64,000 nt of DNA, from NCBI GenBank assembly GCA_019426215.1, contig CM033399.1, positions 24,499,022 through 24,563,021 of the forward strand, given 5' to 3'. Source of the DNA: Buddleja alternifolia. Taxonomy: Eukaryota > Streptophyta > Magnoliopsida > Lamiales > Scrophulariaceae. Below, in pieces: positions 1-64,000 of the stretch; position 1 is the first letter of the stretch, and the number at the start of each line of letters is the position of its first letter. The translations under genes were made by a program, and so were the position numbers. A model generated the notes under the pieces. The model searched no databases. It worked only from the letters and a program-made list of their open reading frames with translations, and was not told the DNA's origin.

Positions 1-860
1 TCAGGAATGTTAGAGAAAAGGTATAATCACGCGCCCCGTGAAAGGCACACTCTCACATGTGTCCAACGGACATATTCCCAAGAATTGCTTATAAATACCT
101 CATTCAAGCAAACCCTAAAGAGACATAGAGATAGAGATATATGTACATGCACAAGAAAAATTTGCTGAAGAAAAAGCTTAGAAACTCCATAGCCAAAATC
201 CTTCAAGCTTTTTACATACATTCCTTACAGTCACAAATATCTCAAATATCTTCAAAAGGAGAAACCTAAACTCTTACTGAGATATTCCAAGTTGTTTGAT
301 CTTTCCAAAAACAAACAAACCCTTGTGATAAAACTGTCAACCTTTCATCTGAGTGAGAAAGTTGTTGAAAACCCCTTACAGACAGTATCTTTGAGTGAGA
401 GAAACTTGTAGAAGAAGATCTTCATTGGTGCTAAAATCTGTGTGATCAAGGAGCCCGAGATCATTTTCACCTATTTACTATCTTGTAGAAGATTTTGTGT
501 GATTCTTTGATAATCATCTTAGTAAATTCCCTCCAAGTGAAAAAGGAAAAGAAGGACGTAGCAGGGATTACATCACCCAGTGAACGTTATATATCTTGTA
601 TCATTTACTTTCATTATTTTCTTGTTTTATATTGTTTTATCTATTCTGAAAAAGACAAGCTAAATCTGCTAAGTGACTATTTAACCAAAACGAACGCTAA
701 AGCTTTAAAAATCATTTCCGCTGTGCTAACCCTGATTAAGTGATCTAAGTATTACCCTACTTTGGTAAAAGTGATACGAAAGTTTTGAAGTAAAAAAAAG
801 GTTTTAGGGTCTATTCAACCCCCCCTTCTAGACCCTTTCGTATGCCACTTGGGACCACCA
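1..860 (+). repeat. 3' part of a Sirevirus-like copia LTR
   Basis: This is the end of a long Ty1-copia LTR whose start is off the window. Its last 60 bases (C-rich run, ccttctagaccc, then cttgggaccacca) match the end of the LTR at 52645-54180 read on minus, and the stretch around 480-620 matches the reverse complement of about 53030-53160. It ends at 860. The next five bases, gtctt (861-865), continue family X LTR sequence and are the probable target duplication. Short reading frames here are not genes. Confidence 0.75.
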
Positions 861-1315
861 GTCTTATAATTTAATATTGAAATATTAAATTGGGAAAGAC
901 TAGTTAATTAATTAGTAGTCTAATTAATTAATATGTGAAAGAGAATATATATATATATATGATTATGCATGTATGGGCGTGTATTTGGATAGATATGGTG
1001 GAAACATTTTATCTTGTTCACCAAGTCTTTGTGTATATATATATATATATATTTAATATATATCTATCTTATAATATATTTGGTAGGATCTATTCTAATT
1101 AATTAGATAACTAATTAATGTGGAAAGATCCTATAAATATATATATTAGGATAAATATTGAAGATATGGAAAGATCTTATTTGATACGATATGGTATATT
1201 TGATATGTATCAAATATATGGAAATATCTTTTTTGTTGGAAAAATATCCAATTATTTAAGGAAGAGAGTCTGAGAAAGAATGAAAACTAAATTAAATAGC
1301 ATACATACATATATC
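861..1315 (+). repeat. Family X copia LTR, first visible piece
   Basis: The AT-rich block with attaaattgggaaagact, TA repeats and ttgttcaccaagtct is closely matched by the reverse complement of about 46700-47110. It is the middle of a family X LTR in plus orientation, cut on the left by the Sirevirus LTR and on the right by a reversed LTR. It resumes at 3541. Confidence 0.65.
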
Positions 1316-3540
1316 TGTTGGGTTGGTTTAATCCCCGGGTAGGTTAGCACAGGGGAATTTAAAAAATTTAATACAACTACCCCGAAACAGGATTATGGCC
1401 AGTTTAATCAAACTAATAATACGAAGAAAAACTAATCTACAAGGAATACCTTTCGCGTTTTTTCCCTCGTACAAGTTTCTGATCTTTTCAACTAGAACAA
1501 ATACCCCCTTGAACGAATCTACTAGAAGACCGTCGGCCTCCTCCAAAATTCTCGAGCTTTGATTTGTTCCTTGTATCTTCAAGCGATCCAATTGTCTCGC
1601 CTCTAAGATGTATCCACACCTCCGTTATAGTTCCCAATAATTATATTGTGGTGCTAGCCTATATAATTATTTTAGACTTAATTTAAACTTCTATATAAAG
1701 GTAGGAATATATGTGAACGATTAATCTCAACACATGAGCAAAACTTTGTCTTGAAATAATTAGGTGAGGGGTGATTTTTAACTTGAAATAAGAACAAAAT
1801 TTCTCTATTTTTCTTCTAGGTGTTGGACGAAAATTCACTCTCAAAATTAAAGTGTGTGTGTGTGTATTTTTCTTAACACACATATCTATAGAGATACTCC
1901 TAGGTTTAATTTGATTAGAAGTTAAGATGAGATAAAATCTCTAAGATTTGACTTTCATCTAATCCTAAAAACAAGGAACTTAGCTTGCAAGCTAACTTGT
2001 TTCCTATTTTATCTCCTAAAATATCTCCTTGATTCCAACTTGGTCAAGACTTGGAGAGGAATTAAATCCTCCCTTATTTCGTCCGCCACCTACACCCCCC
2101 TCATCCTTGGAATCCAAAATTTTTATCCAACTTGATTTAATTTTTGACTCCTTATTTAATTAAATAGTCCTACCATTTAATTAAATATTCTATAAAAATT
2201 AAAGTCCAACCTTAATTATTATTACCCAATTATGTCTTTAATTTTATTTAATTTTCGACTTCCTTTACTAATTAAATAAAAACCCTTGGACTCTAATTAG
2301 TCCATTAATTAATTAATCCCACTTGATTAATTAAATAGTCCAATTAATTGATCTCCAACCAATTAATTAATATTCCTCTTTAGGTAAGCACTAAACTTTC
2401 CTAGTTTCACCTCAACTTTCAAAATTGATTAGTCATATCTTTTAAGAAGGAACATTAGGAGTTAGTGTATGACCCCTTAGGCTAGTTCATGTTCCAATAG
2501 TAAGTACACTTTCTAAAAGTGCCATTGTACCTTTTCATATTTAGAAAATACTAGATTCTATTTTCCTTGATTAAATTCGACCATGTATCATTCATCAAAA
2601 ATACCATGGTACTTACAAATCGAGGTTAATGTCTAGCAACGGACCTCGAAGATCTATACATAAAAGATAAAAAGATACTTAACCTATCTTAACCAAAATC
2701 CTCACATAAGTAAGATCCCTCCATCAAATTTCCCGGATTGGTATCTCGATTAATGGCATAGTCAAAACTGTTACGACCCAATCATTATGTCTCCTTATTG
2801 CATGAGATCGATTCATGCAATCCAAATGAGGAAACACTCCACCTCTTTGGATTGCCCTACTTTGGCCAAAGATTCCTTGAATCGATTCGTTAAGCAATAC
2901 ATAGGAAATGTCTAATTTGTTATGTTAGTGATGGATCCCATCTTGGTCTCTCATGTACCTCGACACATAACTATACTATACCCAAGAAATCCCATATGAC
3001 GACTCGCGATGGAATCATGAGATAAGCCTAACTATAGTATGCCATGCTCAAGTTACAATGGAACCTCTGGTCCAAAGGATTACTCTTATGCCTACGTGAT
3101 TATAGAAAATTCCATATTCGAACAGGATAACCATTTTAGGAATTTCCTGGCGGGGTGTTCAGTTCACTCATTATCCAAATGAGAACCCTCGTTCAACATA
3201 TATGCCCATGGAACGAGGCATGTTCTCTAAGAACTATGTGCACAATCAAGTCTTTTGAGTCTTTTGTCAATATCCCTCATCTTGACAGACTCATCTCGGA
3301 CTTGGAACCTTTTAAGAATCACGACCTTGGAGACATTCCATCATCGTCATTCCCGATGTCCTATGATGTCCCATAGTCATGTGTGATTCAATGGACTTCG
3401 TTCTAAGCATATAATAACAATATAAGAACAAAGAAAGCCTATAATAAAAATGACTTTATTCATAAAGAATGATTGTCTCATAGAGTTTATTACACAGAAA
3501 ATGACACCCAAAATTGGCGTGTCGGGCATCTACTCTATCA
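1316..3540 (-). repeat. Family Y copia-type solo LTR
   Basis: Read on minus, it starts TGATAGAGTAGATGCCCG (near 3540) and ends CCAACCCAACA (near 1316). This is the same start (GCCCG close to the end) and end (CCCAACA) style as the family X LTRs. About 2.2 kb with no coding capacity, primer site or polypurine tract, so it is best read as a solo LTR. The flanks (atatc and gtacc) are not a convincing 5-bp duplication, so the exact ends may be off or one flank has changed. Related sequence recurs near 23930-25206. Confidence 0.5.
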
Positions 3541-3595
3541 GTACCACACGTGTGGTCACACACACTAAGGCTTGTGTGTGTAGGGCGTGTATGCC

Positions 3596-3627
<32 letters not shown>

Positions 3628-4121
3628 TGTTGTTTTATTAAGACAATTAATTTTAAGTTTTTCTCAAGAGTTTTTCATAAACTAAAAAACTAAAAGTTTC
3701 AATTCTTTCTCTCGATCTCTTCCATCTCTTTCAAAATATTCTTCCAACTCATGTGTTGAGTATGAAGAACACCAAAATATATTCCTACCCATTTCTCATA
3801 AGCAAGATTCGTTATTCTCCTTGCTAGCACTGGTGGAGATAATCGAGGGTATGAGCTAAGGTGTGAATAGACTTAGAGGCGCAACACTTAGGATGCTAAG
3901 GGAAATTCAATCCGGAGAGGTGTAAGAGGGAGTTGCTTAAAAAAACGTTGCTGCTTTAAGGTCTTCAAGAGGTAAACACGAGGGAACTAATCTCTAGGAT
4001 AGTTTGGAATCCGATGGTACCATGTCTACCTAGTGCTAATTTCGGGGATGCCGCATATATTTTTAATTTTATACCTTCCGTTGCGCCGGCGTCCCCGGGG
4101 TTTCATACCGAGATCCCAACA
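3541..4121 (+). repeat. Family X copia LTR, end
   Basis: Continues the piece at 861-1315. The stretch gatggtaccatgtctacct (about 4013) and the terminal gatcccaaca are matched on minus at 46114-46210. It contains TG/TA microsatellite at about 3596-3626. No primer-binding site follows 4121, so this is a solo or 3' LTR. Confidence 0.6.
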
Positions 4122-5703
4122 TATTGAGATGCTAATAATCTGCATTCAGATCCTTTTTAGGCATATAATGAATGCATTTGCAAGCATAATTATTTATTCA
4201 TAGTCTAATTCATATATTAATCACATTTTCTTGCCGTCATTCTCAGTTGTTCAGTCCCTTCATCAAAGCAGTAATTTGCATTTGCCATTTGCCTGTCTAA
4301 TCTTTTCTATCTATTTGAGATTGCGTGTAACCACTTCTTGCCAACATATTATTCTTTGATTCGTTGTATGATTCAATGGGATGCTTATAATTTTTCATTA
4401 TGTTATAAGCTCATTCATCTTGAAATTTCATATTCTAGCCTTTGAAGAATTTCGCGTCCTCTCCTTCTTGAATTTTTAGTTGAGTAATCAAACTATTATG
4501 TTCTAATCTATTATTCTTTATTACCTATATTAATCTTCTATCTAATTTTTGTGAAACCATTGAAATAAATCCCAAGTTCCTTCGTCATTTGCGTTAGTTA
4601 CCTCTTCAATTTACTTTATGCTATCTTTAAAAACTTTACACTTTTTTTGAAGTATCAATCCTCATCGACGAACCAATTGTAAACACCCTTAACCTTTTGT
4701 ATAGTTGGAAACATTGGTGCTGGCTAGAGCAAATAACCATATAGCTTATGAATCTACACTTAAGGACAAAGAAATCAGTGGAAACTTTTCTGGGTGTAAA
4801 GCGATGATTGAAGTGAATCAACTATCATCTAATAACAACACCGACACACAATTTCCTTCCACGATGCATGCATGAAATCGAGGATATGGTGATTTCTAAA
4901 GAAAACTACCAATGTATCAATCATTATATAATAATGAGATCTTGAGTCTACTCCGAGATATCCTACAATGATATTGGCAGATAAAGAAAAGGAGAAATGG
5001 AAAGAACTTATAGCTTCAAGGATGCAGAGGGATATCAATACCTTGTTTCAAGACAAAGACTTCCGGTCTTGTTAAAGAGCTCAAATACGTCAAAATGAAA
5101 GTCTTTAAACATCTTCATCGAGCCCTATGCGTAGAAGTGATCCAAGACTCTGTCAACGAGATCCAATAATCATCTATAGAACGAGAACACGCTGAGCTAT
5201 CTAGAGAACTAGGTACACAACCAAAATAGGAAGATCAGATTGAAGGTCGATGATCAAGACTTGTTCAGGGTGTCATTTGGAGAAGGAGTTAGGATGATTA
5301 AAATAAGGAAGCTTCAATTGTGATATTTAAGATGCCTTGTGATCTCTCGAACATATGATGGATGTGGTGTACAAGCTCACAGTTTCATAACCATCTCTCA
5401 CTCACATGATGTTTCTCGGGTTTCTTGATTAAGGAAGTATTAGTTGGACTCAATGCACGTAATATATCAACATATGCTTCATCTCGGGCAAGACTCGACA
5501 ATAAAGAGGAATCTATATGGATAGTAAACCACAATGTTCATGAGCTTTGAATTATTAGTATCCTATTGGTCAATGATATATGGGAAAGATATGATAAGTT
5601 AGAATAATAAGTGACGTAGGAGACTGAAGACTACATGTGAAGACACCATCCTCAACTCTTCTTAGGTGAGAATTTGGGGAACAAATTCGTTAAGGGGGAA
5701 GAG
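4122..5703 (+). mobile_element. Decayed 3' internal end of a chromovirus-like Ty3 element
   Basis: No intact frame is present. The last 60 bases show a decayed pol end followed by a purine tract (ttaagggggaagag, about 5690-5703) directly against TGTGACACCC, the arrangement seen at the 3' end of Tekay/Del-type chromoviruses. The rest (4122-5600) is too decayed to place domains, and I see no other feature in it. Confidence 0.5.
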
Positions 5704-5892
5704 TGTGACACCCGAGTTTTATTAATACCAAAGTACTTACTCGATCACTAGTAGTATAGTCTATTAACATACCGAAAGATTATTTGAGCAAGTTGGGTGG
5801 CTTAAACGTCAATATATATGTCCTTGTAGGGGTTGAATTTTAACTCCTATATGTATAAGGGCTATAATAAATTAGAAAATGACAAGGACTAT

Positions 5893-5897
5893 GAGAC
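5893..5897. repeat. Target-site duplication, left copy (gagac)
   Basis: Five bases before the left LTR of the Athila-like element. The right copy is gggac at 12328-12332, one mismatch, consistent with an old insertion. Confidence 0.6.
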
Positions 5898-7222
5898 TGA
5901 TGCACAAAAATCCAGTCGTGTATTTAACAACAAGTGGACTGATCGTCTATAGTAATAAAGTGGACAATTAAGTTGGGGATGTCAAATCCACAGATACTTG
6001 TATTTTAGTTTTATGAGAAATTAAAGCGAGCAAGAACTTAAAGAAACTAAAGATTTTAATATTTAAAAGCAATAACATAAACTAAAAGCAAGAATTAACT
6101 AAAAGATTGTGGAAGCAAGATAAAAGAAACAAGATGTCGAAATCAAGATAGCTATGGAAGAGAGCAACTTAGGCACATGTATTGGCATAAATTAATCAAT
6201 TCTTGTTAAAATCACGTTTTCATTTTATTAGCCTAATGTTGCTAAGGTGGAAAATTCCTTAAGATTATTATCAGTTCGATCCCTTTGTGTTGATAACCTA
6301 TGCTAGATTAGATGAACAATCTCTCTTGCATACATTAAGGTTTGAATTTTTTCCGGATAAAATCGGCTAACAGCATCTAGAGTATGTAGCCATTCCTAGC
6401 ATCAACTAACTCAGAAGATGTTATTCAACCTTTTTGCACCTTAAATGACTTTTTCCCAAACAGATAATTTAAGCATAGATTCATACATATGGTAGCTAAT
6501 TATATGAAGCATTAAGAACAAGATTAAAACACAAAGCAACAAAAGAATTAATATGAAAAATACAATTTATAACTCAAATCTCATAGTTTAGCCTAAACAT
6601 GGCCTTAGTTTGAAGAATCTAATTCATCAAGAAAGATAAAAGATATAAACTTTGATAAAGATTCATAATCATAGACAAAAATAAATAAGAAACTCCCTCG
6701 TATAATTGATTGTTCAACTTCGATCTTCATCTCTTCCATGCTTCTTGATTTCTTCACCTTCAAGGGTTTCTGTGATCTTCATGAATATCTAAAAACTAAG
6801 TCTAAACCCTATTAGGGCTCTATTTTATGTGTATTTTGTCCTTCTCACCCTAAAGAACTGATCTAATATATGTAAGGGTGGAAGGGAAGCATTCCAACTT
6901 GAATTAGAATTGAAAAACGCATAAAATCTGCTATTTTTCCCGTCATCCTTATGTACGAACGTCATTTGCCCACGTACGAACGCTGGAGACAGTAACATTT
7001 TGCCTTCTGAGCAGTGATCTTGTTTCCTTCATAACTTTTCATAACTTTCCTTCATAACATTTTGCCTTCTGCATTTTCGTCCAATTGTCCTCAATTGCAA
7101 TAATTTTCCACTTTTACTCAATAAGCACACAAATTACAAGCATATGTGGCATAAATCATGCATAAACCAATGTAAATCACATGAATATGAGGCTCTAAAA
7201 TACGTAAATTCATAACCTATCA
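5898..7222 (-). repeat. Element 1, 3' LTR
   Basis: About 1325 bp, bounded tgatgcac...cctatca on plus. Matches 10575-12327 except for the hAT-like insertion there and a deletion near 7045. It holds the uninterrupted target site acacaaag at 6529-6536, and a pair of tacgaacg motifs 21 bp apart (6954 and 6975). Confidence 0.8.
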
Positions 7223-8890
7223 AAATCCCCAAACTTACCCATTGATCGTCCTCGAGCAATGATAAAACATAGAAATAAGATCAAGAACAACAACCAAAAC
7301 TAAAAAAAAAAAAAAAGATTAAATTCACTTTCGTGGAGTAAACGATTGCACTTAGCATGTGGAATAAGCCTTTAAACCTTTATGTTATCCAAAAAGGATG
7401 AGTATAGCCTCGTGAGGGTTTACATATGATATACCCACAAAATTGAACAAATTTTAGACCCAACCAATCAATACACATCAACATAATTAACAAGAACAAG
7501 TGGCACAAAATCATCCTTTAAGGCTCAAAGTATATAAACATATCAAATAATTGTTCATACGACACCATGATTTCGCAAATACCTCCAAAGGGTGCAGTGA
7601 AAATAAGTCTAAGGCATTATAGTCGAAAGGCATCTTTACCAAATTTTTGACATTAATCCCATATCTATCAACTTTCGATCAATCATAAGGCACAAGAATC
7701 ATAGAAAACCTCATAGCCATTTAAATTCAATTATCTCAAACATTCAACTTTAAACTCACATGGAACTTTCCATTTAAATTCATCAAGGCTAGACCATGTA
7801 GATTGTTTTATTCCATTAGGCTTTCTATGACACCCATGTAGCAAGTTTTAGATCAATGACTCCCAAATTAGATAGTTTTAGGGCATTAAGTGTAGAGACA
7901 CTCCTAAGAATTTAATCGCTCGGGTGTCAAAGGCCACGAAACAAAACTAGATCTTTTATTCAGTTAACTTCCTTTGGCTTGAGCTTAGCTCAAATTAGCA
8001 TAATATTACAGTATGTAGGCATGTGACTTTGACTTCTAATACATATTAGCTTGACCACTTTGGTCATACCAAAATTCAACCTCATTAATCCATTATTTAG
8101 CATACAAAATTAACTAATCAACTCATAACCTTTGTGAAAGAATCTAAGCTAATATTTTCGGGAAAAATTCCTCAAGTGTCTCAAGAAGGTTATCCAACTC
8201 AAGTACTCCTCTACCCTCGACTTATGTGCATTGTGAATCATCTAAGGATATAAATTCTAGTCTAGGGTCTCCACGAGCAATTTCAAAAATATATATGTTC
8301 CATTAAATTCAAATTATGTCATGGAAATCATGCTATTTTTCCAAGTTAATCAATCTCAATGCATCAATTAGAAGAACTATTTTTTTTTTATACTTGAGTT
8401 TCTAAACATAAAAGCATATAGATCATGACAACATACAAACTCCCCTAAACTTGAGCTAAACTAGGAACACATAATACGAATAAGCTAAGCAATATAGTAA
8501 AAACATGGTGATCAATCATATGAATGTACTAAAAGCACAAAGTTCTACCCACATACACCCCCCAAACTTAAACTCACATTGTCCCCAATGTTGTCTCACA
8601 TAAAAGCAAGTAAAAGGGTATAAGAGTACTTACAAACAAGGATGCTAAAAAGCAATCCTTCATCCACATGTGTATCTCTATTAAGCTCAATAAAATATGC
8701 AACTCTTACCAAAGGAGTAATCGACTACTCTCATGTTAACAAACTCAACAATACAAAACCATCAAGCAGATATGGACACATGCCAAAAGTGCATGATTAG
8801 ACAAAACAAACAAAAATAAAACCTAAACTAAGAAAACTAAGAAACAAACAAAAGGAAAGAAAGAACGAAAGAAAACTCACAAAGCTTTGG
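7223..8890 (-). other. Non-coding 3' tail of element 1
   Basis: No coding frame. It aligns with 41514-43166 of the younger element: shared blocks include the region after the gag stop (gcgcttcttgggaggcaacc on minus, near 8890) and G-rich tracts near 8430 and 8560 (minus), seen at matching positions in element 2. The tail is therefore a family feature, not random decay. Confidence 0.65.
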
Positions 8891-8899
8891 TTGCCTCCC

Positions 8900-10440
8900 A
8901 AGAAGCGCTCCTTTAAAGTCACCAGCTTGACTTTATATTAGAGATTGGCTTAAGGTGGTTTGCGTATGAATGCCTTGTTCATTCTCCAATTCACTCTCGG
9001 GTATCGCTTCAACCTTTAGCCATTGGTAGTGAAGATTGGCCCATCATTGGTGCTACATGCCCTAGGTTTGGACCATACTATCATCCACTTGCGAGTTTTT
9101 GTATGTTCCCTCAACACCTAGATTACTCTTTCTTCCCCATGCGTCGGGTGATGTTGTGGACTTTCTTCCAAGCTAGAGACAATATCTCATTTTTCTTCAC
9201 CCATCACTTTGACATATGCAGAGTCCACGATGTAGGAATATAGAAGATTTTTGGATTAATTTTTCCTCATCGGCTTTGAGTACCGATTTACTTGGGGTTG
9301 GGGGAGAAGGTGAGTGAATATCAACGGGCTCAGAAAGAATAGGAGTCGGATGCTCAGTGGTCGTCGGTTCTGTCGTGGAAGTCCGAACGTCAGCTTCTGC
9401 ACATTCGAACGTGATGTGCATGAAAAACTCAGTTCTCGACACTTTTTCAGACGTTAGAACGTCAGGCACTGCACGTTCAAGCGTGCTAGGCGGTGAAATT
9501 TTTTCCGGATTTTTCAACTCTTTCTCTTTCCCTATAATGGAAAAGCATTGTACAGTAGGACTTTTCTCTATGTTACCTGGCAATGCCCTCGGTGCTTCCT
9601 CAGACGAGTCGGTTGATAATTGGCTTTTATGGTGGTGCCCTTCTTTATCCCCATATCCATCTCTTTCAACACCTCGCAAAGCTCATTGATAAACTCCTTT
9701 TGCTTACGGAATTCTTCTTAAATCATTCTAAGACTTTTGAGTTTTTTAGGAGGGAGGTCCTCATCATCCTCAGGATATAGCTCATCCTCTTTAGCCAGCT
9801 GCCCTAGCTTTCTCCATGCAGTTTGAGCATTCAATCCCAAGAGTTCACCATCGGCTCCCTCATTGAGTCGATGTCTAATCCTCGATCGAACTCCATCATA
9901 AAAATATTACACAAGATTGCTAGAAGAATAATTGTATATTGGGCATTTTCTCATCATACCCATATACCTAGCCCATACATCCGCTAACGATTTCCCTTTT
10001 TTCTACTTGAATCGTGATCTCGCTTTGTAGTTCGTCAATCTTTGATTGAGGAAAGAATTTATCCAAAAAATTCCCAATAAACTCTCCCTAAGTTGTGATG
10101 GATTGTGTGGGAAGAGACTTATACCATGCGAGAACTTTGTCCTCGAGGGAGAAATGGAAAAGTCAAAGGTAAACAACATCAAAATCTCTGAGAGGGATTT
10201 TGTATTGTAGACAAAATATGGTAGAACTCTTCCAAGTGATCATATAGTGATTCGCTTGGATCCCCATAAAATGGTCTGTTCTGAACTATGATGATTAGGT
10301 CAGTTGGAATACGTAAATTTGGTGTATGTAAGGGTGGTAAGACAACTGGTCCTAGATAAGTAGCACTTGAGGTGGTTGACTACCACGAATTGATTGAATA
10401 GCTGCTGGTTACATAACTTGTAAGAGATTTTGTAACCATG
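8900..10440 (-). pseudogene. Decayed Athila-like gag (element 1)
   Basis: On minus, pieces match the gag at 38971-41513. The block near 9880-10010 encodes a match to WARYxxMxRKCP and FYDGVRSRIRHRLN, the block near 9770-9860 matches QLAxEDELYPxDDE, and 9540-9560 matches the PTAQC-type segment before the linker. Stops and frameshifts separate the pieces. An open stretch of 160 codons survives at 9197-9679 and covers the linker, which carries two pairs of NCGAACG-like motifs (9382/9404 and 9454/9476). The protease domain present in element 2 is missing. Confidence 0.7.
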
Positions 10441-10550
10441 TTTGATTTTCCAGAAGACTCATATCCAGAAAATTAGTGGCCATTATTCAAATATGAAAAA
10501 AAATAGAAAATTAAAATTTGCAATAAAATCAAAAACTAAAATTAAACAAG

Positions 10551-10568
10551 TCCCCGGCAACGGCGTCA
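10551..10568 (-). promoter_or_regulatory. Primer-binding site of element 1 (tRNA-Asp type)
   Basis: On minus it reads TGACGCCGTTGCCGGGGA, one change from the tRNA-Asp complement TGGCGCCGTTGCCGGGGA typical of Athila. It lies 6 bases inside the 5' LTR end at 10575 and fixes the element's orientation. Confidence 0.85.
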
Positions 10569-10574
10569 AAAACT

Positions 10575-12327
10575 TGATACACGGAAACCCAGTCGTGTAT
10601 TTAACAGCAAGTGGACTGATCGTGTGTAGTAATAAAGTGAACAATTAAGTCAAGGATGTTGAACCCACAGAGACTTGTATTTTAGTTTTATGAGAAATTA
10701 ATGCAAGCAAGAAGTTAAAGAAACTAAGGATTTTAAGATTTTAAAAGCAATAAAATAAACTAAAAGAAAGAATTAACTAAAAGAGTATGGAAGCAAGATA
10801 AAAGAAACACGATGTCGAAATCAAGATAGCTATGGAAGAGAGCAACTAAGACACATGTATTGGCATAAATTAATCAATTCTTGTTAAAATCACGTTTTCA
10901 TATTAATAGACTAATGTTGCTAAGGTGGAAAATTCCTTAAGATTATTATCAATTCGATCCCTCTGTGTTGATAACCTATGCTAGATTGGGTGTAGCTATC
11001 TCTCTTGCATGCAATAAGGTCTGAGTTTTCCCCGGATAAATCAGGCTAACAGCATCCGGAGTATTTATACATCCCTAGCATCAACTAACTTAGAAGATGT
11101 TGTTAATCCTTTTGCACCTTAAATTACTTTCTCCCAAACAGATAATTTAAGCATAAATTCATACATATGGTAGCTAATCATATGAAGCTTTAAGAACAAG
11201 ATTAACACACAAAGTTAGGGCAGAAAGATGAACCAAACTACTCAATACTCGACTCGAGCTCGATCATTATAAGCTCATTTGAGCTCGATTCGTCAACATA
11301 TCAAACCAAGCTTGAACAATTTTTTGTATTTGATGAGTTTTGAAGGTCGGCTCGAGCTCGACTCGATTAGTAAAAATTGATAAAAACGTGTATAAAAAAG
11401 TCAAACTACTGGAGCTTGACTCGTGTTCAGTTCGATTAAAACTTATTTGAGCTCGGCTCGATTAATAATCAAACAAGTTTAAACACAAATTTTGAAACTC
11501 GAGCAATTCAAACAAGCTTGAACAACAACTCATTCGGCTTGACTCGACTCATTTACACCCCTACACAAAGCAACAAAATAATTAATATGAAAAATACAAT
11601 TTATAACTCAAATCTCATAGTTCAGTCTAAACATGACCATAGTTCGAAGAATCTAATTCATCAAGAAAGATAAAAGATAGAAACTTCGATAAAGATTCAT
11701 AATCACAGACAAAAATAAATAAGAAACTCCCTCGTATAACTGATTGTTGAAATTTGATCTTCATTCCTTCCATGCTTCTTGATTTCTTCACCTTCGAGGG
11801 TTTGTGTAGATTTTCATGAATATATAAAAACTAACTTTAAACCCTATTAGGGCCCTATTTTATGTGTATTTCGTCCTTTCATCCTAAAGAACTGATCTAA
11901 TATATATAAGAGTGGAAGGCTTGAATTAGAATTGAAAAATGCGTAAAATCTACTATTTTTCTAGTTAAACTCATGTCCGAACGTCATTTACCCACGTACG
12001 AACGCTGGAGATAGTAACATTTTGCCTTCTGAGCAGTGATCTTGTTTCCTTCATAACTTTATCCACAGACCTCCAATTGGGGTAATTCAAGTTATCTCAT
12101 GAAGAAAAGACAGAGTTATACAACTTTGTAGAAGGAACTTTCCTCAAATTCTATTTCTAAAGACTTTGAAATTCTGCATTTTCGTCTAGTTATCCTCAAT
12201 TACAATGATTTTCCACCATTACTCAATAAACACACAAATTACAAGCATATGTGGCATAAATGATACATATATCAATGTAAATCACATGAACATAAGGCTT
12301 TAAAACACATAAATTCATAACCTCTCA
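10575..12327 (-). repeat. Element 1, 5' LTR
   Basis: About 1753 bp, or 1397 bp without the hAT-like insertion and one duplicated site at 11215-11570. Bounded tgatacac...cctctca on plus. Substitutions against the partner LTR are frequent, so the insertion is much older than element 2. It carries NCGAACG motifs at 11976 and 11997, 21 bp apart. Confidence 0.8.
11215..11562. mobile_element. Non-autonomous hAT-like element (348 bp)
   Basis: Flanked by perfect 8-bp duplications acacaaag (11207-11214 and 11563-11570), the hAT length. The ends are short imperfect inverted repeats: ttagggcagaaa on the left, and aggggtgtaaat when the right end is read inward. The interior repeats gagctcgactcg-like words (GAGCTCG, CTCGACTCG). 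The sister LTR at 6529-6536 has a single acacaaag, giving a direct empty-site comparison. No coding capacity. Confidence 0.8.
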
Positions 12328-12900
12328 GGGACAAATAGAGTAATTACTACCAAGCCCTCATCACACCTTATATATATACACCTATCTAGCTTCTTCATTT
12401 GCCTCTCTTTCACTTTACAACTTCTTGATCCAAAGATCAGACTTCTTCTCCATTTTCTCCTCTTTTAAGCTCCCAAAATCTTTCAAGATATTCATGGCTA
12501 GGGAAAGCTTAACCCACAACATAGGAACCATATTTGTCCAAGCAATTTTCACAGGAAAATTCTGCTCTAGCAATTTCTATAACTTTGAGTTTTGAGGGGT
12601 CAAATGATGTTCAATTTTGGAGTTCTTTAGCTCAGTATTATCCTAAGAGGACAAAGAACAACTCTATGAAGTCCGAATTATCTAATTGGTGCCTTAAAGT
12701 TCTCGAATTGGTAACAAAAGTGCCACCACAGTATGCTGTTTTTCATTTCAGAAACATTGGTTCACATTCTTGTGACCAGAAATCACCCTTCCCATAGGTT
12801 GATTGTACATGCAAGGCCATCTCTAGAAACCTCTATGAGTATAGATATTGTTACAGGTAAGTTTTGTTGGAAATAATTAAGGAAATATTTCGGACTTTCC

Positions 12901-13365
12901 ATTTAAAACATCACTGCTAGAAATCTCTTTTCAATTCCAGAATCTGTGTTTCGTATTCAATTGCCCCCAAACCCTTTTCTATGCTCTGATTATACATGCA
13001 AAACCACCTTTAGAATCTTTATCGAGTGTAAATATGTTTTATGATAAAGTTTGCCAAAAAAATGTTCGAAAATACTCCAGAAATGGTCACCAAAAAGTCC
13101 TTGTCAATGTGCTGTTTGGTTTTCAGAACTTTGCATTTAAAACATCACTGCTAAAAATCTCTTTTCAATTCCAGAATCTGTGTTTCATATTCAATTGCCC
13201 CCCAAACCCCTTTTCTATGCTCTGATTATACATGCAAAGCCACCTTTAGAATCTTTATCGAGTGCAAATATGTTTTATGATAAAGTTTGCCAAAAAATTA
13301 TTCGCAAATACTCTAGAAATGGTCACCAAAAAGTCCTTGTCGGTATGTTGTTTGGTTTTCAGAAA
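12901..13365 (+). repeat. Tandem duplication, 234-bp unit, in the Ty3 LTR
   Basis: The unit starting atttaaaacatcactgct at 12901 recurs at 13135 with about 95% visible identity, including ccagaatctgtgttt and gtttgccaaaaa blocks. A more diverged partial copy precedes it (about 12700-12860). The small open frames here are by-products of the repeat. Confidence 0.75.
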
Positions 13366-15359
13366 CCTTTATCCACTATCCTTTGCTTTGAAATCCCCCT
13401 TACCATGGTTCCATTGAAAATTTAAGATAACAAATATAAATCACTTTGAATGTAGATGTTGATACTAGTAAGTCGTGATAAAATCCATGATGTACTGTGA
13501 CTGAAAAGTTGATTTGATTATAAGGTGCAAGGAGATGGCTAAATTTGGCAGGTTTGTGTTGTTGATTTTGAAGGACCGATCTACCCTCTTTCAATCAGGT
13601 TTTTGAGATGGAGTTTAAATTTTAAGAAACCTTAGTCACTGGGAATCTATGGATATGAAGTTTAGTTGGTGATTAAAATGATAAAGGGACAAAACAAGGA
13701 TAAAAATGGAGACGCGCAATAGTGAAAGTGCAGAGTGGAGTGATCTGATGTAATCTTGTGAACGAATAAATAATGAAAGTTCAAGCATTTTGGAACCAAG
13801 TTATACTTCATATTCAAGCTGCGTAAGTTGGTTTGGCCTTAGCCTTTGGTTATTCGCGATGAAGTGTACTGGGAATTAGGATTATCAAATGACTTGTATT
13901 GTGAGCCTGTTATTTATTGCATATTTATTTGAAATAGGTTCTTGCTATGAGGCATTTTAAGAAAACAAAGTTGGACAAATTGGTAGTGTTGGAAGACCAC
14001 TCGGGGAAGATCCTAAGCTCGGAAGTGCACAATGAGTTGCTCTCAAAATTATAATTATATGCCTTTCAAAACTGGAAGAAACTTTCATCTCGTATATATA
14101 TATATATATCTTTATACTTGCATCATGCTTTGATACTTCCCACGAAAATGAGTTCCAACACTTTCAAAATCAAATCATGAACTCATTTTAAATTAAGGAT
14201 TTCATTTTTGCCAACTGTTAACTGCATGAATGACTTCAAAGACATATTTTGCTAGAATAATTTGTAGCCATGTTTTCTGAAAATAATTTCAATGAAAACC
14301 TTTCTATACTAAATTCTTGAAAACTGGTCGATTGAATGAATATTCTATAATGAGCCAAAAGACTACTATTGCATCAATTGTGACATACATAATTGCATTT
14401 TGTACATGGTTAAGTGTTGGGCGTGGATAAGGCAGGGTTCGATCCGTCAAGCATGGGTTTGCGGTTTTAAACAGTTCCCGCTATCCACAGCCAAATCCTA
14501 ACACCTAAAGACGGAATGTTCTGAGGGTGAGCGGGTCGTAAAACGTACAGCATATACCCGGGATATGACCAATCAAGAATAGTAAGCCTACATGGGGAGG
14601 TATAAGGTGATGACTTTGAAGCCGCTTGTTCAAGAGTGATAAGGAAGAAGCAGCGGGACCCAAAGAGCCATGAGTAAGTCATTGAACGTGATAGTATTGC
14701 TAACATGGCCCTCTCCTGCTTAAGCATGCCATGTATATGTTACTTGCATTGAACTGCCTCCTATTTAAATGCATGTTTTGAACCTTGAGTATCACGCCAC
14801 TCATTGTTCCAGTTTTATCATGAACGTAGTTCGTTTTCACACATGTTTTCAATTATCTTTGAACAAAACTTTATCATGTATATACTAAGGTTTTGGAGTC
14901 ATTAGACTCATTACCACTTATTGCTTAACTATTATTATGAATGAGAGTTGTTATTTTAACTCGCTTTTTCAATGATCATTTGAAAAACAAAAATTAGTAT
15001 TGTTTTCGCTCCATTAATTTTTTATTTGTGGGTCTAAAAACTGTTTTAAGCACCTTTCACACGAACATTGGTGCTCACTAAGCCGTTGCTTACGTACTTA
15101 ACTTATTCCTTCTAGTTAGAGGTGACTTGAGTAGTGGGACAGACTCGAAGGATCATGAGTGTAGATATGGACAATCCTAAACGTGATCATTGCATATTAC
15201 GACATAAGTTTACTTTATCTGGTTGACGGTGTTAGGGTTGGGAATCTACTAGAAGTTGTTATGCTAAGTTGTTTGAAGATTGTGGATTGAACTATTGCTT
15301 TGATAGGCTCACACTTTCAGATTTTGGTCCTTTAGGGACTGAATTTGGGGGGTGTGACA

Positions 15360-18300
15360 GAGAGTTTTGGTAATTACACAATAAGTGAGGATTATGTGTG
15401 TAATTTTTCCAAAAAATAAAGAAATTAATTTGTACCTTATCACACATATTGTGTGTGTCAAGACTCATTATTATTTGTGGGTGTCCAAATAAACAGAAAA
15501 AAACTCTATGCGCAGATATTATTTACATGAGAAAATATCACGTTCTTTAATTTCTCGTACTTTGTGGGTATTTATTAACATCATTCTTGTGCGCGCGTCT
15601 TTCTTACACATGAATGCAAAGCTAACATGATGACTCGTAATATATGTTTCAATAAAAATATAGCTAATCATACAAAAACAATGTTTTGACAGGTCATATA
15701 TACTATTTATCTCCACACAATGATATAATGTAGATTATCTTGAATGAGTTACAGTGACTTGATTGAATGACGACACTGATTATGAAATACCAATTTGCAT
15801 GTGATCAAATATATACATATATAAATATGGTATTAGGTACATAACTAAATATGGTAAAGTCAACTTAAACTAAATCTGCACCATATGTGTTCATTTGCAT
15901 ATGAGAGAAGTGACTCTGGAATGATGTACAATAAGACTCCTACTGTCCTACATACATTCACACTGCAATAAAATAAAAATTGATGTGATGGATATTAGTT
16001 ATAGGGGTAAGTTGATAAATTTAAAATTTAATGGGTTAAAGCTCTATGAAGAGTTGGATCAAGGCCTGCACAAATACAGCCGGATTGTGCCTGAGGTGGA
16101 CCCACAAAAAAAGGCCAAATTTATAAAAAGTAAGATTGTAGACAAGATTCAATTAATTAGGAACTTTCGATAGCAGGAAGAGTAAGTCAACCTAATTGGA
16201 CTAGATCTCTGCAGTTCTAGCTCGATTAAAGGGGCTCCAGTTGGAAGTGATTAGCTGCAACTGCCATATATATTTATGGAAGGGAGCTAGCATCAATCTA
16301 TTTACAATAATGACCATAGCTATTAAGCTTGAATAAATACCAATGATTTCAAAACCAAATTGGACTTGCCATTCATGGTTTAACCGTAAACTGGTCATTA
16401 GTCCGGTCTGATTGAGCACATACACAGGTTGAATGTTGACCCAGACGAATCGTGTGGCGGGTTTTGCAACTTTTTTCTTTTTCAGATCTCATCCACGGCT
16501 TCTCACGTTCCGATTTGAAATATATATATATATATATATATATATTTCTATTTGTCATGGTTTTTTTTGGCCATGCTAGTAGAGAAGAGTGACAGAACGT
16601 AAGAAGAAAAGGGGAAAATAACTTTTTGCTCATAGACATGGCCATTGAAGATTAAAGAAGCAATATTAAATTTTGGAGAAAAGAAGAAGAAATGGAAAAA
16701 TAATGAGAAGACGAAGAAAAAGGGGGGAAGGGGAGAAAGAAGGAAGCGGAGCACAAGGACGAATGGATAACAAATCTCCCTAATTGGTTAGCAACTTTTA
16801 CTATCGATAATTCTATGGTACATCCACTGCATATTCACAACTGGAGTGGATTTCATAGGGTAAATGGATGATGAAAATTACCCTAACACTAGTGAATTTG
16901 TGGTGGATAGTGGAGCGAGAACATTTATAAATTTTTCCTACTTACTATGAAAGAATATTTTTAAGATTTTTTTGAATAATGTGTTTGATTGACACATCAT
17001 CAAAGGAAAAAAAATTTATTTTTTTCAAAGTTCTAGCTAAGTTTGAAGAAATTCTTAAAAAAAAGAGAAAAAGTTGTTTTGTACTATTCTCGATTTGACA
17101 GTTCACTTATCCAATAAATAAGTTTTTTCCGACTATTTTTCAACACTGAGAGTCAAATTTATTGCATATTCTAATGCAAATTAAATAACAAAACATAAAA
17201 ATAAGGTTTATTTTACCTATTTTTTATGTCTAAATCGATGAGTTTAATTAAAATATGTTTATGAAAAATTATATCTGAATATCATTTTTTTTTATGTCTA
17301 AATCGATGAGTTTAACTAAAATATGTTTATGAAAAATTATATCTAAACATCAATCCAACCAAATTTCTCACAACAATTAATATATCACATCAACCATTAT
17401 CATTACATATTTTTCTCTAAAAAAAAAAGTCACCCAACTACACTTTCAACACCACATTTTTTATTCTTAAAAATAATTTTTCTCACTTTTGTCATTGAAT
17501 TTTTTTTTCGAGATGGATATGTTATCCAATTAAACCGTTAGATCCACTAGGTTTAGGACTTTCTTATAATATTATATATATTTCTTTTTGTTTAGGTTAT
17601 TTACTTTTTGATGATAGAACACAAGTTGTATATATTTCTTTTTTAAAATTTGTATTAACGTCCCCCGTCAAAAAATAAATAAATAACAAAATTAAAAATT
17701 CATTTCACATTTCTAGTCCACAAGCTGACCTAAATCCACGTAGTAGAGTAATTGACTGAGTTTGACACTCTCATAGACTACATAGTCCAATATTTAAGTT
17801 AGAATTCTAGTTATAATTTTATATTTGCTCATCATCCATGAGTTGTCCAAAGCCTATCATCCATTTCTTAAGATCCATGAGTCTATGCACAACATATTTT
17901 TCCCATGATTCACATCCAAAAGCACGTTGGTGCTTTTTGATTTCGCAAAATGCACACAACTTCTTTTGTTTATCTCAAAACAGGAAAAAAGAACTTTTAC
18001 GTCTTATTTTCTTTAAAACTATACTCGCAAAATAGTTAGTTCTCTCATTTTAAAGTTTAACAAGGTATTGTATTATTCAAATACAAATATTTGAAATTTA
18101 ATTTTGATACTTTTGTTATATATTTCATATGTGTTATTCTAAAGTCTAAACTCTAGTCAATTTTTTTTTTTATTTAAGTTAGGAATTTGTTGATGAACTT
18201 TTATAAAACAAAAATTCGATAGTGAATATAAGTGCTAATAAAAAGAAAAGAAAAAGTAAAGAAATAAATGTGTGTGATGGTGTGTAACATGTGTTTTCTC

Positions 18301-19211
18301 TTGTAGAAAATAAGTGTAAATATAGAATAGTGAAGAAAAGAATGGACGCTTAAAGGAAAATCACATATGGGTGATAAGTGGTATGAAAAAAATGACAATT
18401 CTTTCTGACTTGCAAAATGCAACTTTTTTGGTTCAATTGAAGTGATGTTGAATGCTCTCTCTTTCTTGACAATGAGAATAAAATTATTTTAGGTTATACA
18501 GTAAAGTAGTCATTGCGATATAAAAGATGGAATTGTGTGATCAGAATTTGCATTATATGTAGATTTTTCTTCTAGTTAAATTATGTTCCTTTCATGTAAT
18601 TCGTATATTGTGAATTATGAGTATTTATAGTATTCATATAAAATATGTTAACTAAACAATAGACTAAAAAGATCGAGCACAATTTAGGATGCTCAACTCT
18701 ATATTAAATAATTGGCACATATGTTTTATTTAGCAGTGATTTGTATAGTTTTGAAATATGACATATCATAATTTTGCAACAATAGATGCAATATTTGCAT
18801 TTTCTCTTGTGTTTCAATAATTAATTATCTTTTTTAAAAAAAGGATTGGATCAAAAAAATGTGCGTAGAAATAAATAGTAATATTTTTAACATTTTGGTC
18901 TCTCACTCCCTAAGTCAAAATCCTGGCTCCGTCTCTGAATGGATTGTGGTATAACAGAACACTCACATCTACATGCATGCACATCTATACATATAGATTA
19001 TATAAAAATTCTTGTGTCGAATAGAAACTTAAAGTTCACCAAAATTAGGAGTAAAAAACAAAGCATTAATGTACAACGGAAATTCCCAAGCTTACACAAG
19101 AAGAACTGTCTAAAACAAAAATCAGTTTGTCTATCATTTTTCTCGTTCTCAAAAAGCTCTCTCCCTATACTATATGTACATCCGCCCGTATATATATATA
19201 GTGTACACTAT
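15360..19211. other. AT-rich intergenic region without a supported gene
   Basis: I find no gene. It holds a TA microsatellite (16518-16545), a purine-rich tract (16660-16750), a 68-bp tandem duplication (17221-17355) and long A/T runs. Short frames here have no recognisable domains and biased composition (for example Phe/Ser/Pro-rich opposite the purine tract). It separates the Ty3 LTR from the LOR gene, whose 3' untranslated region must lie at its right end. Confidence 0.5.
17221..17355. repeat. 68-bp tandem duplication
   Basis: The unit tttttatgtctaaatcgatg starting at 17221 recurs at 17289, and the match continues through gtttatgaaaaattatatct with a few changes. Confidence 0.8.
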
Positions 19212-20106
19212 CTACAATTTATTATTGATCAAGCCATAGACTGTGACGAGAGCCATAATAAGTGATGGATCAGCTTGGGGTTCCACCGTTAATGTCAAAA
19301 CATCATCACCCAAAACAACTCCTGCTGATGATTGCTTCTGTATAGCCTGCACACACACAAACCAAACATAAGCTTATAAGTATTTAAACATCATTAAATA
19401 TTTTATGTGCTGCACATACTTGTATATTTGTTGTAGAATAAAAGATAAAATTAATTATCAATTTTAAAATTGAAGACTTGGATATATGTATCCATGTTTC
19501 TAGTTAACGTACATAGCATATATAGTAAAAGACTAACCTCTGCCAAAAGGTGGCCTGAAAAGTCTACAATCTTAAGTGTTGATTTTCCTTCCAATCCTAT
19601 AATCTTATAACAGCAATTAATTCTGCTATTTTCATCACTTCTAAGAGTAACTCGGCAAGACATATTTTTGCTAAAAATTGTATGATTTCTTCTCACTTGA
19701 AAATATGGCCTCATCTTCTTTGAATCAATCCATTTAAATCCTTCCCAACATCCAAAAATTCTAAGTTTCTGCAACAATAAAACAATTTTAGGCCACCATA
19801 TATATATATATAGGACACTTTTTAGTAGATAAACAATTAAATAAGCTAAAATTTAGTTTGTAAATTATATACCTTTCTCTTTATAGAGTACAAAACTTTT
19901 CCTTTTGTATCCATGAGAAAGACTCTACTGCTGCATGTTTCTTGGTAATTATCGACTCGAAAAGCCACGTCACCGTTCGAATTAAAGACAGTGCAACCAT
20001 TTCCATGGCACACAAGGGATTTCATCCATATAGTGTATTTCTCTCTTTCCGACAGAGAATTTTTAGAAGAACTATTTATCGATAAATTAGGATGTATTTT
20101 CGCCAT
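19212..20106 (-). CDS. LURP-one-related (LOR/Tubby-like barrel) protein
   Basis: Three exons on minus: 20106-19873, 19768-19538 and 19346-19212. All introns are GT-AG (donors AAG|gtatat and GAG|gttagt; acceptors ttgcag and gtgcag) and phase 0, giving 600 nt, 199 residues, the normal LOR size. The family is a one-domain beta-barrel resembling the Tubby C-terminal fold. Visible hallmarks are YTIWMKSLVCHGNGC and VFNSNGDVAFRVDNY in exon 1, WEGFK and YFQVRR then GLEGKSTLKIVD in exon 2, and VVLGDDVLTLTVEP with SLIMALVTVYGLI near the C-terminus in exon 3. Some members (Arabidopsis LURP1) act in oomycete defence, but most have no assigned role, so function here is inferred only as LOR family. No broken frame is seen. 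It is the only intact host gene in the window. Confidence 0.92.
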
Positions 20107-20154
20107 TACTCAAAAATATTATAAGGATAGTGAAGAACTCTGAAAAAGCTCATG

Positions 20155-20163
20155 TATTTATAG
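20155..20163 (-). promoter_or_regulatory. TATA box of the LOR gene
   Basis: CTATAAATA on minus, about 50 bases before the ATG at 20106, implying a short 5' leader. A W-box core (ttgact, 20270-20275) lies about 165 bases upstream of the ATG. One such hexamer could be chance, though WRKY sites are known in LURP1-type promoters. Confidence 0.55.
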
Positions 20164-20169
20164 AAGTCT

Positions 20170-20865
20170 GAGAGTACAATGGATCACTATCCATATCTAT
20201 ATCTATATGTACAAATATATATGTACGTAATCCACAAATAATATAATTAAAGAAAGTGGCATGCAAAGTTTGACTTAATCAAAATTAATATAATATAATT
20301 CATTAGCTCTCTTATTGCAGTTTGTCACTATCGAAATTTTGCTTTAGTTGGTGGCTCTTTTCTGTTTTTGGTTAGTTTAAGAGCAATAAAAAAGGAGTTA
20401 TATAGTCACAAACCAGCAACGTCGTCGTAACCATGCATGAAGTCCGCATTATATTTTCAGTGATCATTAATTACAATATAACAAACACTTTTTAGATGTC
20501 ATGAGGGGACGGTATTCGTCTTTTGGAAAGTAGGTGTCTGGTTGTATATATATTTCATTCTTATCTACTTAATTATTATTTTATTTAATCATGCAATAAT
20601 TTATAAGGTAATTATTTCCATTTTAATTTCCCCCTTGTACAATGGCTAATCCTGAGAGCCTCTCCTCCATCCTTTTATTATATTGCATCAATTTAATTTG
20701 TCCTTTCGATTTTGGAACTAGTTCAATCATCAACCTTGCAAATATTACACTCTAATGTATCAAATATACCTTATAAATATAATTAAGGGCCAAAAAAAGA
20801 TTAATTAGTCCCTCTCTCGCCCACTCTCTTCATACCATCTATTTATAACTAGACATGAATTGGTT

Positions 20866-20909
<44 letters not shown>

Positions 20910-20985
20910 GTTTAATATTTAAATAGTTTTATTAGATAAATTTTAAATTTGTGAATTCTTAATTCAATTATATATATTTTTTAAA
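20170..20985. other. AT-rich region upstream of the LOR gene
   Basis: No gene seen. A (TA)n microsatellite lies at 20870-20904. The first few hundred bases are presumably LOR promoter. Confidence 0.4.
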
Positions 20986-20989
20986 ATTT

Positions 20990-21157
20990 CAAATGAAAGA
21001 AATACTTGGGCTAATAGTGTTTTCATCATGGTTCATACGGACCCTATAAAATTCTAAATAAGGAGAGAAAAGTCACAACTTGTGACAACCAGGAACTGAA
21101 CCCAGTACCTCCCACATGAAAGTGGAAGTTGATACCATTAAGCTAGCAAGCCTTGGG
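20990..21157 (-). mobile_element. tRNA-derived SINE
   Basis: On minus the head begins ggcttgctagcttaatgg, with an A-box-like TAGCTTAATGG (21135-21145) and a B-box-like GGTTCAGTTCC (21092-21102) about 32 bases apart, the spacing of an RNA polymerase III internal promoter. A conserved-looking cacatgaaagtgg segment (plus) lies between them. The 3' end is uncertain and no clear flanking duplication was found. Confidence 0.6.
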
Positions 21158-21159
21158 TA

Positions 21160-22230
21160 TTAAATTATTTTTTATATACTAAATAAAACTTCAATTATTT
21201 ATAGTTATTAAATGCTAAACTATTTTTTATATATTATATAAATATTAAATTTGTGAATTTTGATAATTATTCATTTCAAATGTTTAATTTAAACATATCT
21301 ATATATAGTTGGAAAACTGGAATGATATATTTTATTCGACAAATCAAAGAATTGGAGATAGATTGAGTTTCTTTTCCTTATTGTATTAAAATTTATTCTC
21401 AGGGCCAGAATAGTTTGTTCTATCAAAAATATGTGATTGAAAAAATTTAAGAATTAAAGGGGGCAAAGAGTGACACAACAAAAAAGATGGAGGTGCATTT
21501 TTTTAATTTAAAAAAAGTAGAAGGGGAAACTGCAATTAACCCTAATTTATATTTGAAAACCAGTGTGACGGCTGAACTGAACTATTAACGACAAATCAAT
21601 AGATAGAAGTATAGAACATATGTCGGACATAACGAATGTGTATGATTATGAAACTACATATATATGCAAAAAGGTTGACCATAAATAGTGATGATTATCT
21701 TTAAGTAATTTGCCATATACAGACAATTTATGACATGTCGAAATTACTTAGCTCCTAATGTGGAAATCTTATCGGGAGTCTTATATTTTATTGATTAAGT
21801 ATACATTAATTAGCCTGAGATTAGTGACATGCTGATAGTGATTCCACAATGGAAGTAATGTACTAATATATATACCACTTATCATGTGATTTATTAGCCT
21901 AGGTCTTTCTTTCTTTTACCCTTTTTTTTGTTTGCTTAGGTCATATTAAACTGAATATTAGGTACGGGCCTAATTGTAATACTAATTGATTAATATAATA
22001 TATTAGCTATATGTATGATGATGTAGTCAAAGCCCATTATTTGATTAGCCAATAGAGATTTCTGAGTTTGCCTTCATATGCATCATATGATCACTAAAAA
22101 AATAACAGAAATGTCAAGTGGCCACGTTAAATCATCACTGATGTTAGGGACATTAGTATATATATAGGTTAAAGAACAAACGGGAAAAGAATGTAACAAA
22201 AAATACGCAAATATTTTATTGATGGAAACC
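21160..22230. other. AT-rich region without a supported gene
   Basis: I see no gene, clear repeat or RNA. Composition and short frames are those of plant spacer DNA. Confidence 0.4.
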
Positions 22231-22235
22231 CAAAT

Positions 22236-23170
22236 GCTGTGTTTGTTTGTGTTTGCAAAGTCATATTTTCATTTTCATTCTCATTTGAAAATAAAAATAC
22301 ACATTTTATATCATCTTTAACTGAAAATATACTTATTTTTATTTTCAACTTTTACATTCTCCCAAAATAAGTCCGACTTGATCAAAAGTGTTGAATGTAT
22401 ATTAAATATTAATAATACCCATTATATCAAACACTAAAATGTCTATTATCAAGTATTTTCATAGTTTGGCTTTTATACAAATAAGAGGAAAATATTTGGG
22501 TGCAAATATTGCTACCATGTCTTACATTTCAAAATTAGTATGCAAAATTAGTATTTCGTATGCATTTTGTTGAAGTAAAGAAAATTTGCTAATTTGAGCT
22601 GGGCCGAAATAAGCCCGAAGATCGTAAGAATATGTGAGCCGAGTTTGAACCGAGCCAAAAAAAAAAAGTGAGCTGAGTTTGGACCTATGGTTTTGGGCCC
22701 AATGCAATTTGAGCTTGGACGAGCTGAAGCTTGGCTCATAGAGCTTGATTGACAGGCCTGCATATTTTCCTTTCTCTCACAACTTCTTCAAAAAATCTGT
22801 ATTTCCGTCAACAATTATGGTGTTAGAGGAAATTAAAAAGCATTGTATAAACCTTCATAGTCTTATGTACATTTTAAGACAAATTTTGAGTATTTTTAAT
22901 GCTTTTTTTTTGGTCAATTTTTATCATTTTTACTTATAAATTTATTTAATCAATATAATATTATCTATTCGTTTATCTATATTATTCACATAATCATTAC
23001 TTTTAACTAAAACAATCATTTCACATCTCATCAAATCATCAATTCCAACCATTTTTAGAAACACATCCTAACATACCTATATTTTCATACAAAAATAAAA
23101 AAACTCATTTCTCATACATTTTTTAAAATGACGGTTGAAAATGAAATGAAAATACATCCAAACAAAGTCA
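22236..23170. mobile_element. Possible MITE with an internal GAGCT-rich piece
   Basis: The left side reads ctgtgtttgtttg and continues with attttcattttcattctc. The right side reads gaaaatgaaatgaaaat and ends ccaaacaaagtc, roughly its inverted complement. The interior (22580-22765) has GAGCTTG/GAGCCGAG words like those in the hAT-like element at 11215, and ends at gattgacaggcctg. No convincing target duplication, so the call is tentative. Confidence 0.35.
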
Positions 23171-23929
23171 AAACAATTACAAAAAACCACCTGCAAGCTA
23201 GATCGCATTAACTTTTATTTAAGTGACTACTCAATTAGAATTTGAGTTTTCCTATTACTAATAACAGAGCATGAAACTCTGTGAAACTAGGCAACACAAT
23301 CGTATTTTACTAGGAAACAAGTGCTATCACACTAAAAAACTACCATAAACCAAAAATTGCACAAAAATACGCTTTGCTTGGAACCTGCTTGAGCTGCCCG
23401 AAATGTTGCCCGTCTGATTATCCCTGATACTAGCACATCGGAAATTTATTGAATTACTTTCTAGGATTGAAACATGCAGAGTGTTTTAACTCTATGAGGC
23501 CTATCACATATAAAGAACTGCTTATCTACAAATAGTATTTAGATTTGGTTGATACCAGAGTCAATTTTTCTCCAAAAATCGACATGTCTTCAAAAATTCT
23601 TCTTTTTCCTAAATAGTTTTCATCCACTTCAAAAAAACCGGATCTCCAAGCTTGTTTCCTTGCTCCACTTTCATGTATTCCACCTTTCCAAGATTTTTGT
23701 TCACTTTAGAGACCCAAAAGTTTCTCTTTTAAAGTTGATTCACACCCTAAACACTCGCTCGTTTATAATCTTAGCTTTTTTTTTTTATAAGAGCTTATAA
23801 TCTTAGCTAGTGTGATCTATAAATGATGATTCTAATGCAAAAGGATAATGTATGGGATTAGGTGAAAGCTAATACTTCTACCAAGTATATACGTATGTGT
23901 TCTTGTATTCAAGATTCTTGGTGTATAAT
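23171..23929. other. AT-rich region without a supported gene
   Basis: No gene or repeat boundary identified. An 83-codon open frame at 23549-23800 is Phe/Leu/Ser-rich, matches nothing I recognise and is probably chance. Confidence 0.35.
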
Positions 23930-25206
23930 CAAAAACTCAAAAACACTATGTTGGAGAGAAGGAGGGGCTATTTTTTGCATGAGGAGGACAAAAAAATGGG
24001 CCTATTTTGTTTTGTCATTTCCATCCTCCTCCTAGATCTATTTGTAGGTATAGGTTCTTGCAAACCCTACTTTTAGTTTTCTAGAAGAACTCTTCTACAT
24101 TAAAAGTAGTTTGCATGTAGAATTAAATCTTAAAGTTAATTTTCAAATAGAATTCTTCTAATTTAATTAGTTTCCTAATTAGACTCATCCTACATGGTAA
24201 TTTCCTAATGGAAATTAAATTCCTCTAATTACAATAATTCTTTCTCTCCATTAAATCTTATTTTCTATTAGAAGAAAAAATAATTGAACTCCTTTAATTA
24301 ATTTTCCTCTAATTTTCGGCCTAGTCATATATAAAAACAACACATTAATAATTAATCCATCACACTGCATTAATTAAAAATTTCTTCCAATTAATTGGAC
24401 CGCCTATTAATTATATGGTTTATTGGCTTTTTCCCAAACGTTCTTTTGAGCTTAATTAAACTGATCCGATCAACTTAATAATTTTTTATCCAACTACTAA
24501 ATAAATAAGGGTCTCAATGATTAATCTAATTAATCAATATATTTAATCAAACTACTTTCAATTAAATTCCTTTAGTCAAGAAATGGATTTGTCCGAGTAT
24601 TGTATGTGACCCTCTAAGTTCGCTAACAAACAAGTAGTGGGCTCACAAGTCACAACCATTGTGATTTAATTTAGACGACAAAAATATTTAGATTAATTAA
24701 ATATTTTTAATTAACCATCTAATTATTTAATCTCATAAATATAAGATACCACAAATTGATGAAAAACTTTTAGGCACTTATCTCGAAGACCTAGATGTAG
24801 ATGATTCAAAGTGAATATTTTCAACCACGGTCATGCAAGTGAGGTTATACTATCATCCACCTTTTCAATTGAACTAAGGATCTAGGAATCTTGATAGTTG
24901 AGATCCTTGTGAAGTTCAATTTTTTCAATTCAAATGTGTTTGACTAATGATTAATTAAACTGAGAAACTCTTTTCTCAATTAATTACTATCTTGTTTTGG
25001 CCAAAGACTAACTTTGTCAAACCTCTATGAAGATCATAGGAAATTAATTATTCATCTGGATAAGCTGTGAATCTTTTTTGTCAACACCAACCTCCATATA
25101 TGAGTCATTACACCCAATAACCAGTCCATAAGCGTTCTTATTAAAGAATTGGCACATGAGTCAAAGTGTAGTAAGTCAATATACAAGATTACCATGATAA
25201 TGATAG
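23930..25206 (-). repeat. Family Y-like copia LTR fragment
   Basis: Several blocks parallel the reversed LTR at 1316-3540 in the same order: the block near 24610 (tgaccctctaag; compare tgacccc at 2470), tttggccaaaga (24995; compare 2872) and ataggaaat soon after. Long AT-rich stretches between are poorly alignable by eye. It is cut on the right by the family X LTR at 25207. Confidence 0.4.
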
Positions 25207-27122
25207 TGCTAGGTGCCCGACGAGCCAATTAGTGGCTTGAACATTACCTTTGTAAACACTATGACAGTCTTGTTTTATTTTATATTAAACTTATTGTTGG
25301 CATCTTTTCTTTATAGCAATTTACTCTTGATAGTTTAGATAAAGATCCCATGGATTACTTATGGCTAGGTGAGTGGTCGTCACATGAAGAGTGGCAATTG
25401 TGGAACACCTCTAGGGTCGTAATCCTAAAACCCTGTTTCAGATCATAGAGACTGTGAGATATGGGATATCACAGTCTCGCAAAGACTTGTTTGTGTGTAT
25501 CACATGGGAGAGTGCCTTGTTCCTTTAGCAATGACCTTGGGGTCAGTGCAGGCACAAAGATATATACTTTGGTAAGAATGGGATTGAACGACCCCACAAG
25601 GACTTCTCGTTAGTTCAATGTCGAACTTGAAGTCCTTCGGTTTCATAGTGTAAGATTAGTCCTCTGACCTGAGATGTCATGGCTAAAAGATATACTGTCC
25701 ACTGCATTTTAATTTACATGTCAATTTCAGGAGAATTATACTGCGGCGTATTTTGAGTATCGTTTGGTGGTACTACTGGATATATGGAATTAGATATGGG
25801 ATTTATCCAAGGTTGGTTGTTTGATACTTTCTATGCTGTAATACAACCCTAATTATAGGCTAAAAGCCTCTGATTAGAGAGGAGTCTTAAAATAGGGAGT
25901 GCAATCCCTGCTTATAAGACAACATCATTATAGTTACAATACAGTCATAGCTTCTGGGTTATTAGGGGTTTCAGTGGTTCCATGCCCTAGACTGAAGATG
26001 GGAAAAATGATGAAAGTATTCGTCTCATAAAGATCATAACCTAGAGAGTTTTTCAGTTCATCGTTAACATCTAGGAAGTTACGGCGCTGTTTCTAGACGC
26101 CAAACCATGACCAATAGGTGCATTGAATTAATATGGTGAAATTAAGTCAAGGCCTAATTGATTATTTGGATATATAATGAATTAAGACAATGTAAGGATT
26201 GTCTAGCCTTTGGGGTGAGGACCTATTGTTAGCTTATTAATGAGCCTAAGAGGTCACACACTAACTTAGTGTAGTACCTATTGGCTAAATTAATTTTTAG
26301 TGAATTAATGGAGAGTTTAAATAATAGGATTTGGTAAAAATAACTAATTAAGTGATCTTAATTAATTGATGTCATGAATTTAATATTGTAGTATTAAATT
26401 TAATTGACTAATTAATTAGTGTTCTAATTAATTTAATGAAGAGAGAGAATAATTAATTCAGTGGGCTTAATAGTTAGTAATTTAATTGTGAAAAATAAAT
26501 TAACGCAAGTACCAATTAATTAATTAGTGGGCTAATTAATTGATTGAGACTTGGGCTTAGAAATAAAGTAAATGAGAAGAGCCCATTAGGTTAAGAAACC
26601 TGTGGGACGTCTACCTAGGTGTATGATGAGGGGAATATTTATTCTTCCCCAAGTCATTCATATGCCTACAACACAGAGAAAAATCCCTATAATATTTTTT
26701 CTTCTCTTCTTCTCTCTTTCTCTATATTAGAGCTTAAACACTTTTCTCCACAAGCCAAAATATTCTATCTCTTTAGGCTAGCACTGAAAAGGAGGATTGA
26801 GGGTACGGGCTAAGGTGTGGATACGCATAGAGGTGTTTTCTCTGTCACACTAGAGCAAGTCAATCCAAGAACGGAGAAGAACGAAGGATTGCTATAGAGA
26901 ATTCAACCGGTGAAAATTCATTCGGAGATTCAAGTGAAGTTTTCTACAGGTAGAATTTCATCAAAAGGTAAACATGAGAAACCCCCTTTATGAATCTGAT
27001 AGTATCATAACAACTTCATCATTTGTTTATAGATTGTGTTTTATTAAATTTTTAAATATATGTTTCCGCTGCATACACACAATTTCGAGGGATTAGACAC
27101 CATAGGAGTATCAAACCCAACA
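25207..27122 (+). repeat. Family X copia 5' LTR
   Basis: Starts TGCTAGGTGCCCG and ends CAAACCCAACA, about 1.9 kb. Shared family blocks include gacagtcttgtttta, gatcccatggattac, aatagggagtgcaatccc and agcactgaaaaggagg. It is followed at once by a tRNA-Met-type primer site, so it is a 5' LTR in plus orientation. The five bases before it are gatag. Confidence 0.7.
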
Positions 27123-27123
27123 G

Positions 27124-27136
27124 TGGTACCAAAGCC
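27124..27136 (+). promoter_or_regulatory. Primer-binding site, initiator tRNA-Met type
   Basis: TGGTACCAAAGCC differs at two positions from the common copia site TGGTATCAGAGCC and lies one base after the LTR end. Confidence 0.65.
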
Positions 27137-28240
27137 AATGTTTGACATGACTTGAATTTTGTCTTGTTTATATGCTTTAACTTTTTTTTTATTATTGCAT
27201 CTTGGAATTGGTTGGATTTTCTATTTCATTTTAGGATTGATTAAATGCATTTAATCTGAAAATTGTATGGCTGCATTTTTTGAATTTCTTGGAATTATAA
27301 AAAAAATTAATCGCACAGCTCGAACTGCGTCGCCGCCATGAAGGCAGTGCCGCATGTTCACGACGACGAACAACTTTTGCCTAAGAGAACGACAATAATC
27401 TAGCGATCTACACGAAACAGAGAGCATAAGAGGTGTGCTCCAGATCGCTACAACGATCTATGCCATCGCTGTCGACACCTAGGAGGCGGTGCCGCATGCG
27501 ATGATGTGTACAAAAACTGGGCAGCCAGTTGCTGCCTATGTTGTTTTTAAGTCTCTGCCGGTGGTGGCCCACCCTAGGAAAGGTCCTAGAGATTTTTCAA
27601 AAATTGTTTAATTACGTTTTGGCCTTGGGCTAATTTTGCAATTATTTTGAAACATGGGCCTTTTGTAATTTTATAAAACTTAGATTTTTAATTACAATAT
27701 TAAAGTTGAAATTTTGGGCTTGGGCTTGAAATTAGATAATTTCAGAAATTAGAGGCTTTTATTTATTTTTGAAAACTAAAATAAAATTATTTTTTGTTGA
27801 TTTTTAAAATTAAATAAAATTGAATTTTTAGATTGGGCCTTTTTATATTTAAATGAAAAAGTGAACTTTTTCATGGGTTTTTCTAAAATTCATTTTTAGA
27901 AAAATAATTAATTGATCTATTAACTAATTTGATTATCCTTAATTTAAAGTCGGTACATTTATTTTATTGCATGATGCGGGCATGTATTATGTGACTTATA
28001 TTGTGATCCGGGTCGAGCCTTAGACTAGTTGTTTTGTGATTTAGGTGGGGTTTCCTTATATTGTATTGTTGTAATTTGAAGACGAAGTGGAGGCATTCAA
28101 GCTCAGAAGCAATGATGACCTTAGCATAGGGTACAAATCCTTAGATTAGATTGGTCAACACCTTAATGGCTCGAGGTGTTTGGGAATGGCTCGACTAAGA
28201 TCACATTTACCGTTTTATTATGGTGTGCTCATGGTGAGAA
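27137..28240 (+). mobile_element. Untranslated leader of a family X element, gag lost
   Basis: A GC-richer stretch (27310-27590, cgtcgccgcc-like words) then AT-rich DNA, then gaagacgaagtgg...gattagattggtc (28080-28170). The same order is found on minus at 52640-51330 before the gag of the other family X element. Here a second LTR starts at 28241 with no gag between, so this copy is an internal-deletion derivative. Confidence 0.6.
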
Positions 28241-28607
28241 TGTTAGATGCCCAGTGAGCCATTTTCTTTGAGCTCTGCCATCTTAAATGTAAAACACTAT
28301 GACAATCTTGTTTTATATATATTGAATCTTTCTATATGGCATGCTTCTTTATTGTTATCACTTGTGTTAGTATAGATAAAGATCCCATGGATTACATATG
28401 GTTACGGGAGCGGTCAGGATACCTATGGAATGCTCTCAAAGACCGTAATCCTAAGTAATGTTCCAAGTCATAGAGGCTATGAGATGTGGGATATCACTGG
28501 TCTCACCAAGACTTGTTCATGCATGTAACTCTCCCAAGAGGTCGCCGTGTTACAATGTCGATGGCTAGTATGGCAATACATGTATGAAGATCCCCACTTT
28601 GGGTGAG
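28241..28607 (+). repeat. Family X LTR, 5' part
   Basis: Starts TGTTAGATGCCCAGTGAGCC and matches 29336 onward for about 300 bases, then is cut at 28608 by an Athila-type LTR. Confidence 0.65.
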
Positions 28608-29335
28608 TGATAGGGATGAGATTTACGTGATTTGGTACTACGATTTCGTATGGTTTAAGCTCAATTATGTTTAATTTATGCCACAAATGCATGTAATAAG
28701 TTTGAAATTGGAGTACAGGTATAAGTTCTTGAAATTGAGGAAAATAATGAAGAAAGGCACGAATTCAGTGTAAAACCAAGGAAGCAGAGCCTAACGTTTG
28801 AACGTTGAGTGCATTAACATCCGAACGCTTGGAGAGCTTACGCACGAATGTGAAATGCAGTAACGCCCGAATGCCAGGAGATGCCCAACGTTCGAACGTT
28901 GATGTCGGCAGAACAATTTTAGAAATTTCCAATTCTAAACTAAAAGGATTCTTCCAATACTACACCTATAAATACAAGAGGTAGGAGCAGAAAAAGAGCA
29001 GCAGTTTAGTAGGTAGAGAAACCCGTTAATTAGGGTTTAGTTTAGTTTTCTTCTTGGTTACTTTTGGATCAAGATTTCATAGAAGAAGGCAGAAAAAAAT
29101 CATCTTCTACAAATAGGGAGTTTTTAGATTTAGATAAAAAAATTCTATACATATTTATCTAATTCGTTGTATATTTTCTTTTATAGTTATGAATTAATTT
29201 ATGAGATTAAGACCATGCAAAGGCAAGATTGATTTTGAATAATAAATGATAGTTGCTGATTTAAGTTAATTCAATGACTGTTATGTGTTATGATTTTTGT
29301 GCTATTATCATCTTCATATGATTAGCTACTGGTAG
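28608..29335 (+). repeat. Athila-type LTR fragment
   Basis: Starts TGATAGGGATGAGATTTACG, like TGATAAGAGGCATTTTTACG at 37069. The following blocks (tatgccacaaatgcat, ggagtacaggtataa) parallel the element 2 LTR, and later blocks (aagaccatgcaaagg, tttttgtgctattatc) also correspond. It carries five NCGAACG-type motifs (28797-28898). Its 3' half is missing where a family X LTR begins at 29336. Confidence 0.65.
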
Positions 29336-30480
29336 TGTTAGGTGCCCGGTGAGCTAATTGTTTTGGGCTCTGCCATCTTAAATGTAAAACACTATGGCAG
29401 TCTTGTTTTAAATATATTGAATATTTCTTTATGGTATGCTTCTTTATTGTTATAACTAGTGTTAGTGTAGATAAAAACCCCACGAATTACATATGGTTAG
29501 GGGAGCGGCCGGGATACATATGAAATGCTCTCAAAGACCATAATCTTAAATATTATTCCAAGTCATAGAGGCTGTGAGATGTGGGATATCACTGGTCTCG
29601 TCAAGACTTGTTCATGCATGTAACTCTTCCAAGAGGTACTTGATTACGGAATTGAACGACCCCGTTGAAGGACTCCTATTTGGTGCTGTCAAACATGGAG
29701 TCCTTGGGTTTCATAGTGTAAGATTAATCCTTTTACCTAAGACATCATTTAGAAAGGGTATTACCCACTTTGCTTTGATATGCACGTGCACTCCAGGAGA
29801 GTCATACGGCGTGTATGTTGGGTATAGTCTGTTAGTACATCGGAACAAATGGCAGTCGGAGAGGGATTCATCCAGGGTCACAAGTACCCGGTATTTCCTA
29901 TGTTGTTGGGAGAATCTAAATGATCGTTAAAAGCCTTTGATCAAAGAAATTGTCTTCTGAGAGGGATTGGTGGTCCCGTAATAGAAGACCGGATCATTAG
30001 ATATCACAACACAGTCATAGTTTCTAAGGTTATTAGGGTTCGATCGTTGCCATTCCTTAGACCATAGACGGGAAACTGATGAAGGGATTCTACTCACATG
30101 ACGATCATAACTCGGATAGGTTTTTGCTTTTCATCGTTGACATCTAGGAAGTCGTGGCGACGTTGCTAGACATCGAACCACGAAAAGGTCTAGTTAATTA
30201 TTTAGAATAATTAATCTAGCCTATGGGGACTTATTGCTATCTTGACAATGAGCCTGAGGGGTCACACACATAACTTAGTGTAGTACCTATTAGCTAATTA
30301 ATTCTTTGTGAATTAATGAAGGGATTAATTAAATGGATTTAATTAATCAAGGAAAAGGAATTAATTTAACTAATTAATTAATGGTTCTATAATTTAATAT
30401 TAGAATATTAAATTGGGAATGACCAATTAATTAATAAAGAGAAAGAGAATAATATGTATATATATATATATATATAAAAA
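29336..30480 (+). repeat. Family X LTR, truncated
   Basis: Starts TGTTAGGTGCCCGGTGAGC and runs through gacagtcttg-like, gtaagattaatcc, cacacataacttagtgtag and attaaattgggaatgacc blocks to a TA repeat at about 30455-30476, where similarity stops. The 118-codon frame at 29574-29930 is LTR sequence, not a gene. Confidence 0.65.
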
Positions 30481-30487
30481 AATAGGG

Positions 30488-30600
30488 TATGGGTCAAATA
30501 CATTCCTATACTTTAGGTAAGATATAAGACCCAATCTAGACCATTTAAACCATTTGATCCCAAGGTCCATAATTAAAGCCAGTATCTCGATTTTAATATT
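30488..30600. other. Possible left end of the MULE
   Basis: The stretch starting gggtatgggtcaaatacatt has the look of a MULE terminal sequence and lies between the truncated LTR and the first motif-rich MULE DNA. I could not find its inverted partner to the right of 45480, so the boundary is a guess. Confidence 0.3.
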
Positions 30601-31634
30601 GGGATAATTGCAAAAAAAAAACCTGTGTTATTTTAAAAGTGTTAAAAACCCTCCTGTGTTAACGAAATAGGTGAAAACCCCCCTGTGAAATGTAAAAACA
30701 TTGCACACTCTCCCCCACCGTTAAATAGGGTTTAACACCATTAGTTTTTTTGTAAAATGTCCATTATACCCTTATATTACTAACCATTGGATCTAAATCC
30801 ATAAGATCAAAGGCTCATGTTTTTTTGAAATAAAAGAAAAGAAAAATAAATTCTTTAAATAAGACAATTAAAAAAAAAAGGGGGATAAATTTCAAAACCC
30901 CCAAATGCAGGCAGGGGGGGTCTTCTTCTCTTCTTCTTCACAGTGAAGAAGACGTCTTCTTCTTCACAATCCAACCCAACCCCACAATCCCCAAAACCCT
31001 TAAATCTGATAATTCTATGGTAGTTGTGTGAAGTTGTGGTGCTGTGCGTGGTGGTGGTGGTGTGAATTGGTGGTGTTGATGGCGGTTGTGTGAAGTGGTG
31101 GTGGTAGTGGTTGTGTGAAGTGGCGGTGGCGAGTTCAATATCCGGTGACGAGTTCGAGCGCGGTTGTGCGGTGAAGTGGTGGTGGCTGCGTATGGCGGTG
31201 TTGATGGCGGTTGTGCGAAGTCAACGGTGGTGGTTCGTGGTGATGAACTGGTGGTGGTTTTGTGTGATTGGTGGTTCGGTGGTGGCAAACCGTATTGGTG
31301 GTGGTGGCGCCGGCGGTGAGTCAGTTTCGTCGGTTCTGTTGTGGGCGGGTGGCATTGGCTATGGTGGAAAACCGATGAAGAAGAAGAAGAAAGGGAAAAA
31401 AAATAAAAAATAAATAAATGAGGGGTATAATAGGCTTTTAACATTTGAAAACCAAATAAAAACTTTCCAACTCCCATCACACGCGCGTGCATTTCACGCT
31501 CCGTTAAATTTGACGGAATGGGGATTTTTTGCAGAATTTTTACATTTCACAGGGGATTTTTCACCTATTTCGCTAACACATGAGGGTTTTTAGCACTTTC
31601 AAAATAACACAAGATTTTTTTTTGCAATTATCCC
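30601..31634. mobile_element. Non-autonomous MULE, Pack-MULE-like
   Basis: Inverted terminal repeats of about 130 bp (left gggataattgcaaaaaaa; right the reverse complement, with matching cctgtgttattttaaaagtg and gaaataggtgaaaa blocks) are flanked by perfect 9-bp duplications tttaatatt (30592-30600 and 31635-31643), the MULE length. The interior (30950-31400) is much richer in G and C than the surroundings, with gtggtggtgg runs. An open frame of 184 codons on minus (30938-31492) is Pro/Thr/His-rich with no known domain. Such GC-rich cargo suggests a captured host fragment, but the source is not recognisable. Confidence 0.75.
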
Positions 31635-31643
31635 TTTAATATT

Positions 31644-32549
31644 TAATTTAATGATAATAGGGGTATTTTAGTCAATAGGTCTAACAAACTTATGCAAATA
31701 ACATGCAGGATCAAAATCAAATCCCTTATTATACGCAATAACAGATTCATCTTCCATTTTTAATTATTCCTTCCAAATTTAACTCCCAGAAAGTCACGAT
31801 TGATACAGAAATCCTTAAATTCATATTCAATTCATATATCATCAATTCATCATCGACAATTTTAGCACGGTATCATTGACAATTTTAGCTCGGAATCATC
31901 AACAATTCAACATGAATATAAGATATATTCATCGTCAATTCATTGCCGTCATCAATTGGGCATTTTTTCAAACATTAGCATAGTTTTTTATTACGTTTTC
32001 ATGGCTGAGATCGACACAGGTATGCGTAATTATCATCATATCTTCTGAGTTTTTTCGGAAAATGTTTGTTTATGCTGTACATCGGCTTAGGCGTCAATAT
32101 ACAGTATATATAAGTGTGATATACAACAGCATATACCTGAAATTTCAGTTAGTTTAATTGATCATGCAGCAGTTTTTTGTGAATATATTATACAATAAAT
32201 CAATCATTATTATACAGTATATTATATTACATTATGCAGTTTATATAATGAGGTTATACAGTGTGGAATTAAATGCAATCCTCTGTCAGTTGAATACTAT
32301 ATACAGTTCGTATAATGGGGTTATACACCGAGTTATTCAATATTATACAGTAAGAAGGCACATTAATTATTCTATGCTATATCTTAACACATACTGTTTG
32401 TTACATTTTAACATACTGTATATCACATGTATATTTACTGTATAATGTTATATAAGTTACTGAATATTGTTTGTTTACACAATGTATAATAGTAATGCTC
32501 ATAATGCATGTTATGATGTGTTATACTGTATATTCTTAACTGGATCAGT
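31644..32549 (+). promoter_or_regulatory. MULE upstream region with iterated motif
   Basis: Non-coding. From about 32095 it is packed with variants of attatacagt (for example 32099, 32211, 32254, 32302, 32344), and from about 32400 the reverse form actgtata(atg) appears (32401, 32437, 32525). It lies directly before the transposase start codon. Confidence 0.6.
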
Positions 32550-35302
32550 ATGGTTAGCAATAATGATGTTGAGAATCAATGTGTCGGATCTTCATTGTCA
32601 TGCAATTCGATCACATCACCTGGAGGTTCCAAATATTGGGTTCCAGTGTGTGCCCCAGAGGCTATACCTTGCATTGGTAAGGCATTTGAAAGCTTGAAGA
32701 TTGCATTTGAATTTTACAAAAACTATGCTCGTTTATGTGGTTTTGATGTCCGTAAGTGCTCACAAAAAACACATAAGGATGGTACGGTCTTATCGAAACA
32801 CTATGTATACAGTCGTTCCGGTATTTACAAAAAGTTCGATGGTGTCTGTAGGAAGAAGAAGTTTATGATTGGTCGATGTGATTGTAACGCTAAGATTGTA
32901 ATGAGGTTTAGTGCTCTAGAGGGATATGTTATAAAGAATTTTTTTGAGCGGCACAATCACGAACTTGCAACAGATGAGGGTAAACAGTTTCTGAAAATCA
33001 ATCGGAATATTGATTCGTCACAGATAATGTTCTGCCTAAATGCATCAAAGGTGAACGTTGGTGCGATTAGATCACATTCATTTCTAAAGGAAATTGCGGG
33101 TGGGTTTAATAACGTTGGATCGACGTCTACAGATTTTAAAAATGCGAAAAGAGATGTGAAGCAATACGTTGGTGAGAATGACGGGGAGATGATTGTTAGG
33201 AAATTCATGAATATAAAAAAAGCGTGTAAAGGTTTTTTATTTGATTATGACACAGATTCCGACGGGTGTATGAGTAGGTTGTTTTAGGCTGATCCTATTG
33301 CAATACGGAATTTTGAACTTTTTGGTGATGTTTGCTCGGTCGATGCAACATTTCGATCCAACAAATAAGCACATTTACTTCATAAGAAGATATGCACTGC
33401 ATATCTTATTATGCATTGCATAACATATTATAAGTTGTTGTATAATGTAGATACATTGACTGTGTAATGATAATGTAAAATCTTTATTATAGGCAGTGTA
33501 TATGTAATGTATAACTCATTGTTAGTCACTGTATAATGTATATACAGTTATTGTATAATACCTTTATTAGTTAATGTATTTTGGTATTTTTTTTACATAT
33601 TGTTTTATACTGCATTTTTCAGGTATCAACTGAAGTTTGTTCCTTTTACTGATATAGATAGCCACAAAAAAATAATCACATTTGGTGCTTCTCTAATCAC
33701 AAAAGAAGACATTGAGTCGTACACGTGGGTTTTCGAAGCTTTTACCCGTGCGATGGGACGAGAACCAAACTATATTGTATCTGATCAATGTCCGGCCATG
33801 AAGCAGGCTATTCCTAGTGTGTTTAAAACTGCTAGGCATCGGCTGTGCACGTGGCATATTATGAAGAAGTTTCCTACCAAGGTTTGTGTCATACCGTATA
33901 ATTAAGTTGTAGACAGTGAATATTGTATATAGAACTTTGCTATTTTCGATGTATATAATGTTTTCATCAACTTTATGATGATATCTATTTATAGTGTATA
34001 ATACTAGTTAACATACTGTATAACATGTTATTAATTTGAGTTTTACATTTACAGATTTCACCACGTATAGGTAACTATGCTGAAGTGGTGAGAAAGGTTA
34101 ATAATTTTGTGTATAACGACGACATCACTCCAATTCAGTTTGAAGAGGGATGGAATGCTCTCATTTCAAAGTACGGACTAAGCCATATTGATTGGCTTTT
34201 TGAAATTTATGAGAACAGACATTCATGGGTATCCGCATACTCTCGAGATGTTTCGATGGGTGGGATATTGAGGACTACTTCGATTTCAGAGTCTGTTAAC
34301 TCATTCTTTAACCAGTTTTACGTGAAGGGTGATAAAATCATTGAGTTTTATAGTAGATTTGAAAGTGCTATGGACAGACAAAGGAATAATAATGCAAGAT
34401 TAAATCACGAGTCGTTGGTCTCCAAGCCATCAACCGACACCCCTATGCGGATAGAGGAGGATGGTTCAAAAGTATACACCCGCGCTATTTTCTATGATGT
34501 TCAAGTGGAGATAAAAGATTCTGCGTATCAAGTGGTACTTCAAAGTCTAAACGTTGTTGATGGTGTTAAATTGTTTGTCGTAAGAGACTCCGACAACGAA
34601 TCAAAGATGTACGAGGTATCTCATTCTTTTCATACTGTATGGCAATGTTATACATACTGTATATGCACATTATAGAGTCTGTATGATACAGTTTTGTTTT
34701 CTATTTTTTATGTTTTTTAGGAGAAACATGTTGTATCGAACAATCATGTTGATTGTTCTTGCAAATTGTTTTTGAGGAGGGGTGTTTTGTGTAGACATAT
34801 TTTTTTTGCATTCAACCATGGCCGAATACACAAACTGCTATCCGAGTATGTTCTAAAGAGGTGGAGAAAAAACGCAGAAAATATGGCGTCCGATACAATC
34901 AACAACCATGTCACACAATATCGCTCGATGATTCAGAAGACTACAAATGATGTGAGTCAAATTTGGATAGACTTTCAAGCATATTTAATTATTGCGGGTT
35001 TCAACAAAAAAAAAATTGAGTACATAAAAAATCAATTGCTGGATATAAAGTCGCATTTGAGTGTTGGTGCGGACGACAACAATAAAATCAACAAGAATGC
35101 TGTTATCGAGACACTAGTGGGACCCCAAATCGAGAACGAGCTCGAGGTCAAAAATCCTCAAATGAGTCGAACTAAAGGGTGTGGTAAAAGAATTAAGAGC
35201 AGTGTGGAGATATCCAAGCATGTTCCTAAGAGGAGAAAATGTGCTGCATGCAGAAAAGTTGATGGGCACAATGCAAGAACTTGTCCATCAAAGGAAAAAT
35301 AG
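32550..35302 (+). pseudogene. FAR1/MULE-type transposase gene, two lesions
   Basis: Four exons: 32550-33364, 33623-33881, 34055-34615 and 34721-35302, which join in frame to 738 codons. An N-terminal FAR1 domain (AFEFYKNYARLCGFDVRK, zinc ligands, ending RHNHEL) is followed by the MULE DDE domain with its three acidic positions visible: VDATFRS, VSDQCPAM and ISESVNSFF. Next come a SWIM zinc finger (CSCKLFLRRGVLCRH) and a C-terminal knuckle (CAACRKVDGHNARTC). Two lesions are seen: an in-frame TAG at 33285-33287 where the family has Trp (LFWAD), and a first donor of AT instead of GT (33365-33366). The other donors and acceptors are canonical. The product would bind MULE ends and cut DNA in the nucleus; this copy should not make a full protein. 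A domesticated FAR1-like factor is less likely given the element context. Confidence 0.88.
33365..33622 (+). repeat. Motif array in transposase intron 1
   Basis: The intron is rich in gtataatg/actgtata words (for example 33449, 33532, 33554) in the sense orientation. Introns 2 (33882-34054) and 3 (34616-34720) show the same, for example actgtataac near 34015 and actgtata near 34635 and 34655. Confidence 0.7.
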
Positions 35303-35700
35303 AAGTGTTTGCTTTACATTTGTTAATGTATAATGAAGTATTATTCTCTGTATAATATAGTCTTATACACTGTATACCGAAGTGTTATTCAATGTATAAT
35401 GAATCCAGTTTTCAATGTATAATGAAACATTATTGACTGTACAATGAAGTGTTATTCAATGTATGTAAAAAATGTCATAATGTCCGTTGTATAATTGAGT
35501 GTGTTTTGTATGTTTAATTCTATACTACAATTGAGTATTTTTTATACTGTATAATGAATATGTTGTTTTTATACTGCATACATCCGTTCTTTATAATGTA
35601 ATTTTATTAACTGTATAATGAACCTAATGCATAACATGCATATTATGTACTGTATATGTTACGAACACTTTAATGACACACTCAATGAACAGAACAATAA
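35303..35700 (+). repeat. Motif array in the transposase 3' flank
   Basis: A dense run of near-copies of actgtataatgaa: about 35325, 35350, 35365, 35393, 35417, 35437, 35553 and 35610, in sense orientation, with variable 15-30 base spacers. No open frame spans it. Confidence 0.75.
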
Positions 35701-35882
35701 CAGGTTATGTGCAGTGAACAAACTTTGTAGATTTAAACCACCCAAATAAAAGCTATAGCGCAACAGAAACTAATAAATAAATAAAAAACTACAATGAAAT
35801 TTAAAAATCCAGTGTATTAACACCAAAACTACGTGTTGTATCCATTACATGTTGATCACATTTACCCCTGCTTCCCCTTTTT

Positions 35883-37063
35883 CTATTGGGCTTGTTCATG
35901 TTCCACCTCCTTTGACTGTCTGAGGATTTCGTCTTTGAGGGTGTTCAGCTCAGAAGTGAGGATCTTTTCCAGATAAAACCCCCTCAATCTATTGAGTTTC
36001 GTAACTTGTGATTTCTACATTGTATAAATACTAAAGTTAGATGGATAGGAAATAAAGATTTTCACAAATTTTCATACATATAAATAAAAAAGTGTAAAAC
36101 ATTACGTTTTCTAGACCCAATTCCGGATCCCAATTCTTCAGTCCTCCACCGAGGTAAGTCTCCATGTGACACATTACAAAAACACCACAATCCGATTTGT
36201 TTATATGTGTACGCCACGGCATTGGAAGCCTTACAATTTCTACCGTTGACAACGCACTTCCAGCTGGATGGTTGATATCCAGCAGGAACTTGACAAACAT
36301 GTCTCTCTGTTTGAAACAACAAACTAAAAAGGTAAGATACAGTGTATAAATATATTAATGTACAATATATTGATATATCATTATACAGTAGAGTATTATT
36401 TCACTATACACTGAATATTAATGATTATGCAGTCCAATACTATACCATTATACAGGTTGTTAATATATCAATACACAGTCAATGACTACATCATTATACA
36501 GTGTTTTAATATATAATTATACGGTGCATTACTATATATTTTAAGTTAATTGAGGCTATACAATGTGTTATAATGTATATTTAACAATGATATTTGACAT
36601 CAATTTTTTTTTTTTTTGTATTTGAAGGATAGTTACCAAAGTGAATGGCACATGTTGATATTTGTCTTCGATCGACACATCCGTCGCGCTGTTGTCAAGG
36701 ATCTCAATAGCTGATTGCTTCAAATTAAAGCATATCACGTAGTAGTGTCCAGCGTGAAGAAGTGGGAAGACGACCTATATATTGATGGATGAAAGTGGTG
36801 TTAATAAAGTTACATAAAATACGATAATTATAACAAACGAACGGTTTTAACTTACCAACGTAACATCGGTTATGTTGACTCTTGGAAACATGCTCAAACG
36901 GTTTTTAATGTTATCCTTGAATTTTTGCAGCAGCACATCAGCACGTTTGTCTCCTTTGTTTGTCGCGAAAAAAATTTGTTATCCATTTTAAAAAAAAAAC
37001 TAGCTAGCTTGCGGAAAATTATAATGTATGTATTAACAAAAGATAAGAAATATACTTTACCGT
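35883..37063 (-). pseudogene. Ulp1-type (C48) protease gene, C-terminal exons
   Basis: Read on minus, exons 36774-36637, about 36311-36106 and the last exon ending with TAG at 35885-35883 join in frame, with an upstream exon ending at 36857. The catalytic set of Ulp1/SENP cysteine proteases is visible: His in HAGHYYVICFNLK, Asp in IEILDNS and Cys in NKSDCGVFVMCHMETY. Ulp1 enzymes process or remove SUMO. Ulp-like genes carried by plant MULEs (the KAONASHI group) are known, and this gene sits tail-to-tail with the transposase 0.6 kb away. Introns contain the attatacagt array (actgtataat on the sense strand). The gene is cut by the retrotransposon at 37069; the N-terminal side is at 44894-45480. 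The C-terminal exons look open. Confidence 0.8.
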
Positions 37064-37068
37064 GTCGG
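37064..37068. repeat. Target-site duplication, left copy (gtcgg)
   Basis: Identical to 44889-44893, flanking the Athila-like element 2. Confidence 0.9.
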
Positions 37069-38812
37069 TGATAAGAGGCATTTTTACGTGTTTTTAAGCC
37101 CATGGGACTTATGCTATGGATTCATTTATTGACAAAATCATGCCACATTTGCGTTTAAGCGGGGTGTTAAGTGATTACAGGTGATAAATTTGAGCATACG
37201 AAGAAACGAGGCGAAAAACGACGTATAAAACAAGTTCAGGCCAATTTGCTTCTGTCGTCCACGCCCAGGCGCCAGTATTACCACGCCCAGGCGCCGGACA
37301 AGATGCAAATAACGTCAACATTCTGCAGTCCACGCCTAGGCGCCGTACTGTCCACGCCTGGGCGCCGTATCTGCATTAGTTTCCACGGTTGAGCGCTATT
37401 TCCGTATGTTTAGAGACCGAATTGGATGAAGTTCCCTTCTACAATGTTGTAGAAATATGTGTTAGCTTCAAATGAGGACTTGAATCATCTAAATCGGAGT
37501 TTCGTGGAGAGAGTAATGAATGAAATACGATTGCTGCGCATGACACATTGCATTTAATTTCAGCATTCTGTCAGCGGCGCCCGAGCGCCGTCATGCCCGT
37601 GCCTAGGCGTGACCACACCCGAGTTTTGATTCCTTTTAGCTAAAAGTTCATCATTTGATGGTGGAATGGAACATTTAAAGCCAAGAGGTCATCACATGTG
37701 TTGAGGGGATGTCATAAGTGTGTTTCTTGGTAGATCTACTTTATGGAATTTTATACTACACACTTTAGAGTAGTGGAGGACACACTAGGGAGACACACAC
37801 TAGGGAGCCCATCATTTCTTGTCTTCTTAATGCCATTTTCTTCACTCTTGACCGAACACACCTGGGAGGAGGAGGCAGCTGGCCATTACTCTGCACCCAT
37901 CATCATTCATCACCATTCTTCATCATTTGGAAGATTACAAAGAAGGAGGATTGAGCTAGAGATTGAAGCTACAAGCAAGGATTCATCATCATTCAAGACT
38001 TAGGGAGTTTCTTTTGCATTTCATTTACATGTTTATGTTAATAACTATGTATATGATTGTTTTAGACCTTCTTGAGCTATTGAATATGAGCTAATCTTGT
38101 AGAACTAAGGCCATGTGAAGGCCGAATTCATGAATCTATATATGTGAAGTTAATTTTCGTATTAATTCTTCTAATTGCTTTGTGTGTTGATTTTGTGCTT
38201 TTATCACAATCATATGCTGGATCTCCATATGCTTGCTATTGTGCCTAATCTAGTCATTCGAGAGAAGATAGGTTAGGGTTCAAATGAATCAACACATCAT
38301 CCGAAACTAATGTGGAATTGCTCCTAGAAATAGGTAAAGATTTCCAGGTGCGGTTAGCCGGATTTATCCGGGGAAACTCTAGAACGTTAATGCGTGGTTG
38401 TTGATTAGATTCTCGGATAGACATATTTAGAGAACCGTCAATCAATCATAGGATTGTTATGTGCCGAGACATCGGGTAATGATTAATTAAGGAGTTTTCA
38501 CCAAAGCAATAGGAGTCTAATAATTCGAAGAGTAGCTCATATATATAGACGAGTGGATTTGGTCATAGCATGTGCCTTAGTCTTTTTAACCAATTCGTGA
38601 GGTTTAATTCATAGCTTGTTCCCTCCTTTGATCTTTCATTTACTTAATTGTTTTTCTCTTGCTTTACTTTAATTGTCTTTACCTTCATTACGAATCTTAA
38701 ACTAAAATTCAAGTCTCCGTGGTTCGACAACCCGGACTTATTTTGTCCACTTTTATTACTACACACGACTAGTGCACTTGCTATTAAAAGCACGTTAGGT
38801 AATAGCGTGTCA
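37069..38812 (+). repeat. Element 2, 5' LTR
   Basis: 1744 bp, TGATAAGAGGC...GCGTGTCA. It has a TATAAAA box at 37224-37230 and, starting about 30 bases later, a cluster of CpG-rich near-palindromes: ccacgcccaggcgcc-type at 37259, 37281, 37330 and 37352, then a pair centred at 37582 and 37604. Confidence 0.92.
37224..37230 (+). promoter_or_regulatory. TATA box in element 2 5' LTR
   Basis: TATAAAA in a locally GC-richer context. A start site about 30 bases downstream would place the CpG motif cluster (37259 on) at the very 5' end of the transcript. The same box is in the 3' LTR at about 43322. Confidence 0.5.
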
Positions 38813-38818
38813 AGTTTT

Positions 38819-38836
38819 TGGCGCCGTTGCCGGGGA
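38819..38836 (+). promoter_or_regulatory. Primer-binding site of element 2 (tRNA-Asp)
   Basis: TGGCGCCGTTGCCGGGGA, an exact complement of a plant tRNA-Asp 3' end, six bases after the LTR. Typical of Athila-type elements. Confidence 0.93.
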
Positions 38837-38970
38837 CTTGTTTATTTTAGTTTTTGATTTTCGTTTACATTTTTCATAATTCTTAGTTTTCGTTTATTTC
38901 TTGATTCTCTTTTATTTTCGTGTTTAGTCTAATTTTGTTCTTGTATTTAATTGTTAGGTTCTTGAGGTGC

Positions 38971-41513
38971 ATGACCCGCTCCTCAAACGAGCCTCTATAC
39001 GAGTTGGAGCCCGAAATTGAACGAGTTCTTCGGACTAGTAGGCGAGCAAGAGAAATGGCCAATAATCTCAACCAAAACCCGAATGGAAATTTCCCAGACA
39101 TGAACTCACCGGAAACTAGGGAGTGGTTACAAGGTGTTCTACAAGCCATGCAAGCGGTACCTCCTCCACAACTCCCGTCGGTTCGGGGTAGCTTACCACC
39201 TAGGGTCCATACTATTCCGGGGCCCGTGGTCGTGCCTAACTTCTTTGCACCAAACTACCACATTCCGGCTCACATTTTTAATATGGTGCAAGGAGAACCT
39301 TTCTATGGAGAACCGGACGAATCACCTCACGCTCATTTAGAGACTATAGACGATGCTCTTGTGACCATTCAATATCACCCACGGGATCTTGATGCAATTC
39401 GTCTAAGAGTTTTCCATTTCTCATTGAAGGATAGGGCGACAACATGGTACAAATCCTTACCTCCACAATCTATTACAACATGGGTGAGTTGGTCGATGCC
39501 TTTTTAAATAAATTCTTTCCACCCTCCAAAATCAATGAGCTCCGGAGTAATATAAAAGGGTTTAGGCAAAGGAGCAATGAGTCTTTAGCCGAGACTTGGG
39601 CTAGATATAAGAGCATGCTCCGTAAATGTCCCGATCATAATTTTGGGTTGAATGAACAAGTACTCCATTTCTATGATGGGGTTAGGTCACGTATTCGGCA
39701 TAGACTCAACGCGGGTGCGGGATGAGATCTCCTTGGGTTAGACTGTCAAAGTGTATGGGACAAAGTCGAACAGTTGGCCCGAGAAGACGAGCTTTACCCC
39801 GACGATGAAGAGGCCTCATCCTCTAAAAAGGTTGCTTGTATTGAGGAAGTAGTTGAGGGAGTAGTAGCCTTGGAACCGGAGGTTGGCAACGTCAATTATG
39901 TGGGGAATCACAATCAACCTCGGGTGAACTTTCATGTACCCGAGAATTTTCCAAAAAGGCCCAACCCCGCACAAAACGCACAACCGGGGATCTATCAAGC
40001 TCCACGGCCACCTTTCAATAATCCACCCCCGAGGCAAGGCAATTTCAATGGACAAGGTCAAGGTCAAGTGCAAATGCGACCTCCCACAATCGATGAGAAA
40101 CTAGATGCTCACATGAAAAAGTCCGATACATCTTTCAACGAACTTCGGGGTATGATAAAGGATATGTGTATGGAGATGAAGGATTTGCGAACACAAGTGG
40201 GGCAACTGTCTAATGCGGTTAACGGTAGAGCCCCGGGGACTCTCCCAAGTGACACGGAAAAGAACCCGACGGCCCAATGCAATGCCATAGCCTTGAGAAG
40301 TGGCAAACAATTGGCGGGTGACACTGCCAGTACATCCGCGCCCGAGCGCCCCTCTGACGGCGCCCAGGCGCCACCCACAACCCTGCCAGATGCATCTGTT
40401 CTGAATCCCGCACCCGAGCGCCCCGACATGCACGCCCAGGCGCCTACAGATCCGCGCCTAAGCGCCAATATACGCGCCCAGGCGCCGACTCCTGTTTTAG
40501 TCGGTTTTCATCCTTCCAATCCAACGCATTCTCCCCCTATCGAAGTTCGTCTCCCCTTCCCAAATGCTCACAAAAAGAAGCAAAAGGAGATGAATCCGAG
40601 CTTTCTTCGAATTTTGGCAATCCTTCGGGAGGTGAGGATTAATATTCCGTTTATTGACGCCATTCTCCAAATGCCGAATTATGTGAAGTACTTCAAAGAC
40701 ATACTATCTAACAAACAGAAGTGGGAGGAAAAGGAGACGGTGTGTCTCACTGAGGAATGTTCTGCCGCCTTGCTCAATAAATTGCCAACTAAACTCAAAG
40801 ATCCCGGGAGTCTCGCAATACCGTGCACTATTGGCCATCTCAAGTTCGACAAAGTTCTTTGTGATTCGGGAGCGAGTATCAACCTTCTTCCCTACTCTAT
40901 TTTTAAGAAGCTAGGCCTTGGAGATCCTACGCCCACATCCATGTCCATACAATTGGCGGATTGCTCTATCAAGAAACCAAAGGGCATTATCGAGGATGTC
41001 ATTGTACAAGTTGAGAAGTTCTTCTATCCGGTTGACTTCGTGGTTCTCGACATGGATAGTGACATTGACGTGCCCTTGATTCTAGGAAGACCATTCCTAG
41101 CCACTAGCAACGCTAAGATCGACGTGGGAAAGGGTAAGTTAACATTGAAGATGGGTGATGAAAAGGTGATATTCGGTGTTTATCATGACATGCAACCGCC
41201 TATGGATGATCTTACTTGTTCATATGTCAATGCTATTAATCCGTTGCTTGATGAGAAATGTGAAAGTGGCAAGTCTAAGAGCCCACTAGAGTTGGAGGAT
41301 GAGGTTCCCAAGGATAAACAAGACAAAGTGGGAAAAGAAGATTTATGTATGAAATACATTCCACCCCATCGCCGTGTTCATGAGATCGACAAAACTCATC
41401 CGAGAAAAAGGGTTTGTTGCAAAACCCCGCAATATTGGTGGAAGCAAGTAAACCATGAGGCTAAAAGGAGGCATAACAAGGATTTGGTCGTGTTAAATGG
41501 ACCACCTATTTGA
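38971..41513 (+). pseudogene. Athila-like gag-protease, one frameshift and one stop
   Basis: Translation probably starts at ATG 38971 (MTRSSNEPLYELEPEIERVL). The gag core (FHFSLKDRATTWYKSLPP, FPPSKINELRSNIKGFRQ, CPDHNFGLNEQVLHFYDG) is broken by an apparent one-base deletion near 39484 and by TGA at 39723-39725. From 39726 the frame is open to 41513: a charged and Pro-rich segment, then ALRSGKQLA, a linker with PERPxxxAQAP repeats (about 40330-40490), and a retropepsin with its active site CDSGASINLLP and ILGRPFL. The frame stops after the protease, where reverse transcriptase would begin in a full element. In a working element gag builds the particle and the protease matures it. Six CpG motifs lie in the linker DNA. 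Confidence 0.85.
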
Positions 41514-43166
41514 ACCTCAAAGAGCACAATGTCGAGCTACCGACTCTAAACTAGCGCTTCTTGGGAGGCAACCCAAGTTTGTAACTTTTCTTTTTGTTTT
41601 GCTTTTGTTTTTTTTTTGTTTAGTTTAGTTTGTTTCCTTGTGTTGTGTTCAAGCATGCACTTTTGGCATGTTTTTCTTTATGTCTTGATGGTTTGTGTGT
41701 GAGTGCATAACATGTAGTAGACGAGTTTTTCTTTGGAATATCTTTCGTGGCGGATTTAAGCTTGGAGTGGATCTCACGTGATTGAGGGTTGCTTTTCGGC
41801 ACCCTTGTTGTAAGTACTCTCGGTTACTCCCCTTGTGAGTATGTATAATTGCGTCAACATTGAGGGTAATGTTGAGTTTAAGTGTGGGGGGGTATCTATA
41901 TGTCGTGGATCTTTGTTTTTAGCTCAAGTTTGGGGGAATCGTCGCTATTACATGTATTTTGTGCTATTTTTTTGTGAAAATCAAGCATAACAAATTTTTG
42001 GATAGAATTTCAACCCTTCACTTGAGGCATTGAGCATGGTTAATTTGAATACATGGTATGTTTTCTCTATCAATTTGGTTTTTAATGGCTATACACATCG
42101 TTCCTTGCTTGTGGGACCCTAACTAGACTAGATTGACCTTAAGATGATTCACATATGCACATAAATCGAGGGTAGAGGAGTTGAGTGGGCAACCATTTTG
42201 AAACACTTAAAGGCTTGATCCCGAAAAATATCGACTTAGAATTTTCACATGAGTTATGAGTTGAGAATGTAGCTTCGTATGTTTAACAATAATAAAAAGA
42301 GGTGAACATTGGTATGACTGCAAAGGTCAGGCTTAATAGATACTGGGGGCGAATAGCACCATGCCTAGAATACTGTACTATTAAGCTAATTTGAGCTAGA
42401 GCTCAAGCCAATGCAAGTGTTAAGTGAATAAGGACCTAGTTTGATTTTGTGGCCTTTGACACTCGAGCGATTAAGCCCTTAGGAATGTCTCTACATTTGA
42501 TACCCGAAAGCCGTCTGGTTTAGGAGTTATTGGCCTAAAGCTCGTTACAAGGGTGTCATTGAAAGCCTAAGAGGATCGAACATTGCACATGGTCTAGCCT
42601 CTAATGTTTCGAGTTGAAAGTGCATAAGTTAAAGCCGAAAGTGGAATGAAGTGATGAATTTTTAAGTGGCTATGAAGTTGTATTCAATTCTCGTACCATG
42701 TGAATAATCAAAAGTTGATAAATATGGGGTTAATGCTTGAAAAGTGGTAAGAATGCCACTTGACTATAATACTTGAGATTTATTACACTACACCCTTAGG
42801 ATGATCTTTTCAATGTTAAGGCGTAACATGAGCAAGTGTGTGATGTGTATATATTTGTAATTTGAGCTTAAACAGATGAATTCATACCATTGTGTGCTAT
42901 TAATCATTGTAATTTATGTTGAGTGATCGGGGTTGAAAATCTTTTGATTTTGTGGGTATATCGTCTGCAAACCCTCACGAGACTATAACTCGTCCTTTGA
43001 GGTAACTCAAAGGTTCAAAGGCTTGTTGCATTCGCTAAATGCAACCGTTTACTCCACGAAAGTGAGTTAGGTAGTTTTCTTTTTGTTTCTCTCTTTGATT
43101 GATGATGTTTCCTTATCTTAGAACTCTTATTGCTCGAGGACGAGAAATTGATAAGTGTGGGGGTGT
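41514..43166 (+). other. Non-coding 3' tail of element 2
   Basis: No open frame of note. It holds three G-rich purine tracts: gtgtgggggggt (41882), gtttgggggaat (41928) and the probable polypurine tract gtgtgggggtgt against the LTR (43155-43166). The first two recur at matching places in element 1 (minus, near 8560 and 8430). Confidence 0.7.
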
Positions 43167-44888
43167 TGATAAAAGGCATTTTTACGTGTTTTTAAGCCAA
43201 TGGGACTTATGCTATGGATTCATTTATTGACAAAATCATGCCACATTTGCGTTTAAGCGGGGTGTTAAGTGATTACAGGTGATAAATTTGAGCATACGAA
43301 GAAACGAGGCGAAAAACGACGTATAAAACAAGTTCAGGCCAATTTGCTTCTGTCTTCCACGCCCAGGCGCCAGTATTACCACGCCCAGGCGCCGGACAAG
43401 ATGCAAATAACGTCAACATTCTGCTGTCCACGCCTTGGCGCCGTATCTGCATTAGTTTCCACGGTTGAGCGCTATTTCCGTATGTTTATAGACCGAATTG
43501 GATGAAGTTCCCTTCTACAATGTTGTAGAAATATGTGTTAGCTTCAAATGAGGACTTGAATCATCCAAATCGGAGTTTCGTGGAGAGAGTTATGAATGAA
43601 ATACGATTGCTGCGCAGGACACATTGCATTTAATTTCAGCATTCTGTCAGCGGCGCCCGAGCGCCGTCATGCCCGCGCCTAGGCGTGACCACACCCGAGT
43701 TTTGATTCCTTTTAGCTAAAAGTTCATCATTTGATGGTGGAATGGAACATTTAAAGCCAAGAGGTCATCACATGTGTTGAGGGGATGTCATAAGTGTGTT
43801 TCTTGGTAGATCTACTTTATGGAATTTTATACTACACACTTAAGAGTAGTGGAGGACACACTAGGGAGACACACACTAGGGAGCCCATCATTTCTTGTCT
43901 TCTTAATGCCATTTTCTTCACTCTTGACCGAACACACCTGGGAGGAGGAGGCAGCTGGCCATTACTCTTCACCCATCATCATTCATCACCATTCTTCATC
44001 ATTTGGAAGATTGCAAAGAAGGGGGATTGAGCTAGAGATTGAAGCTACAAGCAAGGATTCATCATCATTCAAGACTTAGGGAGTTTCTTTTGCATTTCAT
44101 TTACATGTTTATGTTAATAACTATGTATATGATTGTTTTAGACCTTCTTGAGCTATTGAATATGAGCTAATCTTGTAGAACTAAGGCCATGTGAAGGCCG
44201 AATTCATGAATCTATATATGTGAAGTTAATTTTCGTATTAATTCTTCTAATTGCTTTGTGTGTTGATTTTGTGCTTTTATCACAATCATATGCTTGATCT
44301 CCATATGCTTGCTATTGTGCCTAATCTAGTCATTCGAGAGAAGATAGGTTAGGGTTCAAATGAATTAACACATCATCCGAAACTAATGTGGAATTGCTCC
44401 TAGAAATAGGTAAAGATTTCCGGGTGCGGTTAGCCGGATTTATCCGGGGAAACTCTAGAACGTTAATGCGTGGTTGTTGATTAGATTCTCGGATAGACAT
44501 ATTTAGAGAACCGTCAATCAATCATAGGATTGTTATGTGCCGAGACATCGGGTAATGATTAATTAAGGAGTTTTCACCAAAGCAATAGGAGTCTAATAAT
44601 TCGAAGAGTAGCTCATATATATAGACGAGTGGATTTGGTCATAGCATGTGCCTTAGTCTTTTTAACCAATTCGTGAGGTTTAATTCATAGCTTGTTCCCT
44701 CCTTTGATCTTTCATTTACTTAATTGTTTTTCTCTTGCTTTACTTTAATTGTCTTTACCTTCATTACGAATCTTAAACTAAAATTCAAGTCTCCGTGGTT
44801 CGACAACCCGGACTTATTTTGTCCACTTTTATTACTACACACGACTAGTGCACTTGCTATTAAAAGCACGTTAGGTATTAGCGTGTCA
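43167..44888 (+). repeat. Element 2, 3' LTR
   Basis: 1722 bp, TGATAAAAGGC...GCGTGTCA. It matches the 5' LTR but lacks one 22-bp CpG-motif unit (three copies at 43357, 43379 and 43428 instead of four). Small open frames here duplicate those in the 5' LTR and are not genes. Confidence 0.92.
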
Positions 44889-44893
44889 GTCGG

Positions 44894-45480
44894 CCAGGTG
44901 AAAATAAAATCTGAGCGGCGTTGTTAGTGATCTCGTCACCTTGGCGTTGTTCAACAGGAATGACGAAGTATCAATCACTCCAGATAAAAGCTCAGTGCGT
45001 TGATCCAAGGACTTTACATTCCAAATAGTGCTCATTATATCACCACACTAGAAAACAATAGTCCTGAAAAATCGATATACAGTTTGTAATGAGTTAGTAT
45101 ACAAAAAGGTAATGTGCATTATACAATATGCAATGACATAATATACAGTTTGTAATGATATACTATACAGTAAGCAGTGTTACATTATACAGTGTGCATT
45201 GACGTACTATACAGTATACATATAGCATTAACAGGAAAATCAATAAAACAAATCTATTTGAAAATGATATGTACTCACATGTTGTCTTCATCAACATGCT
45301 TCATCCAATCATAGAGTTTTTTTCATTTGCGCCCTGCTTTGAGCTTATCTACACAACTCGTTGAATGTACGGAGAACACGTGTCTGGCGTTGGTTTAACG
45401 GTCTCCTCTGTTCACCAATGATCTTCACGGCTTCCGGTTTAATGGTCACATTGTCTAGCAATTGACACCACCCCAGCCAT
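44894..45480 (-). pseudogene. Ulp1-like protease gene, upstream exons
   Basis: On minus, an exon from 45047 encodes STIWNVKSLDQRTELL and TRSLTTPLRFYFHLAD, continues across the retrotransposon to 37061, and ends ACG|gtaaag. A further exon near 45480-45279 encodes QRRPLNQRQTRVLRTFNELC, then needs a frame change and has a TGA where Trp is expected (GRK-stop-KKLYDW), ending at a donor gtgagt. The intron between (45048-45278) carries at least six attatacagt-like copies (plus strand). Sequence further upstream is replaced by a family X LTR fragment, so the true N-terminus is missing. Confidence 0.65.
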
Positions 45481-45499
45481 TACCCTATTTACATGCAAG

Positions 45500-46113
45500 C
45501 AATGAGACCTTTCTCGTAGGCTTGAATAATTGTCGCATAGACAATTAATTAAGGTCTTGAGTCTTATCACCAAACTCAACTCGAGGCTCCCATCATTTTA
45601 AGGTCTCGAGTCTGATGTCTAGCAATGTCGTCATGAAGACCTAGATATAAAGGATTATAACAAAAGACCTCTCCAGGTTACGATCTTAGTAAGAGCCACT
45701 CCTTCTATCATTTTCCTGATCCGAGTTTAGAATTTGGGTTCAGTTAAAACTCAAGTAACTCAAATAACTATGTATGTGTTGTGATCATAGTGACCTTCGT
45801 CATCTAAGAAGAATTGCCACTTCCTCTTAATAACTTCAATAATCTGGCCAGAGATTTTCCATTGGTCATCTATGTCATACAACAGCATAGGAAATCTCTC
45901 GTATCTGTAAGGTGTGTGAATTTTCTTTTGATGTCATATGTTTTTTCGTTTGTCCAGACTGCACCAAACCTTATCCACTCTTGTGATCCTTCTATAATCT
46001 AGAATAACATCAAAATGCAGTGGGCCGAACCCATCGCAGTTATGACATCTCAAGTCTTAAGGATTATCTCTATTATGCAACCCTTAGGATTCCAAGTATG
46101 ACATGGAACTAAC
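45500..46113 (-). repeat. Family X LTR fragment
   Basis: Blocks gatgtctagcaatgtcgtc, ctggccagagattttcc and acaacagcataggaaat recur at 47335, 47575 and 47592. The piece is cut by the insertion of the next family X element at 46114; ctaac (46109-46113) is its probable target duplication. Confidence 0.6.
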
Positions 46114-48210
46114 TGTTGGGATTGCAGTGGAAGGCCCCGAGGATGCTAGCGCAGCTGAAGAGACAAATTAAAAACGAAATTAGGGATAGGTAGACATGGT
46201 ACCATCGGATTCAAAACTATCTTAAGATAAAGTTTTCTCGTGTTTACCACTTGAAGAACTTAAAAACAACAATGTCTTTTTAAGCTACTCCCTGCTACAC
46301 CTCTCCGAATTGGATTTGCCCTAGCGCCCCAAGTGTTGCGACTCTAAGTTTATCCACACCTTAGCTCGTACCCTCGATTATCTCCACTAGTGTTATCCAA
46401 GAGAATATCGAATTTTGGCTTATGAGAAAAAACAGTAGGAATATTTTTAATGTTCTTCGTACTCAACACATGAGTTGGAAGAAGTTCTTGTGAAAGTAAT
46501 GGAGAGGGAAAAATAATACACAACTCTTAGCTGTGATAAGTGAATTAATTAATCCATTCAATATTATATTAATATATATATATATATATATATGTATAAG
46601 GTCACCAAAGGTAACCCCTTGAAACCTATACACATGGCCCACTTATATATATGTAATATTAAATAGAACTCTTTCTTTTTCAAACTCTTATTCATCTTCC
46701 TTAATTTATTGGATACTTTCCAACTAATTAGATATTTTCATATATTTGATATCATATCAAATATACCATATCTTTTCAAATAACATCTTTCCATATAATT
46801 AGACAATGAACCAATTAAATAGATCGTACCATATCCACAATATCTATCGTGATACATTTATAAGATCTTTCCATATAATTAGTCAACTAATTAATTATAA
46901 TAGATCCTACCAAATATATTATAAGATATTATATATATATATATATATATAGACTTGGTGAACAAGATAAAATCATTCACCAAATCCAAACACATACACA
47001 CGCCCATACATGTGCGTTTATACATATATATATATATTTCTTCTTTCACACATTAATTAATTAGACCACTAATTAATTAAGTAGTCTTTCCCAATTTAAT
47101 GTTTTAATATTAAATTATAAGACTATTATTTATTAAGACCACTCCATTAATTCACAAAGAATTAACTAGCCAATAGATACTACACTAAGTTTGTGTGTGA
47201 CCCTTGAGGCTCATTAACAAGCTAGAAATAAGTCCTTCCACAGGCCAAATTAATTATTCATAATAATTAACTAGGCCTTGGATTAATTTCAACAATTAAC
47301 CCAAGGCACCTAACAGTCGTGGTTCGATGTCTAGCAATGTCGCCATGACTTCCTAGATGTTAACAATGAAAAACAAACCTATCCAGATTTTGATCTTTGT
47401 GTGAGTCAAATGCCTCCATCTTTTTCCTGTCTAAGGCTTAGGTCTTGGCGACGGTCGAAACCCTAGTAGCCTCGAAAACTATGACTATGTTGGTTCCACT
47501 AAAAATCCGGTATTCTAAGCAGGGATTACCAGCCCCTCTTATAAGACTATGCTCTGGCCAGAGACTTTTATCGCTCATTCATTTTCACTCAACAGCATAG
47601 GAAATACCGAGTACTTGTTACCCTGGATGAATCCCTTCCGACTGTCAATTGTTTTGCTATACGACCAGACTATACAGGACATACACGCCATGTGACTCTC
47701 CTGGAGTGCACATGCATATCAAAGTATAGTGGGTAGTAACCTTTCTAATGGCATCTCAAGTTAAAGGATTATCTCACACTATGAGATCCAAGGACACCAA
47801 GGTCGACAACACCAACGAGGAATCCTTATGGGGCCGCTCAATTCCATACTCACCCAAAGTATGAATCTTCATACATGTATTACCATACTAGCCATCAACA
47901 ATGGAACACGTCGACCTCTTGAGAGAGTTACATGTATGAACAAGTCTTGGCGAGGCCAGTGATATCCCACATCTCACAGCCTCTATGACTTAGAACATGT
48001 TTTAGGATAACGGTCTTTGAGAGCATTCCATAGGTATCCCGATCGCCTCCCCTAACCATATGTAATATATGGGATCTTTACCTATACTCCCAGAGTAGTC
48101 GACAATAAAGAAGCATTCTTATAGTTTTGATATAATCTAAATGATAAGACTGATACAGTGTTTATAATTCAGTGTTTCAAGCCAACATATGGGTCGCCGG
48201 GCATACAACA
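46114..48210 (-). repeat. Family X copia 3' LTR
   Basis: On minus it starts TGTTGTATGCCCGGCGACC (48210) and ends TGCAATCCCAACA (46114), about 2.1 kb. The polypurine tract ggcaagtgggagattgaagg (48211-48230, minus) abuts its start, so it is the 3' LTR of a minus-strand element. Confidence 0.75.
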
Positions 48211-49957
48211 CCTTCAATCTCCCACTTGCCCAAAAGCCTACTATTTTGTTCCCACACAGGTCCATGACCTTTTCAACACAGATCCTACTCAAGGGTTTAG
48301 GTGAAAGGGGTTTGCCACGTTTTCTGTTGAGTTGACTTGTTCCACTCAAATGTCGACTCTAATAAAATAATTTCTCATTCATCTGGCCACTAGGTATGTT
48401 CAGATAGTAGGTGAGACCTCGCTCTTTTTCAAGAGCTTACACCCTTATCGATAATCATAGTATTTTTGTACTTGATATTCAATTGGTAGAACCTCATCTT
48501 GTTCATAAGATAGGTTCACATATCTAGATACCTTTTATCGCAGCATTCTTATGCGCAATTTAAATGGTAAAGTTAGCTTTTGTCTCTTCTCAAGAGACTT
48601 TTTCAGCACTTACTCTTCCATTTTGCATAAAACAAATCCTCGATCATCACTTAAGTTCATATCTTAAGTCTAGAGATTCTAGTTCCAGTTTTCCATGTTT
48701 TTATCCAGCCCATTGGATCCATTAGGTGTTCGACTCAATACATAAGATGTATTAGTCAACACCAATTTTAACTCATAGAATTGCATGTACCTTTCGGTTA
48801 TGCTTTTACAGAAAGAATCTCCTTTTGATTCTTCCATGTTGAACTTTAGTCAACACATTATCTATGTGTTCGGACAAAAAGATTACAGCAACCCAATGAC
48901 CCGCATATATTACTATCTCATGCAATTGGGTGCCATTACCTTTTAAGTCGATTTTTGGAAAATTGAGATGATGATTACATGTACGTTGCTCATGCTAAAT
49001 TACCAACATATGATACTTACAAGACATTTGTATACCTATTAACCATTAAAACTTAAGTTTCTGAAAAGATTCAATCCGTAGATTGATCTTTGAAGCAGCT
49101 ACGCTTTAGACCAGATTCCACTACTTGTCAAGACCTCTTGACTTTCATCATATCCTTCGTCAGCATATCTCAGCTCAAAGGGTATGGAATTTGTGTTCAT
49201 AGGTTTATAGGTTTACTAGTCTATTCATTTTAACTGCCAGTGGTGTTTATGTTTACCGAGTCTCTAGTTTCCATTACGATCCCCACTCTTTCGAAACAAA
49301 ACTTCTTCACCTTGAAGGTGGGATATTATGAAATGATCCATTTTGTTTCAAGGTGTAATGAACACGATACTCCTAAGTTTCCTTAGGATACTCGTAAACA
49401 CAGGACAAGAGGATCTCCAATCCTCAATTCCTCCCATTGTTTTCTTGACATAAGCAATACCTCTCACATCCTTGATGTGTGTGGTTTACATGTCACATTT
49501 TATGTGATCAATTTAGGGTCACACTTATTAATCTATGTCAAATAGATTAATATGCTCGCCTAGGTTATTACCTAGGCAACTAGATCAATGTATACATCTA
49601 TTATGTCATATGAGTCAAATGTTGTGAAGATAGCATGTCTAATTATAGAACCATAAATAACAGAACGCATTTAATAAAACATTAAATCTCCACCTATAAA
49701 CCAAGGTGGAGAAAAACATTGTGTTAACATTAATTCAAAAAACATGATAAAACATTCATTCTAAAAATATTTTCTCATAATTTAAAAATGACAAATAAAT
49801 GATTTCTTGTCCTTCAACCTCAGCCGCGACAAACGCTTCCTTAGCGTCTTCAGGATCACGACCTCATTTCTTTGTTCCTTGCTTCTTCTCACCATTTGTA
49901 ATCCATTGCATAAGTGAGTACCCTAATAGTGTCATGACACTTAAGAAGCACGGTTAA

Positions 49958-50578
49958 CTAACAAGATAACTTTGCAACAAATGTACCTTTTGTGCGCTCA
50001 CAAGGAGGCTCAGGGTATTGATCTTTCCAGTGTCCCCTCTTTTTGAAGTTAAAGCATTTCCCATTTTTCCCTTTGACTTTCTTGACACCGTCCTTTGCTT
50101 GCAGTTCATTTCCCTTCTTCTTCTTCTTTCTCCCTCTGCTTTTCTTGTTATCAAAAGCGGGAGATGAAGAAGTGTTAGCAAGCAGCACAGGCTTAGCCTT
50201 CTTGACTGTTGCCTCAGCAGTGCCCAACATGTCCAATAACTTTGGGAGAGTGGAAACCAATTGGTTCATGTTGAATTTCACTACGAACTGATCGTAGGTA
50301 AGAGAGAGTGGCTGAAAGACTAAATCAACAGCCAAGTCAGGATACATAGAGGCCAAAATGAGACAACGCACATAGATGTTGTCTTTACGCCATTTCTCAT
50401 GTGCATCTCGAGCAGCCCTTGGAGCACTTGCCTCAGGTGCAAGCTCAGTGGGTTGAGTTAAGACATAGTCAAGACTTTCAAATTGCAAAACAATCTTAAG
50501 ATTGTGATACCAGTCAGAGAAGTTAGGGCCATTTAGCTTATTAGTTTCAAGGATTACCGAGAGTGGAGTTTTAGCCAT
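49958..50578 (-). CDS. Copia-type gag of family X (206 aa)
   Basis: Starts MAKTPLSVILETNKLNGPNF at 50578 and is open to a stop at 49958. The N-terminal half is a copia gag (LNGPNFSDWYHNLKIVLQFE, YVLTQP, MLASMYPDL-like segment). The C-terminal part is basic (GRKKKKKG) and ends in a zinc knuckle, CFNFKKRGHWKDQYP, in which two of four metal ligands are replaced (Cys to Phe and Cys to Tyr), so RNA binding is probably weakened. Short for a copia gag and followed by no pol. It would package RNA only with help from full elements. The frame is open although the knuckle is damaged. Confidence 0.65.
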   Translation of the reverse strand: MAKTPLSVILETNKLNGPNFSDWYHNLKIVLQFESLDYVLTQPTELAPEASAPRAARDAHEKWRKDNIYVRCLILASMYPDLAVDLVFQPLSLTYDQFVVKFNMNQLVSTLPKLLDMLGTAEATVKKAKPVLLANTSSSPAFDNKKSRGRKKKKKGNELQAKDGVKKVKGKNGKCFNFKKRGHWKDQYPEPPCERTKGTFVAKLSC

Positions 50579-50589
50579 TTAACTGTTAT

Positions 50590-52644
50590 TTTGTGGAACC
50601 GAAAAAACATTAGCCTTCAATCATAGATCATAACCACATGAAATTATGGAAATTTTAACTTCACGTGCGCTCCCACTGTTTTTTGAATTTCATCACCCCA
50701 CTGACAGAAGACAAGAAATGAAACAATTTCCAGTGGGCCCTAGTGTCAAATGTCCCAACCGCATTCCACAACTCGTGAGACAATAAGTGGTAACATTTGA
50801 TCAGGCGCGATGGCCCCATCTACATCCAGGTTGTTCTCTAGATGTTTGCCTCACATTTCATGTACGTCCCGAGAACACGATACAACCGTACACTAGTCTG
50901 CGTTTATGTCCTTCCCATCAAATTCTCACAGCGTAACAGTAGATAGGTGATCCCACGACTCATGGATGACTCCTTAGCGAAACTGAAACCCTTGTGCTCT
51001 TCTAATATAACTTCCAGGTTATATAGACTGCTTAAATGTGATATTAGTACACTTAACTTGCCACCATTTCACGACTCATGGGACAATGATGACAAGCCGC
51101 GCTATTCTCTCTCACATATAGTGATGGAAGGCACTGGACCTAATCTAGAGCTTCTGGGCCCCCGATTTATCCATTTATGGACTTAATATTTTAATATGGG
51201 GTTTTCACATACAAGGTCTCACTATTATTCAGTTATTTATCTTTCTTAGATGATCATGCAACACAGCATATCATATATAAGATAATAACGATAAATAACA
51301 ATGAGCATGCTATATAAATAAAGTAGTATATGTGATCCTAGTCAAGCCAATCCTAAAAATACCACTAGCCATCAAGGTGTCGACCAATCTAATCTTAGGA
51401 CCCGGATCCTACACTAATGTCTTCACAGCTCCTCGATCTTGAACATCTCCATCATTGTCTTCAAGATGTCTTCATCTCCGTCTTCAAATTAAAACAATAC
51501 ATTAGAAAAGGAAACTCAGCCTCTCATATACATAAAATGAAAACATGGCACGCAGGCCTCAAATTAAAATGACTAATCTATAGCTCGACCCGCATCACCA
51601 CATAATCATATGATACATGCTCGCATCATGCTTTCATAAACATAAATTTACCGGCTAAAGATAATCTAATTCAATCAGTGGATCAATTAATTATTTTCTA
51701 AAAACAAATTTTAGAAAATCCCATGGAAAATAATAATTCTCCATTAATCCGAAAATTAATTCTATTTCCAAAACTCTAATATTATTCTATTCTAGGAATC
51801 AATTAATATCATATTAATTTTCCAACAACTAAATGATAAATACACGTTTTGAAAAACCAATGAAAATGTCCACTTTTTCATTTAACCCGAAAAAGCCCAA
51901 GTTCAAAAATTATTTATTTTATTCAATTTCCAAAGTCCATAAAATAATAATTTTATCTCATACTTGGAATTTAAATAAAACTCATATTCTTTGAAAGTTC
52001 ATGAAGAAGTCCACTTCTTCATTTATTCACAAAAGCCCCAAATTTCAAAATAATCAATTTCATTTTAATATCGAAAGTCAATAAAATACCAATTTTATCT
52101 TGTCCTTTCAAAATTCAAATAAAAACTCATATTTTGAAAACCCCTAAAGAAATCCATTTCTTCAAAGGGACAATTTTAAAAATTCAATTTTATTCTAATT
52201 TCGAAAGTCAATAAAATACAAATTTTATTTCTTCCTTTCAAAATTAAAATAAAAGAACCATATTTTTGAAAATCCATGAAGATGCCCTTTTTCAAAAAGC
52301 TCAATTTTATTTTAATTTCAAAAGTCAATAAAATACCAATTTTATTTTGTCCTTTCAAAATATAAATAAAAGCCCATGTTTTTTAAAAGTCTACTTTTAT
52401 GTCCAAGCCTAAAAATATATTCAATTGCATTTTAAACCCAAAACATAAAATTACAAAATAGCCCACAGGGCCAAATTGCAATTTACAAAATTAAAAAAAA
52501 ACTAGGGTCTAAACCCGACGGCGGCACGCTCTCAATCTGAAACTCACGTCGTCCCACATGACGGCGCTGTATCCGACAATGTCGTCTTGCGACGGCTCCC
52601 ACGAACAGCTGTAGTTGTTCGCAGTTTACGCGTACTGCCGCTGT
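50590..52644 (-). other. Leader region of the family X element
   Basis: Non-coding on both strands by my reading. It contains ttgaagacggagatgaagac-like blocks (51420-51480), AT-rich repeats of tcaataaaatacaaattttat type (51900-52360) and a GC-richer block next to the Sirevirus insertion (52510-52640) that parallels 27310-27590. Confidence 0.5.
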
Positions 52645-54180
52645 TGTTGGTCCCAAGTGGCATACGAAAGGGTCTAGAAGGGGGGAGTTGAATAGACCCT
52701 GAAGTCTTTTTCGACTTCAAGAATTCGTATTAAAAATGTGTTGGACGCTTGAAAAGTAGGTGTTTGACTGAACATCTATTGAAGACTGTTTTCAGAAAGA
52801 TAACTTAGACTTCAATATTTGAATACTATAACCAAATAGGTTTAAGCGTTCATTTCTTTGATCAGTGTTAGAACAGCGGAATTGATTTTATAGTCTTCTT
52901 GTTTGAAAGATTTTAGCGTCACAAACCGTTTCTTAGTTGCTTGGCTTTTGATTGTGTTTAACTTAATCAATTTATGCAATGATATAATAATAATGAAATT
53001 GACTGCAAAGTAAATAACACAATATTGGTAAGGTTCGTTGGGTGGTGTAATCCCAACTACGTCCTTCTTCTCCTTGAACACTTGGAGGCAATCCACTAAG
53101 AGGATTCTCAAAGAATCACATAGAATTTTCTACAAATTAGCGAGAGATGGATGTCGATGACTTGAGCTCCTTGATCACACAGATTTCTGCTCCAAATTAC
53201 TTCTATCCCATTGCTTCTTTCACCCAGAAATAATGCAAGTATCCAACTTCGACTTCACACAGATAGCGAGGCTTGCATGGGGTTTTTCTAAACGGTTTGT
53301 TTGATTTTGATAAAGATCAAACAACTGGGAATATCTCAATAGTAATGAAGGTTTATCTGAAAAGAAAGTTTGAGATATTGGTTGACTGTCTCAGGAATTT
53401 AAGAAAAGCAAAGAGAATGTTTGCTTGAATGTTCTGGCTTTTCTGAGAGTTTTAAGGAATGAGACTTCAATTCAACAGCAATTTGGCTTGGAATTTTTTG
53501 GGTTGTTTTGGCTTGTTGTTGAAGTCCTATTTATATGCATTCTTGGAAAAAGTGTCCATTTGACACATGCATAGGCGCGTGTCTCTCACTTCCGCGAGTG
53601 AACAACTTTTGTCATTTTTCCTGAAAATCTGCTGCACAAAAGTTGGTGCTGCAGTCTGTGAGTACTTGACAGTCCAATAGGGTGGCTTCTCCATACGTCC
53701 GAAAGAGCTTTTCACATTTAATCCTCTTATCACCATTTAATGCATTTGAATTGAATGTCCATTGGAATTTAATGCACTGAGAATATTTGCATTAAACTCC
53801 TTCTGAACTTAGAAATAAATTCAGGTAAAATCAGTCATTGATAGACGCTCATTCATCCTTGAATAACTTCAGTCCTAATGAACACTTGATATAGCTGGTT
53901 GTTTGGACACTTGGAATCTTTATCTTCATTCAGACTTCTGGCGCTTGAGTCTTCAAACTTAACTACTGATAAACTCACTCAGAAATTATCAAACGCTCAG
54001 TCTAGGAATACTTAGCCTTACACTCTAGAATAAAAATAAAGCAAAGCCTATAAAGCCTATTACAATTCTAACGCTCAAAGCTTATACATGATTTCTACTA
54101 AAATCAAACTTACATAGTTTGGGGTCTAACAAGTAATCCTCATTGTCATCATCAAAACATCTAACATGAAATTCCTAACA
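52645..54180 (-). repeat. Sirevirus-like copia 3' LTR
   Basis: On minus it starts TGTTAGGAATTTCATG (54180) and ends CTTGGGACCAACA (52645), 1536 bp. A polypurine tract (aaaaagggggaaat, minus, 54181-54194) abuts it, the typical Sirevirus/Maximus junction. The probable target duplication is gctgt (52640-52644). Confidence 0.85.
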
Positions 54181-54422
54181 ATTTCCCCCTTTTTGATGAT
54201 GGCAATACTTACTCTTTTATAGTTCAAGAGTTAGACAGCCAAAAATAAAAGTTAGCTTTGGTCAGTAAAAGTTAGTAAAGCTTCAACGAGGTGTTTCAGC
54301 TGAAAAATGCCTTTTTATATATATATCAATGATTACACGCATTTTTACAACAAAAAAATATAAGAGACAAGAATATAGATAATGTAAATCAAACAGCTCT
54401 AATGACTTGGTCTAACTATGTA

Positions 54423-57400
54423 TCACTTGGACATTTCAACTCGGATAGCTTCAGCTATGTTATCTTCCAAAGTCATCATCGCAGCATGATCTTTGTCAAT
54501 TACGAGCTTATTCTCTTCCTTTTGTCTCTTCTGGAAAACAGTAAAGTGTTTATCCCATTCAGTAGGATCAATACCAATATACCTTAGGCAAATTCTGAAA
54601 GTTCGGTTGAAGTCAGTCATCTGCCTCTCTTCAGCTAAAGTTCTTGGATCTATAGGTTCTGGAATAGATGCTCTTTGAAGAGGGATGTCATGTTTTTCAA
54701 GCCTTGCTCGAGTAGGTATTGGTAGATTTGGATACAGTGCTATCGGAGGTTCTCTTAGCATTCTGCTAGGCGCTCCAGCCGTTATCCAAGATAGGAAATC
54801 ATATCTTTGCGCAGAAGGAAGAGATACTAGTTGACGCTTCGGCGGCGGAGGATGATCTTGAGCTCTTGAACTGGACGCTCTCCTCTTTTCTCCTTTTCTC
54901 TTCTCTTTCCCCTTATTTCCATCATCAGCCTTCGAGAAATGTTTTGTGAGTAGGCTAACCTGATTAGCAATCTGAGACATTGACGCTGTAAGATCATCCA
55001 GACGCTTGTCGAAATGTTCCTGCATTGCGAGTAGCTTAGCGCTAGTAGCATCATTCAGTGTGGTCTCTAAGGTGTCTAGGTGCTTCTCAAAGTGTTCTTT
55101 CATGGCGAGTTAGTTGGCCCCAGTAGCATCATTCATTTCTTGAAATTCTCTGCGATACTCACCAATAGCCGCTTAAGCAGAACCGCGCATATGAGCAATC
55201 TTAGCGCTCATAGTTTGAGATTCAATCTTTTCTAAATCAGTCTTGATCCACTAGAGGGCTTCCGCATTCTGAGTCGCGTGATCATTGACTTCTTTCAAAA
55301 CTGATTTCAAAAGTGGCACAAAGTTTTGACTCACATCAGAAGGAACCGTTTGAGCAGCCGGTCACTTGAATTTTGATGTGTGCTTTAGTGATTCAAGAGA
55401 TACTTGATGTGCTGGATCAAAGACGGTGCCGCGTACTTCAATCTGTGAATCAGCAACATCAGGAACTTCAAATTCAGGAGTGTCAGGATGAACCTCTGGT
55501 GGAGACGCTTGAATATGTTCCTCAGCAGATGCTGAAATACTTGCCGCTTCAAGTGCAGAAGCTTGAGCTATTTTCATAGGCGCTTCCTCAGGTGCTGATT
55601 TCGGTTGTCGTAGTTCAGTGAAAGGGAAATACAAGCTGGCATATGGCTCATCTACATATTTGTATGTTGCACTTTCTAGAAGCTCAGTTAGATGCTGAAG
55701 AGGAAGGCAAGTACCTTGAATGAATGTGCGAATTGGACTATCTATGGCCCTGATGTACATGGGACCAATGATATCCAGCACATGATTCGGAAAGACTTTG
55801 GACGGCGCTTGGCAAATAGAGAAAATCGCATCTGAGTAGTAATCCCTGGAAAATCCAATCAGCCTATCTGTTGGAAGATGTTTGAGTCGTTGAGATTCAG
55901 GTACATAAGCGTTGTAGTACTCTTCCAGGTAGGGATAGATAGCTTGAGCCAGTCCCTGATTCCTTTCCAGTAACGAGAGGACAAACTCATAGTGATTGAG
56001 TACCTCTTTGCGGATAGACGGGGGCAATGGATATCCTCGAAAGGAATTAATTACTGAGCCGTTCCATTGTCTAAGATTAGCTGTGAAGATTCTGTCGAAA
56101 TGAGATAGGGGAGTCATAATCTTCACCATCATATTAAAATTGTCTTCGCAGTGGCTTGGAAAGAAGTTCAAGCTAGATTCTGAAATACTGCCACTGATTG
56201 ACGCTTGAGCGTTGAAGCGAAGAGGAGTTGTGGATAGTCTGTGAAGTTCTTGATGCAAACACTGCTCGATCTGATGACGAATTATTGGGAGCTTGAGAAC
56301 AGGCCCAACTCTCTGTTCACGCGTCGTAAGGCAATATTTGGTGAATTGGCGCTTCTTGCCATGCATGCCTATGCCGAAAAGGTGGGGAGCTTGAACTAAC
56401 TCTGTGAAAGTGTATTGATGTCCCACATAAGCTTCAACCCAATTTACCTCGGTCATACAGTAATCTGTTCCAGCGTTGACTACAGCTCGAATGCCTTCAT
56501 GGTGGATATCTCTAATAGATTCAAAGCGATATCTATCAGTCTGATAGTTAGCATTCCAGACGCTGTGAAAGTATGCATCAGCTTCTGATTGAATCACATC
56601 CGTTAGAGATTCTAGACGCTCACCAGCATGAACTCCTTTATTCTTCCACAATCGAAGTGGATTGACAGACTTCCTGTTCTCATCACTGTTTGCTATATGA
56701 GGAAAATGAGTGTAGCCTTCTCTGTTTAAGACTACCTCTAAAGGATTGAGAAAGGTTGGGCGAAAAGGATCATACACTCTGATGTTGTAGTCTCTTAGAG
56801 CAAAACCAGTTGGCTTGCTGTGCCTATAGTCGAGGTAATAAACCAGATCTGTATCACATTTAGGAGTTCTGCCACCTTGTCTGTCTTGTTGAAGGATAAG
56901 AGCAGAAGGTATCTGACCAAGAGTTTTACTAAGTTGAATGGCCAGATCGTATTTCCTCTCAATTTCTGTGAGCTCAGTGTTGAACACTATATCTCTGATC
57001 TTTCTGTCAATATTCAGCAGGGTAATTTCATTCTCCGCAACAATATATCTTTCTTCATTATAGCCTGCGGGAATGAAATCTTCTTCAAGTGCTGGGGGCA
57101 TATAGTTGATTGAGTGATCAATCGTCTTCAGCGTATCGAGCTTGAAAAAGTGCCTTCCCCTTGTAACTTCCTCAGCAATGCTCTGACCTTCTGAGTGTTT
57201 CTCAGTCATGACCTCTGAAGAATGTGGTAGTTGGACCCCTTTTGACATAGGTTCCTCAGCATCCACTGCAACGCTTGTTGCAACGTCTTTGGTAATAGCC
57301 ACCACTTCTTCTAAATCAACATCCAGGTGGACGTCAATTGATGCTTCAGTAGTAGCTGGAACTAAAGCCTGAGAGCTTGGCTCAGCAGCAGCGACTTCTT

Positions 57401-58560
57401 GAGCGATTGGCTCAACAACAATATCTTGAGCGCTTGGCTCGATAATCTCAGGCTCTTCAGTGACGCTTGCTTGTCTTGGAACACTTAAAGATATTCTTAA
57501 CGTTGACTCCTTCAATGAGTTTAAGCGTTTGAGCGGGAGGAGCAACAGCTGGTTCTTCGAAGTTTATTTGTTTGATTATACTTTCCAGCTTCCTCCGCTT
57601 GATCAAAGGAATCTTGTCCTCTACATCCTCATCGGTTTCCTCATCGTCCTTTTGAGGAGAGGGAACAACTTGAGCCTTGGGCTTTCTGGGAGCCCTCTTC
57701 TTGGTAACAGTCGGACGCTTCACGGCTTCCACTTAAGTAGGACGCTCAGCCTCTTCGTTAGACGCTTCACGTACTTCTAAACGCTCAGAAAGTGGTCTAG
57801 CAGCACCACCAACTTTGGGAGGATTGAAGTGATTATTCGGAATCCTTTTTCTCAGCAGCTTGGCCTTATTCAGAGGTTGGCCAAACGAGTAGACACAGCC
57901 TGATCGATATAGCAGATCACTCAAAATAAGCCCAAAAGGTTTATTTGGGGCGCTTAAACAGTCCCTAAACCTTCCAAAGACATACTCACTCCATTTGATC
58001 TTGATGTTGAGGAGTATCACTGTCATCATCTGAAATTGTATTGGGTTGATGTTATCAAAAGTACCCACTCTGCATTCTATGATTTTGCTGCAGAAATCAG
58101 CTATCAGTCGGTATTTAGATACTAATATTTTCTTTTTGAAGTGTTGTTTGTATGGTACACCATCATAAGCACTCATAGTAGTCCATGCTTCCTTGATTTG
58201 TTCCAGAGTAACATAATCTGATGCCTCACCCTCATTTGGGAGATTGAAGTTCTTGGCAATAGAGGCAGCAGACAGTACAAATTCTTTTGGTGACTCATTC
58301 TTGGATAGAGGAATGAGACAAGAGATCGGCTTCTTGTCCTAGGAGAGGTTGGCAGTTTTCCAGAAGGTGTCCACTTCCATCGGAAACAGATAGGAGTATT
58401 GAGTCAAGAATGTTTTAAGCCCAACCTTGGTGACAGAGTCCATCATTTTTGTCAGGTTAATCTGAGGTTGTTCATATAGAAACTTCCAGTCAACAACAAG
58501 GCCTTCAATGACCTTGATGGTAGGCTCAGCAAAAGTAGCAGTAGATTTTTTTGGTGCCAT
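54423..58560 (-). pseudogene. Third ORF downstream of pol (about 1,380 codons), broken
   Basis: Starts at ATG 58560 (MAPKKSTATFAEPTIKV). Pieces 58560-58339, 58338-57733, 57732-57470, 57545-55362 and 55361-54423 continue one another across stops (58339, 57733, 55362 and two near 55175 and 55110) and one frame change near 57480-57500. The first 300 residues resemble the plant-transposon-type domain found in several retroelement ORFs (FCSKIIECRVGTFDNINPIQ, WSEYVFGRFRDCL). Then come a basic and acidic linker (KKRAPRKPKA), a large unknown middle, and a C-terminal coiled-coil-like part with repeated HFDKRLDDLTAS and HFEKHLDTLETT plus a basic stretch (KGKEKRKGEKRR). I see no signal peptide or membrane segment, so an envelope role is not supported. 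It shares strand and transcript with pol. Confidence 0.6.
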
Positions 58561-58599
58561 TTTAGTGAAAGAGATCAACTGAGATTTTCTTTTTGAAGA

Positions 58600-59397
58600 A
58601 GAGAAAGAGATAGTAATTTTGCAGAAAGCTTTGAGTAAGAGTGAGTAATTTTTCTGCAGAAATTTTGTTTTAAATGACACAGTAAATGAATTTTTGAAAC
58701 TTGTGTTCTCTCGTCTCTGTAGGATTTAGACATGTGTAAAGTTATTTTAATCTCAGCCATGGAAATTTTAACTACGGACGCGAGTTTTAAGCAAGAGAGG
58801 GAAGTTACATTTGGTAACTCCCATATATAAAGATTTGACGTCCGAGTTAAAGTTTTAAAACGTTTGGCATTTTCAGAGTGTAATGCACGCGCCTGATGGT
58901 ATACTGACACGTACCCAGACATGTACTAACTCTGAACAGTCATTTTGAAATTTTTTTATTACCCGCCAGTTTGATGTGATGGAAACGTGTGAATAGAATC
59001 CAAAATAGACTTTTGAGTCTATCCACTACGTTAAGAAGCGTGTAAAATGTATGCATGAATTTTACAAACAATTTTATGTTAAGTGTTGAAGGGAATATGT
59101 TCAACGCTTAACAAATAACAGTTGTTAACGCTTGTTGTAACTGTTTTATGTTAACGCTTGTAATAAAAGTCTTTTTATGCTTGAGCGTCCAACATATTAT
59201 GCACAAATAATACTAAGCATTGATGATCATGCATATGAAAGTTTTTGATCATTGACACTTGCAGTTAGGTTCAAGAACAATTTTAAAGTTCCCCCTAAAT
59301 TTGTTAACTTGTAACAACTTTTCAAAGATCTTTTGGACATAAATAAAGTGGATTCCCCCTAAATTATATGTCTAATAAAATATGATGTAGAAAATGA
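58600..59397 (-). other. Spacer between pol and the third ORF
   Basis: No convincing gene. It includes a stretch with four aacgctt-type words in about 90 bases (59103-59190), the same word that is common in the LTR and third ORF. Confidence 0.5.
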
Positions 59398-61737
59398 TTA
59401 AGCATTTAAATCGATCATACCTAATTCACTTCTCAAAGTGAGAAAACGTTGTTCGTTGAAAGCTTTGGTGAAGATATTTGCCAATTGTTTGTCAGTCCCA
59501 ATAAAGTGCATGGAGATATCTTTCTTTTGAACATGGTCATGAAGAAAATGGTATCTAAGGTCAATATGTTTGGTTCTGGAATGAAGAACAGGATTCTGAG
59601 TCATGGCTAGAGCACTTTGGTTATCGCAAGGAATGGGGGTTGGACCTAGGATTATACCATAATCTCTAAGTTGTTGCCTCATCCATAACACTTGTGCACA
59701 ACAACTTCCTGCAACTACATACTCAACTTCGGCAGTAGAGGTAGCTATGGATTGTTGTTTCTTACTATGCCATGAAACTAACCTATCACCTAGAAATTGA
59801 CATGTACCACTAGTACTCTTACGATCTATTTTGCAACCTGCAAAATCTGCATCTGAGTAACCAATTAGTTCAAAAGGAGAGTCCCTTGGATACCATAAGC
59901 CCACATTTTGTGTGCCTTTTAGGTATTTAAGGATTCTCTTGGCAACAATTAAGTGTGACTCTTTAGGATCAACTTGAAATCGTGCACACATGCATACCGA
60001 AAACATAATGTCAGGTCTACTAGCAGTAAGATAAACAAGTAATCCAATGATACCTCTATAATTAGTGATATCAACCTTCTCCCCACTTTCATCTTTATCT
60101 AACTTAAGCATTTGGCTCATTGGAATTTTTGAATATGATGCATTTTCCATACCAAATTTCTTAATCATATCACGTGTATATTTAGCTTGGTTAATAAATA
60201 TGCCATTAGGGAGTTGTTTAACTTGTAATCCTAAGAAAAAAGTTAATTCACCCATCATGCTCATGTCAAATTGTTCTTGCATCATTTTTGAAAATTTCTC
60301 ACACAGATGTTTGTTAGTAGAACCAAATATAATATCATCAACGTAAATTTGGACTAAGAGAATATCTTCGTCATTGGTAATTTTAAATAACGTCGTATCT
60401 TCGCTGCCTTTTGAAAAGCCTTTACCAATAAGAAAAATAGAGTGAGTGTCATACCACGCTCGGGGTGCTTGCTTAAGCCCATAAAGTGCTTTGTCTAGCT
60501 TGTAAACCATACCCTTACCAAGGTTGTTGATGAATCACGGTGGTTGCTCCACATATACCTCTTATTGGAGTTTACCGTTCAGGAAGACACTCTTTACGTC
60601 CATCTGATACACCATAAACTTGTTGAACGCTGCATACGCTAGAAACATGCAGATTGCTTTAAGACGGGCGACAAGAACATATATCTCATCAAAGTCAATA
60701 CCCTCTTCTTGGCAATATCCTTGAGCTACGAGTCTGGCCTTGTTTCTTGTTACAGTGCCATTCTTATCCATCTTGTCTCTATAAACCCATCTTGTTCCAA
60801 TAACTCTTTGGTGAGTTGGTCTTGGTACTAGTGTCCAAACCTTACTACGCTCAAACTGATTAAGCTCTTCTTGCATGGCTTCAATCCAACTTGGATCGCT
60901 TAGTGCGTCATCCACTTTCTTAGGTTCCATTTGAGATAGAAAGCTTGCAAGCATAGCCTCATTGAATGTAGCGGCTCTAGTCCTAACAAACGCTTCAATA
61001 TCTCCAATAATCTGCTCAGGTGGATGATCACGTAGCCATAGTCTATCTGGTTGGAAAGGGTTAAGAGGTTGAACAGGCGCTTGACAATCAGACGCATAAC
61101 TTCCCTCTTGCATAGGTGCTTCAAATTCACAGATTCTTGTTTGCACTTGATGATCACTCTGTTCATGATCATTAGCAGATCTTGCATGGTTATCCGAAAT
61201 GACCTCACGAGTAATCTTAGGAGGTGGCACTAATATCTCATCATCATCGTCACTATCATCATTATTGGTAATCTTAGACGCTTGATGACACAGATCTTCA
61301 ACTCCTACATCATTCATAACCTTACTCGGTTCTTGGTTAGCATCATCAAAAATAACATGATAGATTCCTCAACCTTCGATTTGATCTTGTTTAGGATGCG
61401 AAAATTCTTTCCATTCTTGGCGTAGCCTAGAAAGAGTCCCTCATCCGCTTTAGGGTCAAATGTCCTTAGGCTTTAGGATCCATTATTATGGATAAAATAT
61501 TTAGAGCCAAAGACGTGAAAATATGAAACATTTGGCTTATGTCCCTTCCACAGTTCAAATGGAGTTTTCCGATGTTGTTTGTTGATCATGCACCGGTTTT
61601 GAGTATAACAAGCAGTGTTGATCGCTTCAGCCCAAAGCCTAGGAGCAAGCTTGGACTCTGCTAACATCATCCTAGCGGCTTCCTTAAACGTTTTGTTCCT
61701 GCGCTCAGCAACACTATTCTGTTGGGGAGTTTGGGGA
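59398..61737 (-). pseudogene. Copia pol: reverse transcriptase and RNase H, broken
   Basis: On minus: integrase C-terminal side (PQQNSVAERRNKTFKEAARM, 61737-61473), a connector with lesions, reverse transcriptase start ([27 protein letters not shown]) to 60562, then two in-frame stops (about 60562 and 60535), then an open frame 60510-59398 with YGLKQAPRAWYD, the catalytic IYVDDIIFGST and RNase H (YSDADFAGC, RKSTSGTCQFLG, STAEVEY, HIDLRYHFLHD). The C-terminal end HFIGTDKQLANIFTKA is typical. The stops and the inserted LTR upstream mean no polyprotein can be made. Confidence 0.88.
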
Positions 61738-61739
61738 GC

Positions 61740-63471
61740 TGACACGCTAATACCTAACGTGCTTGAATAGCAAGTGTACTAGTCGTGGTAGTAATAAAAG
61801 TGGACAAAATAAGTCCGGGTTGTCGAACCACGGAGACTTGAATTTTAGCTTTAGATTTTTAATAAAAGAAAAGATAAATAAAGTAAATTGCAAGAATTGA
61901 TTGAATAAACGAAGGACAAAAGAGGAAATGAGCTATAGACTGAAACTCACGTATGATAAAATGACTAAGGCACATGCTATAACCAAATCTACTTGTCAAT
62001 ATATATGGGCTACTCCTCGAATTATTAGACTCCTATTGCTTTGGTGGAAACTCCTTAGTTAACTATTACCCGATGTCTCGGTTCATAATAATCCTATGAT
62101 TAATTGACGGTTCTCTAAATATGTCTATTCGAGAATCTAATCAATAACCACGCATTAACGTTCTAGAGTTTCCCCGGATAAATCCGGCTAACAGCACCCG
62201 AAAATCTTTACCCATCTCTAGGGGCAATTCCTCATTTGTTTCGGATGATGTGTTAATTCCCTTGAACCCTAACCTATCTTCTCTCGAATGACTAAATTAG
62301 GCAAGATAGCAAGTATATAGTGATCAAGCACATGATTGGAATAAAAGCATAGAATTAACACACAAAGCAATAGGAGAATTAATTGTGATATGCGAAACCT
62401 GCGCCAAACTCCCTGTGTTAATTTTTTTGCAAATCACTCCCTTGTGTTATTCTTTATTCTGCATATTTCCCCTTTTTTGGTTTTTTTTGGTGTTTTTTTC
62501 CATCATAAATGTCAATCCAAATGCATTTTTACCCCAAACATGTTTACAATAGTTAAATAATTTAATTTGGGTTAGATCTAGAACATTTATGATGGAAAAA
62601 ACACCAAAAAAAATCAAAAAAAGGGAAATATGCAGAATAAAAAATAACACAAAGGGGTGATTCGCAAAAAAATTAACACAGGGGAGTTTGGAGCAGGTTT
62701 CGCATATCACAGGGGGGTCTTATGCAATTTTCCCCTCCAAGATTGATGAATTTTTGGCTCAAAATCCCAGAAAAATGCCTTCCTTTCCCCGATTTTCGAA
62801 CCCCTTGTAATTGCTGAAATTTGGATTTTATAGTTTTCAAAAAACTGTTGCACCGGCGCCCAAGCGTGAGCAAATCGGCGCCCAGGCGTGGTCCAGGTGA
62901 TGTAATTGACTTGAGGAAGAAGTTGAAGGGTGCCCAGGCGTGGTTGGGGTGGCGCCGTAAGAGGGGCGCTCGGGCGCCACAGTGCGAACTCAACCGTTTT
63001 CTTACTTTTCAGCGCAGCAATCTTGTTTCCTTCATAAAGTTCTCCACAGACCTCCGATTTGAGTGATTAAAGTCATCCCATAAAGAAAAGACATAGAAAT
63101 ACAACTTTGTAGAAGGGAATGTTCCCAAATTCGGTCTCTAAACATACAAAAATGGTGCTCAAACGTGGAAGATATGGCAGATATCGCGCCCAGGCGTGGA
63201 AAAATAGCGCCTAGGCGTGATTATACGTAACTTCAGCCTGTTTCTTGCTTGTTCGGGCGCCCAGGCGCGATTATGGATGCGCTTGGGCGTGGAGGTGCGA
63301 ACATAAATTGTTTTATATGTCATTTTTCCGCCCTTTCTTCGTTTGCATCCATTTACAACCTGAAATCACTTCACACATGGATTAAACGCAAATGGGGCAA
63401 GAATCAAGCGATAAATGAACCTAAAACATAAACACAACGGTCTTGAAAACACATAAAAATGACTCTTATCA
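61740..63471 (-). repeat. Solo Athila-like LTR inserted in integrase (element 3)
   Basis: On minus it starts TGATAAGAGTCATTTTTATG (63471) and ends ACGTTAGGTATTAGCGTGTCA (61740), matching both ends and many blocks of the element 2 LTR. It splits the integrase codons between ...HYEYS and APQTPQQN. Flanks read caggt and cagct (with the latter overlapping the LTR's final CA), so the duplication is imperfect. No internal region remains, so it is a recombined solo LTR. It carries paired GCGCCYRGGCG motifs at 62855/62877, 63186/63207 and 63257/63279. Confidence 0.85.
62384..62735. mobile_element. Fold-back MITE inside the solo LTR
   Basis: The two halves are nearly perfect inverted copies of about 140 bases: tgtgatatgcgaaacctg at 62384 is mirrored by caggtttcgcatatcaca ending near 62712. 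The right arm extends a further 22 bases to gcaattttcccc (62735) that the left arm lacks, so the left end is trimmed. The terminal style (gggaaaattgca, then cctgtg words) resembles the MULE at 30601 (gggataattgca). Confidence 0.75.
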
Positions 63472-64000
63472 ACCTGAATACTCATAATGTATTCCATTCT
63501 CTGCACAAAACTTCTCAACAACCTTGTTAGTAACTCAGTACCATGATAGCTTCTTATTCTTGCAACCTTAAGATTTTTCAATGTTTGAAGTTGCCGAATA
63601 AGCGTTGTTAACTTGTCACATGTTTCATCTTTGGACGAAAGAAATTTCACCCAAGTAAATCGAGAGAAATCATCTACTATCACCAACGTATACTTTTTAC
63701 CGCTCACACTAATCATTTGAACAGGTCCAAACGGATCCATGTGAAGTAGTTCAAGTATTCTAGTGGTAGATAGATGAGGTTTTCTCTTGAAAGATGATTT
63801 AACTTGTTTGCCCATTTGACAAGCGTCACAAAGGCGATCCTTGTGAAATGGCCTTTTTGGTAATCCCTCTACAAGATTTAGCTTTAGAAGCTAAGAGATT
63901 GTCTTAAAGTTGAGGTGATTTATTTTTCTATGCCATAACCAACCCGTTTTAGATTCATTTTTAGCAACAAAACATGTTGGGTTGTTGTCAGTTGTTGAAC
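63472..64000 (-). pseudogene. Copia integrase core, 5' side, catalytic Asp lost
   Basis: On minus the frame runs from beyond the window through GKQVKSSFKRKPHLST, LLHMDPFGPV (first catalytic Asp) and YTLVIVDDFSRFTWVKFL to VARIRSYHGTE, where the family has Asp in RSDHG (second catalytic Asp replaced by Tyr), then FCAEN-like residues up to the LTR insertion at 63471. The region 63816-64000 continues toward the zinc-binding part with lesions. Confidence 0.8.

Follow-up and report, generated by a model that had tools for sequence, protein, structure and literature searches.

The 64-kb window of the Buddleja alternifolia genome (the whole stretch analysed, 64,000 nucleotides) contains 14-bp CpG palindromes about 22 bp apart, here called boxes, in LTRs and gag linkers. 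Element 2, on the plus strand, has a class A 5' LTR (37069..38812, 98% identity to 43167-44888) with boxes at 37260, 37282, 37331, and 37353 (37260..37366, spacing 22-49-22) and at 37576 and 37598 (37576..37611). The N-terminal part of its gag frame (38920..39507) matches Retrotrans_gag weakly, at 20.6 bits against a curated cut-off of 24.1, and is followed by a 579-amino acid frame for the gag linker and aspartyl protease (39774..41513). The linker carries a class A array (40337..40486) with boxes at 40337, 40359, 40409, 40431, 40453, and 40473, which fall in all three reading frames. The 3' LTR (43167..44888) has boxes at 43358, 43380, 43429, 43652, and 43674; it lacks one of the 22-bp units that the 5' LTR has. 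Element 1, on the minus strand, is of class B, with gag-linker boxes at 9378, 9400, 9450, and 9472 (9378..9485) and LTR boxes at 6950 and 6971 (3' LTR, 6950..6984) and at 11972 and 11993 (5' LTR, 11972..12006), each LTR pair having 8 and 9 of 10 core matches. Element 3 is a solo LTR of class A on the minus strand (61739..63473) with eight boxes, including 62855/62877, 63185/63206, and 63256/63278, and a TATA 36 bp past the last box start. Another LTR piece, on the plus strand, has a class B array of five boxes (28793/28816/28839/28862/28887; 28793..28900) spaced 23-25 bp, the middle three degenerate; CTATAAATA comes after the array, and TATA lies 80 bp past the last box start.

The motifs that a first-pass annotation had listed in elements 1-3 and the LTR piece are present, but the positions it gave as centres are actually close to the 14-mer starts. 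Its class B sites in the gag of element 1 also exist, but the boxes at 9450 and 9472 read GACGTTAGAACGTC and CACGTTCAAGCGTG and not the literal TNCGAACG. The gag and protease of the carriers in the window are of the Athila type, with Asp_protease_2 just over its cut-off (24.8 vs 24.3 bits) and Retrotrans_gag below; we take these carriers to be Athila-like Ty3/gypsy elements, a name that fits their gag and aspartyl protease content. Gag of the element 2 type has 3189 homologues among 7967 candidates scored and is related to plant retrotransposon gag proteins.

Three box classes occur in the B. alternifolia genome (853.6 Mb), with the cores CGCCYRGGCG (class A), CGTTYRAACG (class B), and CGCCGCGGCG (class C). 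LTR pieces with class A boxes have 3-8 boxes each scoring at least 9/10, with fewer in some class B and C LTRs. A scan of the window irrespective of class, accepting sites with CG at both inner positions and at least four of seven palindromic pairs, returned 44 sites, compared with a mean of 11.5 and a maximum of 22 in 30 first-order Markov simulations; nine pairs were 20-24 bp apart in the window and none in any of the 30 simulations. Over the whole genome, exact pairs gave 573 matches for class A (290+283, CA centre only), 562 places for class B, and 2147 places for class C, and reversed-pattern controls gave zero for each. Pair spacings are discrete in all three classes, chiefly 20-24 bp, in lists that cover the earliest places by genome order and not the whole set. 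Only 20, 21, 22, 27, 28, 40, 42, and 43 bp were seen in the first 100 class A places (13-43 bp allowed), and only 21-24 and 28-30 bp in the first 50 class C places. The first 50 class B places had a spacing of 22 bp in 37 cases (25 of 35 distinct spacers), the remainder being 21, 23, 24, 38, and 43 bp. The paired boxes are therefore confirmed as real and genome-wide, and the spacing peak near 22 bp predicted from the window is borne out.

Many arrays lie just upstream of a TATA. In class C, the last box start is 32-33 bp from TATA in 12 of 13 arrays. For five of the class C LTRs the distance comes from palindrome scans, because a looser box threshold picked up a partial match lying 12 bp into the last box and so gave 20-21 bp. 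Since the class C LTRs are related, the constancy partly reflects descent. Of 15 class A Athila LTR sequences, 5 have a distance of 33-36 bp, and in Copia arrays TATA is 84-182 bp away or none was found. No TATA[AT]A was found within 200 bp past the last box, or within the shorter stretch available in some cases, in element 2 and several other class A LTRs. In element 2, TATAAA instead precedes the first box by 36 bp, and in element 3 such a motif precedes the first box by 26 bp, so some arrays could sit downstream of a start site.

Arrays are present in both LTR and gag in 18 of 28 gag-bearing elements. The proposal that each element has its own motif class common to LTR and gag held in 17 of these 18, over three classes, the 18 elements representing only three or four independent lineages; the remaining element (C12_98) is ambiguous, and no clear mismatch was found among the 18. 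Isolated off-class box matches do occur and count against the promoter-factor reading given below. The class C family C4_v (1838-amino acid frame) has an LTR array and no gag array, which indicates that the gag array is dispensable. Where gag arrays are present, their slots are kept across classes, being 22-50-22-22-20 in class A and 22-47-22-22-23 in class B.

Alignment of 11 gag linkers gives a minority-base fraction of 0.065 for box cores and 0.292 for spacers, a contrast reached by none of 20,000 random block placements. By codon position the cores have values of 0.067/0.073/0.056, with no excess at the third position, compared with 0.058/0.050/0.177 in the flanking coding sequence. Since the cores are kept at every codon position as the spacers drift, selection acts on the nucleotides, and the gag boxes would be regulatory DNA maintained inside a coding frame via the nucleotide sequence. 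Tandem duplication, slippage, and gene conversion could instead have propagated boxes of little function and made the LTR and gag arrays of each element alike; the single 22-bp unit separating the element 2 LTRs and the variation in box number among copies are what such processes would leave. This origin is quite unlikely, however, because the spacers are diverse (35 distinct among the 50 class B places listed) and drift while the cores stay, the gag slots are retained between classes A and B, and the TATA distance is near-constant.

Class A arrays also fill the LTRs of Ty1/Copia elements unrelated to Athila. An iMet-type PBS is present in 12 of the 16 Copia class A loci among those listed, one carrier (L009) matches sequences named TNT 1-94, and the Copia class A LTRs have no homology to Athila reference LTRs outside the arrays. 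Class A boxes were not found in the elements' own coding region in L009-L012, L020, and L021. The asymmetric class A variant has opposite transcriptional orientations in the two groups: on the sense strand, positions 2 and 13 are G/T 21 times and A/C 3 times among 121 Copia sites, but A/C 56 times and G/T 5 times among 137 Athila sites. Intervals of 4.5 kb between some class C places had hinted that Copia elements use this class too, but eight sampled places did not bear this out; seven have Athila-type LTR homology past the array (L075 has it only within the array), and none of the eight has an iMet-type primer site.

These observations do not support the suggestion in the first-pass annotation that the boxes form a code for RNA packaging or dimerisation. 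Under such a code, hairpins or kissing loops in the genomic RNA would specify Gag binding, packaging, or dimerisation. The gag and U3 palindromes are both in the genomic RNA, their class matches within an element, and palindrome symmetry persists through class change, all of which such a code would explain. Nevertheless it is very unlikely: Copia elements with an unrelated Gag have class A arrays in the LTR and none in the coding region of the six named above, box orientation flips in Copia, and the arrays are coupled to TATA. The strand asymmetry in particular disfavours RNA hairpins, as pair 2/13 of the Athila boxes, when mismatched on the sense strand, is mostly A-C and seldom G-U; neither this nor the orientation flip is as expected of a packaging or dimerisation signal acting in sense RNA. 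It is even harder to credit that the palindromes flag the element to the host through hairpin-derived small RNAs, since such a liability is not expected to be conserved at the nucleotide level in gag or common to two superfamilies, although maize Sirevirus LTR palindromes are called small-RNA mapping hotspots in the relevant part of PMC5311732.

The boxes are probably double-stranded-DNA sites for a dimeric, sequence-specific factor acting on the LTR promoter. This reading is based on palindromic arrays, boxes often about two helical turns apart, a TATA that many LTRs have at a nearly fixed distance downstream, and a further array of matching class, conserved at the nucleotide level, in most gag linkers; spacings of 27-30 and 44-52 bp, which are not whole helical turns, count against a DNA-binding dimer. 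The dimer would bind the boxes and activate the LTR promoter, and the gag array may be an intragenic enhancer or an anchor for the same factor. The box class would switch once a lineage changes its factor or the specificity of that factor, and the LTR and gag arrays would then change together. Since class A is also found in unrelated Copia elements, the factor more likely comes from the host than from the element itself, and the occurrence of this class in both Ty3/gypsy and Copia shows the code to be independent of any single replication machinery. A more elaborate scheme is possible but doubtful: a genome with at least three box languages, in which each Athila lineage has the same class in U3 and gag because one factor reads both arrays together (by promoter-gene body looping or spreading), switches are concerted across slots, and Copia took up one language independently, read by the same factor.

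A chromatin or anti-silencing factor, also raised in the first-pass annotation, may act on the boxes, but CpG decay revealed no lasting protection. Its specific form, an element-encoded or hijacked protein that acts on the boxes to demethylate the element, as VANC does in VANDAL, with class following protein specificity, is unlikely. Spreading would fit with CpG-rich boxes in both the promoter and the gene body, and the VANC target arrays are similar in being family-specific short motifs in repeats that change together among relatives, with the motifs of one VANC in an unrelated TE (text searched of PMC5735166). However, VANDAL elements are DNA transposons, the VANC targets are in non-coding regions, palindromes are unmentioned in that same text, and the VANC6 motifs are unlike the boxes. 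Comparison of 5' with 3' LTRs shows equal CpG decay, at 21/201 in boxes and 33/305 outside (Fisher p=1.0; 15 elements, 14 of them Copia), so lasting protection from methylation is not seen.

If the boxes are sites for a dimeric promoter factor, then box class, preferred spacings, the near-fixed TATA distance of many LTRs, and the gag copy together offer a testable handle on plant LTR promoter recognition, and the three classes are natural swaps for finding the factor. Plant Copia LTR enhancer boxes such as Tnt1 BII are likewise repeated short U3 boxes upstream of TATA, although we know of no gag copy or class code for them. The yeast elements Ty1 and Ty2 also have transcriptional regulatory sites in gag coding sequence, but to our knowledge the motif class of these sites is not that of the LTR. 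No box array was found in the gag of other plants among the best 120 of the 3189 homologues, from 69 of which linkers were excised by pattern; single matches to the peptide pattern occurred in 8 of the 120. With the gag linker alone as a protein query, none of 344 candidates matched at E<=10, and viral contigs gave no match. Five exact motif strings had three matches in 5.39 million open papers, all unrelated by title and abstract, and a keyword search of titles and abstracts returned no report of box arrays in Athila, so any claim that these are not in print is limited to that extent; the portion of PMC11656987 available mentions neither Athila nor palindromes.

The closest precedent is the repeated-motif (RM) boxes of Sirevirus elements, as described in the sections of Bousios et al. 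2010 (PMC2829016) drawn on here, with 8-32 RM units per element and TATA on average 37 bp past the CpG island. As in Sirevirus, the palindromes are element-specific, CpG-containing, high-copy in the LTR, and repeated in one further internal cluster, and the boxes stay while their flanks diverge. Unlike the Sirevirus cluster, which is upstream of env, the internal cluster seen here is inside the gag coding sequence, and the cores are CGCC/GGCG, CGTT/AACG, or CGCCG/CGGCG instead of CGG-CCG. Sirevirus elements are Ty1/copia, whereas gag/protease type and match names place the carriers here with Athila-like Ty3/gypsy elements and Tnt1-94-like Copia elements; the boxes also differ from RM boxes in their spacing of about 22 bp and in having one class common to two superfamilies.

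The window (C10:24499022-24563021 of an 853.6-Mb genome) holds two gag-bearing, putatively Athila-like elements, of which gag and protease were tested, one solo LTR, and one LTR piece. The solo LTR, element 3 (window 61739-63473), apparently lies inside a Copia-type pol region. The paired CpG-rich near-palindromes listed in the first-pass annotation are present in the window, where a class-independent scan found 44 box sites against 11.5 expected (maximum 22 in 30 simulations) and 9 close box pairs against 0 across 30 simulations. Most boxes of element 2 fit the class A 14-mer [CG][AG]CGCCYRGGCG[CT][CG] and those of element 1 are close to the class B 14-mer GACGTTCGAACGTC; transitions at symmetric positions separate class A from class B, within a shared CG-N6-CG skeleton. 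The first LTR spacer (window 37272-37280) contains CAGTATTAC, which resembles the VANC21 motif, probably by coincidence.

Class agreement between LTR and gag, first seen within the two gag-bearing elements of the window, holds far more widely. The sample of 28 gag-bearing elements comprised elements 1 and 2, the loci L024 and L028/L029, and 24 further copies: 10 taken by gag similarity to element 2, 10 by class C gag similarity, and 4 being copies of a class B gag located via the box itself. For these 24 the upstream stretch was located by its distance from gag (some 2-3 kb), so assignment to the same element is positional. Gag arrays occur in 26 of the 28, and both LTR and gag arrays in 18 (A/A 11, B/B 3, class C 4), a count that overstates independence, as the 18 represent three classes and perhaps four lineages phylogenetically. 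Under a strict threshold of 9 or more of the 10 core positions, the two arrays agree in class in 17 of these 18. In the eighteenth, C12_98, five boxes make up a strong LTR array of class C, but the linker has two class C boxes at only 8/10 core positions and, as its sole strict match, an isolated class B box 93 bp from them. Two more class C cases are thin, C1_66 with one linker box and C3_80 with one LTR box. Class was assigned from the array and not from single matches, since single off-class matches occur in the LTR pieces of At2 (both), At25a, C17_89, C13_82, C4_auto, C12_98, and C4_v. The 10 uninformative elements have an array in gag only (C13_66, C4_87, C12_81, C15_81, C11_84, two class B copies, and C1_81, whose gag array is weak and accompanied by one isolated LTR match), in the LTR only (C4_v), or, by the box scan, in neither (C1_iv). 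The gag slots correspond between classes, with spacings of 22-50-22-22-20 in A and 22-47-22-22-23 in B.

A genome-wide search for exact box pairs with any 1-31 bp spacer returned 290 + 283 matches for class A (CA centre only), 562 places for class B, and 2147 for class C (ACGCCGCGGCGT), with 0 for the reversed-pattern control of each class; class C was found incidentally during this work. Strand counts for B and C are equal because both patterns are palindromic and mark the same places. The spacing figures come from the places listed, taken from the start of the genome order and in many cases copies of one family; among these the spacings are discrete in all three classes. The predicted peak near 22 bp was recovered: 22 bp accounts for 36 of 100 class A places (the others being 20 in 9, 21 in 3, 27 in 6, 28 in 4, 40 in 6, 42 in 33, and 43 in 3) and for 37 of 50 class B places (25 of 35 distinct spacers). 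Most 42-bp class A pairs have a third box within them, an arrangement also present in the gag linker of element 2. Class C spacings are 21-24 in 34 and 28-30 in 16 of 50 listed places. Among distinct neighbouring pairs in the fetched pieces, Athila peaks at 22 (60/138), with a second mode at 44-52 (39), and Copia at 21-22 (74/113).

Several families were encountered besides these. At G000:C1:20722807-20741247, four class C gag copies follow one another at intervals of about 5.86 kb and class C pairs recur with the same period, which looks like a head-to-tail retrotransposon tandem array. A class C family seen at L064/L065 and in the 67% group has frames up to 1838 aa and at least 30 copies of nearly equal score, and looks recently amplified; in the single copy that was read, an array is present in the LTR and absent from gag. 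L079, L080, L081, and L087 form one related LTR-like family of unassigned type with class B arrays, and L080 has CTATAAATA downstream of its array.

The LTRs of Copia elements are also filled with class A arrays. Protein matches with 60-70% identity to plant Copia proteins suggest that the host is a flowering plant; L009, L011, and L020 have long Copia frames, the matches of L009 including entries named TNT 1-94, and a primer site of iMet type is present in 12 of the 16 loci listed. Outside the arrays, comparison of their LTRs with the Athila reference LTRs showed no homology. Two short elements of Copia type whose LTRs have class A arrays, L013 (4703-5375) and L017 (4444-5101), contain an internal tandem array of about 43-bp units. 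An RNA code for packaging or dimerisation had been suggested initially, but the observations favour action as DNA. In L009-L012, L020, and L021, the region enclosed by the LTRs contained no class A box. The asymmetric class A variant appears as GGCGCCYRGGCGTG in the Copia sense and as its reverse complement in the Athila sense. Positions 2/13 are G/T in 21 and A/C in 3 of 121 Copia sites, but A/C in 56 and G/T in 5 of 137 Athila sites. In the sense strand of an RNA stem, G-U should be commoner than A-C, the reverse of what Athila shows.

The gag boxes of element 2 occupy all three reading frames. In an alignment of 11 linkers (element 2 and 10 copies similar by gag, the long insertions of 3 opened as gaps), the minority-base fraction averages 0.065 in box cores, where third positions show no excess, 0.292 in the spacers between them, and 0.095 in flanking coding sequence, which has the usual third-position excess (0.177). 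The contrast was matched by 0 of 20000 random block placements, and the true register ranked second among 150 circular shifts, the top shift being one base away. This pattern indicates that gag boxes are under nucleotide-level selection, and gene conversion among boxes could also contribute. The LTR pairs of element 2 and 14 Copia elements (15 in all) show no box constraint in post-insertion non-CpG differences (15/738 inside boxes versus 143/7406 outside), which is what selection on the transposing lineage would predict. In the same pairs, CpG to TpG/CpA differences number 21/201 inside and 33/305 outside, the latter including array spacers, which argues against lasting methylation protection of inserted copies; it does not argue against brief protection in active copies and says little about Athila.

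Distance to a TATA box varies with class. Twelve of 13 class C arrays, in LTRs that are mutually related, have a last box that begins 32-33 bp upstream of TATA; the thirteenth, L075, which may not be an Athila LTR, lacks a TATA at that distance. Of 15 class A Athila LTR sequences (element 2 counted twice), 5 place TATA 33-36 bp beyond the start of the last box; in the remainder, a search of the fetched stretch up to 200 bp downstream found either no TATA[AT]A or one at 162 bp. Where TATA was found, it is about 77-106 bp away in class B; in Copia the distance is 84-182 bp or no TATA was found. Two cases count against promoter coupling: in element 2 no TATA was found after the arrays and a TATAAA lies 36 bp before the first box, and element 3 has a TATA 26 bp before the first box and another after the last. 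In Sireviruses the box island is followed by TATA at an average distance of 37 bp (PMC2829016).

The most likely reading is that a putative class-specific DNA-binding dimer would act at the LTR promoter, with gag carrying a matched array, nucleotide-constrained yet dispensable. The nearest known kind is the repeated-motif box of Sireviruses; as far as literature searches reach, what is new here is the placement in gag, the spacing, the covariation across three classes, and the use of one class by two superfamilies.
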